A model generated the notes under the pieces. That model saw nothing but the letters and a program-made list of their open reading frames with translations, did no database searches and had not been told where the DNA came from. A stretch of DNA of 64,000 nt from Asaia siamensis (GTDB taxonomy: Bacteria > Pseudomonadota > Alphaproteobacteria > Acetobacterales > Acetobacteraceae): NCBI RefSeq assembly GCF_014635085.1, contig NZ_BMCH01000002.1, forward strand, positions 186,001 through 250,000. Reading direction: 5' to 3'. Each line of letters begins with the position of its first letter. Positions within the stretch are counted from its first letter, which is position 1. Both the position numbers and the translations under genes were made by a program. Shown one piece after another: positions 1 to 64,000 of this stretch.

Positions 1-129
1 ACAGGCAGAACTGGCAAATGGTTCATGATGCACTGGTGCTGTCTTTGTGATGCACTCTCAAATATCTGTGTAAGCAGAAACGGCTTTTACTCTCCAGCGT
101 TCTTTATTCAGGAACATAGGAGAGGTTTT

Positions 130-549
130 ATGGCCGTTCAGGACCCAGTACTTTATGCAGTATGCGATGGTGAGAAAGCCCGCTTTCTGCGCTATGATGG
201 CCAGCAGATGCGTACGATCCAGCGTTTCGGTGCCCATGACAAGGCAACCGATGCAGCAGGTGATGTCGCCTCCATCAAGGAACCCCGCTCGGATCCCAAG
301 GTTCAGGTAAAAGAGCGTTTCGCCCGACTGATCGCCGATGAGATCGAAGCCACGCTCAACGCCAATGCTGCGCTCGAAGGTCTGGTTCTCGCTGCGGCAC
401 CGCATGTGCTGCACGATATTCGCGAGCATCTGTCCAAGGCGACAAGCAAAAAGCTGATCAAGAGCGAAAGCAAGGACCTGACCAATATCCCGGATCAGGA
501 TCTGCTTGCTCACTTCGACCGCCCTGCAACGGGTTGGCCGAAACCCTGA
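130..549 (+). CDS. Host-attachment (baeRF/AtsA-like) family protein
   Basis: A 139-residue soluble protein with no signal peptide or membrane segment. The opening (VLYAVCDGEKARFLRY) and the later pattern of charged helix, then LVLAAAPHVLHDIREHLS near residues 88-105, then a C-terminal DLLAHFDRP, match the bacterial family annotated as protein required for attachment to host cells, which is related to archaeal release-factor-like (baeRF) folds. The biochemical role of that family is not settled, so the name should not be read as a function. The start at 130 is chosen because AGGAGAGG lies just upstream; an open frame extends back to 25 but that part looks non-coding. It stands alone and converges on the hydrolase gene that ends at 740. 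Confidence 0.65.
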   Translation: MAVQDPVLYAVCDGEKARFLRYDGQQMRTIQRFGAHDKATDAAGDVASIKEPRSDPKVQVKERFARLIADEIEATLNANAALEGLVLAAAPHVLHDIREHLSKATSKKLIKSESKDLTNIPDQDLLAHFDRPATGWPKP

Positions 550-739
550 CGTTATTCCGGGCAGGATGCAACGTGGTCTCTTGCGGGAGCATGCGTCCTG
601 TCTGGGCGTCCGCCCTAAGTGTACAGGGTCTCCAGAGGGACAGTCCAGAGACAAGGCCCCTTCTAGGAGACTATTAAAGCACGATTCCTTGCGCGTGCAT
701 CGCGCTACTGGTCGCGATCAGAGCAAGATAAGGGGCTTT

Positions 740-2032
740 TCAGACGACGACGAAACGCTCCCATGTATTTTCGGTATCAGTCCAGAATGCTATGGACCCG
801 CCGTGCACGGAGGTAACCAGTTTCTGGCCGAGTCTGATCGTGTAATGGGCTCCCTGCGACTGGAAAATCAGGGTCCCGGGTCTCACTTGTCCTGTAGGGA
901 CAAAGTCAATGGTTTCTCCTGTTGCGACCAGCATGAAGCGTTCTCCCAATATCGTCACGCAGGCGAGAGAATTCTCTCCCGGATAAACCGGCAGTAAGCG
1001 TGAAGCGCGTACGGTGAGGCGTTCGACGGTGAGGCGTTTTTCTACGGGATCGTAGTACAGGACCCGTTCATGAAAATCGAGGCAAAGTGGTCCGGTGATG
1101 TTGTTGGTCGCGAGCACCTCATCGAAGGATATGCCAGGCCCTTGAGTGGCAAGGTGCATCATGAGCTTACGCTTGAGCCGCACAGCAAGAGCGTGATCGC
1201 CGCGCAATGCAACCTGATAGATGATCCCGGTGACGAATCCAGTATGGGCGAAGATAAACATCCTGTTCTTCATCGCGTCGATCTGGTCGGAAATCAGGGT
1301 CAGGGCGACGAGCCTCGCATGGCGCGATGAGGCCAGAAAAAGCCGATTTCTCAGATTGGCTGGGTTGCGTCGACGCTGAATACTGACCTCGCGCCTGACA
1401 AGGGTGGGCTGACCGCTTGCGAGGGCTTCGATGATAGATGAGATGGACTTGGAGCCAGAGACGCTCTCATAAACGACGTGTCCGCTATAGAAAGTGGGCA
1501 CATGGACAATATCCGGGCTAACGTTATGCAGTAGATGCGTATGATAGGCGTCGACCCTTTCTTTAGGATCTGAGAGAAGAAAGGAGCGTCCTCCGATATC
1601 TTCCGGCTTGATGGACATATTGACCATCTTGTCCGTCAGGTATTTTCCGTAATCTTTCGTAATATCGCATTCATCGGGGTGAATGGAAAATTTTGGCGAT
1701 AGCGCCATGACGTAGTCGGCGGAGAGCCTTCTGGAAAACTTGAGCGCAGCATACCCCCCCATGGACTGTCCTAACACCAGACGGACTCTATCGGGGCCGA
1801 TTAATTGATCGACTACTTTGATCGCCTCGTCCATCTCGTCGCTGAGAAACCAGTTTGGTTTCTTCGTTGCGAACCCGATGACATCGAGATCTCTAATGCG
1901 GGCGACATGTTTAAGCAAGAAGGTGTCTCTCGCGACACACTCGTAGTTAATGCCGATGAAAGTAATGATCGTGTAGGCGGAGTTTCCTTTGTGATGATGA
2001 AGTACAATCTCATCCCCTTCGTACACAATCAT
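740..2032 (-). CDS. Alpha/beta hydrolase-like protein with C-terminal beta-rich module
   Basis: A 430-residue protein. The N-terminal half is alpha/beta-hydrolase-like: strand TIITFIG, then GQSMGGYAAL at about residues 88-97 with Ser90 in the nucleophile elbow, then a strand ending in MALSPKF. GHVVYES near 180 could hold the catalytic His. The C-terminal 130 residues are beta-rich and finish in WERFVVV, an ending I associate with beta-trefoil or fascin-like modules; that link is inference. Substrate is unknown and there is no signal peptide. The start at 2032 has AGGA eight bases upstream; starts at 2041 or 2074 are possible. The gene is visibly AT-richer than its neighbours, which may mean recent acquisition. 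Confidence 0.55.
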   Translation of the reverse strand: MIVYEGDEIVLHHHKGNSAYTIITFIGINYECVARDTFLLKHVARIRDLDVIGFATKKPNWFLSDEMDEAIKVVDQLIGPDRVRLVLGQSMGGYAALKFSRRLSADYVMALSPKFSIHPDECDITKDYGKYLTDKMVNMSIKPEDIGGRSFLLSDPKERVDAYHTHLLHNVSPDIVHVPTFYSGHVVYESVSGSKSISSIIEALASGQPTLVRREVSIQRRRNPANLRNRLFLASSRHARLVALTLISDQIDAMKNRMFIFAHTGFVTGIIYQVALRGDHALAVRLKRKLMMHLATQGPGISFDEVLATNNITGPLCLDFHERVLYYDPVEKRLTVERLTVRASRLLPVYPGENSLACVTILGERFMLVATGETIDFVPTGQVRPGTLIFQSQGAHYTIRLGQKLVTSVHGGSIAFWTDTENTWERFVVV

Positions 2033-2237
2033 TTTCAGCATCCTGTTCTGATTTTTGGACACTAATAACGTCATTATTTGCTGTGAAGAACGATAAAATT
2101 GCTACTTTGTGTTGCGTGATTTAGACAATATTTTATTGCTTTCTAATCAGGCAAAGAGGAAGGCGACGATTTTTTTGTCATGAGGCGGGTTGGCGATCGC
2201 CATAGTAACGGCAGTCTCTGTCCAGACTGAAGCGTTT

Positions 2238-2266
2238 GTCCCGCCCGGGTGTTTCTCAGGCGGGAC
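2238..2266 (-). terminator. Weak hairpin downstream of the SulP gene
   Basis: An 8-bp perfect stem (GTCCCGCC at 2238-2245 pairing with GGCGGGAC at 2259-2266) lies just after the SulP stop codon. There is no clear U-tract on the minus strand, so Rho-independent termination is only a possibility. Confidence 0.35.
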
Positions 2267-2277
2267 CGCAAGAGGTC

Positions 2278-3732
2278 CTACATCGACAGCAGAGGCTCGT
2301 CGGATTGTTCGGCAATCAGACCGTGGCGGCGGCTATGCAGCCCTTCAACACGGACGTCGATGGATCGCCCCTGTAATTTGCCAACGATCTTTTCAAGTAT
2401 ATCGACCGAAGTGATGTCCCAGAACGTCGCATCGGCCACATTGATCTCGACAGACTTCGCCTTGGTCTGAAAATCAACAGCGTCATAGAGCATGTCAGCC
2501 GACGCGAAGAACACTTGGCCATGTACCGTATAGACATCCACCTCTTCACCCTTGTGGGTCTCAATGCGGAGCATGCCCATTGCCCGCCAGGCAAAGAACA
2601 CACCACTCAGAAGAACGCCGACAGCCACGCCAGCTGCCAGATCATGGGTTGTCACTGTCACGATTACGGTCACGATCATGACGAGGCTCGACAATTTCGG
2701 GTGACGCATAACGTCTCGCAGCGACCCCCAGGCAAAGGTGCTGACCGATACCATGATCATGATGGCGACGAGGGCCGCCATGGGCACCTTGGCGACGTAG
2801 TCATGCAGAAGCACCATCAGGGCCAGAAGGAACGCACCTGCCGTAAAGGTGGAGAGGCGCCCGCGTCCGCCATAACGCAGATTGCCAACGGTCTGGCCGA
2901 TCATGCCGCAACCTGCAATGCCGCCGAACAGCCCCACGGCGATGTTCGAAATGCCCAGACCCGTGCATTCCATGCGTGGTTCGCCATGCGTGTCAGTATG
3001 GTCGTCCACCACACCGGCGGTCATGAGAGATTCAAGCAATCCGACAGCGGCCATCGCCAGCGCATAGGGCATGACGATTTCGAAGGTTTCGAGCGTGAAT
3101 GGCACATGCGGGAAAATGAGCGAGGGCAGGCCATTGGGGAGTGCACCGAGATCGGCCACCGTGTGAACGGGCATGGGATGCCAAATTGTGATCAGGGTTA
3201 GCACGACGATACAGATCAGCGGCGAAGGAATGGCCGTGGTCAGGCGCGGCAGCAGATAGATGATGGCGAGGCCCAGGGCGATCAGGGCATAGGTATGCCA
3301 GGTGACATGCAGCATTTGCGGCACCTGTGCCGAAAAGATCATGATGGCCAGGGCGTTGACGAAGCCCGTCTGCACCTCTTTCGACACGAACCGCATCAGC
3401 ACATGCAGACGCAGCAATCCGAAGACGATCTGCATCGCCCCCGCAATAAGCGTTGCCAGAAACATGTACTGGATGCCGTGATGATGCACGAGGGCGGCCG
3501 CAACGAGGGCGACCGACCCGGCGGCTCCAGAGATCATGCCCGGTCTGCCGCCCGTGATGGCGATCGCCACACTGATGACAAAAGAGGCGTAGAGCGAAAC
3601 GGCCGGAGAAACGCCTGCGATATAGGAAAAGGCAATGACTTCAGGAATGAGCGCAAACGTGCCCACCATGCCAGCCAGCACCTCACGCAGCGGGCTGAAA
3701 GCCCACTGTGCGCGATAGGTCGAGAGGTTCAA
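2278..3732 (-). CDS. SulP-family inorganic anion transporter with STAS domain
   Basis: A 484-residue inner-membrane protein with about ten to twelve hydrophobic segments from residue 15 to about 390, followed by a cytoplasmic STAS domain (about 395-475). Family hallmarks include the early ALIPEVIAFSYIAGVSP segment and the conserved GGIAGCGMIGQTVGNLRYGG loop near residue 270. SulP proteins move sulfate, bicarbonate, chloride or dicarboxylates; the sequence does not tell which. The loop VVDDHTDTHGEPRMECTGLGISN fits the family motif ahead of that conserved segment. There is no adjacent carbonic anhydrase or sulfate-assimilation gene to narrow the substrate. The gene is monocistronic, with about 280 bp of non-coding DNA upstream before tRNA-His. 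Confidence 0.88.
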   Translation of the reverse strand: MNLSTYRAQWAFSPLREVLAGMVGTFALIPEVIAFSYIAGVSPAVSLYASFVISVAIAITGGRPGMISGAAGSVALVAAALVHHHGIQYMFLATLIAGAMQIVFGLLRLHVLMRFVSKEVQTGFVNALAIMIFSAQVPQMLHVTWHTYALIALGLAIIYLLPRLTTAIPSPLICIVVLTLITIWHPMPVHTVADLGALPNGLPSLIFPHVPFTLETFEIVMPYALAMAAVGLLESLMTAGVVDDHTDTHGEPRMECTGLGISNIAVGLFGGIAGCGMIGQTVGNLRYGGRGRLSTFTAGAFLLALMVLLHDYVAKVPMAALVAIMIMVSVSTFAWGSLRDVMRHPKLSSLVMIVTVIVTVTTHDLAAGVAVGVLLSGVFFAWRAMGMLRIETHKGEEVDVYTVHGQVFFASADMLYDAVDFQTKAKSVEINVADATFWDITSVDILEKIVGKLQGRSIDVRVEGLHSRRHGLIAEQSDEPLLSM

Positions 3733-4014
3733 GAGACGACTCCTTCGGATGAAAAACGATCAGATTTTTTCGTCGTATTCCGGCCCGACGCGGCAATAGC
3801 GTCGCAAAGGTAGAAAGAGCCGTAACGGTTCGCAAGGGGGAAGCTGACGGAAAGCGTATAATCCGGCGCCGTTTGTCGGGAGGGCCCGGTCTATCCCTGT
3901 CCTGAAAGGATGTGACGGACGTGTCGTGCGAAACCGGTCAGGGCTGAAAAAAGAATTTCGATAAAGGGGCTAGACGCCTGCCCCGCATTTCTTTACATCG
4001 GGCATCGCTGTGTG

Positions 4015-4090
4015 GCGGATGTAGCTCAGTTGGTAGAGCGCCGGTTTGTGGTACCGGTGGTCGCGGGTTCGAGTCCCGTCATTCGCCCCA
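4015..4090 (+). tRNA. tRNA-His (GTG)
   Basis: Full cloverleaf: acceptor GCGGATG pairs with CATTCGC (one G-U), D arm begins TAGCTC, anticodon stem CCGGT/ACCGG encloses TTGTGGT with anticodon GTG, and the T arm carries GGGTTCGAGTCCC. The CCA end is encoded. The base at 4014 is G and the discriminator is C, as expected for the extra G-1:C73 pair of tRNA-His. It faces away from the SulP gene. Confidence 0.97.
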
Positions 4091-4210
4091 GCATTTCCTA
4101 TAAAATTAGGTTTCACAAGAGACGCATCCCGGTATGCGCCTTGTATCCTGCCCTTCATGTGCTGGGGCAGGATCTTCCGATTTTCTGCGCTCTGGTCGTT
4201 TTCGCTGCGG

Positions 4211-5653
4211 TTACTTCCGGGCGTAAACATCATCGAGGCGGATGATATCGTCTTCGCCCAGATACGGACCGGACTGTACCTCGATCAGGGTCAGGGCGAT
4301 CTTGCCCGGATTGGCCAGACGGTGGGTGCAGCCTAGAGGCAGATAGACACTCTCGTTTTCCCGCACGATCAGTTCTTCGCCATCGCGCGTGACCACAGCA
4401 GTTCCTGCCACTACCACCCAATGTTCCGAGCGATGAAAATGCTTCTGCAGCGAGAGCACCTCGCCCGGATCGACATGGATACGCTTGACCTGAAAACGGT
4501 CACCACGGATCAGGCTCTCGTAAAAGCCCCAGGGGCGATACATGCGGTTATGGCTGGTGGCTTCAGGACAATTTGCATCGGTCAGGCGTGTGACTATTTT
4601 CTTGACGTCCTGGGCGCGATCACGATGCGAGACCATTACGGCATCCTCTGTCACGACCACGATGAGCTCATCCACGCCCATGACCGCGGTGACAATACCA
4701 TCCGAGCGGACATAGCAATTGCGGGTATCCTCCAGAAAGACGTTACCAGCGGCGACATTCCCGCTTGTGTCCTTGCTGCTGATTTCCCAAAGGGCATCCC
4801 AGCTGCCGATATCCGACCAGCCAAAGCGCGCGGGGACGACGACCGCGCATTGCGTGCGTTCCGCTACAGCGTAATCGATTGAGATATCGGGTGATTTATC
4901 GAACACCTCGGGAGCGAGGCGTTCGAAGTCGAGATCGGTCTGACGCTGGGCAACCGCCTGTCCGACACAGCTATGAATCTCAGGCTCGAATGTCTCGATT
5001 TCGCGCAAAAGGACATCGGCGCGGGCAACAAACATTCCCGAATTCCAGGAGTAACGTTCGTTTTGGACGAGTGCCGTCGCCTGCGCCAGATTGGGTTTTT
5101 CCATGAAGCGGGCAATGTGAAAGGCACCCTCCACAGTCGAGAGGGCCTCACCCCGCTCTATATAGCCATAGCCTGTTTCCGGCTTGTTCGGCTGTATGCC
5201 GAATGTCGCGATATAGCCTTGCGACGCCGCGGCGACAGCAATGTCGAGTGTCGCATATAGAGCTGCAAGATCGGTGATGGCCGCATCGGCAGCCATCACC
5301 CATAAAATGGCCTCAGGGTATCGTTCGGCAATCAGGAAAGCCGCCGCCGCGATGGCGGGTGCAGAATTGCGCGCCGAGGGTTCCAGCAGAATACAGGCGT
5401 CGTCGATGCCAATAGCCCGCAACTGTTCGGCGATGATGAAGCGATGAGACGCATTGCAGACGATAACGGGCTGGCCGAGCCCTGCTTTCTCCCCGCGCAG
5501 GGCCGTCTCCTGAAGCAGGGTCTTGTCAGTGAGAAGAGGCCAGAACTGCTTCGGAAAGCTGCTGCGGGAGACGGGCCAGAGGCGACTGCCAGAACCGCCG
5601 GACAGGATCACCGGAATGATGAGAGGCTGTTGGGATCTGGTAAGAGACGGCAA
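4211..5653 (-). CDS. manC: Mannose-1-phosphate guanylyltransferase / mannose-6-phosphate isomerase
   Basis: A 480-residue bifunctional enzyme of GDP-mannose synthesis. The N-terminal nucleotidyltransferase domain shows GGSGSRLWPVSR (19-30), PKQFWPL (34-40), FMEKPN (183-188) and WNSGMF (203-208). The C-terminal cupin is a type II phosphomannose isomerase, with RPWGFYES (373-380) and QKHFHRSEHW (403-412) supplying metal-ligand histidines. Length matches AlgA/ManC proteins. It is last in a minus-strand operon and follows the phosphohexomutase by 90 bp. Together they would turn mannose-6-phosphate into GDP-mannose for exopolysaccharide or lipopolysaccharide. A short or leaderless distance to tRNA-His (about 120 bp, opposite direction) leaves little room for a terminator. 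Confidence 0.93.
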   Translation of the reverse strand: MPSLTRSQQPLIIPVILSGGSGSRLWPVSRSSFPKQFWPLLTDKTLLQETALRGEKAGLGQPVIVCNASHRFIIAEQLRAIGIDDACILLEPSARNSAPAIAAAAFLIAERYPEAILWVMAADAAITDLAALYATLDIAVAAASQGYIATFGIQPNKPETGYGYIERGEALSTVEGAFHIARFMEKPNLAQATALVQNERYSWNSGMFVARADVLLREIETFEPEIHSCVGQAVAQRQTDLDFERLAPEVFDKSPDISIDYAVAERTQCAVVVPARFGWSDIGSWDALWEISSKDTSGNVAAGNVFLEDTRNCYVRSDGIVTAVMGVDELIVVVTEDAVMVSHRDRAQDVKKIVTRLTDANCPEATSHNRMYRPWGFYESLIRGDRFQVKRIHVDPGEVLSLQKHFHRSEHWVVVAGTAVVTRDGEELIVRENESVYLPLGCTHRLANPGKIALTLIEVQSGPYLGEDDIIRLDDVYARK

Positions 5654-5743
5654 GAGCTTGTTCCGTATCGCGATGCCCTTGCGGGCGTCTGATGAATGGA
5701 GAAGGGATGGCTGGAAGCGAAGGGCTGGAAAACCGGTTTTCGT

Positions 5744-7267
5744 TTAATCACGCCATGGGGCAGCCAGAGCAAGCCCCATCTGCAGAAGTTGCCCGGCGAC
5801 ATCTTCATTTCCCGCCTCGGCATAGACACGCAATTCGGGAGCATTGCCCGAGGGGCGGAAATGGACAACGGCATTGTTTTCAAAAATCAGGCGCAGCCCA
5901 TCAGTCTCATCAAGGCGGCTTAGGGGGCCGCATGAGGCGCTGAAAGGCATGAGGGATCCTGTTGCGATCGTTTCTTCGCGCAATCTGGCGATCCCGGTCA
6001 GGCTGCGGGTGCTGGCAAGCGGCGCCAGTCTGTCACTCACGGTGAAACGTGGGGGTAGAGTGTCGAGAAGAGCCGTCAGATCATCGCCGCAGCCTCGTGC
6101 GGCCACAAGTGCGCAGAGCATTGGCAGAACGGCATCGCGCGTTGGCAAGGCCTCAAGCGAGCGCCCCTGCAATGCGACCGGAGTTGCCAGAAGAAAACCG
6201 CCATTGGCCTCATAACCGACCGACGGGGCGATGCCCTTCTGCGCCGCTTCTGTCATGGCCTGCACGACATAGGGTGAGCCGATCCGTGTGCGAGAGATCT
6301 CCTCTGCGAAACCCGTCTGTTCGAGCGCGGTATTGCTGTTGACTGGCGTTGCAACGGCTCTTGCCTGCAGAAAACGCGCCGCCAGAATGCCAAGCACGTC
6401 CCCACGAAGCCAGATGCCATGACGATCAGCCAGAAGGGGGCGGTCGGAATCGCCATCTGTCGTCAGAAGCGCGTCGAATTCATGTTTCAGTGCCCAATGT
6501 CGGGCCTGAGCCCGGTCCTCCTGACGCACGGCTTCGGTATCGACGGGAACGAAGCATTCGGAGCGCCCGAGTCTGATCACCTGGGCGCCGAGAGATTCGA
6601 GCACAGAGACCAGCAGGTCGCGGCCGACGGCCGAATGCTGATAGACGGCAAGTTTCAGTCCGTGGAGCGCCTTGCTGCCGAAGAAATCTGCATAACGTGC
6701 GCAATAGGTGCTGAGAACGTCGATCGGCTCGGGCAATGGATCATTGTCGATCAACATGCCCGTATTATCGAACCGGCCTTCGGGCAGGGTTACCTGCTGA
6801 ACGCGCATGCCGGCTTCGTCTCCCTTGAGAAATTCGCCTCCGGCCCGGTTGAACTTGATGCCATTGCGGTCTGACGGGATATGGCTACCCGTCACCATCA
6901 ATGAGGGAATGGATCGGCCATAGGCGTAAAGACACAGGGCGGGCGTAGGCACAAAACCGCAAAAGATCGGTACACCGCCTGCGTGATGTATGGCTGCGGC
7001 ACAAGCGCGAAGAATGCGCGGTGTGCTTGGGCGCAGATCGCCAGCGAGGGCCACTGGACTTCCCGCACCGAATTCTCCGCAGGATTCAAGATGGCGCAAA
7101 TAGCCCAGCGTATAGGCAAAACACACGGCGTCGCTCATGGCGGAAACCAGACCGCGCGCGCCACTTGTGCCAAAACCCACGCCGGAGCGGGTCATCCATT
7201 CAGCAATTGTCATCGCGGCCGGGGGCTCGTTCAGACTCCCGACCGCCATATGTTCAGACACGTCCAT
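5744..7267 (-). CDS. Phosphomannomutase/phosphoglucomutase-family enzyme
   Basis: A 507-residue alpha-D-phosphohexomutase. Visible family sites are FGTSGARG (32-39), the phosphoserine loop TGSHIPSDRNG (126-136, Ser128), the magnesium loop DGDSDRP (271-277) and a phosphate-binding SGNAPELRVY near the C-terminus. The phosphoserine loop differs from the usual TASHNP form, yet the serine is kept. Its place directly before manC argues for interconverting mannose-6-phosphate and mannose-1-phosphate, although glucose phosphates cannot be excluded. Its start overlaps the end of the upstream lipoprotein gene by 14 bp. Met7 or Met19 are alternative starts, because the first 18 residues are not family-like. 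Confidence 0.85.
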   Translation of the reverse strand: MDVSEHMAVGSLNEPPAAMTIAEWMTRSGVGFGTSGARGLVSAMSDAVCFAYTLGYLRHLESCGEFGAGSPVALAGDLRPSTPRILRACAAAIHHAGGVPIFCGFVPTPALCLYAYGRSIPSLMVTGSHIPSDRNGIKFNRAGGEFLKGDEAGMRVQQVTLPEGRFDNTGMLIDNDPLPEPIDVLSTYCARYADFFGSKALHGLKLAVYQHSAVGRDLLVSVLESLGAQVIRLGRSECFVPVDTEAVRQEDRAQARHWALKHEFDALLTTDGDSDRPLLADRHGIWLRGDVLGILAARFLQARAVATPVNSNTALEQTGFAEEISRTRIGSPYVVQAMTEAAQKGIAPSVGYEANGGFLLATPVALQGRSLEALPTRDAVLPMLCALVAARGCGDDLTALLDTLPPRFTVSDRLAPLASTRSLTGIARLREETIATGSLMPFSASCGPLSRLDETDGLRLIFENNAVVHFRPSGNAPELRVYAEAGNEDVAGQLLQMGLALAAPWRD

Positions 7268-7739
7268 AACCGAAACTGTCGCGCGCGCGAGGGGCGAGGC
7301 GACAGCAGAGCCAGCCGCTCTCGCCCATATCGGGTGTGTTCTGATCTGTGGCCGGGGTCAGATAACCATTGGGCAGCAGCACGTAATGGGTGATGTGCAA
7401 TTCAGGCCCTTTGAGGAACACGTTACGCCAGATCTTGCCGTCGACCGTGTATTCCCTGAGCGTCCAGGTGCCATCGAGTGTGTCGGAGCGATTGAACATC
7501 ATGTCTTCCGCCCAGAAGGACTGACGATGCAGCCGATAGCTGCCTGAACTGGCTGTCGGAGCCCCATCCAGAACCAGTTCGATCGAGATATTGCCTTGTG
7601 GCGTGGGCAGGGGATTGAACCCGTACCAGTCACCAAAGACCGGACCGGTCGGATCGGTGCAGCCCGCAAGCGTGCCGAGCGCGGCAAGGACGAGAGCAAG
7701 GCTGCCGAGGCGCGACAGGGATTTGAGCGGACGGGTCAT
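7254..7739 (-). CDS. Putative lipoprotein of the GDP-mannose operon
   Basis: A 161-residue protein with a type II signal peptide: basic MTRPLK start, hydrophobic LGSLALVLAALGT, and lipobox LAGC with the acylated Cys at residue 26. The mature part is short, beta-rich and tryptophan-rich (FGDWYGFNP, FWAEDMMF, GTWTLREY), and holds a CC pair near the end. I do not recognise a named family. It overlaps the upstream epimerase-like gene by 4 bp (ATGA) and the downstream mutase by 14 bp, so it is translated as part of the same operon. This context suggests a role in the envelope linked to polysaccharide production, but no direct evidence is visible. Confidence 0.7.
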   Translation of the reverse strand: MTRPLKSLSRLGSLALVLAALGTLAGCTDPTGPVFGDWYGFNPLPTPQGNISIELVLDGAPTASSGSYRLHRQSFWAEDMMFNRSDTLDGTWTLREYTVDGKIWRNVFLKGPELHITHYVLLPNGYLTPATDQNTPDMGESGWLCCRLAPRARDSFGYGRV

Positions 7740-8635
7740 GGGCGTATTCCTGCGGGCAGGGGGGAGGCTTCGGTCGGTTGTCCGAAAAGACGAGCGAGCC
7801 CGTCTTTCAGGGGAAGAGGTGTAAATCCGAGGCGGTCTTGCATAGGCTGTATCGAAAATGCCTTGTCTTCAAGCAGACGTCTCACTTCCGCGCGTTCAAT
7901 CGACGGAAATCCGGGTAGTTTCTTGGTCAGAGGGACCAGAAATTCCAGTATGGCAGCTGGTACCGGCAGAAACAGGCGCTTGCCAAGGCCCGCAGTTGCA
8001 AGAATGGCCTCGACGAGCGCGCGGTAGGTCATGGGCTCAGGCCCGGCGATGACAAGTGCTTCCGGTGCGTTGAGGTGGCCTGATCTGGCCAGATCAAGGG
8101 CTGTCACAATCGAACGGATAACGTCACCCTGATAAATTGGCTGGATCAGCGAGCGACCGCCATTGGGTAGGGGGACAAGTGGCAGATAGCGCAGCAGGGC
8201 GACAAGACGCTGCACGTTGTTCTCGCCCTGTGGTCCATAGATCATGGTCGGATGCAGGATCATGCCGGGGCGTCCCGATTCCATCAGCGCGCGTTCCCCT
8301 GCCAGAACGCCATTGCCATGCCAGTCGGGCCATCGCGTGAATTTGCGCGTGCTGCCGATCGCGACTAGGCAGGAATTATTGGGAGACGCTGCCAGAATGG
8401 CCGGAATGAAGCTTGCATGAGCGGTCGAGACCACACGCTTTGCATCCCAAAGGGCGGCCAAGAGGCTGTCGGCGTTTTCAAGATCGGCCTGGCGAGCTTG
8501 CTCACGCAGATCGGACGGCAGGCGATCCGGATGGCGGACGACAGGGATAACGGTCTCGCCTCGCTCTCTGAGAGCATGGCAGAGGGCCGCCCCCATGCGA
8601 CCAGCCGCGCCGATGAGATGGACCGGAGAAGCCAT
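7736..8635 (-). CDS. NAD(P)-binding atypical SDR / NDUFA9-like epimerase family protein
   Basis: A 299-residue Rossmann protein. It opens with VHLIGAAGRMGAALCHAL, a GxxGxxG dinucleotide site, followed by VVRHPDRL. The middle has HPTMIYGPQGENNVQRL and the C-terminal half has a conserved IQPIYQGDV then GPEPMTYRALV. This is the pattern of atypical short-chain dehydrogenases annotated as NAD-dependent epimerase/dehydratase or complex I NDUFA9-like. The standard YxxxK pair is not evident, so catalysis is uncertain. The ATG at 8635 comes two bases after the upstream stop codon; a start at 8677 would overlap that gene. It is the second gene in the GDP-mannose operon. Confidence 0.72.
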   Translation of the reverse strand: MASPVHLIGAAGRMGAALCHALRERGETVIPVVRHPDRLPSDLREQARQADLENADSLLAALWDAKRVVSTAHASFIPAILAASPNNSCLVAIGSTRKFTRWPDWHGNGVLAGERALMESGRPGMILHPTMIYGPQGENNVQRLVALLRYLPLVPLPNGGRSLIQPIYQGDVIRSIVTALDLARSGHLNAPEALVIAGPEPMTYRALVEAILATAGLGKRLFLPVPAAILEFLVPLTKKLPGFPSIERAEVRRLLEDKAFSIQPMQDRLGFTPLPLKDGLARLFGQPTEASPLPAGIRP

Positions 8636-8637
8636 GC

Positions 8638-10077
8638 TTATTTCATGCTCGATGTCAGGACCGGCGGGGCCAGCCAACGCTGTGCCATGGTCGGGTCGGC
8701 GGAAAACTGTGCCGAGAGCGCCTTGATCGCGGTGACGTCGATCGGTTCCGGCGGATGAAAGGAGACCGTCAGGCTATGCCCGGACGGCGCGAGCACAAAG
8801 GCGGGCAAGGCATCAAGACCGGGTGCCTTCTGGGCCATAAGAGCCAGTGGCAGGGCGAATGTACTTTTGAGTTCAGCGATGGATTGGCCGCGTAACGCAG
8901 CAATGCGCCCGAACAGATCATCGAGATTGGAGGCATCGTCGCGATAGGTAAGGCTCATGGAGATCAGCGTCGGCCCATGCTTCGGATCGGGCGTTACGAC
9001 GTTGGCGAGTTCCATGGTGGCTTCATAATCGAAGGATTTCGGTGTCGTACCCCTCATGGAAATGACACTTACATTGGTTTTGGTATCAGTTGTGGCGCTC
9101 TGCGTCAGAGTCTCGATGTGGATGCCATCAGGCATAAAAGGAGCCAGGGCATAGGGCTTGCTGAACTGGATCGTAGTATTGTTGAGCGTCCCTTCGCCAA
9201 GACGCTTGTCCCCCTCTTTCCACTGTCGCGACAGAAGCTTTTCGTACTGGAGACGCATACCCAGCAGAGCAATGCCGATATTCCTTGCCTCCGATTTGCT
9301 GGGAACTTCAGAAAGATCTCCTTGCGCCTTGAGGGCAGATAAAGACTTTGCCTCACCGGATATGTCTGATGGTACCCATTGTTCCACCAGAGCAACGGCG
9401 CGGGCATAGCGGATGCCGCTCTCGCGCAGATCGCCGATATCCAGAGCCAGGGGCCCCGTGGGTATTTTTGTCAGCGCACTAAGCCGTTGCGCCGGAAGGC
9501 TGTCTTCGGCGCATACAGCGTGGGCTTCGTGAACCATCCCGGAATTGCCATCATCATGGCCATAATTATCGACTGCCGCATTGGCGAGATTCAGGGCGCA
9601 GTGATCGGGTGTGCCGAGAGCGACGTCGCGAATCTGCCCGTGGCGGAAGTGGATTTGTGAAAGAGGCGGTAAGTCACTGACATCATGTTTCTCCCGGCTT
9701 ACGGGGGGCAGAAGCAGCTTGTTGAGCGTGAGTTCGCCGATCCTGCCGCTTACCGGCCCGCTGAGCGTGATGCCTTCTGCGTGGATTTTCGAAAAGCTCA
9801 GCCCTGTCGTCAGATATCCGCTGGGATTGTTGACTGTCAGCACATGCGCCGTGAGAGTCGTGCCACCCCGAATGAAGCGGGCATTCTCGAAACCGGCACC
9901 TCGTGCAAGGAAGCGTGGATAGGCGTGATCATATTCGAACCGGGCATCCGGGGGCAGGTTGGCCCTGAAGCTGGCGAGCGCGCGTTGCAGTTCGGCGCTG
10001 GATTCGTGACGCACGCCGATTGTGCCCAATCCGACAAGCACGAGGCAAAGGCCCGCGGCCAGTAAAGGTCTTTTCAC
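8638..10077 (-). CDS. DUF2125-like membrane-anchored protein
   Basis: A 479-residue protein with one N-terminal hydrophobic segment (MKRPLLAAGLCLVLVGLGTIGV) acting as signal anchor or signal peptide. The rest is a periplasmic-type domain of repeated beta strands, for example FENARFIRGGTTLTAHVLTV and IHAEGITLSGPVSGRIGELTL. This layout resembles the alphaproteobacterial DUF2125 family, which has no known function; I am only moderately sure of the family. It is the first gene of the five-gene operon that ends with manC, and the next start codon follows its stop by two bases. It may act in envelope assembly. The upstream 235 bp holds a palindrome and the rplM leader. Confidence 0.55.
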   Translation of the reverse strand: MKRPLLAAGLCLVLVGLGTIGVRHESSAELQRALASFRANLPPDARFEYDHAYPRFLARGAGFENARFIRGGTTLTAHVLTVNNPSGYLTTGLSFSKIHAEGITLSGPVSGRIGELTLNKLLLPPVSREKHDVSDLPPLSQIHFRHGQIRDVALGTPDHCALNLANAAVDNYGHDDGNSGMVHEAHAVCAEDSLPAQRLSALTKIPTGPLALDIGDLRESGIRYARAVALVEQWVPSDISGEAKSLSALKAQGDLSEVPSKSEARNIGIALLGMRLQYEKLLSRQWKEGDKRLGEGTLNNTTIQFSKPYALAPFMPDGIHIETLTQSATTDTKTNVSVISMRGTTPKSFDYEATMELANVVTPDPKHGPTLISMSLTYRDDASNLDDLFGRIAALRGQSIAELKSTFALPLALMAQKAPGLDALPAFVLAPSGHSLTVSFHPPEPIDVTAIKALSAQFSADPTMAQRWLAPPVLTSSMK

Positions 10078-10166
10078 GTCAGATCATCCCCACAAATACC
10101 GCTTCGACAGACAGCGTGCATGTTAGTCCGGCTTTGCAACAGGAACAATCTCGTGACTTTTTTATG

Positions 10167-10182
10167 CGGTATCATGATACCG
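10167..10182. promoter_or_regulatory. 16-bp perfect palindrome, candidate operator
   Basis: CGGTATCATGATACCG is a perfect palindrome. It sits between the divergent DUF2125-like gene (start 10077) and rplM (start 10313), about 90 bp from one and 130 bp from the other. A homodimeric repressor site is the simplest reading; no regulator is identified. Confidence 0.4.
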
Positions 10183-10189
10183 ATAATCA

Positions 10190-10215
10190 AAAAATGGCGG
10201 AAATCAGCCATTTTT
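10190..10215 (+). promoter_or_regulatory. Hairpin in the rplM upstream region
   Basis: AAAAATGGC at 10190-10198 pairs with GCCATTTTT at 10207-10215 across an 8-base loop. Located about 100 bp before rplM, it could be part of a leader that controls the ribosomal operon, or a terminator-like stem. Which one depends on the transcription start, which I cannot place. Confidence 0.35.
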
Positions 10216-10312
10216 CGCAAGGTGGTATGAGTCGAAAAAGCTTGACCTCAGGCGTTTGCGGTCTCATAAGGCGCCCCCAATACCAACACATGTTGCTGGA
10301 TCAGTCCGAACC

Positions 10313-10789
10313 ATGAAGACCACACCTTCGTTGAAGCCTGCAGAGGTGACGAAAGGCTGGACCCTGATCGACGCCGAAGGGCTCGTTCTTGGCCGCCTCG
10401 CCACCATCATCGCGACCCGCCTGCGCGGCAAGCACAAGCCCCAGTTCACCCCGCATGTCGATTGCGGCGACAACATCGTCGTTATCAACGCCGAGAAGAT
10501 CGTCCTGACCGGCAACAAGGTGGGCCAGAAGCTGTTCCACTACCACACGGGTCATCCCGGTGGCATCAAGGAGCGCACCATCACGCAGCGCCTCGAGGGC
10601 AAGAACCCCGGCAGCGTGATCGAGAAGGCTGTCGAGCGTATGATCACGCGCGGCCCGCTGCAGCGTGCCCAGATGAAGCATCTGTATGTCTATGCCGGTG
10701 ACAAGCACCCGCATGAAGGCCAGCAGCCGGTGAAGCTGGATGTTGCGTCCATGAACCGCAAGAACACCCTCAATGTGATCGAGGCCTGA
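10313..10789 (+). CDS. rplM: 50S ribosomal protein L13 (uL13)
   Basis: A 158-residue protein matching bacterial L13 along its length: [16 protein letters not shown] near the start, [22 protein letters not shown] in the centre, the [12 protein letters not shown] loop, and [14 protein letters not shown] before the C-terminus. L13 binds 23S rRNA early in large-subunit assembly. The start at 10313 gives the family length; the frame is open back to 10256, but that extension is not L13-like. It is followed after five bases by rpsI, the standard bacterial order. Confidence 0.97.
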
Positions 10790-10794
10790 GAGAT

Positions 10795-11280
10795 ATGTCT
10801 GAAACTCAAGAGCGCACAGGTACGCTTCAGGACCTCGCCGGTATCGCTCCTGCCACGCAGGCTGCTCCGGTTCACGAAGTTAAGCGCGACGCACAGGGCC
10901 GTTCCTACGCAACCGGTCGTCGTAAGGACGCCACGGCTCGCGTATGGATCAAGCCTGGCAAGGGTGACATCATCGTCAATGGCCGTCCGGTCACGACGTA
11001 TTTCGCTCGTCCGGTTCTGCGCATGCTGATCACGCAGCCCTTCCTGCTGACCGATCGCTACAACCAGTTCGACGTGTATTGCACGGTCAAGGGCGGCGGT
11101 CTGTCCGGTCAGGCTGGTGCAGTGCGTCATGGCATTTCGCGCGCCCTGACCCATTATGACCCCGCTCTGCGTGGCATCCTGAAGGTTGCAGGCTTCCTGA
11201 CGCGTGACAGCCGCGTCGTCGAGCGCAAGAAGTACGGTCGCGCCAAGGCACGTCGTTCCTTCCAGTTCTCGAAGCGCTGA
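10795..11280 (+). CDS. rpsI: 30S ribosomal protein S9 (uS9)
   Basis: A 161-residue protein. The S9 core begins with [16 protein letters not shown] and ends in the diagnostic [17 protein letters not shown], where the last Lys-Arg reaches the P-site t[22 protein letters not shown] in the middle is also typical. There is an N-terminal extension of about 35 residues before the core, as in other alphaproteobacterial S9 proteins. The gene is co-transcribed with rplM and closed by the strong terminator at 11322-11357. Confidence 0.97.
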
Positions 11281-11321
11281 TTTCTGCCGGGGCTTCCGGC
11301 CCCGATGGAGATCATGTCTTC

Positions 11322-11357
11322 AAAAAAACCCGCCCCTTACGGAGGCGGGTTTTTTTT
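11322..11357 (+). terminator. Strong Rho-independent terminator of rplM-rpsI
   Basis: CCCGCC at 11329-11334 pairs with GGCGGG at 11344-11349, extended by A-T pairs on both sides, and is followed by eight Ts. The A-run on the left means it could also work in the opposite direction. Confidence 0.92.
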
Positions 11358-11760
11358 GTGTCTATTTTCTGAGTTTGTTAAATACGAACCCCAACATGCG
11401 CTACCTATAGTCACATAATCGCGATTTCCTGTTACAAACCCTGACGAGCACTGCCTGCAAAACCTTATGGGAAGGTCGCATTGAAGCCGAGATCGTAATG
11501 TATCGAATTTAGGTTCATAGCCCTGAACCTAAATTCGATTGTTTGCCTTCAGGTGACGCATATAGGGAGAAGCATCAATCATCGTTAACCGAAACTAATA
11601 ATCGAGAAAAAATAGGTTCTCACAAATCGTATTTCCTAAAGAAATTCGCTTTGAAAATTGTGGGATCTTTTCGATTTGAATGTGGAGGTTATGCGCTCCT
11701 GTTTCCACGGTTTTCGTGGCTGAAATTTCTCCCTGCGGACAATGGATGAGACATTAATTC
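11358..11760. other. 403-bp intergenic region upstream of the first Hint gene
   Basis: The stretch becomes AT-rich towards 11760 and holds the large inverted repeat at 11502-11539. A 68-codon open frame at 11543-11749 is present, but it has no ribosome-binding site and no recognisable protein pattern, so I do not call it a gene. The Hint gene promoter is expected here. Confidence 0.6.
11502..11539. repeat. Perfect 16-bp inverted repeat
   Basis: ATCGAATTTAGGTTCA (11502-11517) and its exact complement TGAACCTAAATTCGAT (11524-11539) flank the six bases TAGCCC. It lacks a T-tract, so a standard terminator is unlikely. A large operator or an RNA hairpin in the leader of the Hint gene is possible. 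Confidence 0.85.
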
Positions 11761-14700
11761 ATGACTACAACGATCAGTGGCGTATGGAGCGCGGTTCTCG
11801 TAAACGGCAAGACCGTGTACCAAAGCGGTGCATCCGTTATTGACGGGCCGGTCTCTCTGGGGGGCAATTCTCCGCTTCTCTATGTCACGAGCGGCGCGAT
11901 AGTTACAGGCCTCACGTCACCCTTGTCCGGTTATTCGGCGGAGTGGGGAAGCGCCATTGTCCAGAGTGGCGGGACCCTGCAGAACTCAACGCTGCAGACC
12001 GTTGTCGCGATCATAAGTTCCGGTGGTGTACTGCAAGACAACACCCTGAATCATACGGGTGATAAAATATCCGCAGGCGGGATAGTCAGGAACAACGTCA
12101 AATATAATGGTGGAGATCTCTCGGCTGCACAGGGTGCACAGATTAATAACCTGTCGATCAGCCAGGGTAGTTCGCTTCTGAGTGGTGCTATTTGGTCCGG
12201 CGGCACCGTGCTGTCGGGTGGAATCGTCAGCGCGACAAGTAATAGTCTTGTCACCAAAGCTTTGGTTTCGAGCGGCGGACAAATCCAGATCCTTTCAGGA
12301 AGCACCGCGCAAGGTGTGCTGACCTCGGGAACGGGGCTCGGAAATGCCGTAAACGGTATTCAGGGATCGCTCATCCTGAGTGCCGGCGGCACAAGCTTTA
12401 ATGCCGTAATCCAGGGCGGGTATATGGCAGTGCAAGGGACAGGCGCTCTGTCTCAGAGTGCTTATATCACCTCAAATGGCTGGCAAGATGTAGGCTCGAA
12501 CAATAATGGCGCGACGGGCGGCGGCACTGCATCCGCCACAACGCTGATCAATGGTGGTGCGCAATTCGTCAAAGGGGGGACTGCGGTTGACACTTATGTG
12601 TCTTCTGGCGGTTTGCAGGAAGTCTCGGCAGGAGGGCAGGCCTCTGGCGGAACAGTTTTCTCAAATGGAAAACTGCAAGTCTATGCGGGTGGCACCGGCA
12701 CTAACAATGTGGTTCTTGCAGGCGGGCAGGCGAACATATGGGGTGTTGCTCAGGCTTCCAATGGTTTGGCATCCGGACTCACAATCCAGAATGGCGGTTC
12801 TGCGGTCAGTCTGAGTGGCGGAAGACTGACCGCTCTCTCTTTGATGAGCGGGGGGCGGGCTATTGTTTCGTCAGGCGGTTCTATCGACCAGTCTGTCCTC
12901 TCCGCAGGTGGGCAGGTGCGGATTCAGTCTGGCGGCACGGCATCCCAGCTGACAGCGTTGGGCACCGGTTGGTGGAGTTATAGCGCGGGTGCCGTTTTGG
13001 TAGGGTCTGGTGGCACTGCGCTCAACACTGTCTTGTCGGGTGCCTATCAGGCGGTCCAGGGGCAGGGCGCCTATACGGAGAATACGCTGGTCACGAATAG
13101 TGGCTGGCAGGATGTCGGCCTCAATTCATTTGATGGATTGTATGGCGGCGGTATCGCCTCAGGCTCTGTTCTTGTGAGCGGAGGCAAGCAGTTTGTCAGT
13201 GGCGGTACGGCCCTGACAACCATGATCTCTGCAGGTGGCACCCAGACGGTCATGCTGCGAGGCGTGACCTCGGGCACGATTACGGCTTCTGGCGGTACGA
13301 TGGCTGTGCTTTCTGGTGGCACAGCCTTCAATGCCAGTGCAGTGACCGGTGCGGTGGCGACGGTGTCGCAAGGCGGCACGGCTGCTGCTTCCGGAGGTGT
13401 TGCCTCAGGAATTGTCATCCTGAGCGGTGGGTCAGCTCTTGGTCTTGGCAATGGCCGGATGACGGGCTTTACAGTGCAGGGCGGTGGCCAGGCTGTTGTC
13501 TCATCCGGTGGCACCATGGATAACAGTGTGTTGTCCCTGGGCGGACAGGCGCGGATTCAGTCCGGCGGCACGGCATCACAGCTGACAGCCATAGGTAATG
13601 GCTGGTGGGGTACTGGCGCTGGTGCCGTTTTGGTAGGGTCTGGGGGCACTGCGCTCAACACTGTCTTGTCGGGTGCCTATCAGGCGGTCCAGGGGCAGGG
13701 CGCCTATACGGAAAATACGCTGGTCACGAATAGTGGCTGGCAGGATGTCGGCCTCAATTCATTTGACGGATTGTATGGCGGCGGTATCGCCTCAGGCTCT
13801 GTCCTTGTGAGCGGAGGCAAGCAGTTTGTCAGTGGCGGTACGGCCCTGACCACCATGATCTCTGCAGGTGGCACCCAGACGGTCATGTATGGTGGTGTTG
13901 TGTCAGGTTCTGTCGTGGCCTCAGCAGGCTTCATGACAGTTCTCTCAGGAGGGACTGGTTACAACGCTAATGCGTTTTCGGGTGGGCGTGTGGTTGTCGC
14001 GAGTGGGGGCACTCTTTCTGGCGGTATCATAGCATCGGGAGCAACTCTGAGCGGCTCCGCAGGTGCTCTTTGGGGAGGTAATCTCAAGGTTGGAGGATCT
14101 ATCTCCGGAGGCAGCATTGTCTCAAAGGGGGTCGCAGAAATTTCGTCGGGGGGAACAGCGCGTGATTTGTTCGTTGCGTCTGGGGGCTCGCTTCAGGTCG
14201 ACGCCGGGGGGACGCTGACTGGTCTCGCCAATCTTGCCGCCGGTGGGATTGCAACACTCGACGCGAGTGCTGGGGGAACCGTCAATCTTGGCGGAAACGG
14301 ATTCAGTCGTCTCACACTGACTGGAACGACTAGCCCGTCTTCGATTATTTCGGGCTTCAACGGTACGTCGCCCGGCTCTTCGGACCAGATCGTACTACGC
14401 GATGTGCCCAAGTCGGATATACTCGGGCTAACATATCCTGACGCCGATCATGTCAAATTTCTCCTGACGGGTAATCGCTCCCTTGTCCTGAATATTCCAG
14501 GCGTGAAAAATTTTGGGTTCGATCTCTCAGAAGGATCCGGAAATTCGACTGTTTTTTCCGTATGCTTCCTGTCTGGCACGATGATTCGTACCCCTGATGG
14601 AGAGCGCGCGATTGAGACGTTGTCCGCAGGTGATGCCGTTCATGTTTATCACAAAGGCTGCGTCGAAACCCAGAACGTCATTTGGGTGGGATATCGTTCG

Positions 14701-15567
14701 ATCACGGAAGAGGATAGCGCCAGCTACGACATTACGGATTATCCGGTGCGTATTGAGGCTGAAGCGTTTGGGGGCGGGATGCCTTACAAGGACCTGCTGG
14801 TAACCCCAGAGCATTGCGTTTTCATAGCTGGCAACCTTGTTCCGGTTCGTATGCTCGTGAATGGCCGGAGCATACGGCACGATACGAGCCTGAAAACTTA
14901 TAGTTATTACCATATCGAAACAGACTGCCATTCAGTAGTCATGGCTGATGGGCTGCTCTGTGAAAGTTATCTGGACTCGGGAAACCGGCATGATCTCGCA
15001 GCTCGATCATGGGTGGATGCGCCGCTGTCCGTCGTTTCCGGCATGTCGGGAAAACATCGGATGGCTGCACCGCTCTGCGTATCACGAGCCTTCGTCGAGC
15101 CGATCTGGAAAGGGCTGGCTCGTCGCGCCGGACAAGTCTGCGACGCGAGAGACATAAGGCACATCGATCCGATGTTCCATCTGTCTACGGAAGATGGTCA
15201 TATCATGGAGCCTCTCCGCGTGGCTGGTGATCGTTATATCTTCCAGATTCCAGGGCATTATGGGGCCGTTTATCTCTGCTCTCGTGCTGCGCGTCCGAGT
15301 GATGCGGTCGGACCCTATGTTGATGATCGTCGGCAGCTAGGCGTCCTGATTGGGGCAGTAACCCTCTACGATCCCTCCTCGACCCAAGAAATCGACGTCC
15401 GTGATTTCCTTCATGCAGCGCGGGGATGGCATGCCGCGGAGAACGGTCAGTTAAGATGGACGAGCGGCAGGGCGTTTTTGCCACTGGACACGCTCAAGGA
15501 TGCGGGGATGCGTATCCTGGCTGTACAGATCGTTGCGGGTGGTCCCTACCATTCTGCCACTCACTGA
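11761..15567 (+). CDS. Large SGG-repeat protein with C-terminal Hint domain
   Basis: A 1268-residue protein. Residues 1 to about 870 are short beta-helix-type repeats built on SGG, SAGGT and GGTA motifs, like AIDA-type adhesin passengers. Within this part a module of about 210 residues occurs three times (marked by GWQDV), two copies being almost identical. Residue Cys935 opens a Hedgehog/intein-type Hint_2 domain (CFLSGTMIRTPDGERAI), with the TxxH motif at Thr1015-His1018 (VTPEHC). A further C-terminal region has SRAARPSDAVGPYVDDRRQLGV and RWTSGRAFLPL. No signal peptide and no beta-barrel are visible, and no terminal His-Asn splice motif is seen after the Hint domain. N-S acyl shift self-cleavage is therefore plausible and full splicing is not. 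The ATG has only a weak ribosome-binding site. Confidence 0.85.
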   Translation: MTTTISGVWSAVLVNGKTVYQSGASVIDGPVSLGGNSPLLYVTSGAIVTGLTSPLSGYSAEWGSAIVQSGGTLQNSTLQTVVAIISSGGVLQDNTLNHTGDKISAGGIVRNNVKYNGGDLSAAQGAQINNLSISQGSSLLSGAIWSGGTVLSGGIVSATSNSLVTKALVSSGGQIQILSGSTAQGVLTSGTGLGNAVNGIQGSLILSAGGTSFNAVIQGGYMAVQGTGALSQSAYITSNGWQDVGSNNNGATGGGTASATTLINGGAQFVKGGTAVDTYVSSGGLQEVSAGGQASGGTVFSNGKLQVYAGGTGTNNVVLAGGQANIWGVAQASNGLASGLTIQNGGSAVSLSGGRLTALSLMSGGRAIVSSGGSIDQSVLSAGGQVRIQSGGTASQLTALGTGWWSYSAGAVLVGSGGTALNTVLSGAYQAVQGQGAYTENTLVTNSGWQDVGLNSFDGLYGGGIASGSVLVSGGKQFVSGGTALTTMISAGGTQTVMLRGVTSGTITASGGTMAVLSGGTAFNASAVTGAVATVSQGGTAAASGGVASGIVILSGGSALGLGNGRMTGFTVQGGGQAVVSSGGTMDNSVLSLGGQARIQSGGTASQLTAIGNGWWGTGAGAVLVGSGGTALNTVLSGAYQAVQGQGAYTENTLVTNSGWQDVGLNSFDGLYGGGIASGSVLVSGGKQFVSGGTALTTMISAGGTQTVMYGGVVSGSVVASAGFMTVLSGGTGYNANAFSGGRVVVASGGTLSGGIIASGATLSGSAGALWGGNLKVGGSISGGSIVSKGVAEISSGGTARDLFVASGGSLQVDAGGTLTGLANLAAGGIATLDASAGGTVNLGGNGFSRLTLTGTTSPSSIISGFNGTSPGSSDQIVLRDVPKSDILGLTYPDADHVKFLLTGNRSLVLNIPGVKNFGFDLSEGSGNSTVFSVCFLSGTMIRTPDGERAIETLSAGDAVHVYHKGCVETQNVIWVGYRSITEEDSASYDITDYPVRIEAEAFGGGMPYKDLLVTPEHCVFIAGNLVPVRMLVNGRSIRHDTSLKTYSYYHIETDCHSVVMADGLLCESYLDSGNRHDLAARSWVDAPLSVVSGMSGKHRMAAPLCVSRAFVEPIWKGLARRAGQVCDARDIRHIDPMFHLSTEDGHIMEPLRVAGDRYIFQIPGHYGAVYLCSRAARPSDAVGPYVDDRRQLGVLIGAVTLYDPSSTQEIDVRDFLHAARGWHAAENGQLRWTSGRAFLPLDTLKDAGMRILAVQIVAGGPYHSATH
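12988..13254 (+). repeat. Internal 267-bp direct repeat, copy 1
   Basis: This segment of the Hint gene recurs 633 bp downstream with five mismatches that I counted by eye. It encodes GAVLVGSGGTALNTVLSG through GGTQTVM. The weaker similarity extends upstream of 12988 (IQSGGTASQLTA in both). Confidence 0.9.
13621..13887 (+). repeat. Internal 267-bp direct repeat, copy 2
   Basis: Second copy of the segment at 12988-13254, offset exactly 633 bp (211 codons), so recombination between the copies would delete or add a module in frame. The mismatches are single bases and nearly all silent. Confidence 0.9.
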
Positions 15568-15590
15568 GAAGCGCCATTTCAGGATCGCGG

Positions 15591-15614
15591 AAAGCTGAAT
15601 CGGCCTCAGCTTTT
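15591..15614 (+). terminator. Probable terminator of the first Hint gene
   Basis: AAAGCTGA (15591-15598) pairs with TCAGCTTT (15606-15613) over a 7-base loop, followed by a short T-run. It lies 24 bp after the Hint gene stop. The U-tract is short. Confidence 0.5.
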
Positions 15615-15875
15615 GCATTCTGACTGAGGTCTGCTGCTGGACCGGCAGTATTTCTCTCGGACTGCGCATTCATGCTTGGCGCATGCAGTTGGAATGATGC
15701 CGCTTTGGTGAGTGGCTTGGCGCCGTGTTGCGCGCGGCAGCCATAAAGATGCTACGCGACCCAATCGGCAAATATGCACCTGATATATTAATTATAATTT
15801 CGTTGGATCGACCTCGTTATGAAGCATGATCGTTGCCAAAACCAAATTAGGCTACGGGCGTCAAAGAGGGTAGAC

Positions 15876-16820
15876 ATGAATATAGAAGGTTTTGACATCG
15901 AGCCGCATAGTGCGATGAAAAACATGAAGTTGAGATACTTCCGTGTTATTGAAGAGATATTCAATGCTCAGTCTCTTGTTGGCGCTTCATCGAAACTGAA
16001 TCTTACACCTACGGCTGTCTCAAAAGCTTGTCTGGAAGTGGAGAATATACTGGGTGTAAAGCTTTTTACGCGTTCCAATTCAGGCATGATGCCGACTGAA
16101 ATCTGCCAATCAATCGTTGAAACCAGTCGTATTATAAAGGCCGAACTTGAGAAGCTCGCCCATAAGGTCAATGAATTCAAAGAGATCAGGACTGGCACCG
16201 TGAATATCGGCTTCCAGGCTCCGGCTTTGGAGAAGCGCATAATGAGTGGGATTGCGCAACTCAAGACAAAAGATGCGGCACTCAAGATACGGATTGTCTA
16301 TCGTGAAAGACCCTATCTTCTGGATATGTTGGAAAGCGGTGATCTTGATTTTGCTTTTGTTGATTTTTTTCAGCTCAATCAGAATAAAAGCTTCGATATG
16401 AGTGTTATGCATCGCGATAACTGCTTTGCAGCATCACGTGAATCTTCAATGTCTATCCCCGAATTGCTTGAGGGCTGGGAAGAAAACAGGAAAAAACTCT
16501 GGATACTGCCAGTAAGAGGTGTGGCTTTGAGAGAGCGTTTTGATGCGACCCTATCCGCCCGCGATCTGCAGCCACCCAATAATATTATAGAATATAATTC
16601 ATCTGTCGGATTGGAGGATTTATTTGTCTGCACGAACGGATGGGGTATTTTGCCTCTTTATGCTGTGCCAATAATAGAAAAATACATAATATTAAATGAT
16701 CATTACGATATGCTGGAAGAGATGAAGCTGGAGAGTGGTCTTGTGTGGATGAAAAACCATACGCGCACGCCTCACATTGAAGAGGCAATTGGAATGTTTT
16801 TGAATAACCAGACGGATTAG
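15876..16820 (+). CDS. LysR-type transcriptional regulator
   Basis: A 314-residue regulator. The N-terminal winged helix-turn-helix (about residues 14-75) contains LRYFRVIEEIFNAQSLVGASSKLNLTPTAVSKACLEVE and LGVKLFTRS, the typical LysR DNA-binding pattern. The rest is an effector domain starting with GTVNIGFQAPALEKRI. The start at 15876 is supported by GAGGG seven bases upstream; the frame is open back to 15819. The gene and its promoter are clearly AT-richer than most of the window, with many AAT, ATA and AAA codons, which suggests horizontal acquisition. It follows the Hint gene by about 300 bp in the same direction, but the hairpin between them makes an independent transcript likely. Target genes are unknown. 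Confidence 0.85.
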   Translation: MNIEGFDIEPHSAMKNMKLRYFRVIEEIFNAQSLVGASSKLNLTPTAVSKACLEVENILGVKLFTRSNSGMMPTEICQSIVETSRIIKAELEKLAHKVNEFKEIRTGTVNIGFQAPALEKRIMSGIAQLKTKDAALKIRIVYRERPYLLDMLESGDLDFAFVDFFQLNQNKSFDMSVMHRDNCFAASRESSMSIPELLEGWEENRKKLWILPVRGVALRERFDATLSARDLQPPNNIIEYNSSVGLEDLFVCTNGWGILPLYAVPIIEKYIILNDHYDMLEEMKLESGLVWMKNHTRTPHIEEAIGMFLNNQTD

Positions 16821-16850
16821 TAGGAGCATTTTCATGATAATAATGATCTA

Positions 16851-17033
16851 TTATTTTGCCTCAGATAGACCCTTTTTTTCTCGGCAAAAATCAGAGCAGT
16901 AACGCACATTATCCCAGTCTCGCTCCCATTTTTTTCGCCAGGTAAAGGGTCGTCTACATACCGGGCATATCTTCGACGGGAGGTTGGCCTTGTCCGGCCT
17001 TGACGGCGCTGGTCCTTTGCCTCGACTCATCAT
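16851..17033 (-). CDS. DUF2256 zinc-ribbon-like small protein
   Basis: A 60-residue basic protein matching DUF2256: [34 protein letters not shown]. The CPVC and CSDFC pairs look like a four-cysteine zinc site. The family is widespread and uncharacterised. The start may be either of two consecutive Met codons (17033 or 17030). It converges on the LysR gene. Confidence 0.88.
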
Positions 17034-17174
17034 GTATCCTTTCGGTGCTGCTGTTTTTCTGACAACGCAACACGGCAGTCGTGTTTCATTCCCTCATGCA
17101 GAAGGAACCCCGCTTCGCTTCACGCGCTTGCCAAAGGATTTCTGATCCGGTCACGCAATCGCGAGGAATGCGCC

Positions 17175-17984
17175 ATGCCCCATATTACCGCCAGCGACGG
17201 AACGCAGCTCTATTACGAGGAAAAGGGCCAGGGTCGCCCGCTGGTCATGATCCATGGCTGGACATTTTCGGGGCGGTTCTTCCATCGCAACGTGCCGGTT
17301 CTGGCCGAAAAGGCGCGCGTCATCACGCTCGATCTGCGCGGGCATGGAGAGTCTGGCAAGCCCGATCATTCCTATCGCATCCCGCGTCTGGCCGCAGATC
17401 TGCGTGACCTGATGGAGGCGCTCTCGCTTGAAGACGTGACCGTTCTGGGCTGGTCAATCGGCTGCCCGATCATCTGGTCCTATCTCGAACTTTTCGGCAA
17501 GACGCGGCTGCGTAATGCCATTTTCGTCCAGCAGACGCCCAGACAGTATTTCTCATCAGAATGGAAATATGGCCATGCGGCCTGTTACGATCAGGCCGGG
17601 CTGGCGGAGACCATCCAGAAGCTGACCCTGACTCCCGAGGCATTCGACAGGCAGAACCTGACTGACTGCCTTGCGACCGAGCTTGGAGATGATGAGCGCA
17701 GCATGCTGCTTGCTGAAATGGCGAAGAGCCCGGCCCATGCCCGTGCAGCCATGATGTCTGATCACACCGTGCATGACTGGCGCGACGTGCTGCCTCATTT
17801 TGATCTGCCCGCTCTGATGATGATTGCCGAAAAAGACGCGGTGCTGGTGCCTGAAGGGCCGTCATGGGTGGCTGAGCACATGCCGCATTGCGACTCCGTG
17901 CGCTTCACGCAAAGCTCGCACATGCTGTTCATCGACGAGGCCGAGAAGTTCAATCAGGCAGTTCTGGAGTTTCTCGCAAGATGA
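17175..17984 (+). CDS. Alpha/beta hydrolase
   Basis: A 269-residue serine hydrolase of the haloperoxidase/epoxide-hydrolase-like class. The oxyanion HG motif is in VMIHGWTFSG (about 24-33), LDLRGHGES follows at about 52-60, and the nucleophile elbow is GWSIGC (about 93-98). The acid is probably the Asp of AEKDAV and the base the His of SSHMLF near the C-terminus. GAGG upstream supports the ATG at 17175. It overlaps the next gene by ATGA (17981-17984), so the two are translationally coupled. Pairing with a sugar-phosphate-isomerase-like protein hints at a shared pathway, perhaps ester or lactone opening before isomerisation, but the substrate is unknown. Confidence 0.85.
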   Translation: MPHITASDGTQLYYEEKGQGRPLVMIHGWTFSGRFFHRNVPVLAEKARVITLDLRGHGESGKPDHSYRIPRLAADLRDLMEALSLEDVTVLGWSIGCPIIWSYLELFGKTRLRNAIFVQQTPRQYFSSEWKYGHAACYDQAGLAETIQKLTLTPEAFDRQNLTDCLATELGDDERSMLLAEMAKSPAHARAAMMSDHTVHDWRDVLPHFDLPALMMIAEKDAVLVPEGPSWVAEHMPHCDSVRFTQSSHMLFIDEAEKFNQAVLEFLAR

Positions 17985-18841
17985 CCGATTTCCCGTTCCG
18001 CTTTGGCGTCAACCAGTTCACGACCCAGCCCTGGTCTTTCGAAGAAGATGTGGCGCGTTATGCAGCCCTTGAGGTTGACGCCATAGAAATATGCGAGGCC
18101 AAGCTCGACCCGGCTCACGCAGGGCAGCAGATGCTGGCTGCCAGGGAGGCCGGGCTGTCGATCAGCGCCGTTCAGCCCAAGATTAGAACGTTTTTCGGCA
18201 GCAAGATGGCCCCGCAGCCCGAGAGCGTCGAAGAGCGTGTCGCGGCCTTCGCCCAGAGTCTGAAAACGCTGGCGCCTCACGCAGAAGGGGCGTCTTTTGT
18301 CATGAATACGGGCGCCCCCCCCGATGGCAACATGCAGCGTTGTCTTGATGAAACGGTGCATCATCTGCGCCGTCTGGCGCCGCTGGCAGCCGATCTGGGC
18401 GTCACGATTGCCATAGAACCGCTCAACCCGACCTCGATCAATGTCGAGACAGCAATCTGGACAGTCGATCAGGCCCTCGATCTGCTTGACGCAGTAGGAC
18501 ATGCGTCCTGCGGTCTGTGCCTGGATTACTGGAATATCTGGCAACAGCCTGATTGTGCCGCTTCTATCCGCCGTGCGGGCGAGCGTATTTTCGTATTGCA
18601 GGCCAGCGACTGGCGCACACCCTGTTCCGGCATGGATCGCCTCGTTCCCGGGTCGGGGTCTATCCCGCTTGGGACCTTGCTTCACGCAACCTATGACGCC
18701 GGCTATCGCGGTGTCTGTACGCTTGAGATCTTCTCATCAGGCGTGCCGGACAGTCTTTACGATCAGGATCTGTCAGAGGTCGTGCATCAGGGGCGTCTGG
18801 GGTTGATGCGGGCCTGGAGCGGATACGGGAAACAGCGCTGA
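17981..18841 (+). CDS. Sugar phosphate isomerase/epimerase-family TIM barrel protein
   Basis: A 286-residue protein of the xylose-isomerase-like/AP-endonuclease-2 fold. Recognisable strands are FRFGVNQFTTQPW at the start, VDAIEICEAKL, VTIAIEPLNP (about 145-154, metal-ligand Glu), CGLCLDYWNIWQ (about 178-189) and VCTLEIFSSG near the end. The start at 17981 overlaps the upstream hydrolase stop as ATGA. Family members include hydroxypyruvate isomerase, tagatose epimerase and IolE/IolI; the sequence does not separate these. Another member of the same fold lies at 60062-60922 in a different cluster. Confidence 0.8.
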   Translation: MTDFPFRFGVNQFTTQPWSFEEDVARYAALEVDAIEICEAKLDPAHAGQQMLAAREAGLSISAVQPKIRTFFGSKMAPQPESVEERVAAFAQSLKTLAPHAEGASFVMNTGAPPDGNMQRCLDETVHHLRRLAPLAADLGVTIAIEPLNPTSINVETAIWTVDQALDLLDAVGHASCGLCLDYWNIWQQPDCAASIRRAGERIFVLQASDWRTPCSGMDRLVPGSGSIPLGTLLHATYDAGYRGVCTLEIFSSGVPDSLYDQDLSEVVHQGRLGLMRAWSGYGKQR

Positions 18842-18872
18842 CCCCTCTCGGAGGTTTGCGGCGTAAAGACGC

Positions 18873-18929
18873 GTGGCGCTATCAGGCGCCACTATGAGGT
18901 CAGGGGCGGTATATTACTCCGCCCCTGAC
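18873..18929. terminator. Two hairpins between convergent genes
   Basis: GTGGCGC/GCGCCAC (18873-18879 and 18886-18892) is followed by a perfect 11-bp stem, GTCAGGGGCGG at 18899-18909 with CCGCCCCTGAC at 18919-18929. They lie between the convergent isomerase and dehydrogenase genes. T-tracts are weak, so efficiency is uncertain. Confidence 0.6.
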
Positions 18930-18942
18930 ATTTATCGGCTAA

Positions 18943-19803
18943 TCAGCCGTTGATGATCGTGCCGCCATTGACGTGCAATGTCTGCCCCGTCACGAAAGAC
19001 CCGTCTTCGCTGGCCAGATAGACATAGGCTGGGCCAAGCTCAGCCGGGTCGCCACAACGATCCATCGGCACGGAATTCGCGAGTTCCGAAACCTGCTCCG
19101 GGTCGATCGGCCCCCAGCTGGCAGGCTGCAAAGGCGTCCAGACCGGCCCAGGGGCGACGGCATTGACGCGAATGCCCTTCGAGACCAGTTCGAGTGCCAG
19201 AGCGCGGGTGAATCCCATTTCAGCGGCCTTGGTTGTCGAATAGGCTAGTAGTCCGGCACTGCCCCGATAGGCGTTGATCGAAGAGGTATTGATAATCGCG
19301 CTGCCTTTGCCGAGATGCGCGAGCGCTGCACGGGTCAGGTAGAAATAGCCATTGATATTCGTGTCCATATGACGCTGCCATTCGTCATCGGTAATGGTGG
19401 CGCTGTCCTCGTTGACCACCTGCCAGCCAGCATTATTGACCAGAATATCGAGGCCGCCGAAGGCTTCGGCCACCTCGGCGACGGCCTTGTTGCAGAACGC
19501 GCTCGATCGTACGTCGCCAGCAATGGCCAGCGCCTTGCGCCCCTCTTTTTCGATCAGACGCACCGTTTCCTGAGCGTCTTCATGTTCTTCCAGATAAAGA
19601 ATGGCGACATCGGCGCCTTCACGGGCGAAATGCAGGGCAGCGGCCCGACCGATACCGCTATCGGCGCCGCTGATGAGCGCCTTGCGCCCTTCAAGCTTGC
19701 CGCTTCCGCGATAGCTCTCGCGAATATGAATCGCGGCGGGGCGCATCGGCGCCTCGACGCCGGGCTGATGGGATTGCGATTGGGGAGGAATCTGGTCGGG
19801 CAT
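18943..19803 (-). CDS. Short-chain dehydrogenase/reductase (YghA/glucose-dehydrogenase-like)
   Basis: A 286-residue classical SDR. A disordered 35-residue N-terminus precedes the cofactor site ALISGADSGIGRAAA (about 43-57). NNAG (about 125-128), the catalytic Ser in INTSSINAYRG, and YSTTK follow at the expected spacing, and the protein ends with GQTLHVNGGTIING. The N-terminal extension and the sequence resemble the YghA-type oxidoreductases. CAGGAG eight bases upstream supports this start. Substrate cannot be told from sequence. It is transcribed alone, towards the isomerase gene. Confidence 0.85.
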   Translation of the reverse strand: MPDQIPPQSQSHQPGVEAPMRPAAIHIRESYRGSGKLEGRKALISGADSGIGRAAALHFAREGADVAILYLEEHEDAQETVRLIEKEGRKALAIAGDVRSSAFCNKAVAEVAEAFGGLDILVNNAGWQVVNEDSATITDDEWQRHMDTNINGYFYLTRAALAHLGKGSAIINTSSINAYRGSAGLLAYSTTKAAEMGFTRALALELVSKGIRVNAVAPGPVWTPLQPASWGPIDPEQVSELANSVPMDRCGDPAELGPAYVYLASEDGSFVTGQTLHVNGGTIING

Positions 19804-19976
19804 GGATGACGCTCCTGCTGTGCTGCCCGTCAGGGGCAGCTTTCACGGATATGTGAGAAAGCCCTCCCAGCCATGTATGTTCCGGTCTGATATAATGCTC
19901 AAGGTTTTGTGAACGATGGCGTGCTGCCCGGCGCGGTCACAGCTGAACGTGTGCATACTCTTCCACAAGCCCTTGA

Positions 19977-21317
19977 TCAGCCCTTTTCCTGAGCTGTTCC
20001 CGGCAGGGCCGGGCGTGGTTTTTTCAGCTGTGCCCTGCGCCGGGCGCGTCTCTTGCGGTCCCAGATCAGCACTCCGGTAACGGATAGAAGGGCAGTCACA
20101 ACACCGCTTGCACAGACAATAATACGCCCCGTCATCCCTGCAAGGCGCCCGCTATGGAAAGGGTCCTGAAGTTGCAGGATCAGATCGCCCAGTTTTCCCT
20201 CAGGCGGTACGCTGGCCTGCACCGTTGCGCCGGTGTCGAGGGCGATTGTGATTAGGGGGCTGCCAAAACCGGCCGGTAACTGCCCTGTATCGCTGAAGAG
20301 ATAGAAAAGCGCGCGTTCCGGCGTGTGGGTCAGCATCACGGCGGCGGGGCGCGCCTGCCAGCCCCGTTCCTGTGCGTCTCGTCCGGCCAGGGCTTCGGCC
20401 TCGTCCGGTTTCACCATGTGAGGGCCGCCCGGGAGGGGAGTTTCTGACGCAGGCGGCGCAACCGGGAAAAGCGTGCGAACAACCGGCTGAAAGATCTGCG
20501 GACCCAACGCCAGCGCAACACCACTGATCGCCATGCCAAGCAGCAGGATCCAGAGCCATAGCCCGAAAGCCCGGTGCAGATCGAAAAACAGGCGCAGGGC
20601 GTTTTTGGGGGAAGCAATCTGCCAGGCAGGTTTCCAGCCGCGCCAGAAACCCTTGCGCCAGGGTGGTGTGACTGGCGGCAGCGTCAGCAGCAGCCCGTTG
20701 AGGCAATCGAGTGTCCAGATCAGGGCCGTGATGCCGACAATCCACAAACCTGTGGTGCCAGCAGCGAGTGAGTAATGCAGCCTGTAGATGAAGGGCAACA
20801 GGACGCGCCGGTTTAGGCAGCATCCTTCGGCGACACGAGCGCCCAGCTCATGGGCATCGCCGGGGTCGAGAAAGATCTCGTCAGGCCTTGAATGGCCCGA
20901 AGGCGTGAGTGCGGGAGTGAGATAGGCATGAAGCGTGCCACCGGGGGCAGGCCGGTATTCGAGCGCGATCAGGGGCTGATCGGGGTGAGCTTTCGCGATG
21001 GCTGCGGTCAGGACCGAAAGCGGCAGATGCCGGTCCGGGCTTTGCGTGGTCCAGAGATCCGGGTTGAGCACCCGGTCGAGTTCGGTGCGAAAAACGCTGA
21101 TGCTGCCCGTCAGCCCGATGACCACCAGAAGAGGCGCCAGAACCAGACCGATATAGCGATGTAACGCCACCATCGCGCCACGCGACTGACGCAGCGGCCA
21201 GAAGGGACTCCCCCCTTTCGGGCCGGATTTCGGGCGCGGTACGGCGCGTTCTGATCTGTTGAGGATTGGCGCACTCCATCGACGCAAGCCTGTGCTCCGA
21301 CCCCATGGGATCGGCAC
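19977..21317 (-). CDS. PepSY-associated transmembrane protein
   Basis: A 446-residue inner-membrane protein of the PepSY_TM family. The first membrane helix and entry motif are LHRYIGLVLAPLLVVIGLTGSISVFRTELD, followed by a periplasmic PepSY-like domain, two central membrane segments (LWIVGITALIWTLDCLNGLLL and LWLWILLLGMAISGVALAL) and a last helix near residue 400. The tail is strongly basic (KRRARRRAQLKK). Such proteins are often linked to iron uptake or metal reduction, but no receptor gene is adjacent here. The first 48 residues are not family-like, so the real start could be Met49 (21173). Confidence 0.8.
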   Translation of the reverse strand: MPIPWGRSTGLRRWSAPILNRSERAVPRPKSGPKGGSPFWPLRQSRGAMVALHRYIGLVLAPLLVVIGLTGSISVFRTELDRVLNPDLWTTQSPDRHLPLSVLTAAIAKAHPDQPLIALEYRPAPGGTLHAYLTPALTPSGHSRPDEIFLDPGDAHELGARVAEGCCLNRRVLLPFIYRLHYSLAAGTTGLWIVGITALIWTLDCLNGLLLTLPPVTPPWRKGFWRGWKPAWQIASPKNALRLFFDLHRAFGLWLWILLLGMAISGVALALGPQIFQPVVRTLFPVAPPASETPLPGGPHMVKPDEAEALAGRDAQERGWQARPAAVMLTHTPERALFYLFSDTGQLPAGFGSPLITIALDTGATVQASVPPEGKLGDLILQLQDPFHSGRLAGMTGRIIVCASGVVTALLSVTGVLIWDRKRRARRRAQLKKPRPALPGTAQEKG

Positions 21318-21435
21318 TCGCTCTAAAGACCTCGCAACTGAGAGTCAATCGCAACCTTTGGTTGTGACAGGGGGAGCGGAGTTCAGGCCTGGCTGGAGGC
21401 GGATGCCGCAAGGGAAGGCGCTTTTGCGCGCTCCA

Positions 21436-21466
21436 AAACAAAAACCCCGCCATGAAAGGCGGGGTT
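21436..21466 (-). terminator. Rho-independent terminator after the 21520-22248 dehydrogenase
   Basis: AACCCCGCC pairs with GGCGGGGTT (21458-21466 with 21443-21451) over a 6-base loop, and the minus strand continues TTTTGTTTTGG. This is a good terminator for the SDR gene that ends at 21520. Confidence 0.85.
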
Positions 21467-21519
21467 CTGACGATCTTCCCTCAGGCGCATGGCGCCTTGA
21501 AGGGCGATGAGGCGACGTA

Positions 21520-22248
21520 TCAGACGTCAAAGCCATTGGGCAGCAGCACCAGATCGCGCACCACCGTGCCCTTGCGGCGCGTGAGCATGAAGATCAATGC
21601 TTCGGCCACGTCGGAAGGCTGCATCATGCCGCCGCCTTCGAGAGCAGCCTTGCGGCGCTCGGGGTCCCAGTCATTGATCAGCGGCGTGACAACCGGGCCG
21701 GGCTGGATTGCGCCGACGCGAACGCCATGCGGTGCCAGCTGGCGGCGGCAGGTATGGGTGAAAGCCTGCACAGCGTATTTGGAGCCAGTATAGATCGGCT
21801 CGGCCACGATCGGCACAACACCTGCCACAGAGCTGGTGATGATGATATCGCCGCTGCCCTGTTTGATCATGGGCACCATGGCGACGCGCGCCGAATGGAA
21901 AGCCGCATTGATGTTGAGGTTCAGCATGCGATCCCACACATCCGGGTCGCCTTCCCAGGCGTTACCACCGACATAGGAGCCAGCATTGGCAAACATGATG
22001 TCGAGGCGGCCCTGCTCGGCCAGAACCGTATCTACGGCCTGCTGGATGCTGGCATGACGGAAGAGATCGACCTCGACGCCGTGCAGCTTGTCGCCAAGCT
22101 CCTCACGGGCCTTTTCCATGGCCGCCTTGTCACGGTCGAGGATATAGACAATGGCGCCAGCCTTGATGAGGTGACGAACGCATTCCAGACCGATGCCGGA
22201 AGCTCCGCCCGTTACGGCGGCGATCTTGTCCTGAAGCGGAAGCGACAT
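21520..22248 (-). CDS. Short-chain dehydrogenase/reductase
   Basis: A 242-residue classical SDR: cofactor site AAVTGGASGIGLECV near residue 10, ANAGSYVGG near 85, catalytic Ser in ITSSVAGVV and the YTGSKYAVQAF motif near 150. The Asp in VYILDRDK after the second strand suggests NAD rather than NADP. The start at 22248 is preferred because GAAGG sits nine bases upstream; the frame is open to 22308 with a non-SDR basic stretch. It is a single-gene unit closed by the terminator at 21436-21466. Substrate is unknown; acetic acid bacteria commonly use such enzymes on polyols and sugars. Confidence 0.85.
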   Translation of the reverse strand: MSLPLQDKIAAVTGGASGIGLECVRHLIKAGAIVYILDRDKAAMEKAREELGDKLHGVEVDLFRHASIQQAVDTVLAEQGRLDIMFANAGSYVGGNAWEGDPDVWDRMLNLNINAAFHSARVAMVPMIKQGSGDIIITSSVAGVVPIVAEPIYTGSKYAVQAFTHTCRRQLAPHGVRVGAIQPGPVVTPLINDWDPERRKAALEGGGMMQPSDVAEALIFMLTRRKGTVVRDLVLLPNGFDV

Positions 22249-22358
22249 GCTTGCATACCTTCTTGTGTATAGGCGCCGCCCATAAGGAGGGCACCGGAGG
22301 CCCGCCATTCAGGTCGTGCCTCACTATACGGGTATAGTCGCATGAACCTTGTCAGGGT

Positions 22359-23204
22359 CTAAATAACGATGTTGTCAATAAGACGCACAGATTCGAGAGC
22401 TGCTGCTACCAGTAATCGCAGTCCGACATTGTCATGTTTTGTCGTGAATACAGTCGTCACGGGTGTCAGACTCTCTGCCTCGCAGCAGGCGAGATAGTCG
22501 ATCGGGCCGAAACCCGCCGCCACAAGCGCGGCTCTTCCTTTATCGAGCGCCTCTGCGATGGGGTGACCCTGCCTGATGGCAGTGGCTGTCTGCTGCAGAA
22601 TGGCATGCAGGGCTGGCGCGTTCTTTCTGCCCTCGGGTGACAGACGTCTGTTGCGCGAGGAAAGCGCCAGACCGTCGGACTCGCGCAGCGTAGGGCAGGC
22701 CACGATGTCGATCGGCAGGTTGAGGTCCTGCACGAAGCGTCGGACGATCTGCAATTGCTGCCAGTCTTTCTCGCCGAAAAACGCGCTGTCGGCTTCGGTC
22801 AGAGAGAAGAGCTTCGTGACGACGGTCGCCATGCCGTCGAAATGACCCGGCCTGTGCGCGCCCTCCAGTATCCCGGCCATCGCACTGACCCTGACCGTGC
22901 TGCTGAACCCTGCGGGATACATGGTTTCGGCAGCCGGAATGAAGAGGGCATCCACGTGGCCCAGAAGCGCGATATCCTCGGCTTCGGTACGCGGGTAGGT
23001 GGCGAGATCGGTCGGGTTGTTGAACTGGGTCGGGTTGACGAAAATCGATACGATGACGCGTTGTGCCTGGGCACGCGCCTGTGTGACGAGGCTGAGATGG
23101 CCCTCGTGAAGCGCCCCCATGGTCGGGACGAATCCGATTGTTTCGCCCGCCTGTTTCCAGCCTCTGATTGTCTGCTTCAGGGTCGCGATATCACGGATGA
23201 TCAT
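22359..23204 (-). CDS. panC: Pantothenate synthetase
   Basis: A 281-residue enzyme that joins pantoate and beta-alanine with ATP to give pantothenate. Motifs: [16 protein letters not shown] (24-39, HxGH ATP site), [30 protein letters not shown] and the KMSKS-like [12 protein letters not shown] near residue 180. Length and order fit the family. It overlaps panB by 4 bp (ATGA), so the two are translationally coupled, panB first. The aspartate decarboxylase that supplies beta-alanine is not in this window. Confidence 0.96.
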
Positions 23205-24019
23205 GTCCGCTCTCCAAAGCTGTGTTCGGAACCGGGAAAGGCGCGACTGCGGACATCCTGTGCATAGGATGCAAGCGCCTGTTCGGCCTGTTCGGCGAGA
23301 TTGGCGTAACGCTTGACGAATTTCGGTTTGAAATCGGCAAAAAGCCCGAGCATGTCGTCAATTACGAGAATCTGCCCGTCGCATTCCGGTCCGGCACCGA
23401 TGCCGATGGTCGGAATGCCAAGACGGGTCGTAATATCAGCACCAAGGCTGCGCGGCAGTTTCTCCAGCACGATCGCGAAGGCACCGGCCTCTTCGACCGC
23501 ACGCGCGTCGGCTAGCACGCGCTGGGCGTCTTCATTGCGCCCCTGCACCTTGTAGCCACCAAGCACATTCACCGCCTGCGGCGTCAGTCCGATATGGCCC
23601 ATCACAGGCACGCCGCGTGCGACCAGAAAGGCGATGGTCTCTTTCATGGAAACGCCGCCTTCGAGCTTCACCGCTGCCGCACCTGTCTCGGCCAGCAGGC
23701 GTGACGCGTTGCGAAAGGCCTGTGCAGGGCTTTCCTCATAGCTGCCGAACGGCATGTCCACCACGCAAAGCGCCTTGCTTATGCCGCGCATCACCGCCTT
23801 GCCGTGCAGAATCATCATGTCCATCGTCACGCCCAGCGTCGATGGCAGGCCATGCAGCACCATGCCCACACTGTCTCCCACCAGCACGACATCGCAGGCT
23901 GCATCGGCGAGCCGGGCGATCGGGGTGGTATAGGCCGTCAGACAGACGATGGGTTCCTTGCCCTTACGAGCCTGTATGGCCATGGGTGTCAGGGTCTGGA
24001 TGGGGGTCGATGCGCTCAT
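23201..24019 (-). CDS. panB: 3-methyl-2-oxobutanoate hydroxymethyltransferase
   Basis: A 272-residue (beta-alpha)8 enzyme that adds a hydroxymethyl group from methylene-tetrahydrofolate to 2-oxoisovalerate, the first step to pantoate. Motifs: [28 protein letters not shown] (metal-binding Asp), [18 protein letters not shown] (Gly-His-Ile-Gly-Leu) and [16 protein letters not shown]. It precedes panC in one operon. The folate genes at 26.4-28.9 kb and ilvE at 24.2 kb are metabolically related but transcribed in the other direction. Confidence 0.97.
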
Positions 24020-24207
24020 GAAGGCCCTCTCAAATCTTTCTGTCCGCCGCGTGATCGCAGAGCTTCAGGTCTTCGCCAAGGCACTTGCTTATCGAAAAAA
24101 CCTGCCATCACGATGCAGTCAGGCACTGGGCGCGTTCTTCTCTCTCCCTTTCAAAGGGTGTCAAGATGCAGCGAACGGGATAGAGTGCCGTCACAATTGA
24201 CCAGAAG

Positions 24208-25317
24208 ATGGAACAGACCATGGTTTCCGAAAGCGCTGCGCTGCAATTCACCATCGAGCCCACGAGCAACCCGACCCCTGCGGATCATCGTGCCGAGCTT
24301 ATCGCCAACCCCGCTTTCGGCCGCGTATTCACCGATCATATGGCCATCGTGAAATACAGCGAGAGCCGTGGCTGGCACGACGCGAAAATCACCGCGCGCA
24401 AGCCGATCTCGCTCGATCCGGCAGCCTCCGTCCTGCATTACGCGCAGGAGATTTTCGAGGGCATGAAGGCCTATCGTACCGAGAGCGGGGGTATCGCTGC
24501 CTTTCGTCCGGAAGAGAACGCCAGACGTTTTCGCGCTTCTGCCGACCGTATGGCCATGGCCGATCTGCCGCAGGAAATCTTCATGCAGGCCGTCGACGAA
24601 CTGGTGAAGATCGATCGCGACTGGGTGCCGGAAGGCGAGGGCAAGAGCCTTTATCTGCGCCCCTTCATGATTGCGACCGAGGTTTTCCTCGGTGTGAAGC
24701 CTGCCTCCGAATATCTCTTCATGGTCATTGCCTGCCCCGTCGGCGCCTATTTCGGCTCTGGCTGCGTGTCGGTCTGGGTGTCTGAGGATTATACGCGTGC
24801 AGCCCCCGGTGGCACGGGTGCGGCCAAGTGTGGTGGCAATTACGCGGCAAGCCTTGTGGCGCAGCGCGATTCCAAGTCGCATGGCTGCGATCAGGTCCTG
24901 TTCCTCGACAGCCGCGAACAGCGCTTTGTCGAGGAAATGGGCGGCATGAATGTCATGTTCCTGCGTGATGACAACACGCTGGTCACCCCGCCTCTGACGG
25001 GCACCATCCTGCCCGGTATCACGCGTGACGCCATTCTTCAGCTTGCCAAGGATCGCGGTTTGAAAATCGAGCAGACCCCGCTCGGAATCGACGAGATTTT
25101 CGCCGGCGCCGCGTCAGGCCGTTACAAGGAGGCCTTCGCCTGTGGCACAGCAGCGGTGATCAGCCCCATCGGCACGCTGCGTCGCACGGGTAGTGAAGCG
25201 GTCTTCGGCGACGGCAAGACGCCGGGTGAGGTATCGCTCGGGCTGAAAAAGGCCCTGACCGATATCCAGGCGGGCAAGACAAATGATGCCCATGGGTGGA
25301 TTCACGCGATCGTCTGA
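24208..25317 (+). CDS. ilvE: Branched-chain amino acid aminotransferase
   Basis: A 369-residue fold-type IV PLP enzyme of the long (type II, eukaryote-like) BCAT group. EIFEGMKAYR lies at 81-90, RPFMIATE near 151-158, and the PLP lysine is Lys207 in GGTGAAKCGGNY. Near the C-terminus EAFACGTAAVISPIG completes the cofactor pocket. It transfers amino groups between glutamate and valine, leucine or isoleucine. The 2-oxoisovalerate partner is also the PanB substrate. AGAAG lies before the first ATG; Met5 is an alternative start. Confidence 0.95.
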   Translation: MEQTMVSESAALQFTIEPTSNPTPADHRAELIANPAFGRVFTDHMAIVKYSESRGWHDAKITARKPISLDPAASVLHYAQEIFEGMKAYRTESGGIAAFRPEENARRFRASADRMAMADLPQEIFMQAVDELVKIDRDWVPEGEGKSLYLRPFMIATEVFLGVKPASEYLFMVIACPVGAYFGSGCVSVWVSEDYTRAAPGGTGAAKCGGNYAASLVAQRDSKSHGCDQVLFLDSREQRFVEEMGGMNVMFLRDDNTLVTPPLTGTILPGITRDAILQLAKDRGLKIEQTPLGIDEIFAGAASGRYKEAFACGTAAVISPIGTLRRTGSEAVFGDGKTPGEVSLGLKKALTDIQAGKTNDAHGWIHAIV

Positions 25318-25380
25318 TCCGATGCCTGATGGCGGGTTGGTTGCGTACCCGCCATCAGCGATGAGAGTCCTTGTGCCGCT

Positions 25381-25920
25381 TCAGAAGTTCGAGCGCAGGG
25401 TCAGCATGTTGCTGCGCGGCTCGCCATAGAAATTGTAGTCATTCAGATTGCCGAGCCGTTGATAATAGCGCTTGTTGGCGATGTTGTTGAGCGTGGCATC
25501 GAGGGACAGATAGCGGTTCCACTGATAACCGGCCTGTATCGAGGCCACGACGTAGCCGGGCTGGGTAACCAGATGGTTCGTGCCCCAGGTGTCGGTCTGT
25601 GCATCGAGACCACCCCCGACACTCCAGACATTGCTGCGGGCGCCGCGATAAGGCTCAAAGCGATAATGGGTCCAGAGCTTCCAGAGATGGCGCGGCGAGT
25701 TGCCCGCATAATCAGCCCGGCCTGGGTTGCATTGCCGTTATTGACGATCCGGTTGTCGTTATAGGTGTAGCTGGCATTGCTGTCCCAGCCTTGGGCGGGG
25801 CGTCCGATCAGTTCGGCTTCAGCGCCCTGACTTCTGGTCTTACCCGCAGCGACATAGCAATCAGACACGCCACTCAGGCCGCACACAGCCCCTATGGCAC
25901 CATGAAGGACGCCCGATGAA
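25381..25920 (-). pseudogene. Fragment of a TonB-dependent siderophore receptor, 5'-truncated and frameshifted
   Basis: The minus strand encodes the last part of a siderophore receptor beta-barrel in two frames. The 5' portion reads VAAGKTRSQGAEAELIG then GWDSNASYTYNDNRIV. At about 25705-25720 the frame breaks, and the continuation reads AGNSPRHLWKLWTHYRFEPY and later LNDYNFYGEPRSNMLTLRSNF before TGA at 25383-25381. One missing base near CAGGCCGGGCTGATTAT would explain the shift. No plug domain, signal peptide or N-terminal barrel is present upstream, where the next gene begins within about 100 bp. The remnant is therefore doubly broken. The family identification rests on the typical barrel ending and aromatic C-terminus. 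Confidence 0.85.
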
Positions 25921-26015
25921 CGGCGCGTCCCTGCATGGTCGAAATCTGCTTCCCGTCCCGCCTCATGTCAGAAACCGTCTGCGGCTTCCGCAGTATTCGG
26001 GCGGGGGCAGTGCCT

Positions 26016-26327
26016 TCAGTAGTTTTCGTCGATTGCCTCGGGTGGTGGGCCATGACGCTCCGGTGTCATCGTGCGGCTCATGGCCGCGACTTCCTCATTA
26101 TTCGAAGCGGGCTGAGGCGTGAAGCCCGGGTGCTCGCTGCGTCGTTCAAGAAGCACGCTTTCGAGGGCCGAAGGATCGGCCGCTTCTGCCTGACGGAAAA
26201 GCTGTTCTGCCTTTTCCTGTTCGCCTTCCTCCTCAGCGCGGAACGCTGCCTCGGCCAGGGCGCGGGCGCTCTGGTGCTTGTTATCTTCACCGTCGAAAAT
26301 GGGGGTGTCGAACTGGTCGTTGGCCAT
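26016..26327 (-). CDS. Small acidic protein with a helical repeat, function unknown
   Basis: A 103-residue cytoplasmic protein. The centre, SARALAEAAFRAEEEGEQEKAEQLFRQAEAADP, is an amphipathic helical hairpin like a single TPR unit. The rest is Pro- and Glu-rich and probably disordered. AAGGAGA before the ATG at 26327 is a strong ribosome-binding site. The frame is open to 26402 but the extra 25 residues are very basic and unlike coding sequence. It is divergent from folP, with about 110 bp between them. Confidence 0.65.
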   Translation of the reverse strand: MANDQFDTPIFDGEDNKHQSARALAEAAFRAEEEGEQEKAEQLFRQAEAADPSALESVLLERRSEHPGFTPQPASNNEEVAAMSRTMTPERHGPPPEAIDENY

Positions 26328-26437
26328 GATGCGTCTCCTTCTTGCCGGTTCAAACAGCCATGGACGGGCGCGGTTCGTTTTTCTGGACCTGTCTGCTCCC
26401 ATACTTTATGAGCGTGTTTCTCTCAGTCCCGACGTGA

Positions 26438-27343
26438 ATGGATGTTATGGAAGCGGCCGGTTCCGCGGTGCAGAAGGCTCAGTGGCAGGGCAGGCGCGAT
26501 GCGCTCGTCGCGGCGATACAGGGCGCGCATGGGGCCTACGTCCCTCTTGTCATGGGCATTGTCAACGCGACGCCCGACTCATTCTCCGATGGGGGGCGGC
26601 ATGATGCGCCCGATCAGGCCATTGCCCATGCCCGCCGCCTTGTCGCCGAAGGGGCGTCGCTGATCGATATCGGCGGAGAATCGACCCGGCCCGGCGCCGA
26701 TTTCGTGCCTGCATCCGAAGAAATTGCCCGCACCCGCCCGGTCATAGGCGCTCTGAGCGCTGGCCCTGCCTTTCTCTCAATCGATACCTATAAAGCCAGT
26801 GTCGCGCGTGAGGCCGTGCGTGCGGGGGCGGTCATGATCAACGATGTCTGGGGGATGCAACGCGATCCTGCCATGGCGTCGGTGATGGCCGAAACGGGTG
26901 CGGTGGCCGTGCTGATGCATAACCGCGAGACGATCGATCCGGCTCTCGATCTGCATGATGAATTCCGGCGCTTTTTCGATGCCATTCTGGTTCAGGCCGG
27001 GCGGGCAGGTATCCGGCGCGAGCATATCGTGCTCGACCCCGGTGTGGGCTTTGGCAAGACAGATCCGCAAAACCTCGAAAGTATCCGGCTGATCGGCTCC
27101 CTGCGCGAGGAATATGGCGTGCCGGTCCTGCTTGGCCTGTCGCGCAAATCGCTTTTTGGTCGTCTGCTTGGCCGCACGGTGGATGAGCGTCTGGCCGGAA
27201 CACTGGCGGCCAATCTCTGCGGCCAGTTGCAGGGGGCTGCCATTTTGCGTGTTCATGACGTCGCACCCCATGTCGATGCCGTGCATATCACTGGCCTGCT
27301 TGCCACCAAGGCCGTGCCAGCAACGGGGAGTTCGCGGTCATGA
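26438..27343 (+). CDS. folP: Dihydropteroate synthase
   Basis: A 301-residue TIM-barrel enzyme joining 4-aminobenzoate to hydroxymethyl-dihydropterin pyrophosphate. Motifs: VMGIVNATPDSFSDGG (38-53), LIDIGGESTRPGA (about 75-87), SIDTYKASVAREA, INDVWGMQRD, HIVLDPGVGFGKT and GLSRKSLFGRLLG. It is the first gene of folP-folBK-folE; the next ATG overlaps its stop (27340-27343). The start could also be Met4. It is the usual sulfonamide target. Confidence 0.96.
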   Translation: MDVMEAAGSAVQKAQWQGRRDALVAAIQGAHGAYVPLVMGIVNATPDSFSDGGRHDAPDQAIAHARRLVAEGASLIDIGGESTRPGADFVPASEEIARTRPVIGALSAGPAFLSIDTYKASVAREAVRAGAVMINDVWGMQRDPAMASVMAETGAVAVLMHNRETIDPALDLHDEFRRFFDAILVQAGRAGIRREHIVLDPGVGFGKTDPQNLESIRLIGSLREEYGVPVLLGLSRKSLFGRLLGRTVDERLAGTLAANLCGQLQGAAILRVHDVAPHVDAVHITGLLATKAVPATGSSRS

Positions 27344-28218
27344 CCCAGTCGATCATTCGCCTTGACGGGATTCATGTGTTCGGTCGGCATGGTGTCCTGC
27401 CGGAAGAGACACGGCTCGGGCAGAAATTCCTAATCGATCTGGTGGTCACGGTCGATACGGCCCGGGCCACGAGAGACGACGATTATCTCTTTGCGGTCTG
27501 TTATGCGTCCCTGTGCGACAGGGTGGTGGCGCTTGCCGCAGGCGAGCCCGTGCGTCTGATCGAAACGCTGGCCGACCGGATAGCCGAAGATCTTCTGGCG
27601 CATTTTCCGACCATCGCGCGCCTTACGGTGCGGGTCAGCAAGCCGGGCGCGCCCATTGCGCATCCTTTCGGCATGGTCAGTGTCGAGACAACGAAAGAGC
27701 GCCATCTGCCGGTCGGTTTTTCGCTCGGGTGCAATATGGGCGATCGCAAAAGCGCTCTGGACCTTGCCGTGACCTGGCTCGGCCTGACGCCTGGCCTGGA
27801 GATCGACGCGGTCTCGAGCCTGTATCGCACCGCCCCATGGGGCGGGGTGGAACAGCCCGATTTCTACAATCTCTGTGTCACGGGGCGGACCAGTCTCGAT
27901 GCCATGGCGCTTTTGCGTGTGTGCAAGGAAATCGAGACGCGTCTCGGTCGCGTGCCTTCTATACGCTGGGGGCAGAGGGCAATGGATGTCGATCTGCTTT
28001 ATCTTGGCGCGCAGGAAATGAGCAATGCCGTGCTCACCCTGCCACATCCGGGCATTGCGCAGCGGGCTTTTGTGCTCGTTCCCCTTGCAGAAATCGCTCC
28101 CGAACAGAAAATCAGTGGACTTTCCGTTTCGGACATGTTGGACAGGCTCCCCCGCGAGGCTGATGACGTTGTCCCCTGCGCGGAAGACCCGTCTTGCATT
28201 GCCGAGGACCAGAAATGA
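27340..28218 (+). CDS. Fused dihydroneopterin aldolase / hydroxymethyl-dihydropterin pyrophosphokinase
   Basis: A 292-residue two-domain enzyme (FolB-FolK). Residues 1-120 are the aldolase: [40 protein letters not shown] and the catalytic Lys in [10 protein letters not shown]. Residues about 125-270 are the pyrophosphokinase: [51 protein letters not shown] and [20 protein letters not shown]. The two activities make and pyrophosphorylate 6-hydroxymethyl-dihydropterin, the substrate of the upstream FolP. Both junctions are ATGA overlaps, so stoichiometry is probably fixed by coupled translation. Alphaproteobacteria usually have separate folB and folK, so the fusion is worth noting. Confidence 0.93.
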
Positions 28219-28871
28219 CCAAACCGACTGCCGATCTCGTGGCGCTGGATGCCGCTCGCCACAAGGGGCAGGGTGGGGAGCGCCCCATCGCACCGATCGC
28301 AAAACCCGAAGATGCCGAAACACGCATTGCCGGTGCGGTGCGTGAAATCCTTCAGGCGCTGGGTGAAGACCCCGACCGCGAAGGGCTTTTCGAGACGCCG
28401 GGTCGCGTGGCGCGTATGTATCTCGACGTGCTGGGCGGGCTGCATGAAGACCCGCGTGAGCATCTGCACAAGCAGTTTCTGGCTGACCAGCATGAAGGCG
28501 CCGTGATCGTGCGCGATATCGGCTTTCATTCGATGTGCGAACATCATCTGCTGCCGTTTTTCGGCAAGGCGCATGTGGCCTATCTGCCCGAGGGTGGCCG
28601 TCTGACCGGGCTGAGCAAGATCGCCCGCACCGTGAACGTGCTGGCGCGCCGTCCGCAGCTGCAGGAGCGCCTGACGGATCAGATCGCCGCTTCCATCATC
28701 GAGGTGCTGGAACCCAAGGCCGTCATGGTTCTGGTCGAGGCCGAGCATATGTGCATGGCGATGCGCGGCATTCGCAATGTCGGCAGCCGTACGGTTACGA
28801 CAGTTGTGCGTGGCACCTGGCAGCGTGATGCTGCGTTACGTGCCGAGATCATGTCCTTGCTCAAGGGCTGA
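28215..28871 (+). CDS. folE: GTP cyclohydrolase I
   Basis: A 218-residue enzyme converting GTP to dihydroneopterin triphosphate, the entry to folate and, through QueD, to queuosine. Motifs: [38 protein letters not shown] with zinc-ligand Cys and His, [23 protein letters not shown] and [12 protein letters not shown] with the third ligand Cys. It therefore belongs to the zinc-dependent type IA class. The first 35 residues are an unconserved extension. The ATG at 28215 overlaps the folBK stop as ATGA. The queCDE genes at 37.7-39.6 kb use its product. Confidence 0.97.
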
Positions 28872-28937
28872 GCCTCACGCCGCTGTGGTTTGACGCATAA
28901 GCCCCGATCTCTTTCATGATGGACAGGAAGAGGGAAA

Positions 28938-30101
28938 ATGAAAATGCGTCTGGCCCTTTATGCCCTGATGACATCGGCGGCACTTGCAGTTTCCTCTCCG
29001 GCGCTCTCATGGGCGGATGAGAGTGGGCTGGCCCCTGATGGGGGTGACAGTGTCGATCAGGGTTATGCGCCTTCGGGCAATGTCGAGATTATCGGGCGCT
29101 TTCACGAGGCACAGCCTTCCGGCATTGCCATTCTTTCCGATCACCGGCTTGTGCTGGGTTTTCCGCGCAGCCTGCATGATCATGATGGGCCAAGGCTCGC
29201 CTTGTTCGACCATGGCAAACTGACGCCCTTCCCCGACGCCCAGAGCCAGGGGCGTTTTGTTTCGCCTCTTGGCATGACGGTTGATTCCAGCGGTCAGCTC
29301 TGGGTGCTCGATGAAGGCATTCTGGCCGATAAGGGCACGGTGCCGGGTGCGGCAAGACTGATCCATATCGACCCGGCCTCAGCGCGCATCATCGAGGAAA
29401 TTCCGCTCACGGCGCCAGCGCTTCGGTCGGACAGTCATCCGAACGATCTGCGTATCGACCTGACCCATGGTGATCGCGGCACGGCCTTCATCACCGATTC
29501 TTCGCTTACCGTGCATCCGGCGCTCATTGTGGTGGATATCGCGACCGGCACCCAGCGCCGTCTTCTGGCCGATACCGAGCCGGTGATGCCGCGTCATGGT
29601 TTTCTGGCCGTGCTTGATGGCCAGGCGTCTCGTTATGACCCCGAGCATCCGACCATGGCGCAGGCCGGGGCGAATGGCATTGGGCTGAGTGCCGATCAGC
29701 AGACGCTGTTCTGGCAGCCACTGACAAGCCGCGAGCTTTATTCGGCGCCGACCGCCGTGCTGGCTGACCCCAAGGCGAGTGAGACCGAAATCGAATTCAG
29801 CGTGAAGGATGAAGGCGAGGCCGGTATGGGCGATGGCATGGCCACCGCACCCGATGGTCGTCTGTTTCTGACCGATATCGAGCGGCACGGTATTCTTGCC
29901 CGTGCGCCTGATGGCCGGATTTCGGTCATTGCGCATGACCCGCGGCTGATCGCGCCCGATGGTCTGGCCTATAGCGATAATGTGCTCTACGCCACGATCG
30001 GCCAATGGTCGCGTCAGCCTGCCTTTCATGGCGGCGTGGACAAGGAGCAGGGGCCCTGGCTTCTGGTCAGGATCGGGCTGCCAGCTGCTCCGGCCCCCTG
30101 A
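28938..30101 (+). CDS. Secreted major-royal-jelly-protein-family beta-propeller
   Basis: A 387-residue protein with a type I signal peptide (MKMRLALYALMTSAALAVSSPALSWA, cleavage near residue 26). The mature part has the beta-propeller strands typical of the MRJP/yellow family: SGIAILSDHRLVLGFPR, VDSSGQLWVLDEG, HPNDLRIDLTHGDRGTAFITDSS and APDGLAYSDNVLYATIGQWSRQPAFHGG. Bacterial members are often annotated as SMP-30/gluconolactonase-like or L-dopachrome tautomerase-related. The enzymatic role is not established. AGGAAGAGGG directly upstream is a strong ribosome-binding site. It faces the mgtC-type gene. Confidence 0.8.
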   Translation: MKMRLALYALMTSAALAVSSPALSWADESGLAPDGGDSVDQGYAPSGNVEIIGRFHEAQPSGIAILSDHRLVLGFPRSLHDHDGPRLALFDHGKLTPFPDAQSQGRFVSPLGMTVDSSGQLWVLDEGILADKGTVPGAARLIHIDPASARIIEEIPLTAPALRSDSHPNDLRIDLTHGDRGTAFITDSSLTVHPALIVVDIATGTQRRLLADTEPVMPRHGFLAVLDGQASRYDPEHPTMAQAGANGIGLSADQQTLFWQPLTSRELYSAPTAVLADPKASETEIEFSVKDEGEAGMGDGMATAPDGRLFLTDIERHGILARAPDGRISVIAHDPRLIAPDGLAYSDNVLYATIGQWSRQPAFHGGVDKEQGPWLLVRIGLPAAPAP

Positions 30102-30116
30102 GGCCTGTGCGAAGGA

Positions 30117-30833
30117 TCAGGTGTCGGCGTTGAGTGAAAGCGACGCCGCCATCACGCGGCTGTCCTGCATCAGGGCCGAGATCAGTGCTTCGAGTGCGCC
30201 CGGCCCGTTTGAGGAGACCATCAGGCTGACATTGATGGCGGCCTGTTCGTCTTCTTCCTCATTCAGAGACAGTTTGCCGATCGTGTAATCGGCTTCCTCA
30301 AGCTGCTCCTTGAGCAGGGCAGTCATTTCCTGCACCGATTGACGGCAGGTCAGGACGCGCAGCCCATAACCGGCTTCCATCGATTTTGCCTGAAGGGGAA
30401 TGCGGTCGATGGCTCGCACGATGGGCCGCAGCAGCGTGTTGCCTGCGATGATGAAGAAGGTGAGCAGGAACCCTTCGGCCAGCATGTCGCTACCGACACA
30501 GGCACCGACTGCCGCTGAGCACCAGAGCGTCGCGGCAGTATTCATGCCGCGCACTGTGGCGCCCTCCTTGATGATCGCGCCAGCGCCGAGAAAGCCGATG
30601 CCTGACACGACATACGCAATGACACGCAGCGATTCGACATCGCCCGCAATACGCTGCGCAAGATCGACGAAGGCTGCGCCGCCAAGGGCGACGAGGGCAT
30701 TGGTGCGTACCCCTGCCGTGCGCTGTCGATATTGCCTCTCAGCTCCGATCAGCGTGCCGAAGACGAAGGCTGCGAGCAGGCTGATGCTCGAATCCGTGAA
30801 GGAATGGAGGTCGAATGTTTCGATGAACCGCAC
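30117..30833 (-). CDS. MgtC/SapB-family membrane protein
   Basis: A 238-residue protein. The first 145 residues contain four to five membrane helices with the MgtC signature: FGTLIGAERQYRQRTAGVRTNALVALGGAAFV and GIGFLGAGAIIKEGATVRGMNTAATLWCSAAVG. Residues from about 160 form an ACT-like cytoplasmic domain (YGLRVLTCRQSVQEM). In pathogens MgtC acts on F-ATPase and magnesium or acid stress; in environmental bacteria its role is unclear. The start is uncertain: GTG at 30833 has GGAG five bases upstream, while TTG at 30854 has none. It converges on the MRJP gene, 15 bp apart. Confidence 0.85.
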   Translation of the reverse strand: MRFIETFDLHSFTDSSISLLAAFVFGTLIGAERQYRQRTAGVRTNALVALGGAAFVDLAQRIAGDVESLRVIAYVVSGIGFLGAGAIIKEGATVRGMNTAATLWCSAAVGACVGSDMLAEGFLLTFFIIAGNTLLRPIVRAIDRIPLQAKSMEAGYGLRVLTCRQSVQEMTALLKEQLEEADYTIGKLSLNEEEDEQAAINVSLMVSSNGPGALEALISALMQDSRVMAASLSLNADT

Positions 30834-31039
30834 GGGAGCTCCAGTCTGTTGCAAGAGGGCTGGCCCCGCTGGTCTAGTCGGTTTTGTCGCCTGCGCCCAC
30901 CCGGCAGACGGTGGATGAGGATGAGGCCCGACCAGCGTTGCAACATTAAGTCACGTGAATGTGAGGTGGTGCCCGGTCCAGAGTGCCGCGCGTTACGGGG
31001 CGCGCCCCCCCGCAAGGAATGATTTCAGGAGGGACGACG

Positions 31040-32515
31040 ATGGAGAGGAGAGGCTCAGGCCTGTCAGCCGCGCTGTTCGCGCATCTGACAGTCATGGTTC
31101 TGTGCGGGCTGGCTGCGTCTATGGCCGATGAGGCCCATGCCGTGACAACCCTTACAGCGCAAAGCCAGACGACCCCGGCGCAGATCCCTCACGGAAAGTC
31201 CGTCCCGCTCGCCGGTGAGGCGCGTCCAGACAGTGTGGCGCGGCGCAAGGCAGCGCGCGCCCGTCCCTCGCGCCCTGTCGCGCCTGTGCGTCAGCCTGTA
31301 TCCCAGAGCTTCTGGAGCGGTATCAAGACGCATATGACCATCGAGGGTGGCATTGCAGCCAATCCCTGGACGCGATCGGGGCGCAATTTTGGTCAGTTCT
31401 TTCTTGATCGCGCGAATACCGCCACGCTCAACCAGATCCTGGGCTCCGTCTCGCATGACATGGCCGAGATAGGTGGAGGTTATGGCATCGGCTTTGTGGC
31501 AGAGGCGATGTACGGCTCTGACTCCCGCTTCGATGTGACGGTGGGTATGGGCGACCGCGCTCTGAGTGGCATGTATCAATGGGCGCCGACTCAGGCGCAT
31601 ATCGACCTGCATACACCCTGGATATTCGGCAAGGGGATCGATTTCCAGATCGGTCAATCCTACGGGCTCATGGGGTCGGAAGGCCCGGCGGCGCTGTCCC
31701 GTCCCTTTTACAGCTATAATTACAGCTCCGATTTCATCGTGCCGTTCCAGACGGTCGGCATTATCGCCACCGCGCATCTCAGCCCTCATGTCGATGGTAT
31801 TCTCGGCATTGATGCGGGTAATTCCACCACCTTCGGACAGAGCGGCAACAACAACAGGCCCAAGGGCTATCTGGGTGTGTCCTTTACCCATCTGATGAAA
31901 GGCCGTCTTGACGGGCATCTGATCGGGCGCGCCGGGCCGCAGGGCCATGATGGAGACCCCCGTATCTCGCCTGAGGGCTGGGTCAGTGCCGGAATCGGTG
32001 ATCAGGCAGCGCATCGCATGCAGTACAATGCCGATCTGCTGCTGACCTATCATGCCAGCAAGACGCTCAGCGTCACCTTTGCGAGCACCTGGCTTCATGA
32101 CGAGATCCCTGATGACGATCTCTATGGCAGCACCGCCTATCTCGCCTGGACGCTCACGCCGTCATTGCAGCTCAATCTGCGCGGCGAGGTGTTTCGTGAC
32201 AATACGGGGGTGATGATTGCCGCCTATCCCGGTACGACGTCCTTCGGCAAACAGCTGCGTAACGAGCCTTATCCGTTCTATGCGGCGCCGCCCACGACCT
32301 ATGGCGATCTGACGCTCGGGCTGCATTACGAGCCCGCTTTCATCAACCGACACATGCCGCTAGGCCGCTTCGTTCTTCGGCCCGAGATACGGGTTGATCA
32401 CAGCCTGAACGGGACAAGACCCTTCAATCGCGAAGCACCAGCGAGCGATCCGATCGTACGCAATGGAGATTCGACCATGTTCTGGTTCTCCTGCGATGTG
32501 GTCTGGACGTTCTGA
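31040..32515 (+). CDS. Outer-membrane beta-barrel protein (OmpL-like porin-2 family)
   Basis: A 491-residue protein with an N-terminal signal region (SAALFAHLTVMVLCGLAASMADEAHA) followed by a low-complexity Arg/Pro/Ala linker to about residue 90. After that come alternating amphipathic strands from SFWSGIKTHMTIEGGIAANPW, ending in the aromatic terminus CDVVWTF, as required for outer-membrane insertion. ANPWTRSGRNFGQFFLDR resembles the start of the putative beta-barrel porin-2 family. Substrate is unknown. AGGAGGG lies before the ATG at 31040, which is why I do not use the earlier frame start at 30983. Confidence 0.78.
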   Translation: MERRGSGLSAALFAHLTVMVLCGLAASMADEAHAVTTLTAQSQTTPAQIPHGKSVPLAGEARPDSVARRKAARARPSRPVAPVRQPVSQSFWSGIKTHMTIEGGIAANPWTRSGRNFGQFFLDRANTATLNQILGSVSHDMAEIGGGYGIGFVAEAMYGSDSRFDVTVGMGDRALSGMYQWAPTQAHIDLHTPWIFGKGIDFQIGQSYGLMGSEGPAALSRPFYSYNYSSDFIVPFQTVGIIATAHLSPHVDGILGIDAGNSTTFGQSGNNNRPKGYLGVSFTHLMKGRLDGHLIGRAGPQGHDGDPRISPEGWVSAGIGDQAAHRMQYNADLLLTYHASKTLSVTFASTWLHDEIPDDDLYGSTAYLAWTLTPSLQLNLRGEVFRDNTGVMIAAYPGTTSFGKQLRNEPYPFYAAPPTTYGDLTLGLHYEPAFINRHMPLGRFVLRPEIRVDHSLNGTRPFNREAPASDPIVRNGDSTMFWFSCDVVWTF

Positions 32516-32537
32516 TTGCCTGCCGCAGGAGCGGGGC

Positions 32538-33314
32538 CTAACCGGGCACCGCAGCGGAGCCTGCCAGCAAGCCGCCATCGATCGAGAATTCGGAGCCGGT
32601 GATATAGGTAACCTCGTCAGAGGCCAGCATGACGCAGATTGCGGCGACCTCATCGACTGTGCCGAAGCGTTTGAGAGGTGTGTCGGCGACGAGGGCCTTC
32701 ATGCGTGCTTCACGATCAGGCCCGTCGCCGAGCATGGCTTCCCACATCGGCGTGAGAATGGCCGCCGGGTGAATGGAATTGCAGCGTATTGCCCAGCCTT
32801 TCTGGGCGGCATAGAGCGCAACGCTTTTCGTGTGATTGCGAATGGCAGCCTTTGATGATGCATAGGCAGCCGCACCCGGTATGCCGACAAGTCCTGAGCG
32901 CGAGGAAATATTGATGATCGACCCGGTGCCGCGCCGCCCCATACCGCGCAACGCGTAACGACAGCCAAGAAACGTGCCGTCCAGATTGGTTCGATGCACC
33001 GCGTGCCAGTCTGTCAGGGTCGCATGTTCAGGATCATGGGCGACAACGCCGTTCTCAAATCCGGTAATTCCGGCATTATTGACGACAATATCAGGCGATG
33101 GACAGAATGAGGCCAAGGCCTCCCAGTCCTTTTCGGAGCGCACGTCCAGTGAGAGAAAACGGCAGGAAAGCGCCTCGGCCTCGCGCTGGCCATTCTCTGC
33201 ATCGATATCGGTCAGAATGACGTTGCAGCCCTCATCGCGAAAATGGCGTGCAATTGCGAGCCCTATCCCGCGTGCTGCGCCCGTAATGACAGCAGTCTTG
33301 TCTGAAAGACGCAT
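32538..33314 (-). CDS. Short-chain dehydrogenase/reductase
   Basis: A 258-residue classical [18 protein letters not shown] near residue 10, Asp in [11 protein letters not shown] suggesting [11 protein letters not shown] near 85, SSRSGLVG with the catalytic Ser, and [11 protein letters not shown] near 150. C-terminal [13 protein letters not shown] fits the family. ATG at 33314 is used; an upstream TTG at 33341 would add nine residues. The gene converges on the beta-barrel gene and is divergent from the SRPBCC-like gene. Substrate unknown. Confidence 0.85.
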
Positions 33315-33410
33315 GAGCGAGTGATCCTGATGATGAGACAAGTAAGTCCAGGAATTTATCCTGTTTCACTTCCGTGTTTCCTCTCAATTATTCGGGATGG
33401 CAGAAGGCTC

Positions 33411-33986
33411 ATGCCCGATATTAATATGAAAGCTGTTAGTCGAATGGTTGAAATGCCTCTTTTCGAGCCGGTTCATTTCCAGGAGTGTCATTCAAGGGTT
33501 ATTCACGCCTCTGCGGGCGCGTGCCTTGATGCGGTCGAGGCGTTTACGGTCGAGCAGGATCCACTCATCCGGTTTTGTTTGGGGGTGCGTGATCTGCCGG
33601 GGCGGATGATCCTGGGGCAGGCTGCGCATCGCTTCAGCATGAAAAGCTTTGTTTTTCTCGGGCGCATTGGGGATGTTTCTCTCGCGTATGGGCTGGCTGG
33701 CTCATTCTGGCGCTGGGATTATGGTCTCGACCAGCAAGCGGCCCAGGGGGCCAGCTTCTGGGCAGGAGACGGCCCGTCGTGTCGTCTGCTCCTCACCTTC
33801 GAAACCGACTTTATTAGCGATGATCAGATCCGGCTTCTGACCCGAACGCGTATCTCCTGTCCCGATTCTGCCATGCGCAGCCGAATGGCGGCCTATTGGA
33901 TGGCCATACGACCCGTGAGTGGTCTGATCCGGAGGCGCCTGCTTGCAAGAGTGGCGCATTATGCCACGAAACAAGGCGCTTATTGA
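33411..33986 (+). CDS. SRPBCC-like protein of unknown function
   Basis: A protein of about 191 residues, without signal peptide or membrane segments. After about 25 residues the pattern FEPVHFQECHSRVIHASAGACLDAVEAFTV begins a START/SRPBCC-like fold. The end, RLLTRTRISCPDSAMRSRMAAYWMAIRPVSGLIRRRLLARV, resembles a conserved terminal motif of uncharacterised proteins (tR..c.d..ar..f..YW..IrP.SGlIRR). SRPBCC folds usually bind hydrophobic ligands, but no ligand is known here. The start is unsure: the frame is open from 33321, ATG at 33411 has a close AGAAGG, and 33426 is also possible. Confidence 0.6.
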   Translation: MPDINMKAVSRMVEMPLFEPVHFQECHSRVIHASAGACLDAVEAFTVEQDPLIRFCLGVRDLPGRMILGQAAHRFSMKSFVFLGRIGDVSLAYGLAGSFWRWDYGLDQQAAQGASFWAGDGPSCRLLLTFETDFISDDQIRLLTRTRISCPDSAMRSRMAAYWMAIRPVSGLIRRRLLARVAHYATKQGAY

Positions 33987-34302
33987 TCGATATTTTAATA
34001 CTATAGAAATAGTTTCATTAAAATGACGTTATTTGACGGTCATAGGTGTGTTCTAGACATCATCCGATAGATTTTTTATGAAAAATGATTGTCCAGTTCT
34101 CACCTATCGGTGAGATCGGCCCTTTCGATAAAAACCGCTTTTTTCGAAAAATAAATAATTGAATCGCCGTATCCCCTTGTGTTTCAGGGGTTGTCACATT
34201 GCGATACGATGCAATATCACGGTTCCGTGTTCACGGGCGGTGGCGAGCCGTTCCATGTGGAAAAGTAATCCAAAATAGAAATTAAAAATCATAAGTATTG
34301 AG
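33987..34302. other. AT-rich 316-bp region upstream of the second Hint gene
   Basis: No gene is seen. The DNA is markedly AT-rich, with long runs such as AAAAATAAATAATTG near 34150. A 6-bp stem CTCACC/GGTGAG lies near 34099-34114. The region probably carries the promoter of the Hint gene, but no -35/-10 pair is convincing by eye. Confidence 0.5.
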
Positions 34303-36564
34303 GTGGGCTTGTCCATTTTCTTCCAAAGACGTAATGTTACAGTTACGAATGGCTCGACCCGTTATGTTCCCGCAGGGCGTGTAACATCGGGTGACGTTGT
34401 CTATGGATTGAATGGCGGCACGGACTGCCCATCGGTGGATCTGGCGTCGGGAGGAACCATCTCCGGGGCCACGGCTCTGTCAGGTGGCGTCGTGGCTGCA
34501 GCGGCCAATGGGACCACTTTTGGCGGGACTGCACTTGAAAGTGGTTCTTTTGCCGCCCTGAATCAGGGTGTGGTCGTAAGCGCGACGATCACCGCCCGTG
34601 CCGGTCTGGCAGTGGGCAATCTCTCTGGCTATCAGGGTACGCCGGCCTTGGCGATCGCTCCGCATGTCATGAGCGACGGTCATGCCCTGGCCGGCGGCGG
34701 CTTCACGGTCAAGGGGCAGAGCTTTTCTGGCTCCGGGGTGATTTCAGGTGGCACTTTCGATGTCGGCTCCACTGAAAATCTGGCCAGTGGTGGAACCGAT
34801 GACAGCAGCTTTTTCGGCGGTACCCAGATTGTTTCCGCAGGTGCGCTGGCGCTCAGAGGCATTTTCAGCGCCGGGGTGCAGCTGATCAATGGCGGGTCTG
34901 CCTCCAGCTCGGTCGTGTCGGCGGGTGGCACCGTTGTCGTGGGGCAGGGTGGACGTGCTTCAACGATGACAGTCGGCAGTGGTGGGACGGCGGTCGTGAA
35001 TGCTGGCGGCGTCTCGATCAACCAGAATGTTCTCGCCCGAGGGGTATCAATCGTTTCCGCTGGCGGTACGCTTAGCGGGGCGACAATTGCTTCGGGGGGC
35101 TCCGGCATTGTCCAGTCCGGTGGCGTCGTCAGCGGTGCAACGATACTTTCCGGTGGCACGCAGGATGTGCGGGCCGGTGCGACTGTCCAGAGCGCCGTTG
35201 TCGCGGCTGGGGGTTCCATGATTCTCGCTTCGGGCGCGACGGTCGCCAATCTTCAGGTAGCTGCGGCACCATCCGCTTCTGAAAAGGGCGGCAAGCTGGT
35301 GGTCACGCCCGGTGCCGTGATGAGTAATGTCAGTGTCGGCAGGCGCGGCGCCATCGATATCGAGGGCCTCGCCTACAAACCGGGCGGCTCGGTCTCGTTC
35401 GAGAACGGCATACTCAAGGTTACCTACGCAGACGGATCGACCTGGTCGACTCCGCTGAGCGGTTCCTACAGGAAAAACGATTTCCACCTCGAATCCGATG
35501 GCGATGGCAGCACGATCGTCATGTACGACAAGTGCTTTCTCGCGGGCACGATGATCCGCACGCCGTTTGGCGAGTGTCCGGTCGAGATGCTCGCCGTGGG
35601 CGATCTTGTCTCGACAGCCACTGATTTGCCCGGGGCCACCAGTCGGATCACATGGATCGGCTCGGCGGAAATCATCGTCGAACCCTCAAGGAGCGACGAT
35701 CACGCGGGCTATCCTGTGTGTTTCAGGGCAGGGGCTATCGGCCCTCATTCTCCTGACCGCGATCTTTTCATCACGCCCGAGCACTGCGTATTCATGAATG
35801 GCGGGCTTGTGCCTGCGCGTATGCTCGTCAACGGGGCAAGCATCGATTACGACCGCAGCCGCACGCGTTTTACGATCTATCATTTCAGAACAGAGGCGCA
35901 TGCGGTGGTGTGGTCCAACAACATGGCCACCGAGACCCTTCTGGATGATGGAGAACTGCATGGGCTGGAGCCCGATGCGGCCTCGCGTCATGTGCAGCCT
36001 GCCTCTCTGCCTCAGGGTCGCGTTGCGCCGTTGCGGGTTGAGCGAGCATTCGTCGAGCCTCTGCATCGTGCCCTGATGGCGCGGGGCAAGGCGCATCTTG
36101 AGGCATTGCAGGCGGAGACCCCCGGCGCAGAGGGTGAGGGTATTGCCTCCTCCATACTTCAGGACCCTGACCTGCATATTGTCTCGAATGAGGGGCATGT
36201 CGTTCGCCCGTCGCGCAGCACGGAAGATATGGTCATTTTCCACGTGCCTGCCGAATGGGAAGAGGTGCGTATCCGGTCACGGGCAGCGCGGCCCTTCGAT
36301 GCGGAAGGGCCTTTCATTGACGATCGGCGGTCTCTCGGGGTGCTGATTGGTGATATCCATCTCTGGGACAGTCATGGGGCCACGCAGCTTGACACCCATC
36401 TCAGCGATGCGTCGCTGGAGGGGTGGAATAATATCGAAGCTGTTCCGATGCGGTGGACCACAGGAGATGCGCGCCTGCCGCTCGGAAGACGTCGGGTCGG
36501 GTCGCCGGGGGTTCTCGGTATAAAAATCCGTGCAACTGCCGCTTATGAGCGTATCGCCTGCTGA
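34303..36564 (+). CDS. Second SGG-repeat protein with Hint domain
   Basis: A protein of up to 753 residues, paralogous to the one at 11761. Residues 1 to about 330 are SGG/SAGGT beta-helix repeats (for example VVSAGGTVVVGQGG). Cys411 begins the Hint_2 domain (CFLAGTMIRTPFGECPV), with Thr491-xx-His494 in ITPEHC. The C-terminal 200 residues carry VERAFVEPLHRALMARG, SRAARPFDAEGPFIDDRRSLGVLIG and RWTTGDARLPLG, each matched in the first protein. No signal peptide, barrel or His-Asn splice end is seen. The start is unusual: GTG at 34303 has no ribosome-binding site, whereas TTG at 34309 follows GAGG at the right distance. The repeat region is much shorter than in the paralogue. Confidence 0.83.
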   Translation: MGLSIFFQRRNVTVTNGSTRYVPAGRVTSGDVVYGLNGGTDCPSVDLASGGTISGATALSGGVVAAAANGTTFGGTALESGSFAALNQGVVVSATITARAGLAVGNLSGYQGTPALAIAPHVMSDGHALAGGGFTVKGQSFSGSGVISGGTFDVGSTENLASGGTDDSSFFGGTQIVSAGALALRGIFSAGVQLINGGSASSSVVSAGGTVVVGQGGRASTMTVGSGGTAVVNAGGVSINQNVLARGVSIVSAGGTLSGATIASGGSGIVQSGGVVSGATILSGGTQDVRAGATVQSAVVAAGGSMILASGATVANLQVAAAPSASEKGGKLVVTPGAVMSNVSVGRRGAIDIEGLAYKPGGSVSFENGILKVTYADGSTWSTPLSGSYRKNDFHLESDGDGSTIVMYDKCFLAGTMIRTPFGECPVEMLAVGDLVSTATDLPGATSRITWIGSAEIIVEPSRSDDHAGYPVCFRAGAIGPHSPDRDLFITPEHCVFMNGGLVPARMLVNGASIDYDRSRTRFTIYHFRTEAHAVVWSNNMATETLLDDGELHGLEPDAASRHVQPASLPQGRVAPLRVERAFVEPLHRALMARGKAHLEALQAETPGAEGEGIASSILQDPDLHIVSNEGHVVRPSRSTEDMVIFHVPAEWEEVRIRSRAARPFDAEGPFIDDRRSLGVLIGDIHLWDSHGATQLDTHLSDASLEGWNNIEAVPMRWTTGDARLPLGRRRVGSPGVLGIKIRATAAYERIAC

Positions 36565-36607
36565 ACACGTTGCCTTGATATGACATGAGAGACGCGAGCG
36601 CGATGCC

Positions 36608-37228
36608 TCAGGGGAAGAGCTGCTCCTGTCGGCTCATATCCCTGCCTGAGCGCAGGGCCGCGCCACGGCGCACATGTCTGGCCTGGGTCAGTCTGAAAAG
36701 TTCATCCGGCGGCGCAAGAGCGAGCTGTCGTTGCAGGATATGCGCGGTTACATAGGCATCTGGCCCCGCTCTGTGGGCGGGCGCGGCAAGGCTGCGATCA
36801 AGGTCGAGTTTCAGCCAGTAGCGCAAAATCTGGTTTGTGTGACGCGGCGCCTCCGGCCAGAGCTTCTGTCCGATGCGCAGTGTGCACAGCCATCGCAGGC
36901 CGCCCGTAATGGCGTCGGTCAGGAAATGCCTTTCGAACGCAATATGATGGGCGGCCAGCATGTCGGGGCAGGGGCTGTGCTGAACCAGCGCGCCAAGGGC
37001 ATCGGGCGTTGCATGGGGCAGATCGGCGGCAAAATCTTCCTCCATCAGGTGATGAACCGCCTGGGTCTCTGGTGTGAGCGGTGCGGAGGGTCGAAAGAGC
37101 TGGGTGCGCGGGGGCTCCATCTGCCAGGCGCCGTTGATCAGAACCAGATCGACCGAGCCGAACTCGATGACTTCAGAAGAGGCGGGATGATTTCCCGAGG
37201 TTTCGAGATCAATAACACGCAGGCGCAT
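36608..37228 (-). CDS. DEDD 3'-5' exonuclease, ExoX-like
   Basis: A 206-residue nuclease. RVIDLETSG at 4-12 gives catalytic Asp7 and Glu9, LAAHHIAFERHFL near 93-105 gives the second Asp-equivalent region, and HRAGPDAYVTAHIL near 150 supplies the catalytic His and Asp of the DEDDh class. CTLRIGQKLWPEAPRHTNQILRYWLKL also parallels exodeoxyribonuclease X. In ExoII the Phe-Glu-Arg replaces the more usual Phe-Asp, so that acidic residue is Glu. It could act in DNA repair or RNA trimming; no operon partner helps. It ends 43 bp from the second Hint gene, convergent. Confidence 0.8.
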   Translation of the reverse strand: MRLRVIDLETSGNHPASSEVIEFGSVDLVLINGAWQMEPPRTQLFRPSAPLTPETQAVHHLMEEDFAADLPHATPDALGALVQHSPCPDMLAAHHIAFERHFLTDAITGGLRWLCTLRIGQKLWPEAPRHTNQILRYWLKLDLDRSLAAPAHRAGPDAYVTAHILQRQLALAPPDELFRLTQARHVRRGAALRSGRDMSRQEQLFP

Positions 37229-37463
37229 CGAGTCGACGGGTTCCGGTTGCAGGGCACAAGATGAGTCTTGATTTGCCCGTTTCTTTGGTAAAAAGCGCAG
37301 TTACAAGAAACAGTTCGTATCGATGGTTTTTCCGTCTAAACTTTTCACGGCATGTGACGTTTTGTTAATGTGGAACGCAAAAGCCGTCATGCGCCTCATT
37401 GTTTCATAACGATGCCAGATTGACGCCATGTTCCCTTGATGTCCTGAAATAAAGGAGAAGGCC

Positions 37464-37622
37464 ATGAGCAAGAATTCGACTTCGCACCGAAATGATGTTC
37501 CCGCCCTCGACGCTGACGTCAAGGCGGCTCCTCAGAGCTCAAGAGACGTCAAGACAGACGACCATGGCGCTTTTCGTGTCCATGTTCAGCTGCTTGGTCA
37601 GGAATGGTCACAGACACATTGA
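37464..37622 (+). CDS. Small hypothetical protein (52 residues)
   Basis: ATG at 37464 is preceded by AAGGAGAAGG at ideal spacing, one of the best ribosome-binding sites in the window. The product (MSKNSTSHRNDVPALD... ending LGQEWSQTH) is hydrophilic and charged, with no membrane segment and no family that I recognise. It lies alone between the divergent exoX-like gene and the convergent queD. The strong initiation site is the main evidence. Confidence 0.5.
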   Translation: MSKNSTSHRNDVPALDADVKAAPQSSRDVKTDDHGAFRVHVQLLGQEWSQTH

Positions 37623-37667
37623 TCGCTGCGTCTGGAGCTGCGCGTGATCGGATGCTGCGCGTCCGGC

Positions 37668-38216
37668 TCAGAGCGCTGCCCTGACGTCTGAAATCGTCGG
37701 GTCGGCACGGTGCCACCAGTAATCTGTCGCTTCGCCTTCCATGAGCGGCAGAAAAGGATCAGGGGCGCCCGTCAGCCTGACCGTGTTGGTTGGCGTCTCC
37801 TCCAGCGTGAGACTGGTGCAGCAGAGCACATCGCCTTCCGCACGCAGGAAAGCCTTAAGCTTGGCGTAGAGCAGGGCAGCCATCAATTCGGTAGTCGGGT
37901 CGCCGGGTGTCACGACAATCCGGTCGACGCGTGCGGGTTCGTTCGCAAGAAACCACCCAAGCAGCGGGTCTGACGACGAGATCTGGAAAGCGTGGTCGAG
38001 GCGGGTATCGATGAAATCGTGCCAGCGCGCTTTTGCCTCGGCAAAAGGCACGACCATGTTGCGCGCGCCATCCAGGCGCGATGGAGTGCGTGCCTGCAGC
38101 GTGACAGTGACGAACTCGTTATGTCCGTGCGGAATGGCACAACGCTCGGAACTGCCTGCAATCAGGCGATGCCCCATACTGAAGCGCCGGGTAAAGCTGA
38201 GTTCAAGCGCCGACAT
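37668..38216 (-). CDS. queD: 6-carboxy-5,6,7,8-tetrahydropterin synthase family protein
   Basis: A 182-residue QueD-type enzyme that turns dihydroneopterin triphosphate into 6-carboxytetrahydropterin in queuosine synthesis. His16, His30 and His32 (GHR and HGH) are the zinc ligands and Cys26 is the catalytic cysteine. [15 protein letters not shown] near the end carries the pterin-binding Glu. It is longer than the usual 120-residue QueD: there is extra sequence around residues 55-100 and a C-terminal tail. The start at 38216 overlaps queC by 14 bp; the frame is open to 38564 but only as a shadow of queC. Confidence 0.88.
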
Positions 38217-38904
38217 AGCTTGACCATCCCTTGGCGCGCAGTTCGCAGGCGGGGCAGGTGCCGCAGCCAAAGCCCCAGTCGTGCTGATGCGCGCGGTCGC
38301 CCAGATAGCAGCTATGGCTGTCGCGGTTGATCGCCGACACCATGTCCTTGCCACCCAGCGTTTCGGCAAGGCGCCAGGTCTCCGCCTTGTCCAGCCACAT
38401 GAGTGGCGTGTGCAGCACGAAGCGCGTCTCCATGCCAAGATTGAGCGCCACCTGCAGCGCCTTGATGGTGTCGTCACGACAGTCGGGATAGCCGGAATAG
38501 TCGGTCTCGCACACACCGGTGACGATATGACGGGCGTTGCGTCTGACGGCCAGTGTTGCGGCAAAACTCAGAAAAAGCAGGTTGCGGCCCGGGACAAAAG
38601 TCGAGGGCAGGCCGTTCTCGTTCATCTCGATGGCCGCCTCACGCGTCAGTGCGGTCTCGGAAATCTGGCCAAGAACAGAGAGGTCGAGCGTATGATCCTC
38701 GCCCAGCCGGTCCCGCCACTCCGGCCTGGCGTCGATCATGGAAATACGCAGCCTATCGCGGCACTCCAGTTCAACGGCATGGCGCTGGCCATAGGCAAAA
38801 CCCAGGGTCTCGACATGTGCAAAACGATCAAGCGCCCATGCCAGACAGGTGGCGGAATCCTGCCCGCCCGAGAAGAGAACGATCGCCGTGTCATTGGAGA
38901 GCAT
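38203..38904 (-). CDS. queC: 7-cyano-7-deazaguanine synthase
   Basis: A 233-residue ATP-dependent enzyme that converts 7-carboxy-7-deazaguanine to preQ0. The PP-loop is [16 protein letters not shown] (10-25), followed by [16 protein letters not shown]. Near the C-terminus [25 protein letters not shown] provides the zinc-site cysteines. The ATG overlaps the queE stop by one base (TGATG). Order is queE-queC-queD on the minus strand. Confidence 0.96.
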
Positions 38905-39554
38905 CAGGGAATCCCGATCAGCTTGTGGGTTTGCAGCGACAGGCGCCAGCGCGGGTTTTTCAGGCAGTAGGCAACGGCTTTCTGCGTGTTTTCGATGCGA
39001 TCGGGTCCATCCATGGGCTGCAGCCAGAAATGGGTGAAATCCCAGGTCTCAAACAGTTCGGGGGGGAGAGCCTCCTGCGGGAAGACCAGCTTCAGTTCCT
39101 GTCCCGAGCGCTGCACAAGGGTGCTGGCTGGCTTGGGGCTGATGCAGACCCAGTCAATTCCTTCCGGCGCCCTGATCGTGCCATTGCTTTCGATGGCGAT
39201 CTCGAACCCCGCTTCATGCACCGCTGCGACGAGAGCGTCATCAATCTGCAGCAGGGGCTCTCCCCCCGTGAAGACGACATAACGGCGTTCTGGCTCGGCC
39301 GATGCCTGATCCCAGCAGGTGACCAGAGCCTGAGCCAGGTCTTCTGCTGTGGCAAAACGACCGCCACCCTCGCCATCGGTGCCGATGAAATCGGTATCGC
39401 AGAACTGGCAGGCGGCTTTATGGCGGTCTTCTTCACGGCCAGACCAGAGATTGCATCCGGCAAAACGACAGAACACGGAGGCGCGCCCTGTATGGGCACC
39501 TTCTCCCTGAAGTGTCGCGAAGAGTTCCTTTACGGCGTATGGCATGCCTCGCAT
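38904..39554 (-). CDS. queE: 7-carboxy-7-deazaguanine synthase
   Basis: A 216-residue radical SAM enzyme that contracts 6-carboxytetrahydropterin to 7-carboxy-7-deazaguanine. The cluster motif is Cys34-X14-Cys49-X2-Cys52 instead of the classical CX3CX2C. A CX14CX2C motif is documented for some QueE proteins, so this variant is expected to be active. [14 protein letters not shown] and [11 protein letters not shown] are typical. It is the first gene of the que operon. Met4 is an alternative start, with GAGG close before it. Confidence 0.93.
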
Positions 39555-39610
39555 GTCGGCGAGCCGGGCGCGCGATGCAAGTGAAAAATGGGTCTTTTTC
39601 GCAGCAGACC

Positions 39611-40621
39611 TTATTTGGCGGCAGTTTCTGGGGCTGCGGAGGAAGGCTGCGGCTGATCTTCGTCAGGCGGTATCTCGGATATATGCTGCACGTACATCGT
39701 GTGCTGCGTCGTGATCCAGACGCGGTGATGACGCAGGAAATCGGCGCCGAACAGAGCGTCATCGAGCGTATCATTATCCATGATGATCACTTCAGGATTA
39801 TGGATCGTGAAATCTCCAAGCGTCATCGTTTTGAAATGGTGATGATAGGCGGTGACCCTGTCGCTGCCCACGGCCTCGAAATCGATCGAGGCTCGGTCTT
39901 TTTTCAGCATCTCATCAGTGACACCCAGTTCATGTGCCAGGCGAAGTGGCAGAACGGTGCGTGAGGCGCCCGTATCGAAAATGGCACGTATCGGCTTACC
40001 CCCATCGAGTGTGAACTGCAGATGGAGTTGCATCTGATCGAGATCGCGCTCGATCGGGACGGTATGCATCATCCCCTTCCACAATGGCGCCGGATAGGGG
40101 CAGCGCTTCATGTCGAGCAGTTGCATCTGATGATGCGGCATATCGATGACGAGGTCGGTTGCCAGCAGGATCTCGGCGCCCAGAAGCCCCACCAACGGCG
40201 GCAGAGGGGGTTTGGTGGCACCGAAGGATTGTGTGGTCATGGCAAAGGCGTGGTTTGTGTTCGTGGCGCCACCAAGCCCGATATCGTCCACCTGCACGAT
40301 ACGCTGGAGTTCCGTGCCTTTGACCCCGGTCGTTCTCACCATGCCGGTGGAATAGGTCAGATCGAGCATGTCTGCGTATTTTTCACTCAGCACGCTGTTG
40401 AAGGCCCCTGAATCGACAGTGAACAGGACGGGATGCCTGTTGATCGTAGCCCGCACCACTGGCGTATTCTGGTACGAATCAAGCGGCAGGCGCCCAATCG
40501 TACCAATGACGCAGGAGCCGTCTTTTGCAGGCGTATCGCAGCCGGCCAGCAAACACATGGCAAGCAGGAAAAGCGGGCATGAAATCGATCGCGCAATCGG
40601 TCCTGATCTGACGCTTTTCAT
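39611..40621 (-). CDS. Lipoprotein with two retropepsin-like aspartyl protease domains
   Basis: A 336-residue protein. Residues 1-28 are a lipoprotein signal ending in LAGC (Cys28). Two tandem retropepsin-like units follow: the first has the active-site triad FTVDSG (Asp70-Ser-Gly) and GLLGAEIL, the second has IFDTGAS (Asp216-Thr-Gly) and ALFGADFL. Each unit therefore carries its own triad, so one chain could build a complete two-aspartate site like pepsin, or only one unit may be active. The tail is Pro/Ala-rich. It should be anchored in the periplasm. The start at 40621 is chosen for the lipoprotein signal; the frame extends to 40705. It is divergent from the phosphodiesterase gene. Confidence 0.8.
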   Translation of the reverse strand: MKSVRSGPIARSISCPLFLLAMCLLAGCDTPAKDGSCVIGTIGRLPLDSYQNTPVVRATINRHPVLFTVDSGAFNSVLSEKYADMLDLTYSTGMVRTTGVKGTELQRIVQVDDIGLGGATNTNHAFAMTTQSFGATKPPLPPLVGLLGAEILLATDLVIDMPHHQMQLLDMKRCPYPAPLWKGMMHTVPIERDLDQMQLHLQFTLDGGKPIRAIFDTGASRTVLPLRLAHELGVTDEMLKKDRASIDFEAVGSDRVTAYHHHFKTMTLGDFTIHNPEVIIMDNDTLDDALFGADFLRHHRVWITTQHTMYVQHISEIPPDEDQPQPSSAAPETAAK

Positions 40622-40836
40622 GGTGTTTCCACGATTCTTTCTTTGGACTTCAGTGGTATTATTTGTAATTGCAACGACACTGTAACAGCCTTGGCTTTCT
40701 CGCAAGTAGGTCGTTTCCTGATTCCTGGTCGCACCATGCCGCGTATCGGGTTTGCGCGTTCACCTTGTCTCAACCGGATGATGCCGATACCTGCTCGTTA
40801 ACGGCCTCAAAGACAGGGAGGCGAGGAGTGAGTTGC

Positions 40837-41838
40837 ATGCGTGCCAGGTTCAGACAGATTGCTCTTATCGGCGGGTTTATGGCGGCCATGCTTTTCCCCG
40901 GTGAGTTGGCACGGGCCAGGGGCTTTGACGTAACGGTACTCGGCGCACATGGCGGGCTCGAGGACGGTAATCTGAGTGCTTATCTCGTGCGCGAGCAGGG
41001 GACAGATGTCGGCGTTCTTCTGGATGCCGGTACGGTCATGAATGGCATCGAAAAAGCAAATGCGGCCCATGATTTCGATCATCTTGCCCTGCCGAATGAT
41101 CCGAAGACCTCGCGTACCGGCCTGCTGATCCATCATGTCATTCAGGGCTATCTGCTCAGCCACGCGCATCTGGATCATGTGGCGGGGCTGCTGGCTGTGT
41201 CTCCCGATGATCGGGGCAAGCCCATCTATGCCCTGCCTTCGGTCCTGTCGGTAATGCAGGATGACCTTTTCAATCATCGCGTCTGGCCCAATCTGGCCGA
41301 TCGTGGGGCAAAGCCTGCCCTAGGGCTGTATCATTATCATGATCTGTTTCCCGAGCGGACCGTACCGCTCTCAAGCACGAAACTGAGCGTCACCGCCTAT
41401 CCATTGAGCCATGGTGCTGTTGAATCGACGGCATTCCTTCTGCGTTCTGGGTCTGATGCGCTGCTCTATCTCGGCGACACCGGACCGGATGCTCTGGAAA
41501 AGGGAGACAGGCTTGCCGCACTCTGGAAAGCTGTTGCTCCTCTGATCAGGGCTCACCAGCTTCGTGGCCTGATCATCGAGTGTTCCTATGACAACAGCAG
41601 ACCAGACTCACAACTATACGGCCATCTGACCCCCGCCTGGCTGCTGCGCGAGCTTGCTGCATTGAAGGCTGAGGCTGGTGTGTCGATGAAGGGCTTCCCG
41701 GTGCTTGTTGCCCATATCAAGCCTCTCCTCACCAGTGGGGCGTCGGCAGAGGATCTTATCGCAGCCCAGCTTCAGGCAGGTAATGTCGAGGGGTTTCGTT
41801 TTCTGATCGCCCGACAGGGGCTTGCCGTCTCGTTTTGA
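40837..41838 (+). CDS. Class II cyclic-nucleotide phosphodiesterase-like metallo-hydrolase
   Basis: A 333-residue protein with a signal peptide (MRARFRQIALIGGFMAAMLFPGELARA). The mature domain is a metallo-beta-lactamase fold of the class II 3',5'-cyclic-nucleotide phosphodiesterase group: GYLLSHAHLDHVAGL is the HxHxDH metal site, PLSHGAVESTAFLLR and LLYLGDTGPDALEKG provide further ligands, and IIECSYDNSRPDSQLYGHLTP is typical. If secreted, it would act on periplasmic cAMP/cGMP rather than on intracellular signals. GAGGAG lies eight bases before the ATG at 40837; GTG at 40828 is another option. Confidence 0.85.
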   Translation: MRARFRQIALIGGFMAAMLFPGELARARGFDVTVLGAHGGLEDGNLSAYLVREQGTDVGVLLDAGTVMNGIEKANAAHDFDHLALPNDPKTSRTGLLIHHVIQGYLLSHAHLDHVAGLLAVSPDDRGKPIYALPSVLSVMQDDLFNHRVWPNLADRGAKPALGLYHYHDLFPERTVPLSSTKLSVTAYPLSHGAVESTAFLLRSGSDALLYLGDTGPDALEKGDRLAALWKAVAPLIRAHQLRGLIIECSYDNSRPDSQLYGHLTPAWLLRELAALKAEAGVSMKGFPVLVAHIKPLLTSGASAEDLIAAQLQAGNVEGFRFLIARQGLAVSF

Positions 41839-41875
41839 AGGAATGACGCCGCCATGCCTGTGTGTGGCGGTTTCT

Positions 41876-42001
41876 CTAGTCGTCGGAAGAATTGAACAGG
41901 TCCGACTTGTTGATCCGGTGAATCAGAAGCCCGGCCATAAGCGGGCCGATCGCGTAGCCGGCGAAAACAAAACAGATCATGAAATAATCGGCATTGGTCA
42001 T
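41876..42001 (-). CDS. Tiny single-membrane-helix protein (41 residues)
   Basis: MTNADYFMICFVFAGYAIGP then LMAGLLIHRINKSDLFNSSDD: a hydrophobic helix of about 22 residues, then a charged tail, like small membrane subunits. Its ATG overlaps the stop of another tiny frame as ATGA (42001-41998), which argues for translation. No Shine-Dalgarno sequence of its own is visible, consistent with coupling. I do not recognise the family. The rest of 41839-42182 shows nothing else clear. Confidence 0.4.
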   Translation of the reverse strand: MTNADYFMICFVFAGYAIGPLMAGLLIHRINKSDLFNSSDD

Positions 42002-42072
42002 TTCTGCTGAAAGGCCTCGATCGCTGCTTCGCGATCATAGACCAGACGCGCCAAGCGATCCATCTTGCGCAT
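41998..42072 (-). CDS. Tiny ORF coupled to the 41-residue membrane protein
   Basis: MRKMDRLARLVYDREAAIEAFQQK, 24 residues from ATG at 42072; ATG at 42063 or an upstream GTG in the open frame could also start it. It is basic then acidic and may be helical. The sole evidence is the ATGA overlap with the next frame. It could be a leader peptide or part of a longer small protein. Confidence 0.28.
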   Translation of the reverse strand: MRKMDRLARLVYDREAAIEAFQQK

Positions 42073-42182
42073 GGCGGGCGATGGTTTTCGCTTCGTCGAG
42101 AGGTGGCTGAGAGCGCGGACCCTTGGAGCGACGCGTCTGAAAGGCTAGAGCTTCTGCTCTGGTCAAGCAAAGAGCGAGAAGC

Positions 42183-43034
42183 ATGAACACGACTCAGCCA
42201 AGGGCAGGCGACAGGGAAACGATACTCGATCTGTTTCCCCTGTCAGGATGGGGGCGATTCAAGGCGGCATTCGTCGATCTGCGTGAGGGCCTTCGTCTCC
42301 TGCCTCTGGCCATGACCCTGGGGTGGCTCGATATCAAGATGCGCTATCGCGGGTCGGTTCTCGGGCCATTCTGGTTGACAATCACGACGGCTGTCATGGT
42401 GATCGCGCTGGGGTTTCTCTACGCCGAGTTGTTCGGCATCGTGCTGAAAACCTATCTGCCTTTTCTGGCGCTTTCTCTCGTTCTCTGGGGATATATCTCG
42501 ACTCTCATTACAGAGAGCACGACCGTCTTTTCACAGGAAACGCGCCTGATCCAGTCTGCCCGCAGACCGTTCAGCGTCTTCGCGATTCAGGCCATTATCC
42601 GTAACCTGCTGGTTCTGGCACATAATGCCGTCGTCGTTCTGGTCGTCTTTCTCATTTTCGATATCGTGCCCCTGAAAATCTGGCTGATTCTGCCTGCGCT
42701 CGGGCTCTGGATTATCGATAGTCTTGCCATCACGCTGTGCCTCGGGCTTTTCGGCGCGCGTTTTCGCGATATCCCGCCAATCGTGGGCTCGCTGCTTCAG
42801 GTATTCTTCTTTGTCACGCCGGTGATCTGGAAGCCTGAACTTGTTGGCACCCTTGGAGGCTGGTTGTTGATCGATCCGTTCTATCCCCTCCTGGCCATCA
42901 TTCGGGCACCGCTTCTGGGGGAGACTCTTCCGCTCGTCATCTGGGAGGCGGCTCTTGCCCATAGCGCCGTTCTGATTGTCCTTGCGGCTGTCTTCTTCGC
43001 CCGTTTCCGCGCGCGCATTGCTTATTGGGTTTGA
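42183..43034 (+). CDS. ABC-2 polysaccharide export permease (Wzm/KpsM-like)
   Basis: A 283-residue inner-membrane protein with six hydrophobic segments. The N-terminal amphipathic stretch LGWLDIKMRYRGSVLGPFWLTITTAVMV is the hallmark of ABC-2 permeases for capsule, O-antigen or teichoic acid. Later segments include YLPFLALSLVLWGYIS, FFVTPVIWKPEL and a final helix ending FRARIAYWV. It is followed after two bases by the ATPase gene. The pair exports a finished polymer, or a lipid-linked one, across the inner membrane. The GDP-mannose genes at 4.2-7.3 kb could provide sugars for it, but they are far away. Confidence 0.9.
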   Translation: MNTTQPRAGDRETILDLFPLSGWGRFKAAFVDLREGLRLLPLAMTLGWLDIKMRYRGSVLGPFWLTITTAVMVIALGFLYAELFGIVLKTYLPFLALSLVLWGYISTLITESTTVFSQETRLIQSARRPFSVFAIQAIIRNLLVLAHNAVVVLVVFLIFDIVPLKIWLILPALGLWIIDSLAITLCLGLFGARFRDIPPIVGSLLQVFFFVTPVIWKPELVGTLGGWLLIDPFYPLLAIIRAPLLGETLPLVIWEAALAHSAVLIVLAAVFFARFRARIAYWV

Positions 43035-43036
43035 CC

Positions 43037-43801
43037 ATGACCAGAGTTCTCGTTGACCGTCTGTGCCTGCACTTTCCGGTCTATCATTCTGAAAACAGCA
43101 CCCTGAAGCGCTCCATGGCCAGTGCCGTCAGCAATCGCAGCGGGCAGCGGGCCGGTAGCGCCCTGGTGGAAGATGCGCGTCATCGCGTGACGATCGACGT
43201 GCTAAAGGATATCAGCTTCACGCTGGACAAGGGTGAGCGTCTGGGTCTCATCGGGGGGAATGGTGCCGGCAAGACGACGCTTCTGCGCGCTCTGGCCGGT
43301 ATTTATGAGCCGGTTTCAGGGCGCGTGCGTGTGCGTGGGTCCATCGGCACATTGCTCGACACGCAGCTTGGAATGAATATGGAACTGACAGGTCTGGAGA
43401 ATATCCGCCTGCGCTGCCTGTTCCATGGGTTCGGTCAGGCCCAGGCCGGGTCGATCGCGCAGAATGTTGCCGAGTTTGCAGAGCTGGGTGATTTTCTGGC
43501 TCTGCCGGTCAAGACCTATAGCAGCGGCATGCTGGTGCGCCTTGCCTTCGGTCTGGCGACGGCCATTACGCCTGATGTGCTGCTGATGGATGAATGGCTC
43601 ATGGCCGGCGACATCACCTTTCTGGAAAAGGCGAAAAAGCGCATCGAGAGCCTTGTGCAGGATTCCGATACGCTGGTCATGTCGTCTCATCAGCCCGAGA
43701 TCATCAGACGCTGGTGCACACGCCTGATCTGGCTGGAGAACGGCCAGATTCGCATGGACGGCCCAACAGATGCGGTTCTGGACACTTATCTGGCGGCTTG
43801 A
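43037..43801 (+). CDS. ABC transporter ATPase for polysaccharide export (Wzt/KpsT-like)
   Basis: A 254-residue ATPase. Walker A is GGNGAGKTTLLRAL (about 75-88), the signature loop is YSSGMLVRLAFGLA, and Walker B is DVLLMDEWLMAGD, followed by the H-loop in MSSHQPEIIRRWC. The Asp-Glu-Trp after Walker B and the absence of a C-terminal carbohydrate-binding domain point to the KpsT-like group. The N-terminal 60 residues include an extra basic stretch (SNRSGQRAGSALVEDARHRVT). ATG at 43037 follows the permease stop by two bases, so the two are one operon. Confidence 0.92.
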   Translation: MTRVLVDRLCLHFPVYHSENSTLKRSMASAVSNRSGQRAGSALVEDARHRVTIDVLKDISFTLDKGERLGLIGGNGAGKTTLLRALAGIYEPVSGRVRVRGSIGTLLDTQLGMNMELTGLENIRLRCLFHGFGQAQAGSIAQNVAEFAELGDFLALPVKTYSSGMLVRLAFGLATAITPDVLLMDEWLMAGDITFLEKAKKRIESLVQDSDTLVMSSHQPEIIRRWCTRLIWLENGQIRMDGPTDAVLDTYLAA

Positions 43802-43926
43802 GGGCCGCACCGTTCTCCTTAAGACGTCTGCTTCCGCTTTCTGCTCCGGCAGAAAGCACACACACGGAAAACCAGCGCTTGATTAAGCAAGAACGCTAAA
43901 TTTTCTGATCGAATTTTCGGAAAAAA

Positions 43927-44003
<77 letters not shown>

Positions 44004-44525
44004 ATGAAGCTTTTCAGCTTCAGCAACCGCTTCGGAGGAGGCCGTAACGTCCTCGTCTTCGGTGAAGGGGGAACTACCAGTCCCGATTTCTTTTGGCAAC
44101 AGGGGGTAGCGATTTTTTTTCATTTTTCTTGTTCGCCGCGCCATTGGATCGGGGAGGGCAGCCAGGTGGGAAGTCAGCATGGAGCGGGTTCCCGATAACT
44201 ATCTGGTAAGGATACAGGTGCGTTCGACGGGCTCTGTACGGCTCCACGCTGGCGGCGAGAGGGAGCACGGTGATTCTGGCTCTCTCGAAGGCGGGCTTTC
44301 AGGTCGTATGAGCGTTCCTGATCACTGAGAGAGCCGGAATCGAACGCGCCCGTCCGTCGGGCGCGGCTATTTCTCTGCTCACAGGGCAGTGTTCGGTCTT
44401 GCAGAAGTGCCGGGTAGGTTATCGAGGGAAGGCCTTCGGTCGGGACCGAAGGCTTCCAGGTTGCACCGAGTCGATCATGGGAGCAGGGGCATAATCCCCG
44501 GCAGCCGTGAGGGACGCTGCCTCTT
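44004..44525. other. 522-bp non-coding region with nested inverted repeats
   Basis: No convincing gene is seen. Three stems are present. GATTCTGGCTCTCTC (44272-44286) pairs with GAGAGAGCCGGAATC (44327-44341), 15 bp with one G-U. GCGCCCG/CGGGCGC occurs at 44346-44352 and 44358-44364. GCCTTCGGTC/GACCGAAGGC occurs at 44432-44441 and 44444-44453. A 186-codon minus-strand frame over the region is arginine- and serine-rich without a domain, so I regard it as chance. The part next to 44003 should hold the tRNA-Asp promoter. Confidence 0.7.
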
Positions 44526-45698
44526 TCAGGGTTCGAGCGCGTTGCTCCGGCATGAAGCCGGAGCATTAACCGGGTTGCAGCGTGCGACCAGATTCGGACC
44601 GAAGCTGACCGCGTAACCATGCCACGGCGCCGGTTCGAAACCGGGATAATCGGTGCTGATGAGATGCGCGCCGGAAGAGAAAGCGACATTGCGACGTTCG
44701 AGATCGTTCTGCCGCGCTTCGATTGTATTGGCATCGGCGCGGGTACGCACGAGATAGCCCTGTTTCACCAGATTAGGGATGATACGCGCAGCCGCGGCGT
44801 TGTCGACAGCCTCGCTGCCATTGCCCTTGGCGCCGATGAAGCCCTCATTGATCTCTGTGAAAGCGCAGTCCGGGTCGCCGGGTTTGGCGTTGGTAAAGAC
44901 GATACGGTTGCGCAGGGCCGGGTGGCCTTGGGTATAGCGCGCTGTGTCATGAGGCCGGTCGAACAGGAAAACGACCTTGCCACGCGTCTGTGACAGGCTG
45001 GGCCAGCCATGTTCATGCACGGCGCTGTCGAGCGTCTCTGCCGAGCCGCGCACCTGGTCGGGGGTAACGATTCCATTCTGTCCGAAAACCGAGACCAGCT
45101 CGGCATCGAGCCGGTCATAGGTGGCAGGGGTAAACACTTCCGGTGGCGTAAAATCGAGCTTGCCGCCTCCAAAGGGAATATCCTGCTTGGTCTCAAGGTC
45201 GATGAAGACAGGCACATGGTTCGGATGCGCATCCGACCAGGCCTTGATTTCGGACAGACAGACACGAAGCGGCTGACAGTTCGATCGCTGGTCGATATCG
45301 ACGATATGCATGACCTTAAAATCTGTGCCCTGCATTGCCTGCGGCGGCGTCGGGTCGCGATTGGGCGTCAGCCCTGCCTTGCGCTCCCATTCAGGGCCCT
45401 TTGGATGGGCATAGCGGCCACCCTCGCTGTCAGCATAGATGTCGATTTCAAGCTGGCGCACGCCGTGATCGAGCTGCGACGTGATTGTGTCATGATGATA
45501 ATCGAGCGCAATCGCTGCCTGAGGCGAGAGCTTCGTCAGCCATTTCAGCGTGGTGGGCGAGATGTCGCGCCGGTAGCTGTTATGGGTGCCGATCACCTGT
45601 ATCTGGTTGAGATGGACCGTCTCATCCATCGGCCCGGCATGGGCAACGCCCATTACGGCCGTAAGGAGAGTCAGGGGCAAGGCAGAGCGTAGGCGCAT
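44526..45698 (-). CDS. Secreted calcium-dependent PI-PLC-like phosphodiesterase
   Basis: A 390-residue protein with a signal peptide (MRLRSALPLTLLTAVMGVAHA). The mature domain matches the Ca2+-dependent phosphoinositide-specific phospholipase C (PLC C1-like) family. IQVIGTHNSYRRD carries the first catalytic His, LDHGVRQLEIDIYAD the metal acids, MHIVDIDQRSNCQPLRVCL the second His region, and VPVFIDLETKQD a further acidic site. The C-terminal GAHLISTDYPGFEPAPW is also typical. It probably cleaves phosphodiester headgroups outside the cytoplasm. The gene has its own promoter and ends in the structured region. Confidence 0.85.
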   Translation of the reverse strand: MRLRSALPLTLLTAVMGVAHAGPMDETVHLNQIQVIGTHNSYRRDISPTTLKWLTKLSPQAAIALDYHHDTITSQLDHGVRQLEIDIYADSEGGRYAHPKGPEWERKAGLTPNRDPTPPQAMQGTDFKVMHIVDIDQRSNCQPLRVCLSEIKAWSDAHPNHVPVFIDLETKQDIPFGGGKLDFTPPEVFTPATYDRLDAELVSVFGQNGIVTPDQVRGSAETLDSAVHEHGWPSLSQTRGKVVFLFDRPHDTARYTQGHPALRNRIVFTNAKPGDPDCAFTEINEGFIGAKGNGSEAVDNAAAARIIPNLVKQGYLVRTRADANTIEARQNDLERRNVAFSSGAHLISTDYPGFEPAPWHGYAVSFGPNLVARCNPVNAPASCRSNALEP

Positions 45699-46007
45699 CG
45701 ACAGATCCTGAAAGCGGGCCAGGGAGCCGCGATAAGGACATGGCTTTGAGGGGGCTGGAAGGCGCCAAAGGGCGCGTCATGAAATCTTCATCGGGCCTAT
45801 AAAAAAATGCCACAGAGAATTCATGGTCGACGATCAGGTTTTGAGAGCAGAAACCAAGCCTCTGTCGTGATCAAAATTCTCTCTCGATCAGTAATATCGG
45901 ACGTTTCTTGGGTTTTCAGCCGGGCCCGGCGTCGCACCACGCAGAAATGTGTGACGGTTCAACGTGGGCGCTGCCCTATACTGCGTGTCCCTCAAGGAGG
46001 AGACAGC

Positions 46008-46628
46008 ATGGGCGATGGCCGCGTTTGTTGGGATGAAGTCTATTCGGGCAAGGCAGCGACAGAGCTGAGCTGGTATGAGGCGCATCCCGACCTGTCTCTC
46101 AAACTGATACTGGACCATGCGTCCGCACGCCGAGCGGTAGTCGATATTGGCGGCGGCGTCTCATTTTTGCCGGATGCCCTTCTCGACGCTGGTTTTGATG
46201 AGGTGACGAGCCTTGATCTGTCTGCTGTCGCGCTCAAGTGTGTTGCAGCAAGGCTGAAAACTGCCGGAGCACGTTTTCAGCCGGTTGTCGCCGATGTAAC
46301 AGAGTGGGAGCCGGGGCGAGTTTACGATGTCTGGCATGATCGTGCCGCGCTGCATTTTCTGGCCGCCCCCGAGGCTCAGGCACGCTATGCACGCGTTCTG
46401 CGGAAGGCTCTGAGCACAGGCGGTATCGCGGTTATCGCGACTTTCGCCCCAGACGGCCCAACCCGTTGCTCGGGCCTGCCGGTTGTGAGGCATGATGCTG
46501 TCTCTATCGCTTCGCTTTTGGGGGAGGGGTTCACATTGCTGGCAGAGCAGCGACACACCCATCACACGCCCGGCGGCGCACGCCAGAATTTTCAGAGCGT
46601 GGTTTTTCAGAAAACTGGCGGTGTCTGA
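46008..46628 (+). CDS. Class I SAM-dependent methyltransferase
   Basis: A 206-residue methyltransferase. CWDEVYSGKAATELSWYEAHPDLSL opens the protein, as in small thiol- or metalloid-type methyltransferases, followed by motif I VVDIGGGVSFLPDALL, the acidic strand-2 end LDLSAVAL, ADVTEW, and motif IV DVWHDRAALHFL. The WHDRAALHFL ending of motif IV is characteristic of this subfamily. Substrate is unknown. AAGGAGGAG right before the ATG at 46008 decides the start. The 309-bp gap between it and the PI-PLC-like gene (divergent) shows no other gene. Confidence 0.85.
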   Translation: MGDGRVCWDEVYSGKAATELSWYEAHPDLSLKLILDHASARRAVVDIGGGVSFLPDALLDAGFDEVTSLDLSAVALKCVAARLKTAGARFQPVVADVTEWEPGRVYDVWHDRAALHFLAAPEAQARYARVLRKALSTGGIAVIATFAPDGPTRCSGLPVVRHDAVSIASLLGEGFTLLAEQRHTHHTPGGARQNFQSVVFQKTGGV

Positions 46629-46955
46629 ACGATCACCGCTCATCAGGCATGGGAGGGGACAAAATCACGAGTTGTTCTGGAGGGCAGTTTTACGTGAGAA
46701 ATGTGTCCCGCATCCAGTCGATCACGGCCGCGCGCTGCCTTCCCTTATCCGTGTCAGCATCAACGGCCCAGAGAGACAGGGGCGGTAGATAGCGAATTGT
46801 CGTCTTCGACTTCATGAAGAATACTCATTGGGGAGGTCATTGATCATTCCTTTCGTTCCATGAGCGTGGCATCCGGCGCTGGACGTTCAGGGGGCGTGAT
46901 GAGAAGGTCTGTCCCCCGGTGTAACCCTTGATAGCAGCAGGAGGCGAAGCGTCAC
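46629..46955. other. 327-bp gap with one doubtful small ORF
   Basis: No clear gene. On the minus strand a 41-codon frame (46690-46815, MKSKTTIRYLPPLSLWAVDA...) is open but has no ribosome-binding site and no recognised family, so it is only a candidate. The GNAT promoter should lie near 46860-46930. Confidence 0.45.
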
Positions 46956-47414
46956 ATGATCGAAATCCGGGTCGATGATCTCACAGGGGCAGAAACCCGG
47001 GCCCTGTTGGCCCTTCATCTGGCGGGCATGGCGGAGGATACGCCTTCAGCCAGCCGGTTTGCCCTTGATCTTTCAGGTTTGCAGGTGCCTGAAGTCACGC
47101 TCTGGTCAGCACGGATTGAAGGGCGTGTGGCAGCGATCGGGGCGTTGAAAATGCTTGGGGAAGGACTGGCTGAGGTCAAATCGATGCGTACCCATCCCGA
47201 TTTTCTGCGACGCGGGGCCGGGGCGAAAATTCTGGCGGTCATCATCGCCACGGCGCGAGAGCGCGGCCTGAAACGACTGAGTCTGGAGACAGGTACCACC
47301 CCGGCATTCGCCTCAGCGATCGCGCTATATCGCAAGAGCGGTTTTGTCAGCGGGCCAGCTTTCAGCATCTATCAGGCGAGTGCGTATAACCAGTTCTTTC
47401 ATCTCGATCTGTGA
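46956..47414 (+). CDS. GNAT-family N-acetyltransferase
   Basis: A 152-residue acetyltransferase resembling putative YjdJ/PhnO-type GNATs. The acetyl-CoA site is MRTHPDFLRRGAGAKILAVIIATARERGLKRLSLETG (about 69-106), and GLAEVKSM is the preceding strand. FASAIALYRKSGFV is the terminal GNAT pattern. AGGAGG before the ATG at 46956 fixes the start. Substrate is unknown. Confidence 0.88.
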   Translation: MIEIRVDDLTGAETRALLALHLAGMAEDTPSASRFALDLSGLQVPEVTLWSARIEGRVAAIGALKMLGEGLAEVKSMRTHPDFLRRGAGAKILAVIIATARERGLKRLSLETGTTPAFASAIALYRKSGFVSGPAFSIYQASAYNQFFHLDL

Positions 47415-47473
47415 GAACCGGCAGCCAGGGCGCGCGCCCTGGCTGGTTTTCGGGTGGTGCCGTGAAGGGCACC

Positions 47474-49165
47474 TTACCGGCTGATCATGATCTCGATCAG
47501 ATTGGTGGCCCCACTCGCAATGCCGGCCTCAATGGCCGGAGCAATATCCTGTGCGCGTGTCAGGCGACGCGCCGGAACCCCCATCGAGGTGGCAAGCGCC
47601 TGATAATCGATGGTCGGATTGACGAGATCCATGGCGATGAAGCGACCGGTCTGGGCTGCCGTATAGTTTGCCTGACCGCGCATGAAATTTTTGAGCACGT
47701 TATATTCGCAGTTATTCATCACCACGAAAGTGACAGGCAGTTTTTCATGGGCGGCGGTCCAGAGCGCCTGCGGTGAATAGAGGGCGGCGCCATCGCCTAC
47801 CAGGCATACGACGGGCTCGCGTTTGAGGCCGAGCGAGCAGCCAATGGCGGCTGGCATGCCCCAGCCAAGCGCGCCCCCACGCAGAAAGGAATATTGCGCC
47901 GGGTCATCACTCTCGAGAAAACTGCGCACGAAAGTCGATGTCGCGATGGCTTCGTCGACGATGGGTGTATGTGGCCCGATGGCACGCACCGCCTCGCGGG
48001 CAGCGAGGATGGGCGGAATGCGCTCAGCGTCGAAGCCTGCATCGGCGCGTGCATGCAGGGCACGACGCTCTTCCTGTCTTCTGTCTCGGGCGGCGCTGCC
48101 GAGTGCCGCATAGTGAAGTGCATTTTCCGCGCTCGCTGTCGAGAGAAGAGGCAGCAAGGCCGTAAGAGACGGTTTGAGAGCGCCACAGCTCGAGAGAAGG
48201 GTCGGATAGGTACGGCCCAGATCGGTCACATCCGACGAAAGCTGGTACACTGCGCAGCCCTCAGGCACGGCAGAGCCTTCGGTATAGAGAATGGTGATGA
48301 GCGATTTGCCACCAATGGCAAAAATGGCATCGTAATCCGACAGGATCTCGGCAATGCCGCGCGCCGTGGTCGGCAGATTGCCCCGCCATAGAGGATGTGC
48401 GGTGGGGAAAGGCACGCGAGACGGCCAGGATGAGCCATAGACAGGCGCCCCGAGCATTTCCGCCACGGCAACAGCCTCCGAGGCAGCCTTGCTGGCGTGA
48501 ATCTCATCCCCCGCAATCAGGGCCAGGCGCCCCGGTGCGATGGCTGAGAGTGCCTGGGCCAGTTCTGGCAGGCCCCCGGCAATGGAATCGCGATTGATGC
48601 GTGAGGGGGCGCCGCTCCCGATCGTGCTCATCTCTTCCATGATATCCATGGGAAGCGAAAGAAAGACCGGGCCGGACGGCGCTGCGTCGGCATCGTGAAA
48701 GGCGCGTCGCACGAGGGTCGGCAGCTGATCGACAGAGGCGACCTCCTTGCCCCATTTCACGGCAGGCTCTGCAATCTTGAGCAGATCGCCGAAAAGCAGC
48801 GGATCGGTGACGGCGTGACGCAGATCCTGCTGCCCGGCGGTCACGACGAGCGGCGTTTGCGACACATGGGCGTTGAGCAAATTGCCCATACCATGGCCCA
48901 GACCGCCTGCCGTATGCAGGTTGAGAAAGCCGGGGCGTCCTGATGATTGCGCGTAACCATCGGCCATGGCGACGGCGCTGGCTTCCTGCAGGGCCAGGAT
49001 ATAGCGGATATCAGGCTTGCGCAGCAGGCTGTCCATCAAGGGCAGCTCGGTCGTGCCGGGATTGCCGAAAATATACTCCACTTTCTCGCTGGCAAGAATT
49101 TCGAGCAGGATATCGGCGCCGCTTCGGGCATTGAGCGTGCTGGTTCTGGCAAGGCTTGCTGTCAT
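47474..49165 (-). CDS. Thiamine diphosphate-dependent decarboxylase, benzoylformate-decarboxylase-like
   Basis: A 563-residue ThDP enzyme. The N-terminal domain has VEYIFGNPGTTELPLMDSL and LALQEASAVAMADGYAQ with the cofactor Glu. The ThDP-binding motif is VCLVGDGAALYSPQALWTAAHEKLPVTFVVMNNCEYNVLKN, that is GDG with Asn-Cys-Glu about 27 residues on. LHTAGGLGHGMGNLLNAH is close to benzoylformate decarboxylase, where nearby His residues are catalytic. It could decarboxylate benzoylformate or another 2-oxo acid. It is divergent from the Lrp/AsnC-type gene at 49337, the likely regulator. Confidence 0.85.
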   Translation of the reverse strand: MTASLARTSTLNARSGADILLEILASEKVEYIFGNPGTTELPLMDSLLRKPDIRYILALQEASAVAMADGYAQSSGRPGFLNLHTAGGLGHGMGNLLNAHVSQTPLVVTAGQQDLRHAVTDPLLFGDLLKIAEPAVKWGKEVASVDQLPTLVRRAFHDADAAPSGPVFLSLPMDIMEEMSTIGSGAPSRINRDSIAGGLPELAQALSAIAPGRLALIAGDEIHASKAASEAVAVAEMLGAPVYGSSWPSRVPFPTAHPLWRGNLPTTARGIAEILSDYDAIFAIGGKSLITILYTEGSAVPEGCAVYQLSSDVTDLGRTYPTLLSSCGALKPSLTALLPLLSTASAENALHYAALGSAARDRRQEERRALHARADAGFDAERIPPILAAREAVRAIGPHTPIVDEAIATSTFVRSFLESDDPAQYSFLRGGALGWGMPAAIGCSLGLKREPVVCLVGDGAALYSPQALWTAAHEKLPVTFVVMNNCEYNVLKNFMRGQANYTAAQTGRFIAMDLVNPTIDYQALATSMGVPARRLTRAQDIAPAIEAGIASGATNLIEIMISR

Positions 49166-49336
49166 GGTCTCGAACCTGAAGAAAGATGCGAAAAACAGGA
49201 TCGCAAGCCGGAAAGGCAGCGATCGTCTAACGAGACGATATCACGCCAGTTTCTGATAAAAATTGCGTTTTTCAATGTCTTTCAGCTATTGAAAAGAAAA
49301 AACAATTTGGATTTATGGTAAGATGGAGCATAAAAA

Positions 49337-49816
49337 TTGCTTGAGGAACTCGATGCCATCGACCGGCACCTGCTGGTCCTGCTGCAACAGGATGCATCGC
49401 GTTCCACAGCCGAGTTGGCCGATCTGGTTGGCCTTTCCCAGGCGCCCTGCTGGCGGCGCATCCAGCGTCTGAAGGATGCGGGCATTCTGCAAAAGCAGGT
49501 CTATTTGGTTGATCGACGCAAGATCGGGCTGAACGCCCAGCTCTATGCGCTGGTCAAGCTGACGGCGCATGCGCGCGGTAATCTCGCCGCTTTCGAGGAA
49601 GCGATACGCGATTTTCCCGAGGTGCAGGATTGTTATGTGCTTCTGGGGTCGACGGATTTCATTCTGCGCATCGTGACGCGCGATATCGAATCCTATGAGC
49701 AGTTCTTCCTGAAAAGACTGGCAAGCGTGCCCGGTATTCAGGAAGTCAATTCGATGGTGGCGCTTTCGGAAATCAAGCACACGCTCGAATTGCCGATAGA
49801 GCGCCTGACCTCCTGA
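49337..49816 (+). CDS. Lrp/AsnC-family transcriptional regulator
   Basis: A 159-residue regulator. The helix-turn-helix is LDAIDRHLLVLLQQDASRSTAELADLVGLSQAPCWRRIQRLKDAGIL (about 5-50). The RAM ligand domain follows, with PEVQDCYVLLGSTDFILRIVTRDIESYEQF. The start appears to be TTG at 49337 with GGAG at proper distance; no ATG fits. It is divergent from the decarboxylase gene across an AT-rich 170-bp gap, the typical arrangement of a local Lrp-type activator. Such activators usually sense the amino acid or 2-oxo acid of the neighbouring pathway. Confidence 0.9.
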   Translation: MLEELDAIDRHLLVLLQQDASRSTAELADLVGLSQAPCWRRIQRLKDAGILQKQVYLVDRRKIGLNAQLYALVKLTAHARGNLAAFEEAIRDFPEVQDCYVLLGSTDFILRIVTRDIESYEQFFLKRLASVPGIQEVNSMVALSEIKHTLELPIERLTS

Positions 49817-49877
49817 AAATCGGTATCAGAGGGGCCAATGCCTCTTTGCAGATGTCAGGGTATCCCTCTGACGGGAA

Positions 49878-50645
49878 TTACCAGCAGCAGAAGCCGCCAT
49901 CGACCAGCAGATCGACGCCCGTGCAGAAAGACGCAGCGCGGGAAGAAAGGAAAATAGCTGGTCCGACCATTTCGCGCGGCAGGGCGATGCGGTTCATGGG
50001 AGTGTCGTTTTCGAACACTTTCACGCGTTCGGCCCATTCGGGACGGGTGTTCATGGGGGTGGCGGTATAGCCGGGGCTGATGGTGTTCACGCGAACGCCA
50101 CGGGTTGCCCATTCCATGGCCAGACTCTTACTGAGATGGATCACGGCAGCTTTCGAGGCGTTGTAATGCGCCTGCATGAGCCCACGATTGACGATCACGC
50201 CCGACATCGAGGCGATGTTGACGATCGACCCGCGGCCATTGGCGAGCATGGCGCGACCCTCGGCCTGAGACGAGAGAAACACGCCAGTGGTGTTGATATC
50301 GAGCACACGCTGCCACTGATCGCGGCCCATTTCCTCTGCCGGAGCCGCATTGGCGATACCTGCAGCATTGACCGCGACAGAAAGAAGACCCAGCTCGGTC
50401 TGGGTGGCGGCGATGGCATCGGCGAGGCTCACCTCATCCGTGGCGTCGCCCGTGCAGACCAGAACAGAGCGTGTGAGCCCGCGAATGCGGTCAGCGGTTT
50501 CATCGAGTCCCTTGCGTGAACCCGGCAGGTCGAAACAGGCCACCGAGGCGCCTGCTTCTGCAAGGCCGATGGCAATCTGCTGGCCAATTCCGCTGCCAGC
50601 GCCGGTTACGAAAGCGATGTCGCCCGAGAGGTCGAAAAGATCCAT
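49878..50645 (-). CDS. Short-chain dehydrogenase, probably polyol-type
   Basis: A 255-residue classical SDR: IAFVTGAGSGIGQQIAIGLAEAG near residue 10, Asp in ACFDLPG favouring NAD, NAAGIANAAP, INTTGVFLSSQAEGRAM, SMSGVIVNRGLMQAHYNASKAAV with the Ser-Tyr-Lys set, and GVDLLVDGGFCCW at the end. It resembles D-threitol or arabitol/xylitol dehydrogenases of acetic acid bacteria, and the nearby permease and transketolase fit this. The assignment to a given polyol is inference. It lies downstream of the transketolase, behind the terminator at 50674-50701, so it has its own transcript or depends on read-through. Confidence 0.8.
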   Translation of the reverse strand: MDLFDLSGDIAFVTGAGSGIGQQIAIGLAEAGASVACFDLPGSRKGLDETADRIRGLTRSVLVCTGDATDEVSLADAIAATQTELGLLSVAVNAAGIANAAPAEEMGRDQWQRVLDINTTGVFLSSQAEGRAMLANGRGSIVNIASMSGVIVNRGLMQAHYNASKAAVIHLSKSLAMEWATRGVRVNTISPGYTATPMNTRPEWAERVKVFENDTPMNRIALPREMVGPAIFLSSRAASFCTGVDLLVDGGFCCW

Positions 50646-50673
50646 GAGGGTAATCCAGTGTTCCGATGTCAGG

Positions 50674-50701
50674 AAAAAGGGCGGCCCTTATGGGCCGCCC
50701 T
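50674..50701 (-). terminator. Rho-independent terminator of the transketolase gene
   Basis: A 10-bp perfect stem (AGGGCGGCCC at 50678-50687 with GGGCCGCCCT at 50692-50701) with loop TTAT, followed on the minus strand by TTTTT. It follows the transketolase stop at 50715. Confidence 0.92.
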
Positions 50702-50714
50702 GAAAGCAGAGAAA

Positions 50715-52736
50715 TCAGTGGGTCTTGCGGCTTTTGACGCGGGTCAGAACCGCCTCGGCGCGGGTCACGACATTGTCGACAGTGAAGCCGAAATGGCGGA
50801 ACAGATCCTGCGCAGGGCCGGATTCACCAAAGCCGGTCATGCCCACCACATCGCCATCAAGCCCGACATAACGAGCCCAGTAGAGGGTGCTGGCGGCTTC
50901 AATGGCCAGGCGTGCCCTTACGGCATCGGGAAGCACGCTTTCACGATAGGCGGCATCCTGCGCATCGAATGTTTCGGGCGAGGGAAGCGAAACCACACGG
51001 ACGGCCACGCCCCTGGCGCGCAGGGCCTCGGCGGAGTCGAGGGCCAGGGTCATTTCAGAGCCCGTGGCCATCACGATCAGATCGGGTGTGCCGGTGCTGT
51101 CTGACAGCACATAACCGCCGCGCCATGCATCGCGCAGCTGAGCCTCGCTGCGGTTATGCTGTTTCAGGGGCAGGCGAGAGAGCGAGAATGCTGTCGGCCC
51201 GTCCAGACGTTCAAGCGCGCTGACCCAGGCGATGGCGGCCTCGACCTGATCGCAGGGGCGCCAGGTGACCATGTTCGGCGTCTGACGCAGGCTGGCCAGC
51301 TGTTCAACCGGCTGATGTGTCGGCCCGTCTTCGCCCAGACCGATGGAATCATGCGTATAGACCAGAATCTGACGCTGTTTCATCAGGGCGGCCATACGCA
51401 CGGCGTTGCGCGCATATTCCATGAACATCAGGAACGTCGCGGTATAGGGAATGAGCCCGCCATGCAGCGCAATACCATTGGCCATGGCGACCATGCCGAA
51501 CTCGCGCACGCCATAATCGACGTAATTGCCTGCAGGATCGAAGCAGACCGAAGAAGAGCCCGACCAGCGTGTCAGGCAGCTCGGCGTGATATCGGCACAG
51601 CCACCGACCATTTCCGGCAGATGCGGCGCAAAGGCCTCGATGGCATTCTGCGAGGCCTTGCGTGAGGGAATGTCCTTCGGGGCGTCCTGAAGGCTGCGGA
51701 CGAAGTCGCGAGACAGGCTTTGCCAGTTTGCCGGAAAGCCCTTGTTCTGACGACGCGTGAATTCGGCCGCAAGCTCGGGATGCGCCGCCTCATAGCGGGC
51801 GAAGAGGGCGTTCCACGACGATTCCGCCTCGCGGCCAGCCGGTCGATGGTCCCAGTCGCGATAGATTGCTTCAGGGATTTCAAATGCCGGATGAGACCAG
51901 TCCAGACGAGTCCGTATCTTCGCGATCTCATCGGCAGGCAGGACGCCTCCATGCACCTTGTGGGTGCCGGCATAGCCTTCGGAGCAGCCCTGACCGATGG
52001 TGGTGCGGCAGATGATCAGGCTTGGGCGGGCCGTTTCGGCACGAGCCTTTGTCAAGGCATCCAGAACGGCCTCGGGGTCGTGCCCGTCGATCTCGCCGAT
52101 GACCTGCCAGTCATAAGCCTCGAAGCGCTTGCGGGTGTCGTCGGTATAGACGCCGTCGATCGGTCCGTCATTGGTGACCATGTTACGGTCATAGATCGTG
52201 ATCAGCTTGCCCAGACCGAGCGTGCCTGCAAGGGCGCAGGCCTCGTGCGAGATGCCTTCCATCAGGCAGCCCTCGCCGACATAGGCATAGGTGTGGTGAT
52301 CGACGATCGGCAGTCCGGGGCGGTTGAACTGTGCCGCCAGCGTTTTTTCGGCAAGGGCCATGCCGACGGCATTGGCGATTCCCTGACCGAGCGGGCCGGT
52401 GGTGGTCTCGATGCCCGGTGCGTAGCCGAACTCAGGGTGGCCCGGTGTCCTGGAGTGAAGCTGACGGAACTGCCTGATATCGTCGATGCTCAGGTCGAAG
52501 CCGGAGAGATGCAGCAATGCATAAAGCAGCATCGAGCCATGGCCGTTGGAATAAACGAAGCGGTCGCGATTGCACCAGGCCGGATTGGCGGGGTTGTAGC
52601 GCATGACGTCACGCCAGAGCACTTCCGAGATGTCGGCCATCCCCAGCGGTGTACCGGGATGGCCTGACTGTGCCTTGAAAATGGCATCGATGGCGAGAAT
52701 GCGAATGGCGTTGGCGCGCTGGGTACGTGTGGTCAT
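50715..52736 (-). CDS. Transketolase
   Basis: A 673-residue ThDP enzyme exchanging two-carbon units between pentose phosphates. From ATG 52736: [15 protein letters not shown] (21-35), [16 protein letters not shown] (62-77), [29 protein letters not shown] (154-166), [10 protein letters not shown] (182-191), RTTIGQG, and in the second half [15 protein letters not shown] and [18 protein letters not shown]. Position 155 is Glu where transketolases normally have Asp as a Mg-ThDP ligand. Numbering matches E. coli TktA there. Neighbours (polyol permease, dehydrogenase) suggest a transketolase dedicated to pentitol catabolism. ATG at 52760 is an alternative start. Confidence 0.93.
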
Positions 52737-52760
52737 GGAAAGACCCTTGTCTGGCCCCAT

Positions 52761-53266
52761 GGTGGTGGGCGGTGAATGTTAGAATTCCGAATGAAATGAT
52801 ATGTATTAAACTCTGTTCATGATCATGGTTTGACAGAAAGAAAACCTGCTTCGTTTCATATGAGATGGAAGAGAGCGGGCTCTCATTTATGATCGAACTA
52901 AATTTCAAATATGACCTATTCCATGTATATATAAATCATAAAAATGTGATGAATGTCATTGATTTGTATTTGTATGGGAGAGGGTGTAAGACGCGTATTT
53001 ATATAATAATAAAAAGGTTTCATTCAAAAATACGTCATAATGAGCGATATATCTCCTTTGAGTTCATGTATCGTTCTTGAATGAACCCATTAAAAAACGT
53101 TTATCATATCAAAGCTGTCAGAGTGAACGTCTCATACGAACATATGATCTGGTATCTATAACTCTTTTTTGTGATTTGCCGGACCCCGCCAACCCGCGCA
53201 AAGGAGGACGGGCCAGGCACGCTGCCCAGCAGCTAGAGGCCTTTTGTAAGACTCAGGAGACACACG
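52761..53266. other. 506-bp very AT-rich divergent promoter region
   Basis: The DNA between the divergent transketolase and permease genes is much more AT-rich than the rest of the window from about 52780 to 53170. A 71-codon frame at 52865-53080 is open but made of AT-driven codons (many Ile, Lys, Tyr, Asn) and has no ribosome-binding site; I do not call it. No known motif is seen. The last 100 bp before the permease carry its ribosome-binding site. Confidence 0.65.
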
Positions 53267-54610
53267 ATGGCAGGCGGGACATTCGTCGGGGGGGCACGGT
53301 CCGCAACCGGCACTCTGCAAGACATCGAACCAAAAACGGCTTTCGAACGCTTCGTATCATGGGCAGGTATTCCGCCGGTCATGATCTGGGGTTTCATCGG
53401 CACGCTGCTCTTCATGATCGGCGATGGCGTGGAAAGCGGCTATCTTTCGCCCTACCTCGTCTCGCTCGGCTTTCAGGAGCATGACGTCGCCGGTCTCTTC
53501 ACCATCTACGGTCTGACCGCTGCCATTTCCGCATGGGCCTCGGGCGCGCTTTCAGACATGTGGGGCAGCCGCAAGGTCATGCTGGTCGGTCTGGCAATCT
53601 GGATCCTCTTTCAGATCGGTTTTCTCGGCTTTGCCCTGCCGTCCAAATCCTGGGCGCTGATCACGCTGTTCTACGGCCTGCGCGGTTTCGGTTATCCACT
53701 CTTCGCTTTCGGCTTCCTCGTCTGGGTTGTCAGCACGGCCCCCGTGCAGAAACTCGGCTCGGCTGTGGGCTGGTTCTGGTTCTGCTTCACGGCAGGTCTG
53801 CCGACGCTTGGCACGACCATTGCGGGTGTCCTTCTGCCGATCATTGGCGGGTATTCCACTCTGTGGGTTGCGCTGAGCTTCGTTATCTTCGGCGGTGGTC
53901 TGGCTCTTCTGGGCATGCAGCGCGTGCCGCGTGTCGAGACAGGGAACAAGGGGGCTATCAAAACCCTGTTCATGTCGCTCGCCATTGGCTGGCAGCGTCC
54001 GAAAGTGGGTATCGGCTGCATCGTGCGCGCCATCAACACGTCTGCCGAGTTCGGCTTCCTGGTGTTCATGCCGCTCTATTTCACCCATACGCTTGGCTTC
54101 ACCATGGGCCAGTGGCTGGCAGTTCTTCAGGCTATCTTCATCAGCAACATCTTCTTCAACCTGTTCCTGGGCATCATCAGTGACAAGCTGAGCTGGAGAT
54201 ATACGGTTCTGATCATGGGTGGCGTTGGCTCCACGCTGAGCACCATGGCCCTGTATTTCGCACCGACCCTGCTCGGCCCTGACCATCTTTTCATCGTCAT
54301 GATCGCCGGCGCCTTCTATGGCATGACCCTCGCTGGTTATGTGCCGCTCTCTGCCCTGATGCCCTACCTGGCTCCCGAGAACAAAGCTGCCGCCATGTCG
54401 CTGCTCAATCTCGGTGCTGGCGCCAGCGTCTGGATCGGCCCGGCCATCGTCTACATCTTCGAGCCTGCCTTCGGCGTGTTCGGTGTGATGGTTGTCTACT
54501 CCATCATCTACTGCATCAGTGCGATCCTGACCTACTTCCTGAAGCTCGACCCGGAGGTGGAAGCCCATCTCCACGCTACCCGAGCTTCAGCCAAGGGGCT
54601 GGCTCACTAA
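53267..54610 (+). CDS. MFS transporter, polyol-permease type
   Basis: A 447-residue inner-membrane protein with 12 predicted helices in two halves. GALSDMWGSRKVMLVG is the loop 2-3 signature (GxxxDxxGxRK). The sequence IWGFIGTLLFMIGDGVESGYLSPYLVSLGF and ISDKLSWRYTVLIMGGVGSTL are reminiscent of ribitol/arabitol (RbtT/DalT) permeases. Transport of a pentitol fits the adjacent transketolase and dehydrogenase, but this is inference. CAGGAGA before the ATG gives a good start. A strong terminator follows. Confidence 0.87.
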   Translation: MAGGTFVGGARSATGTLQDIEPKTAFERFVSWAGIPPVMIWGFIGTLLFMIGDGVESGYLSPYLVSLGFQEHDVAGLFTIYGLTAAISAWASGALSDMWGSRKVMLVGLAIWILFQIGFLGFALPSKSWALITLFYGLRGFGYPLFAFGFLVWVVSTAPVQKLGSAVGWFWFCFTAGLPTLGTTIAGVLLPIIGGYSTLWVALSFVIFGGGLALLGMQRVPRVETGNKGAIKTLFMSLAIGWQRPKVGIGCIVRAINTSAEFGFLVFMPLYFTHTLGFTMGQWLAVLQAIFISNIFFNLFLGIISDKLSWRYTVLIMGGVGSTLSTMALYFAPTLLGPDHLFIVMIAGAFYGMTLAGYVPLSALMPYLAPENKAAAMSLLNLGAGASVWIGPAIVYIFEPAFGVFGVMVVYSIIYCISAILTYFLKLDPEVEAHLHATRASAKGLAH

Positions 54611-54635
54611 TCTCCCGGAAGCATCTGTAAGACGG

Positions 54636-54667
54636 AAAAAGGCGGGGCCCATGGTCCCGCCTTTTTT
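54636..54667 (+). terminator. Rho-independent terminator of the polyol permease gene
   Basis: AAAAAGGCGGG (54636-54646) pairs with CCCGCCTTTTT and continues in six Ts. It may be bidirectional because of the A-run. Confidence 0.92.
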
Positions 54668-54983
54668 GATTCGGGCAGTTTCCAATCATGCATCCCTGAC
54701 TGCGCATAATTAACGATTAGGATAGTGATTTCCATGCCGTAACGGTGTCTCGGTTGTGCCTAGGGTAAATAGGAAGTTTGGCGATCATGGAATAACTTAC
54801 TGATTAATATCGACATTTTCTGGAAATAATGAAGGCCCCCCAGTGTGACATTGTTGCACAATCGTAGCTAAACTTTGTAATAAAGTTGTAACCTGCCTTG
54901 CGAGCGTTAACGAACTCCCGTTACGAAATAGGAATGTTGTGACGATCTTTGTCGCAAAATAACCCATTTTGACGGAATGCCTG
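54668..54983. other. 316-bp upstream region of the large TonB receptor
   Basis: No gene on either strand looks real. The stretch is AT-rich with CGTTAACG at about 54903 and scattered direct-repeat-like TTACGAAAT motifs. It should contain the receptor promoter. No Fur-type 19-bp site stands out by eye. Confidence 0.5.
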
Positions 54984-57900
54984 ATGACGCCCCTCAATCG
55001 AGAGACGAATGAAGCTGCAGGGATCTGCAGCATGGTTGCCCCGTCACCCCGACGGAAACGAGGACTCGCTGCCGGACTGATGGGCGCGACTGCTTGTGTC
55101 GCCCTGTTGCATTTCGCAAGTGAGGCACAGGCACAAACTGTTTCATCGCCTGAAACATCCACGATACCTGCTAATGCTGCCAAGACACCCGCCAAATCCA
55201 GGGTAACAGTGCCTGCGACCAGCACTTCAGCGCGTGCGAAAGTCGTTTCGGCCCGCGTCTCCAACAGCTCTGCGGCCAATGCGTCGTCGGGTGCCGAGAC
55301 CATCATGGTCACGGGTTCGCTGTTCCGCGACCCGAACACGACCAGCGCCTCGCCGATCACCCATATCACCATGAAGGATATGCAGCAGCGCGGCATCAAG
55401 ACCGTCACCGATGCGTTGCAGCTTCTGTCTTCCAACGGTGCGGGCAATCTGACCAATGCCTGGTCGGCCGGTGGCGGCTTTGCTGCTGGCGCTTCTGCCC
55501 CATCACTGCGTGGCCTGAGCACGGATTCGACCCTGGTGCTCATGGACGGTCAGCGTCTGTCCTATTATCCGCTGGCCGATGACGGCGAACGTAACTTCGT
55601 CGACACCAACTGGATGCCGCAATCCATCATGCAGAGCGTCGATGTGCTGCAGGATGGCGGCTCCGCCACTTATGGTGCCGATGCCGTTGCCGGTGTGGTC
55701 AACATGATCACCCGTAAGGAGATCAAGGGCTTTGAGGGCAATGCCGAGGGTGGTCTGACCCAGCGCGGCGATGCGGGCCATCAGCGCCTTTATGCCACCT
55801 GGGGTCATGGCGACCTTCATAAGGACGGCTATAACTTCTATATCAACTCGGAATATCAGCAGGACGACCCGCTCTATTACCGTCAGTTGAACGCGCCCTA
55901 TAATAACGGCGACCTTACCGGTATTGGTGGCAGCAACGGCAACGCCAATATCGTTTCCGATGGGGCAATCACCAATTTCTCGCCTTCCACAACGGCTATC
56001 GTTCGCCCGGTTACGGCCACAGGCACTGGTACAGGCCCGTGGCAGCTCCTGAACCAGCAGGCAGGATGCCGCACCGGCACCGACGGTCTGGTGACAGGCA
56101 CCGTTTCCGGCACGACAGGCGCCAGCCAGGCCTGCTCGTGGAACACACAGAAATATGCCCAGCTGGCGCCCGACCTGCGTCGCGTCAGTGCCACGGCGCA
56201 TTTCACGGCCAATGTCACCGAGCGCTCGCAGCTGACCGCCATGTTTACCTGGTCGCAAGCGCGTTCGATCAGCACCGGTACACCGGCTTCCACCTATGGT
56301 GGTTCGTCCTACAGCCAGGCCAAGCTGGCCACGGCGCAGAACACCTATCTGCCTGTCTATCTGGCTGACGGCTCGCTCAACCCGAACAACCCCTACGCAG
56401 CGCTCGGCGAGCAGGCCCAGGTCAATTACCGTTTCGGCGATCTGCTGCCCACCACGACCGAGACCAGCCAGAATTTCCGTGGCTCGGTGCGTTATAACGG
56501 TTGGCATCCCTCGCGCTGGGGCTCAGACTGGAATTACGACGTCAATTTTGTCGGGATGAACACGCTTCTGAACCAGACTATCACGGGCGTGCCCACGATT
56601 GCCGGTATCCAGAACGCGATCACGAGCGGCAGCTATAATTTTGTCGATCCGTCGCTCAATTCGCAGTCTGTGCTCAATTCGATTGCACCGCGTAATGTAA
56701 TCAATGCGCGCACCCAGGAATATTCGGGCGAAGCGACTCTCAGCAAGGGCCTGTTCCGTCTGCCAGGTGGTATGGCCAAGCTCGCAATCGGTGGCAACAT
56801 CCGTTACGAGGCATTGAATGACCCCAATGCCAATCCGGTCGACACGCTGAATCCGGCCAATCAGTATACCGGCATCATCAACCCTGTGAACGCTCAGGGC
56901 AGTCGTTGGGTCGAGTCCGGCTTCTTCCAGGCAGATGCGCCAATCGTGAAGATGCTGGATGCTGAAGCTTCGGGCCGTTACGATCATTATTCTGAAGGTT
57001 TCAGCCATTTCTCTCCGAAATTCGGTCTGCAGTTCAAGCCGACTGAGAAGCTGACGCTGCGTGGCACGTTCCAGAAGGGCTTCCGCGTTCCGAGCTTTGC
57101 TGAAACGGGCGGGTCCAATGTGGGTTACACGACCTACACACCGACCAATGCCAATTTCATCAGTCAGCATCTGAATGCCAACGGCACGCCCAACAACTAC
57201 GCGCAGAACTACAACATCGGCTCGAATACAGCTGGTAATCCAAACCTGCGTCCCGAAACATCGACCAATTTCTCGGGCGGCCCGATGTTCCGTCCGACGC
57301 GTTGGCTGACGCTCGGGGCTGACTATTATTACATCCGCAAGAATCACTATATCGCGCCGAATCCTGTCGGGACGATCAATGTGGCCAATGCCTATCTTGC
57401 AGGTGAAGCACTCCCCACGGGTGTGACGGTCACGCCAGATGTTGCCGATCCGCAGAACCCGAGTGGCCAGCTTCGTCCGGGCATCATCAATCTGGGTTAT
57501 GTCAACACGAACAAGCTTGTGACTGATGGTTTCGATCTGACCTTTGAAGCCAATACGCAGCTTCCCGGCGTGTTCCGCGAAGTTCATTGGTACAGCAAGG
57601 GCACGGCAACCTTTGTCCGCCGCATGAACCTGACCAATCCTGATGGTTCGGTTTATCGCTTTGCCGGCACGCTCGGTCCTTATGGCGCTGTGTCAGCCTC
57701 GGGTACGCCGCGCTGGCGCGCCAACTGGTCCAATACGCTGTCATGGCGCAAGCTGGCTGTGACGCCGACGGTTTATTACACCAGCGGCTATCGCACGACG
57801 GCAGAAGACCAGACGGGTTCGAACACGGCAGGCAATTGCGCCGATGCCCTTACCTCGAGCAGCTTCGTTCCGAGCGGGCAGTGCAAGGTCAAGGCTTTCT

Positions 57901-58091
57901 GGGACGTCGATCTGACGGTGAACTATCAGTTCAATCGCCGCTGGAGCGCCTATGCCAACGTCTACAACCTGCTTGGCTTCAAATCGCCTTACGATTTCGG
58001 AACCTATGGTGGCTACCTCTACAACTCGTCCTGGTCGCAAAACGGTGTCGTTCTTCGTTCCTTCCAGTTCGGTGTGAAGGTCGTTCTCTGA
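54984..58091 (+). CDS. TonB-dependent receptor
   Basis: A protein of about 1035 residues. It has a signal peptide (RRKRGLAAGLMGATACVALLHFASEAQA) and a Ser/Ala/Thr-rich linker to about residue 95, then the plug domain: ETIMVTGSLFRDPN, SPITHITMKDM, APSLRGLSTDSTLVLMDGQRL and VDVLQDGGSATYGADAVAGVVNMITR. The 22-stranded barrel follows and ends in the aromatic LRSFQFGVKVVL. The plug wording is that of large receptors for sugars or plant compounds rather than siderophores. Placement after the polyol permease may be coincidental, since a strong terminator lies between. The start is unsure: TTG 54969, ATG 54984 or ATG 55032. Confidence 0.88.
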   Translation: MTPLNRETNEAAGICSMVAPSPRRKRGLAAGLMGATACVALLHFASEAQAQTVSSPETSTIPANAAKTPAKSRVTVPATSTSARAKVVSARVSNSSAANASSGAETIMVTGSLFRDPNTTSASPITHITMKDMQQRGIKTVTDALQLLSSNGAGNLTNAWSAGGGFAAGASAPSLRGLSTDSTLVLMDGQRLSYYPLADDGERNFVDTNWMPQSIMQSVDVLQDGGSATYGADAVAGVVNMITRKEIKGFEGNAEGGLTQRGDAGHQRLYATWGHGDLHKDGYNFYINSEYQQDDPLYYRQLNAPYNNGDLTGIGGSNGNANIVSDGAITNFSPSTTAIVRPVTATGTGTGPWQLLNQQAGCRTGTDGLVTGTVSGTTGASQACSWNTQKYAQLAPDLRRVSATAHFTANVTERSQLTAMFTWSQARSISTGTPASTYGGSSYSQAKLATAQNTYLPVYLADGSLNPNNPYAALGEQAQVNYRFGDLLPTTTETSQNFRGSVRYNGWHPSRWGSDWNYDVNFVGMNTLLNQTITGVPTIAGIQNAITSGSYNFVDPSLNSQSVLNSIAPRNVINARTQEYSGEATLSKGLFRLPGGMAKLAIGGNIRYEALNDPNANPVDTLNPANQYTGIINPVNAQGSRWVESGFFQADAPIVKMLDAEASGRYDHYSEGFSHFSPKFGLQFKPTEKLTLRGTFQKGFRVPSFAETGGSNVGYTTYTPTNANFISQHLNANGTPNNYAQNYNIGSNTAGNPNLRPETSTNFSGGPMFRPTRWLTLGADYYYIRKNHYIAPNPVGTINVANAYLAGEALPTGVTVTPDVADPQNPSGQLRPGIINLGYVNTNKLVTDGFDLTFEANTQLPGVFREVHWYSKGTATFVRRMNLTNPDGSVYRFAGTLGPYGAVSASGTPRWRANWSNTLSWRKLAVTPTVYYTSGYRTTAEDQTGSNTAGNCADALTSSSFVPSGQCKVKAFWDVDLTVNYQFNRRWSAYANVYNLLGFKSPYDFGTYGGYLYNSSWSQNGVVLRSFQFGVKVVL

Positions 58092-58113
58092 TCTTTTCAG
58101 AGCGTCTGACACG

Positions 58114-58150
58114 AAAAACCCTCCGGGCTTTGCGGCCCGGAGGGTTTTTT
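58114..58150 (+). terminator. Rho-independent terminator of the TonB receptor gene
   Basis: AAAAACCCTCCGGGC (58114-58128) pairs with GCCCGGAGGGTTTTTT (from 58135) with a six-base loop. One of the strongest terminators in the window; it may also end the opposing aldolase transcript. Confidence 0.93.
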
Positions 58151-58294
58151 ATTGCCCCCGCTCCCCATGCCGTAAGCAGGCTGAAGGGAACGGGCAAAAC
58201 CGGTGCGAGAGCGGCTTATGCAAGGCGGAGCGAGAAAGTGATCGGCGTTGACGATACCGTTCTCGTCTCTGAGTGAAGAACGGAGGGGCTGGTA

Positions 58295-59029
58295 TCAGTT
58301 CCTATAATCGGGCTGTTCGCGGTCCAGCTTGCGGCGCAAGGCTTTCCAGATCATCTGGCCCTGATCGGGGTCGGTTTCGAACTGGGCACGCGCGCGCAGC
58401 ACTTCGGCTTCGCTGGGGCAATGGAGTGGCGCACCGGTCGATTGCGCGGCCAGCTGCACGCGGCAGGCCTGTTCGAGATAATACATGCGATAAAAGGCCT
58501 GAGCGACGGAACTGCCTATGGTGAGCAGGCCGTGATTCTGCAGGATCAGCCCCATATTGTCGCCCAGATCGCGCACCAGACGTTCGCGCTCGCTCAGATT
58601 GTCATCTGCTGCGATGCCCTCATAGGGGTGAAATCCGATACGTCCGTAGAACTCCATATTGATCTGGTTGAGCGGCAGAATGCCGTCCTTCTGGGCGGCG
58701 ATGGCCATGCCTGCCAGGGTATGGCTGTGCATCACACAGGCCGCATCGGGATGGGCACGATGGACGGCGGAATGAATGACGAACCCTGCCGGGTTGACCG
58801 GCCAGCTTGTTTCCTGCTGTGGGTGACCTTCTGAATCCACCACGACAAGCGAGCTTGCCGTGATTTCTTCGAACAGCAACCCGTAGGGATTGACCAGAAA
58901 GCGATGCCCTTCTCCCGGCAGGCGCACGGAGAGATGGGTATAGACCATGTCTGTCAGATCGAACTGCGCATAAAGGCGATAGGCCGCAGCCAGTTCCTCG
59001 CGCAGTTCCTGTTCCGTCTGAGCCGTCAC
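58295..59029 (-). CDS. Class II aldolase/adducin-family protein
   Basis: A 244-residue protein. The metal site is in CVMHSHTLAGMAIAA (two His near residue 100) and LILQNHGLLTIGSS (third His), with DMVYTHLSVRLPGEGHRFLVNPYGLLFEEITASSLVVVD as the family start. It therefore belongs to the fuculose-phosphate aldolase/adducin fold, but the aldolase proton donor cannot be assigned, so it may be a decarboxylase or epimerase-type member. The GTG start at 59029 overlaps the oxygenase stop (GTGA). An AGGGG before it acts as ribosome-binding site. It is the last gene of the 58.3-64 kb minus-strand cluster. Confidence 0.82.
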   Translation of the reverse strand: MTAQTEQELREELAAAYRLYAQFDLTDMVYTHLSVRLPGEGHRFLVNPYGLLFEEITASSLVVVDSEGHPQQETSWPVNPAGFVIHSAVHRAHPDAACVMHSHTLAGMAIAAQKDGILPLNQINMEFYGRIGFHPYEGIAADDNLSERERLVRDLGDNMGLILQNHGLLTIGSSVAQAFYRMYYLEQACRVQLAAQSTGAPLHCPSEAEVLRARAQFETDPDQGQMIWKALRRKLDREQPDYRN

Positions 59030-60060
59030 GGTGTCACCCCTGTCTTGCTGAAATGGCCGAATGTATTGGTGCGTCGCGTGTCCTCCGGCAGGGCAATTTC
59101 GCCACGCTCGCGTTTGGCGATGAGATAGGAATAGGTCTGCATGGCCTGAGCCCACATATGATCGCCGATCTTGACGGCCTCATACTCCGTATCGCCTTTT
59201 TCGAAAGCGGGGAGGGGGCGGATTTCGTGATGGTAATCGCAGGCGTAGAAAAGCGGGAAGGAATAACGCTCCTCTTTCACGCTGCGCACACGATGGGCGG
59301 TTGCCACAAAGGCGCCTGCCGTCATCATTTCGAGCATATCCCCGATATTGACGACGAATGTGCCGGGAATGGGGGGCGCATCGATCCATTCGCCGTTGTC
59401 GTTCAGCACTTCCAGACCCGGCTTGTCGGCCAGAAGAATGGTGAAACATTCATAGTCGGTATGGGCGCCAATACCCGGCGCATCCTGCGCCTCGCCGTCA
59501 TAGGGATAGTGGATCATGCGCAGCTTCGACGGGGGGAATTGCGCGACGTCATCGAAAGCGTTTTCATCGAGCCCAAGGGCGAGTGCAAAGCCGCGAAACA
59601 ATACGCGTCCCAGATCGAACACCGCCGCATAATAGGCGCTGGCTTTTTCGCGAAATCCTGGAATTTCCGGCCAGTCATTCGGCCCGAGCAACGGGGTTCC
59701 TGACTGAACGAGTGGGTGGTCAGCAGGCACCTCGAAGCCGATATCGAAGGCTTCCTTATGGTCGGGACGGGATTTGTTGTAGATTTCCTCACCTTCAGGC
59801 ACGAAACCCTTGTGAGAGGCTGAGGCGCCGATATAGCGCTCCATCTTCCTCTCGAAGGGCTGGGCAAAGAAATCCTTTGCCGCCTCACGCACATTCCCGA
59901 TCAGTTCGGGGGCAACCCGATGCCCGGAAATATAGAAAAATCCGATCTTGCTGGCTGCGTGCTGCAGGGCTGCGGCAACTTTCTGACGCTCGGCCTTGTC
60001 ATCGGCATACAGCCCGGCGATGTCGATCACCGGAATGGACGTGAACGTCTCTTCTGTCAT
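59026..60060 (-). CDS. Isopenicillin-N-synthase-family 2-oxoglutarate/Fe(II) oxygenase
   Basis: A 344-residue non-haem iron oxygenase. IPVIDIAGLYADDKAERQKVAAALQHAASKIGFFYISGH is the N-terminal DIOX_N domain. The iron facial triad is His200 and Asp202 (GAHTDYE) and His256 (ATAHRV), and Arg265-Tyr-Ser267 binds the co-substrate carboxylate. FVVNIGDMLEMMTAG is typical. Such enzymes hydroxylate, desaturate or cyclise amino acids, hormones or peptides; the substrate here is unknown. AAGGAG eight bases upstream fixes ATG 60060, one base after the isomerase stop. Downstream it overlaps the aldolase gene. Confidence 0.9.
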   Translation of the reverse strand: MTEETFTSIPVIDIAGLYADDKAERQKVAAALQHAASKIGFFYISGHRVAPELIGNVREAAKDFFAQPFERKMERYIGASASHKGFVPEGEEIYNKSRPDHKEAFDIGFEVPADHPLVQSGTPLLGPNDWPEIPGFREKASAYYAAVFDLGRVLFRGFALALGLDENAFDDVAQFPPSKLRMIHYPYDGEAQDAPGIGAHTDYECFTILLADKPGLEVLNDNGEWIDAPPIPGTFVVNIGDMLEMMTAGAFVATAHRVRSVKEERYSFPLFYACDYHHEIRPLPAFEKGDTEYEAVKIGDHMWAQAMQTYSYLIAKRERGEIALPEDTRRTNTFGHFSKTGVTP

Positions 60061-60061
60061 G

Positions 60062-60922
60062 TCAGAAACTCCTTGTTGGAGATGGAGCAGGGAAACACCC
60101 TGCAAAAGACCTGCGTTGTGCATCAAGCAACCAGCGATTCATGGCATGCCGGTCTGCAACGGGCAGGTTGGTGAAGGGCAGCGTATGCGTATAGCCATCA
60201 GGCCCGCATTCGGGTGTCAGCGTGGTGCACGCATAGCCACGCCGGGCCTGATCCATCCAGATGGTGCGCCAGAAATCCTGATGGAAACGCAAGGCAGCAG
60301 CATGTTCGGGCGCACCGGGATGTGAGACCTGCGGTCCCTGATCATAGCCTACGCGCGCCTGCACATGATGCACGCGCGCGATGAAGGCGCTGAAATCGTC
60401 GCAGGGATCATCGAGCAAACGTTCGCAGCCAACCACCCAATGGCTGATATCGGCTGTGAACAAGGCATCGGGAACCTGGGCGACGACATCGAGCGCGACC
60501 CAGGGAGTGGCGCAGAGCCGGGCGCGATGGGTCTCGAAACTCAGAGTCAGGTCGTGCGTGCGCCCGATCGCCATGGCGCGGGAGATGAAGTCGGCCTGTT
60601 TGGCGGCAGGCCACCGGTCATTCCCGCCCAGAACATTGACAAAACGCGGTGCGAGCAGGGCGGCACGGGCCAGGGCGACGTCCAGATCGGCCAGATGATT
60701 CTCAAGCGAGGCTTCCTGACGGGGCACTACCCCGCCGCCGGTCAGGGCGATGGCGATATAGGGAGCCCCGGTAGTGAGCAACGCCTCGCGACAGGTGGGG
60801 AGGTTCTGCAAATCCGGAATGCGCCCTTCGATCCCGTCAAACCCTTCTGCGCGGGCTTCGGCGATACTGTCGGCCCAGGGGCGGGTATCGCCCCAGAGCG
60901 TGCGATAGGTCTCAAGGCGCAT
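60062..60922 (-). CDS. Sugar phosphate isomerase/epimerase-family TIM barrel protein
   Basis: A 286-residue xylose-isomerase-like barrel. WADSIAEARAEGFDGIEGRI gives strand 1, FVNVLGGNDRW strand 3, LTLSFETHRARL strand 4 with the metal-ligand Glu, LFTADISHWVVGCERLL strand 5 with Asp and His, and CTTLTPECGPDGYTH the last strand. HIVH-like HHVQARVGYDQG near 205 adds another His. The role is unknown. ATG at 60922 follows the TonB receptor stop by ten bases, and its own stop is one base before the oxygenase ATG. It is only distantly like the barrel at 17981. Confidence 0.8.
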   Translation of the reverse strand: MRLETYRTLWGDTRPWADSIAEARAEGFDGIEGRIPDLQNLPTCREALLTTGAPYIAIALTGGGVVPRQEASLENHLADLDVALARAALLAPRFVNVLGGNDRWPAAKQADFISRAMAIGRTHDLTLSFETHRARLCATPWVALDVVAQVPDALFTADISHWVVGCERLLDDPCDDFSAFIARVHHVQARVGYDQGPQVSHPGAPEHAAALRFHQDFWRTIWMDQARRGYACTTLTPECGPDGYTHTLPFTNLPVADRHAMNRWLLDAQRRSFAGCFPAPSPTRSF

Positions 60923-60932
60923 CGCGGCTCCG

Positions 60933-63200
60933 TCAGAAATTATAGCGCAGGTCGCAGCCGACCCAGCGCGGGGTTTGCAGGAACTGCACGCGGGAATTGT
61001 CAGACCCGGTGAAGGAATAGGTATTGCCGTGCTTGTTGAGCATGTTGTCGACATAGACAGCGGCTGTCCATTTGCCGGTTTTCGGCCCGACTTCCATACG
61101 CATGCCGAAAGAGCTGATCTTGTCGGTCACGCCATTGGGGTCACCCAGCGCCACCAGCATATTGTCTTTCCAGGTGTAGCTGGTCTGGAGCGTCAGGCGA
61201 TAGGCGCGCGGCAGATCGATGCCGTAGCGGGCGACCGCATTCCAGGAAAAGCGCGGTGCAAAAGGCAGCACCGAATGGGCACTGACCGTGGAAAGCAGCG
61301 GCAGGCCCCCGATATCGTTTACCGGGCTGATATTCTGCGCATCGAGATAGGCAAAGGAACCACGCAGATCGAGATTCGGGATCAGGTCATGAAGCGTGCT
61401 CGATAGTTCGCCGCCACGGGTGCGCGCCCGGGGAATGGGGCCGAGGCTGAGCGAGGTGATGTTCATGGGCATCTCAGCCACGAAAAGCGTCTGACGGTTG
61501 TGATATTCGTAATCAAACAACGCGCCTTCGATCTGCACATGATTATGCAGAAGGCTCGTCTTGGCGCCAATCTCGTAGGCGATCATGTTTTCAGGGCGCA
61601 CATAATCCAGCGCCTGAGGCGCCGAGACAGGAGCTGCGAAATAGGCGCCTGCCTTGTAGCCGTTCGAAATAGTGCCATAGACGAGCGTCCCGGGAACGAT
61701 CGTATAGCGGAGCCCCACGCGCCCGGTCAGGCGGGCATAGGAATGGGTGGTGTCGAGGCGTGACAGATAGGCGCCTTTGGTGGTGAGTGCGCCCGCATCG
61801 TCGATCGTACCGCCATTGAAGCCGCGATCATCCCAGGAGAAGCGGCCGGAAGCGATGAAATCAAGATTTTTCAGAACATTGGTGACCGTGCTGACATAAA
61901 GCCCGGTCGAGACATTCTGCTGCACGAAGCGGTCTGTCAGATTGCCGTTCGGCACGCCAAGCAGGAAAGAGCGATAGCTCGTATAGGCGCCGTTGATCTT
62001 GTCCCAGGATTCATAGATGCCGACGGTAAGGTGAAAGCGTTTTGCCAGATCCATCTTGAGATGCATGTCATGCGACTGCGCAAGCGACGTGTCATTCCAG
62101 TGATAATCGCCGACGCTGATCGATTCACCGTCGTAATTGTCGTAATCGCTGCGGCGGAATGCGTCGAAGGCAGTGGTGGAAACGAATTGTCCCCAGTTGA
62201 AATCATGGGTGTAATTGATCGAAACCCCGCCGCCATTTTCATTGCGTCCCACGCGGTTCGATCCGACATTCACGGCCTTGTATGAGGCGTTCGGCCCGAC
62301 GCCGACTGTGCCATTGGCAAAGCCGTTCACCGCATCGCCATCCACATCCTGAGGCGACATCGAGATGCCCTTGTCGCGGGTATAATGGATGTTCAGCAGC
62401 AGGTTCGACCGGTCATCGATCAGAAACCGTGTCAGATTGCGCAGGCCAAGCTGGTCTTGGGACCCGTAGCGTTTGCTGGTGTGAATGTCGCGCTGCCAGC
62501 CATCGCCGTTGATATAGGAGAAGGCCGTGCGGTTCTGGATCCTGTCGCTGATGGGCACATTGATGGCAGCGCTCGCGGTGTTGGTGCCGTAGCTGCTATA
62601 GCCCCAGTTTACATACCCCCCGAATTTGCCATCGGGCTTGGTGGTCTCGACAGCAATATTGCCACCCGTGCTGCTGCGGCCATAATCGAAGCCCTGCGGC
62701 CCTTTTTCGACGCTGACCATCTGGGTGTCGAACATCTGGCCGGTATAAAAGACGGGGTAGGGCGCAAACACGCCATCCTGATAGATGCCGATCCCGCCCA
62801 TGTTGTTGCCGGTATAATCATCAAGGCCGATGCCACGGATCGAAAACACCGGCGTGCTGCCTGAGGTTGCGTTGACCGCGGTCAGGCCGGGCGTATAGGC
62901 CGCGAGATCCTTGGGGCTGGTGATATGAAGCGCCTGCAATTCGCGGCCGCTCAGCACATTCACCGTTGCGGCAGTCGTCAGAAAGCGCTGGGCGCGCGAG
63001 CCCGTCACCTGGATGGCCTCTGGTGCGGCATGCACGGGCTTGTGCCGCGCTGCTGTCTTATGCCCCGTGTTGTGGCGTGCGGCCGCCTTCTGGGTTGCGG
63101 CCAGCGTCCCGTTCTGGGTGCCGAGAAGCACCAGCCCGGCAGAGAGCGAGAGGGCTGTGCTGGTAAGGCGGAGAAATCCTTTGGGCAGGCGCATCGTCAT
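60933..63200 (-). CDS. TonB-dependent receptor of the oxygenase cluster
   Basis: A 755-residue outer-membrane receptor. Signal peptide: MTMRLPKGFLRLTSTALSLSAGLVLLGTQNGTLAA. A His/Lys/Ala-rich linker (about 35-65) precedes the TonB box-like EAIQVTGSRAQ, then plug motifs VFSIRGIGLDDYTGNN and VSVEKGPQGFDYGRSSTGGNIAVETTKPDG. The barrel ends in RYNF. It belongs to the FecA/CirA-like general receptor class; the ligand is unknown. GGGAG eight bases before the ATG at 63200 decides the start over 63275 and 63233. It heads the isomerase-oxygenase-aldolase run with tiny gaps, so the ligand may be processed by those enzymes. Confidence 0.87.
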   Translation of the reverse strand: MTMRLPKGFLRLTSTALSLSAGLVLLGTQNGTLAATQKAAARHNTGHKTAARHKPVHAAPEAIQVTGSRAQRFLTTAATVNVLSGRELQALHITSPKDLAAYTPGLTAVNATSGSTPVFSIRGIGLDDYTGNNMGGIGIYQDGVFAPYPVFYTGQMFDTQMVSVEKGPQGFDYGRSSTGGNIAVETTKPDGKFGGYVNWGYSSYGTNTASAAINVPISDRIQNRTAFSYINGDGWQRDIHTSKRYGSQDQLGLRNLTRFLIDDRSNLLLNIHYTRDKGISMSPQDVDGDAVNGFANGTVGVGPNASYKAVNVGSNRVGRNENGGGVSINYTHDFNWGQFVSTTAFDAFRRSDYDNYDGESISVGDYHWNDTSLAQSHDMHLKMDLAKRFHLTVGIYESWDKINGAYTSYRSFLLGVPNGNLTDRFVQQNVSTGLYVSTVTNVLKNLDFIASGRFSWDDRGFNGGTIDDAGALTTKGAYLSRLDTTHSYARLTGRVGLRYTIVPGTLVYGTISNGYKAGAYFAAPVSAPQALDYVRPENMIAYEIGAKTSLLHNHVQIEGALFDYEYHNRQTLFVAEMPMNITSLSLGPIPRARTRGGELSSTLHDLIPNLDLRGSFAYLDAQNISPVNDIGGLPLLSTVSAHSVLPFAPRFSWNAVARYGIDLPRAYRLTLQTSYTWKDNMLVALGDPNGVTDKISSFGMRMEVGPKTGKWTAAVYVDNMLNKHGNTYSFTGSDNSRVQFLQTPRWVGCDLRYNF

Positions 63201-63294
63201 GAAAAGGACTCCCGTCAGTGGCTTCCTGCTCATTGAGAAGGCGAAACGACCTGTCTTTCGATTGAAAAAAACCAAACCTCACTTTGTCAGATCA

Positions 63295-63999
63295 TTACCC
63301 ATGATGGATCATCTGGTTCAGAAAATGACGTGCGCGCTCGGTCTGCGGGTTCGAAAAGAAGGATTCCGGTGGGGCGACCTCAAGGATCGTGCCCTTGTCC
63401 ATAAAGACCACGCGATCGGCGATATGGCGCGCAAACCCCATTTCATGGGTCACGCAGATCGTGGTAATCCGCCGCTCTGAAAGCGCGTCTATAATGCCGA
63501 TGACACCCTTGATGGCCTCGGGGTCAAGCGCCGCCGTGGGTTCATCGAAGAGGATGATATCGGGCGCCATGCACAAAGCGCGGGCGATGGCCACACGCTG
63601 CTGCTGCCCTCCGGAAAGCTGGATCGGATATTTATCGGCCTGTTCAGCAATGCCGACCTGTTCGAGATAATGGCGGGCAAGGGAATCGGTTGCGTCGTAA
63701 TGCGCCTTGCGCACCAGTCTGGGTGCCAGCATGCAGTTCTGCAGCACGGTGAGATGCGGGAAGAGATTGTAGTTCTGGAACACCATGCCCACGGCGCCAC
63801 GCAGCAGGGGCAGGCTTGTCTTGTCGTCAATGATCTCGCCATCGATCATCAGCACACCGCTATCATGGGGCTCGATACGGTTGAGCGTGCGGATCAGGGT
63901 TGATTTGCCCGAGCCGGAAGGGCCGAGCACGACGATCTTCTCCCCATGGCCGATATCGAGGCTGATCCGGTCCAGCGCCAGAAACTCACCGTAGAATTT
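63295..63999 (-). CDS. Polar amino acid ABC transporter ATPase (GlnQ/AapP-like), cut by window edge
   Basis: The visible 234 codons begin mid-domain (KFYGEFLALDRISLDI); the true start is beyond the window. Walker A is LGPSGSGKSTLIRTLNRIE, the Q-loop is VFQNYNLFPHLTVLQN, the signature is LSGGQQQRVAIARAL, and Walker B is IILFDEPTAALDPE, then the H-loop VTHEMGFARHIADRV. The pattern NYNLFPHLTVLQN and FFSNPQTERARHFLNQ are typical of the amino-acid uptake group. The permease and binding protein are expected upstream (higher coordinates), outside this window. It is 94 bp before the TonB receptor and may be co-transcribed. Confidence 0.93.
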   Translation of the reverse strand, partial: KFYGEFLALDRISLDIGHGEKIVVLGPSGSGKSTLIRTLNRIEPHDSGVLMIDGEIIDDKTSLPLLRGAVGMVFQNYNLFPHLTVLQNCMLAPRLVRKAHYDATDSLARHYLEQVGIAEQADKYPIQLSGGQQQRVAIARALCMAPDIILFDEPTAALDPEAIKGVIGIIDALSERRITTICVTHEMGFARHIADRVVFMDKGTILEVAPPESFFSNPQTERARHFLNQMIHHG

Positions 64000-64000
64000 G

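Follow-up and report, generated by a model that had tools for sequence, protein, structure and literature searches.

What would a long, repetitive protein that ends in a Hint domain do, how would it leave the cell, and why are two of its modules nearly identical? These questions are raised by a gene of Asaia siamensis whose reading frame starts at ATG 11761, the first possible start, in the window, by which we mean the whole 64,000-nucleotide stretch analysed here, part of contig C2 of a 3.3 Mb genome (Table 1). Asaia are acetic acid bacteria and include mosquito symbionts used for paratransgenesis; the closest named relatives of the source genome are Asaia sp. W19 and Asaia platycodi. The product of the gene is probably a long repetitive surface protein with a coat of sugars.

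By its sequence matches, the passenger that makes up most of this protein is an AIDA/TibA-like strand-loop-strand sequence. AIDA repeats were matched in a Pfam scan, and an NCBIfam scan matched TIGR04415, which models the strand-loop-strand repeats targeted by O-heptosyltransferases, in four stretches (53.3 bits against a cut-off of 30), as well as the AIDA-I model over a long stretch that scores under its cut-off. Of 10 paralogues put through NCBIfam, the 1268-residue protein alone reached 30 bits with TIGR04415. The initial annotation had described three modules of about 210 residues in this Hint protein, and their homology is not a matter of chance: modules 1 and 2 align with a score of 512 and modules 2 and 3 with 676, whereas shuffled sequences scored 138 at best. 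Autocorrelation of the passenger shows one strong long period, at lag 211 (0.306; lag 19, at 0.184, is the only other one listed). Identity between modules 2 and 3 is 66% along their whole length. The near-identical segment reported at a spacing of exactly 633 bp was recovered as the best 267-bp window at that lag, with exactly five mismatches, all of them synonymous.

Table 1. Features discussed in the text; positions are those of the window unless another locus is named.
Feature	Residues	Position	Strand	Remarks
Whole gene: AIDA-like passenger, Hint_2 and C-terminal beta-rich domain		11761..15567	+	1268 aa
Passenger	1-934	11761..14562	+	Strand-loop-strand repeats rich in Gly, Ser and Thr; 127 Ser; Cys and Sec-type signal absent
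Module 1	about 202-409	12364..12987	+	50% identical to module 2
Module 2	about 410-620	12988..13620	+	Lag-633 comparison, module alignment
Module 3	about 621-825	13621..14235	+	Lag-633 comparison, module alignment
Gene-conversion tract, module 2 copy		12988..13254	+	Lag-633 comparison
Gene-conversion tract, module 3 copy		13621..13887	+	98.1% identical, 5 synonymous differences
Hint_2 domain	934-1072	14560..14976	+	Cys935 at junction; Pfam scan
C-terminal domain	about 1084-1268	15010..15564	+	No Pfam match, predicted beta-rich
Second Hint and C-terminal-domain gene of the window		34303..36564	+	753 aa, same tail, AIDA-like passenger
Operon HlyB-HlyD-Sel1-TPR/GT2-orf306-GT4		L105 2982-13806, own contig C3		Type I secretion with glycosyltransferases

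The near-identity of this segment had been attributed to recent duplication or gene conversion, and recombination between the modules had been put forward as a route to variation in length. We compared the gene with its rpsI-linked orthologues in W19 and A. platycodi. The W19 orthologue aligns end to end at 62% and likewise has a period of 211 codons; that of A. platycodi, in a draft sequence with single-base gaps, has a period of 632 bp. Three modules are thus common to all three species, which share roughly 60-85% DNA identity, and the spacing is exactly 633 bp in two of them; the duplication is therefore old, predating the species, and recent duplication is rejected. Within the tract, modules 2 and 3 are 98.1% identical in the source genome, 96.6% in A. 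platycodi and 78.3% in W19, and identity between orthologues (66-85%) lies below that of same-species module pairs; in segments further out the reverse mostly holds, orthologues being more alike than modules of one species. At quartet-informative sites, pairing by species outnumbers pairing by position 32:0, 47:1 and 42:1 inside the tract, whereas in the 168 bp from 12700 the same ratios are 2:34, 7:17 and 5:15. The 120 bp directly upstream of the tract are mixed, leaning towards species pairing (6:4, 14:1, 15:2), which indicates that the ends of the tract differ between lineages. With the same tract homogenised within each species, the aligned sequences explain the near-identity by concerted gene conversion that acts on an old duplication and recurs at one place per lineage. 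An assembly artefact is unlikely, since the homogenised tract recurs in three independent assemblies.

Direct repeats that are almost identical and spaced exactly in frame are a substrate for recombination, and a surface protein whose length varies through changes in module number could be built on them; but the three species keep three modules, with homogenisation having taken place without a change of length, so that the proposed route to length variation is rejected at the species level and the idea as a whole appears highly improbable. The sole change of passenger length among the three is a 57-bp gap in W19, directly behind the module-3 tract. The modules are a case of solenoid repeats that evolve in concert while their number stays the same. 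The A. platycodi orthologue (L028 7995-11830) is broken by several single-base gaps, and the adjoining ORF, too, falls short of its counterpart in W19, which makes errors of the draft sequence a likelier cause than decay into a pseudogene.

The Hint_2 domain (PF13403) scores 129.4 bits against a gathering cut-off of 28.4 and covers model positions 1-145 of 147. Its residues read as the initial annotation had it, with Cys935, Thr1015-xx-His1018 and no splice-end His-Asn, a pair that is absent from the entire 1268-residue protein; since the passenger is devoid of cysteine, Cys935 is the first of the chain. In an AlphaFold model computed from 14 sequences, the Hint part mostly has pLDDT 85-92, and the predicted fold is closest to the Clostridium thermocellum bacterial intein-like (BIL) domain 2lwy (Z 12.9, 2.2 A over 119 residues), with Hedgehog 1at0 at Z 10.3 in an alignment that begins at model residue 9, that is Cys935, and chain residue 258, that is Hedgehog Cys258. 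Z values of 10-13 to inteins, BILs and Hedgehog for this predicted model, together with the invariance of Cys935, Thr1015 and His1018, place the domain in the HINT superfamily. The definitions of intein and BIL chemistry (PMC7664689, PMC7765530) exclude two of its classes: a class 1 intein needs a C-terminal His-Asn and a +1 nucleophile, and a BIL of type A needs the conserved C-terminal His-Asn, whereas here the position of the C-terminal intein motif is held by Glu1068-Ser1069 (Glu-Ser/Thr among relatives, the Glu invariant). With the end motif replaced in this way, Asn cyclisation and splicing are excluded, and the residues that are present would allow an N-S acyl shift at Cys935 followed by N-terminal cleavage.

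The motif pattern of BIL type B, intein-like motifs minus the C-terminal one, appears to fit this domain. As in BILs of type B (types A and B are defined in PMC7765530), an N-terminal Cys and a TxxH occur with no C-terminal His-Asn, within large, non-conserved proteins of secreted type, and the predicted fold is closest to solved BILs; unlike them, the domain belongs to the Pfam family Hint_2 and is followed by a constant domain undescribed for BILs, and its activity here is putative. It may also be that no cleavage takes place in vivo, and that Hint and C-terminal domain form a folded module for export or anchoring to which the passenger stays attached. We regard this as unlikely: the wide variation among relatives of the residue that precedes the cysteine (V, K, A, G, T, P or Q) speaks for it, but all 34 divergent tails keep Cys935, Thr1015 and His1018, the residues of the N-S shift site, which would be hard to explain if no chemistry were involved. 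His1051, His1057 and Glu1068 are likewise the same in every one of the 34. In a relative from a viral collection (L081 583-1668), a run of Asp-Gly repeats is inserted in frame early in Hint, near the N-terminal Cys.

The 185 residues that follow Hint have no Pfam match. They are modelled as a beta-rich domain with moderate confidence (pLDDT 70), and their structural matches are weak, the best being Hikeshi at Z 7.4, too low a value to rely on, with glycosidase beta-sandwiches also found. In the source genome this domain occurs solely downstream of Hint (11 of 11), in 11 proteins whose last 335 residues are held in common at 36-47% identity and whose passengers differ. Other Asaia genomes have similar sets of Hint-tail proteins, tails 40-44% identical are encoded on plasmids of Acetobacter, Gluconobacter, Neokomagataea and Commensalibacter, and Hint_2 was found in 47 of 60 Acetobacteraceae genomes, with up to 22 copies per genome. 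Proteins of this family and tail have been known in acetic acid bacteria by annotation alone, and a paper of 2025 lists a mutated member as being of unknown function (PMC11999647). In one genome (G003) the C-terminal domain stands alone, as a copy of 160 aa (L110 7204-7686, E 3.8e-30) at a distance of about 5 kb from rpsI; this is apparently what is left of a Hint gene that was lost.

How would such proteins be exported? A classical (type Va) autotransporter is rejected: the source genome holds no autotransporter barrel (PF03797), the 1268-residue protein has no Pfam barrel, and a Kyte-Doolittle window found no strongly hydrophobic N-terminal stretch, as a Sec-type signal would require, in any of the 11 paralogues. 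One HlyD in the genome scores above the type I cut-off, with HlyB and glycosyltransferases adjoining, and this operon is kept family-wide with no substrate gene beside it. Co-occurrence of HlyD itself with Hint_2 is uninformative, HlyD being over its cut-off in 58 of 60 genomes, and the operon-specific marker orf306, which has a marginal Pfam match only, was used instead. It is present in 38 Hint-bearing genomes and missing from 9, and present in 5 Hint-free genomes and missing from 8 (p 0.005, uncorrected for phylogeny). Since the alternatives are absent and gene linkage points the same way, we infer that the 1268-residue protein is exported by type I secretion through a putative C-terminal signal recognised by HlyB-HlyD. 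In Asaia bogorensis, a published list of released proteins names no Hint protein, which counts against this picture, and two 'outer membrane proteins' of the secretome are predicted as T1SS substrates (PMC12502724); some Hint genes bear that same name.

Linkage also ties the family to glycosylation. The source genome encodes three TibC-type heptosyltransferases (BAHT; 543-579 bits against a cut-off of 200), two of them beside Hint genes. On contig C1, a fatty-acyl-AMP ligase-type gene, two BAHT genes and a glycosyltransferase gene stand divergent to two Hint genes and an AMP-binding enzyme gene, an order kept in Asaia and in another genus (G016). BAHT adjoins Hint in three further genera (G038, G045 and G064), and G048 has in a row a 1455-aa Hint protein, an AMP-binding enzyme, a 2209-aa PKS, a fatty-acyl-AMP ligase-type enzyme and BAHT (L108 19-16217). 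A Hint gene lies in 5 of 20 BAHT regions, against 1.1 expected (p about 0.003). All 15 genomes with BAHT over the cut-off have Hint_2, and BAHT is missing from all 13 genomes that lack Hint_2 (p 0.026, uncorrected for phylogeny); the same 15 all carry orf306 (p 0.006, uncorrected for shared ancestry), and in G061 BAHT is the next gene of the HlyB-HlyD operon, overlapping GT4, its last gene. Neither partner is obligatory, given the 5 Hint-free genomes with the operon marker, the 9 Hint-bearing genomes that lack it and the 32 Hint-bearing genomes without BAHT.

We suggest, at about even confidence, that these proteins are adhesins that receive heptose, leave the cell by type I secretion and are cut at Cys935 through BIL-B- or Hedgehog-like chemistry. 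Cleavage, glycosylation, the export route and adhesion are here deduced from families, residues and gene linkage; what is shown is the anatomy, with its domain content, its invariant catalytic residues and the Hint fold of the model, together with the missing barrel and Sec-type signal, the linkage of the genes and the conversion tract. Each protein would be built of a variable AIDA-like strand-loop-strand passenger and a constant 335-residue tail of Hint_2 and the beta-rich domain, and in the cytosol the passenger would be O-heptosylated on serine by a TibC/Aah-type heptosyltransferase. Export would follow through the glycosyltransferase-associated type I system, with the signal carried by the tail. 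In the Hint domain an N-S acyl shift would then form a thioester at Cys935, which water or another nucleophile would attack to free the passenger from the tail, with no splicing. In the 1268-residue protein the repeats of modules 2 and 3 are held alike by gene conversion, and module number stays constant.

The fate of the thioester could also be a different one. In Hedgehog, Hog is followed by a sterol-recognition region and cholesterol is transferred, and the present protein resembles it in the alignment from the catalytic cysteine, in having a second domain directly behind Hint and in having no splicing motif; it differs in that this second domain is larger and predicted to be beta-rich. A Hedgehog-like ligation, in which a lipid or small nucleophile bound by the C-terminal domain resolves the Cys935 thioester and anchors the passenger covalently, would suit the succession of Hint and conserved domain in 11 of 11 proteins, the missing Asn that splicing would need for its completion, the failure to find a barrel or other surface anchor, and the fatty-acyl-AMP ligase-type and AMP-binding genes within the conserved BAHT-Hint cluster. 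We nevertheless hold it to be quite unlikely, because the weak matches of the beta-rich domain include none that points to lipid binding, and because the ligase-type gene adjoins BAHT also in regions of 19.5 kb with no Hint (G037 and G040), so that its role may rather lie in glycan or lipid chemistry. A broader scheme, to which we give only a slim chance, would make the whole a Hedgehog-like surface system, with heptosylated solenoid adhesins exported by type I secretion and covalently attached through the Cys935 thioester to a lipid or other nucleophile that the C-terminal domain chooses and the fatty-acyl-AMP ligase-type gene makes or loads.

AIDA-I and TibA, the self-associating autotransporters served by the Aah and TibC heptosyltransferases of the BAHT type (eLife 2014, PMC4358343), are the obvious comparison. 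The 1268-residue protein is like them in a passenger that matches the TIGR04415, AIDA and AIDA-I models and in a genome whose TibC-type enzymes are linked to paralogues of its gene; it is unlike them in having neither a beta-barrel, of which there is none genome-wide, nor a Sec-type signal, and in a C-terminus made of Hint and a new domain. A search of the open literature found no barrel-less BAHT/Hint/type I system. Gene linkage gives the Hint family of acetic acid bacteria a testable pathway of TibC-type glycosylation, type I export and self-processing, the last in place of an autotransporter barrel. If this pathway is true, BAHT glycosylation is separated from type V secretion, and a secreted adhesin offers a bacterial setting for studying the N-terminal cleavage of Hint, be its outcome release or attachment.

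Finally, we note that several other Asaia genomes have Hint genes whose distance from rpsI is similar, which suggests that the second Hint gene of the window has a positional orthologue in them.
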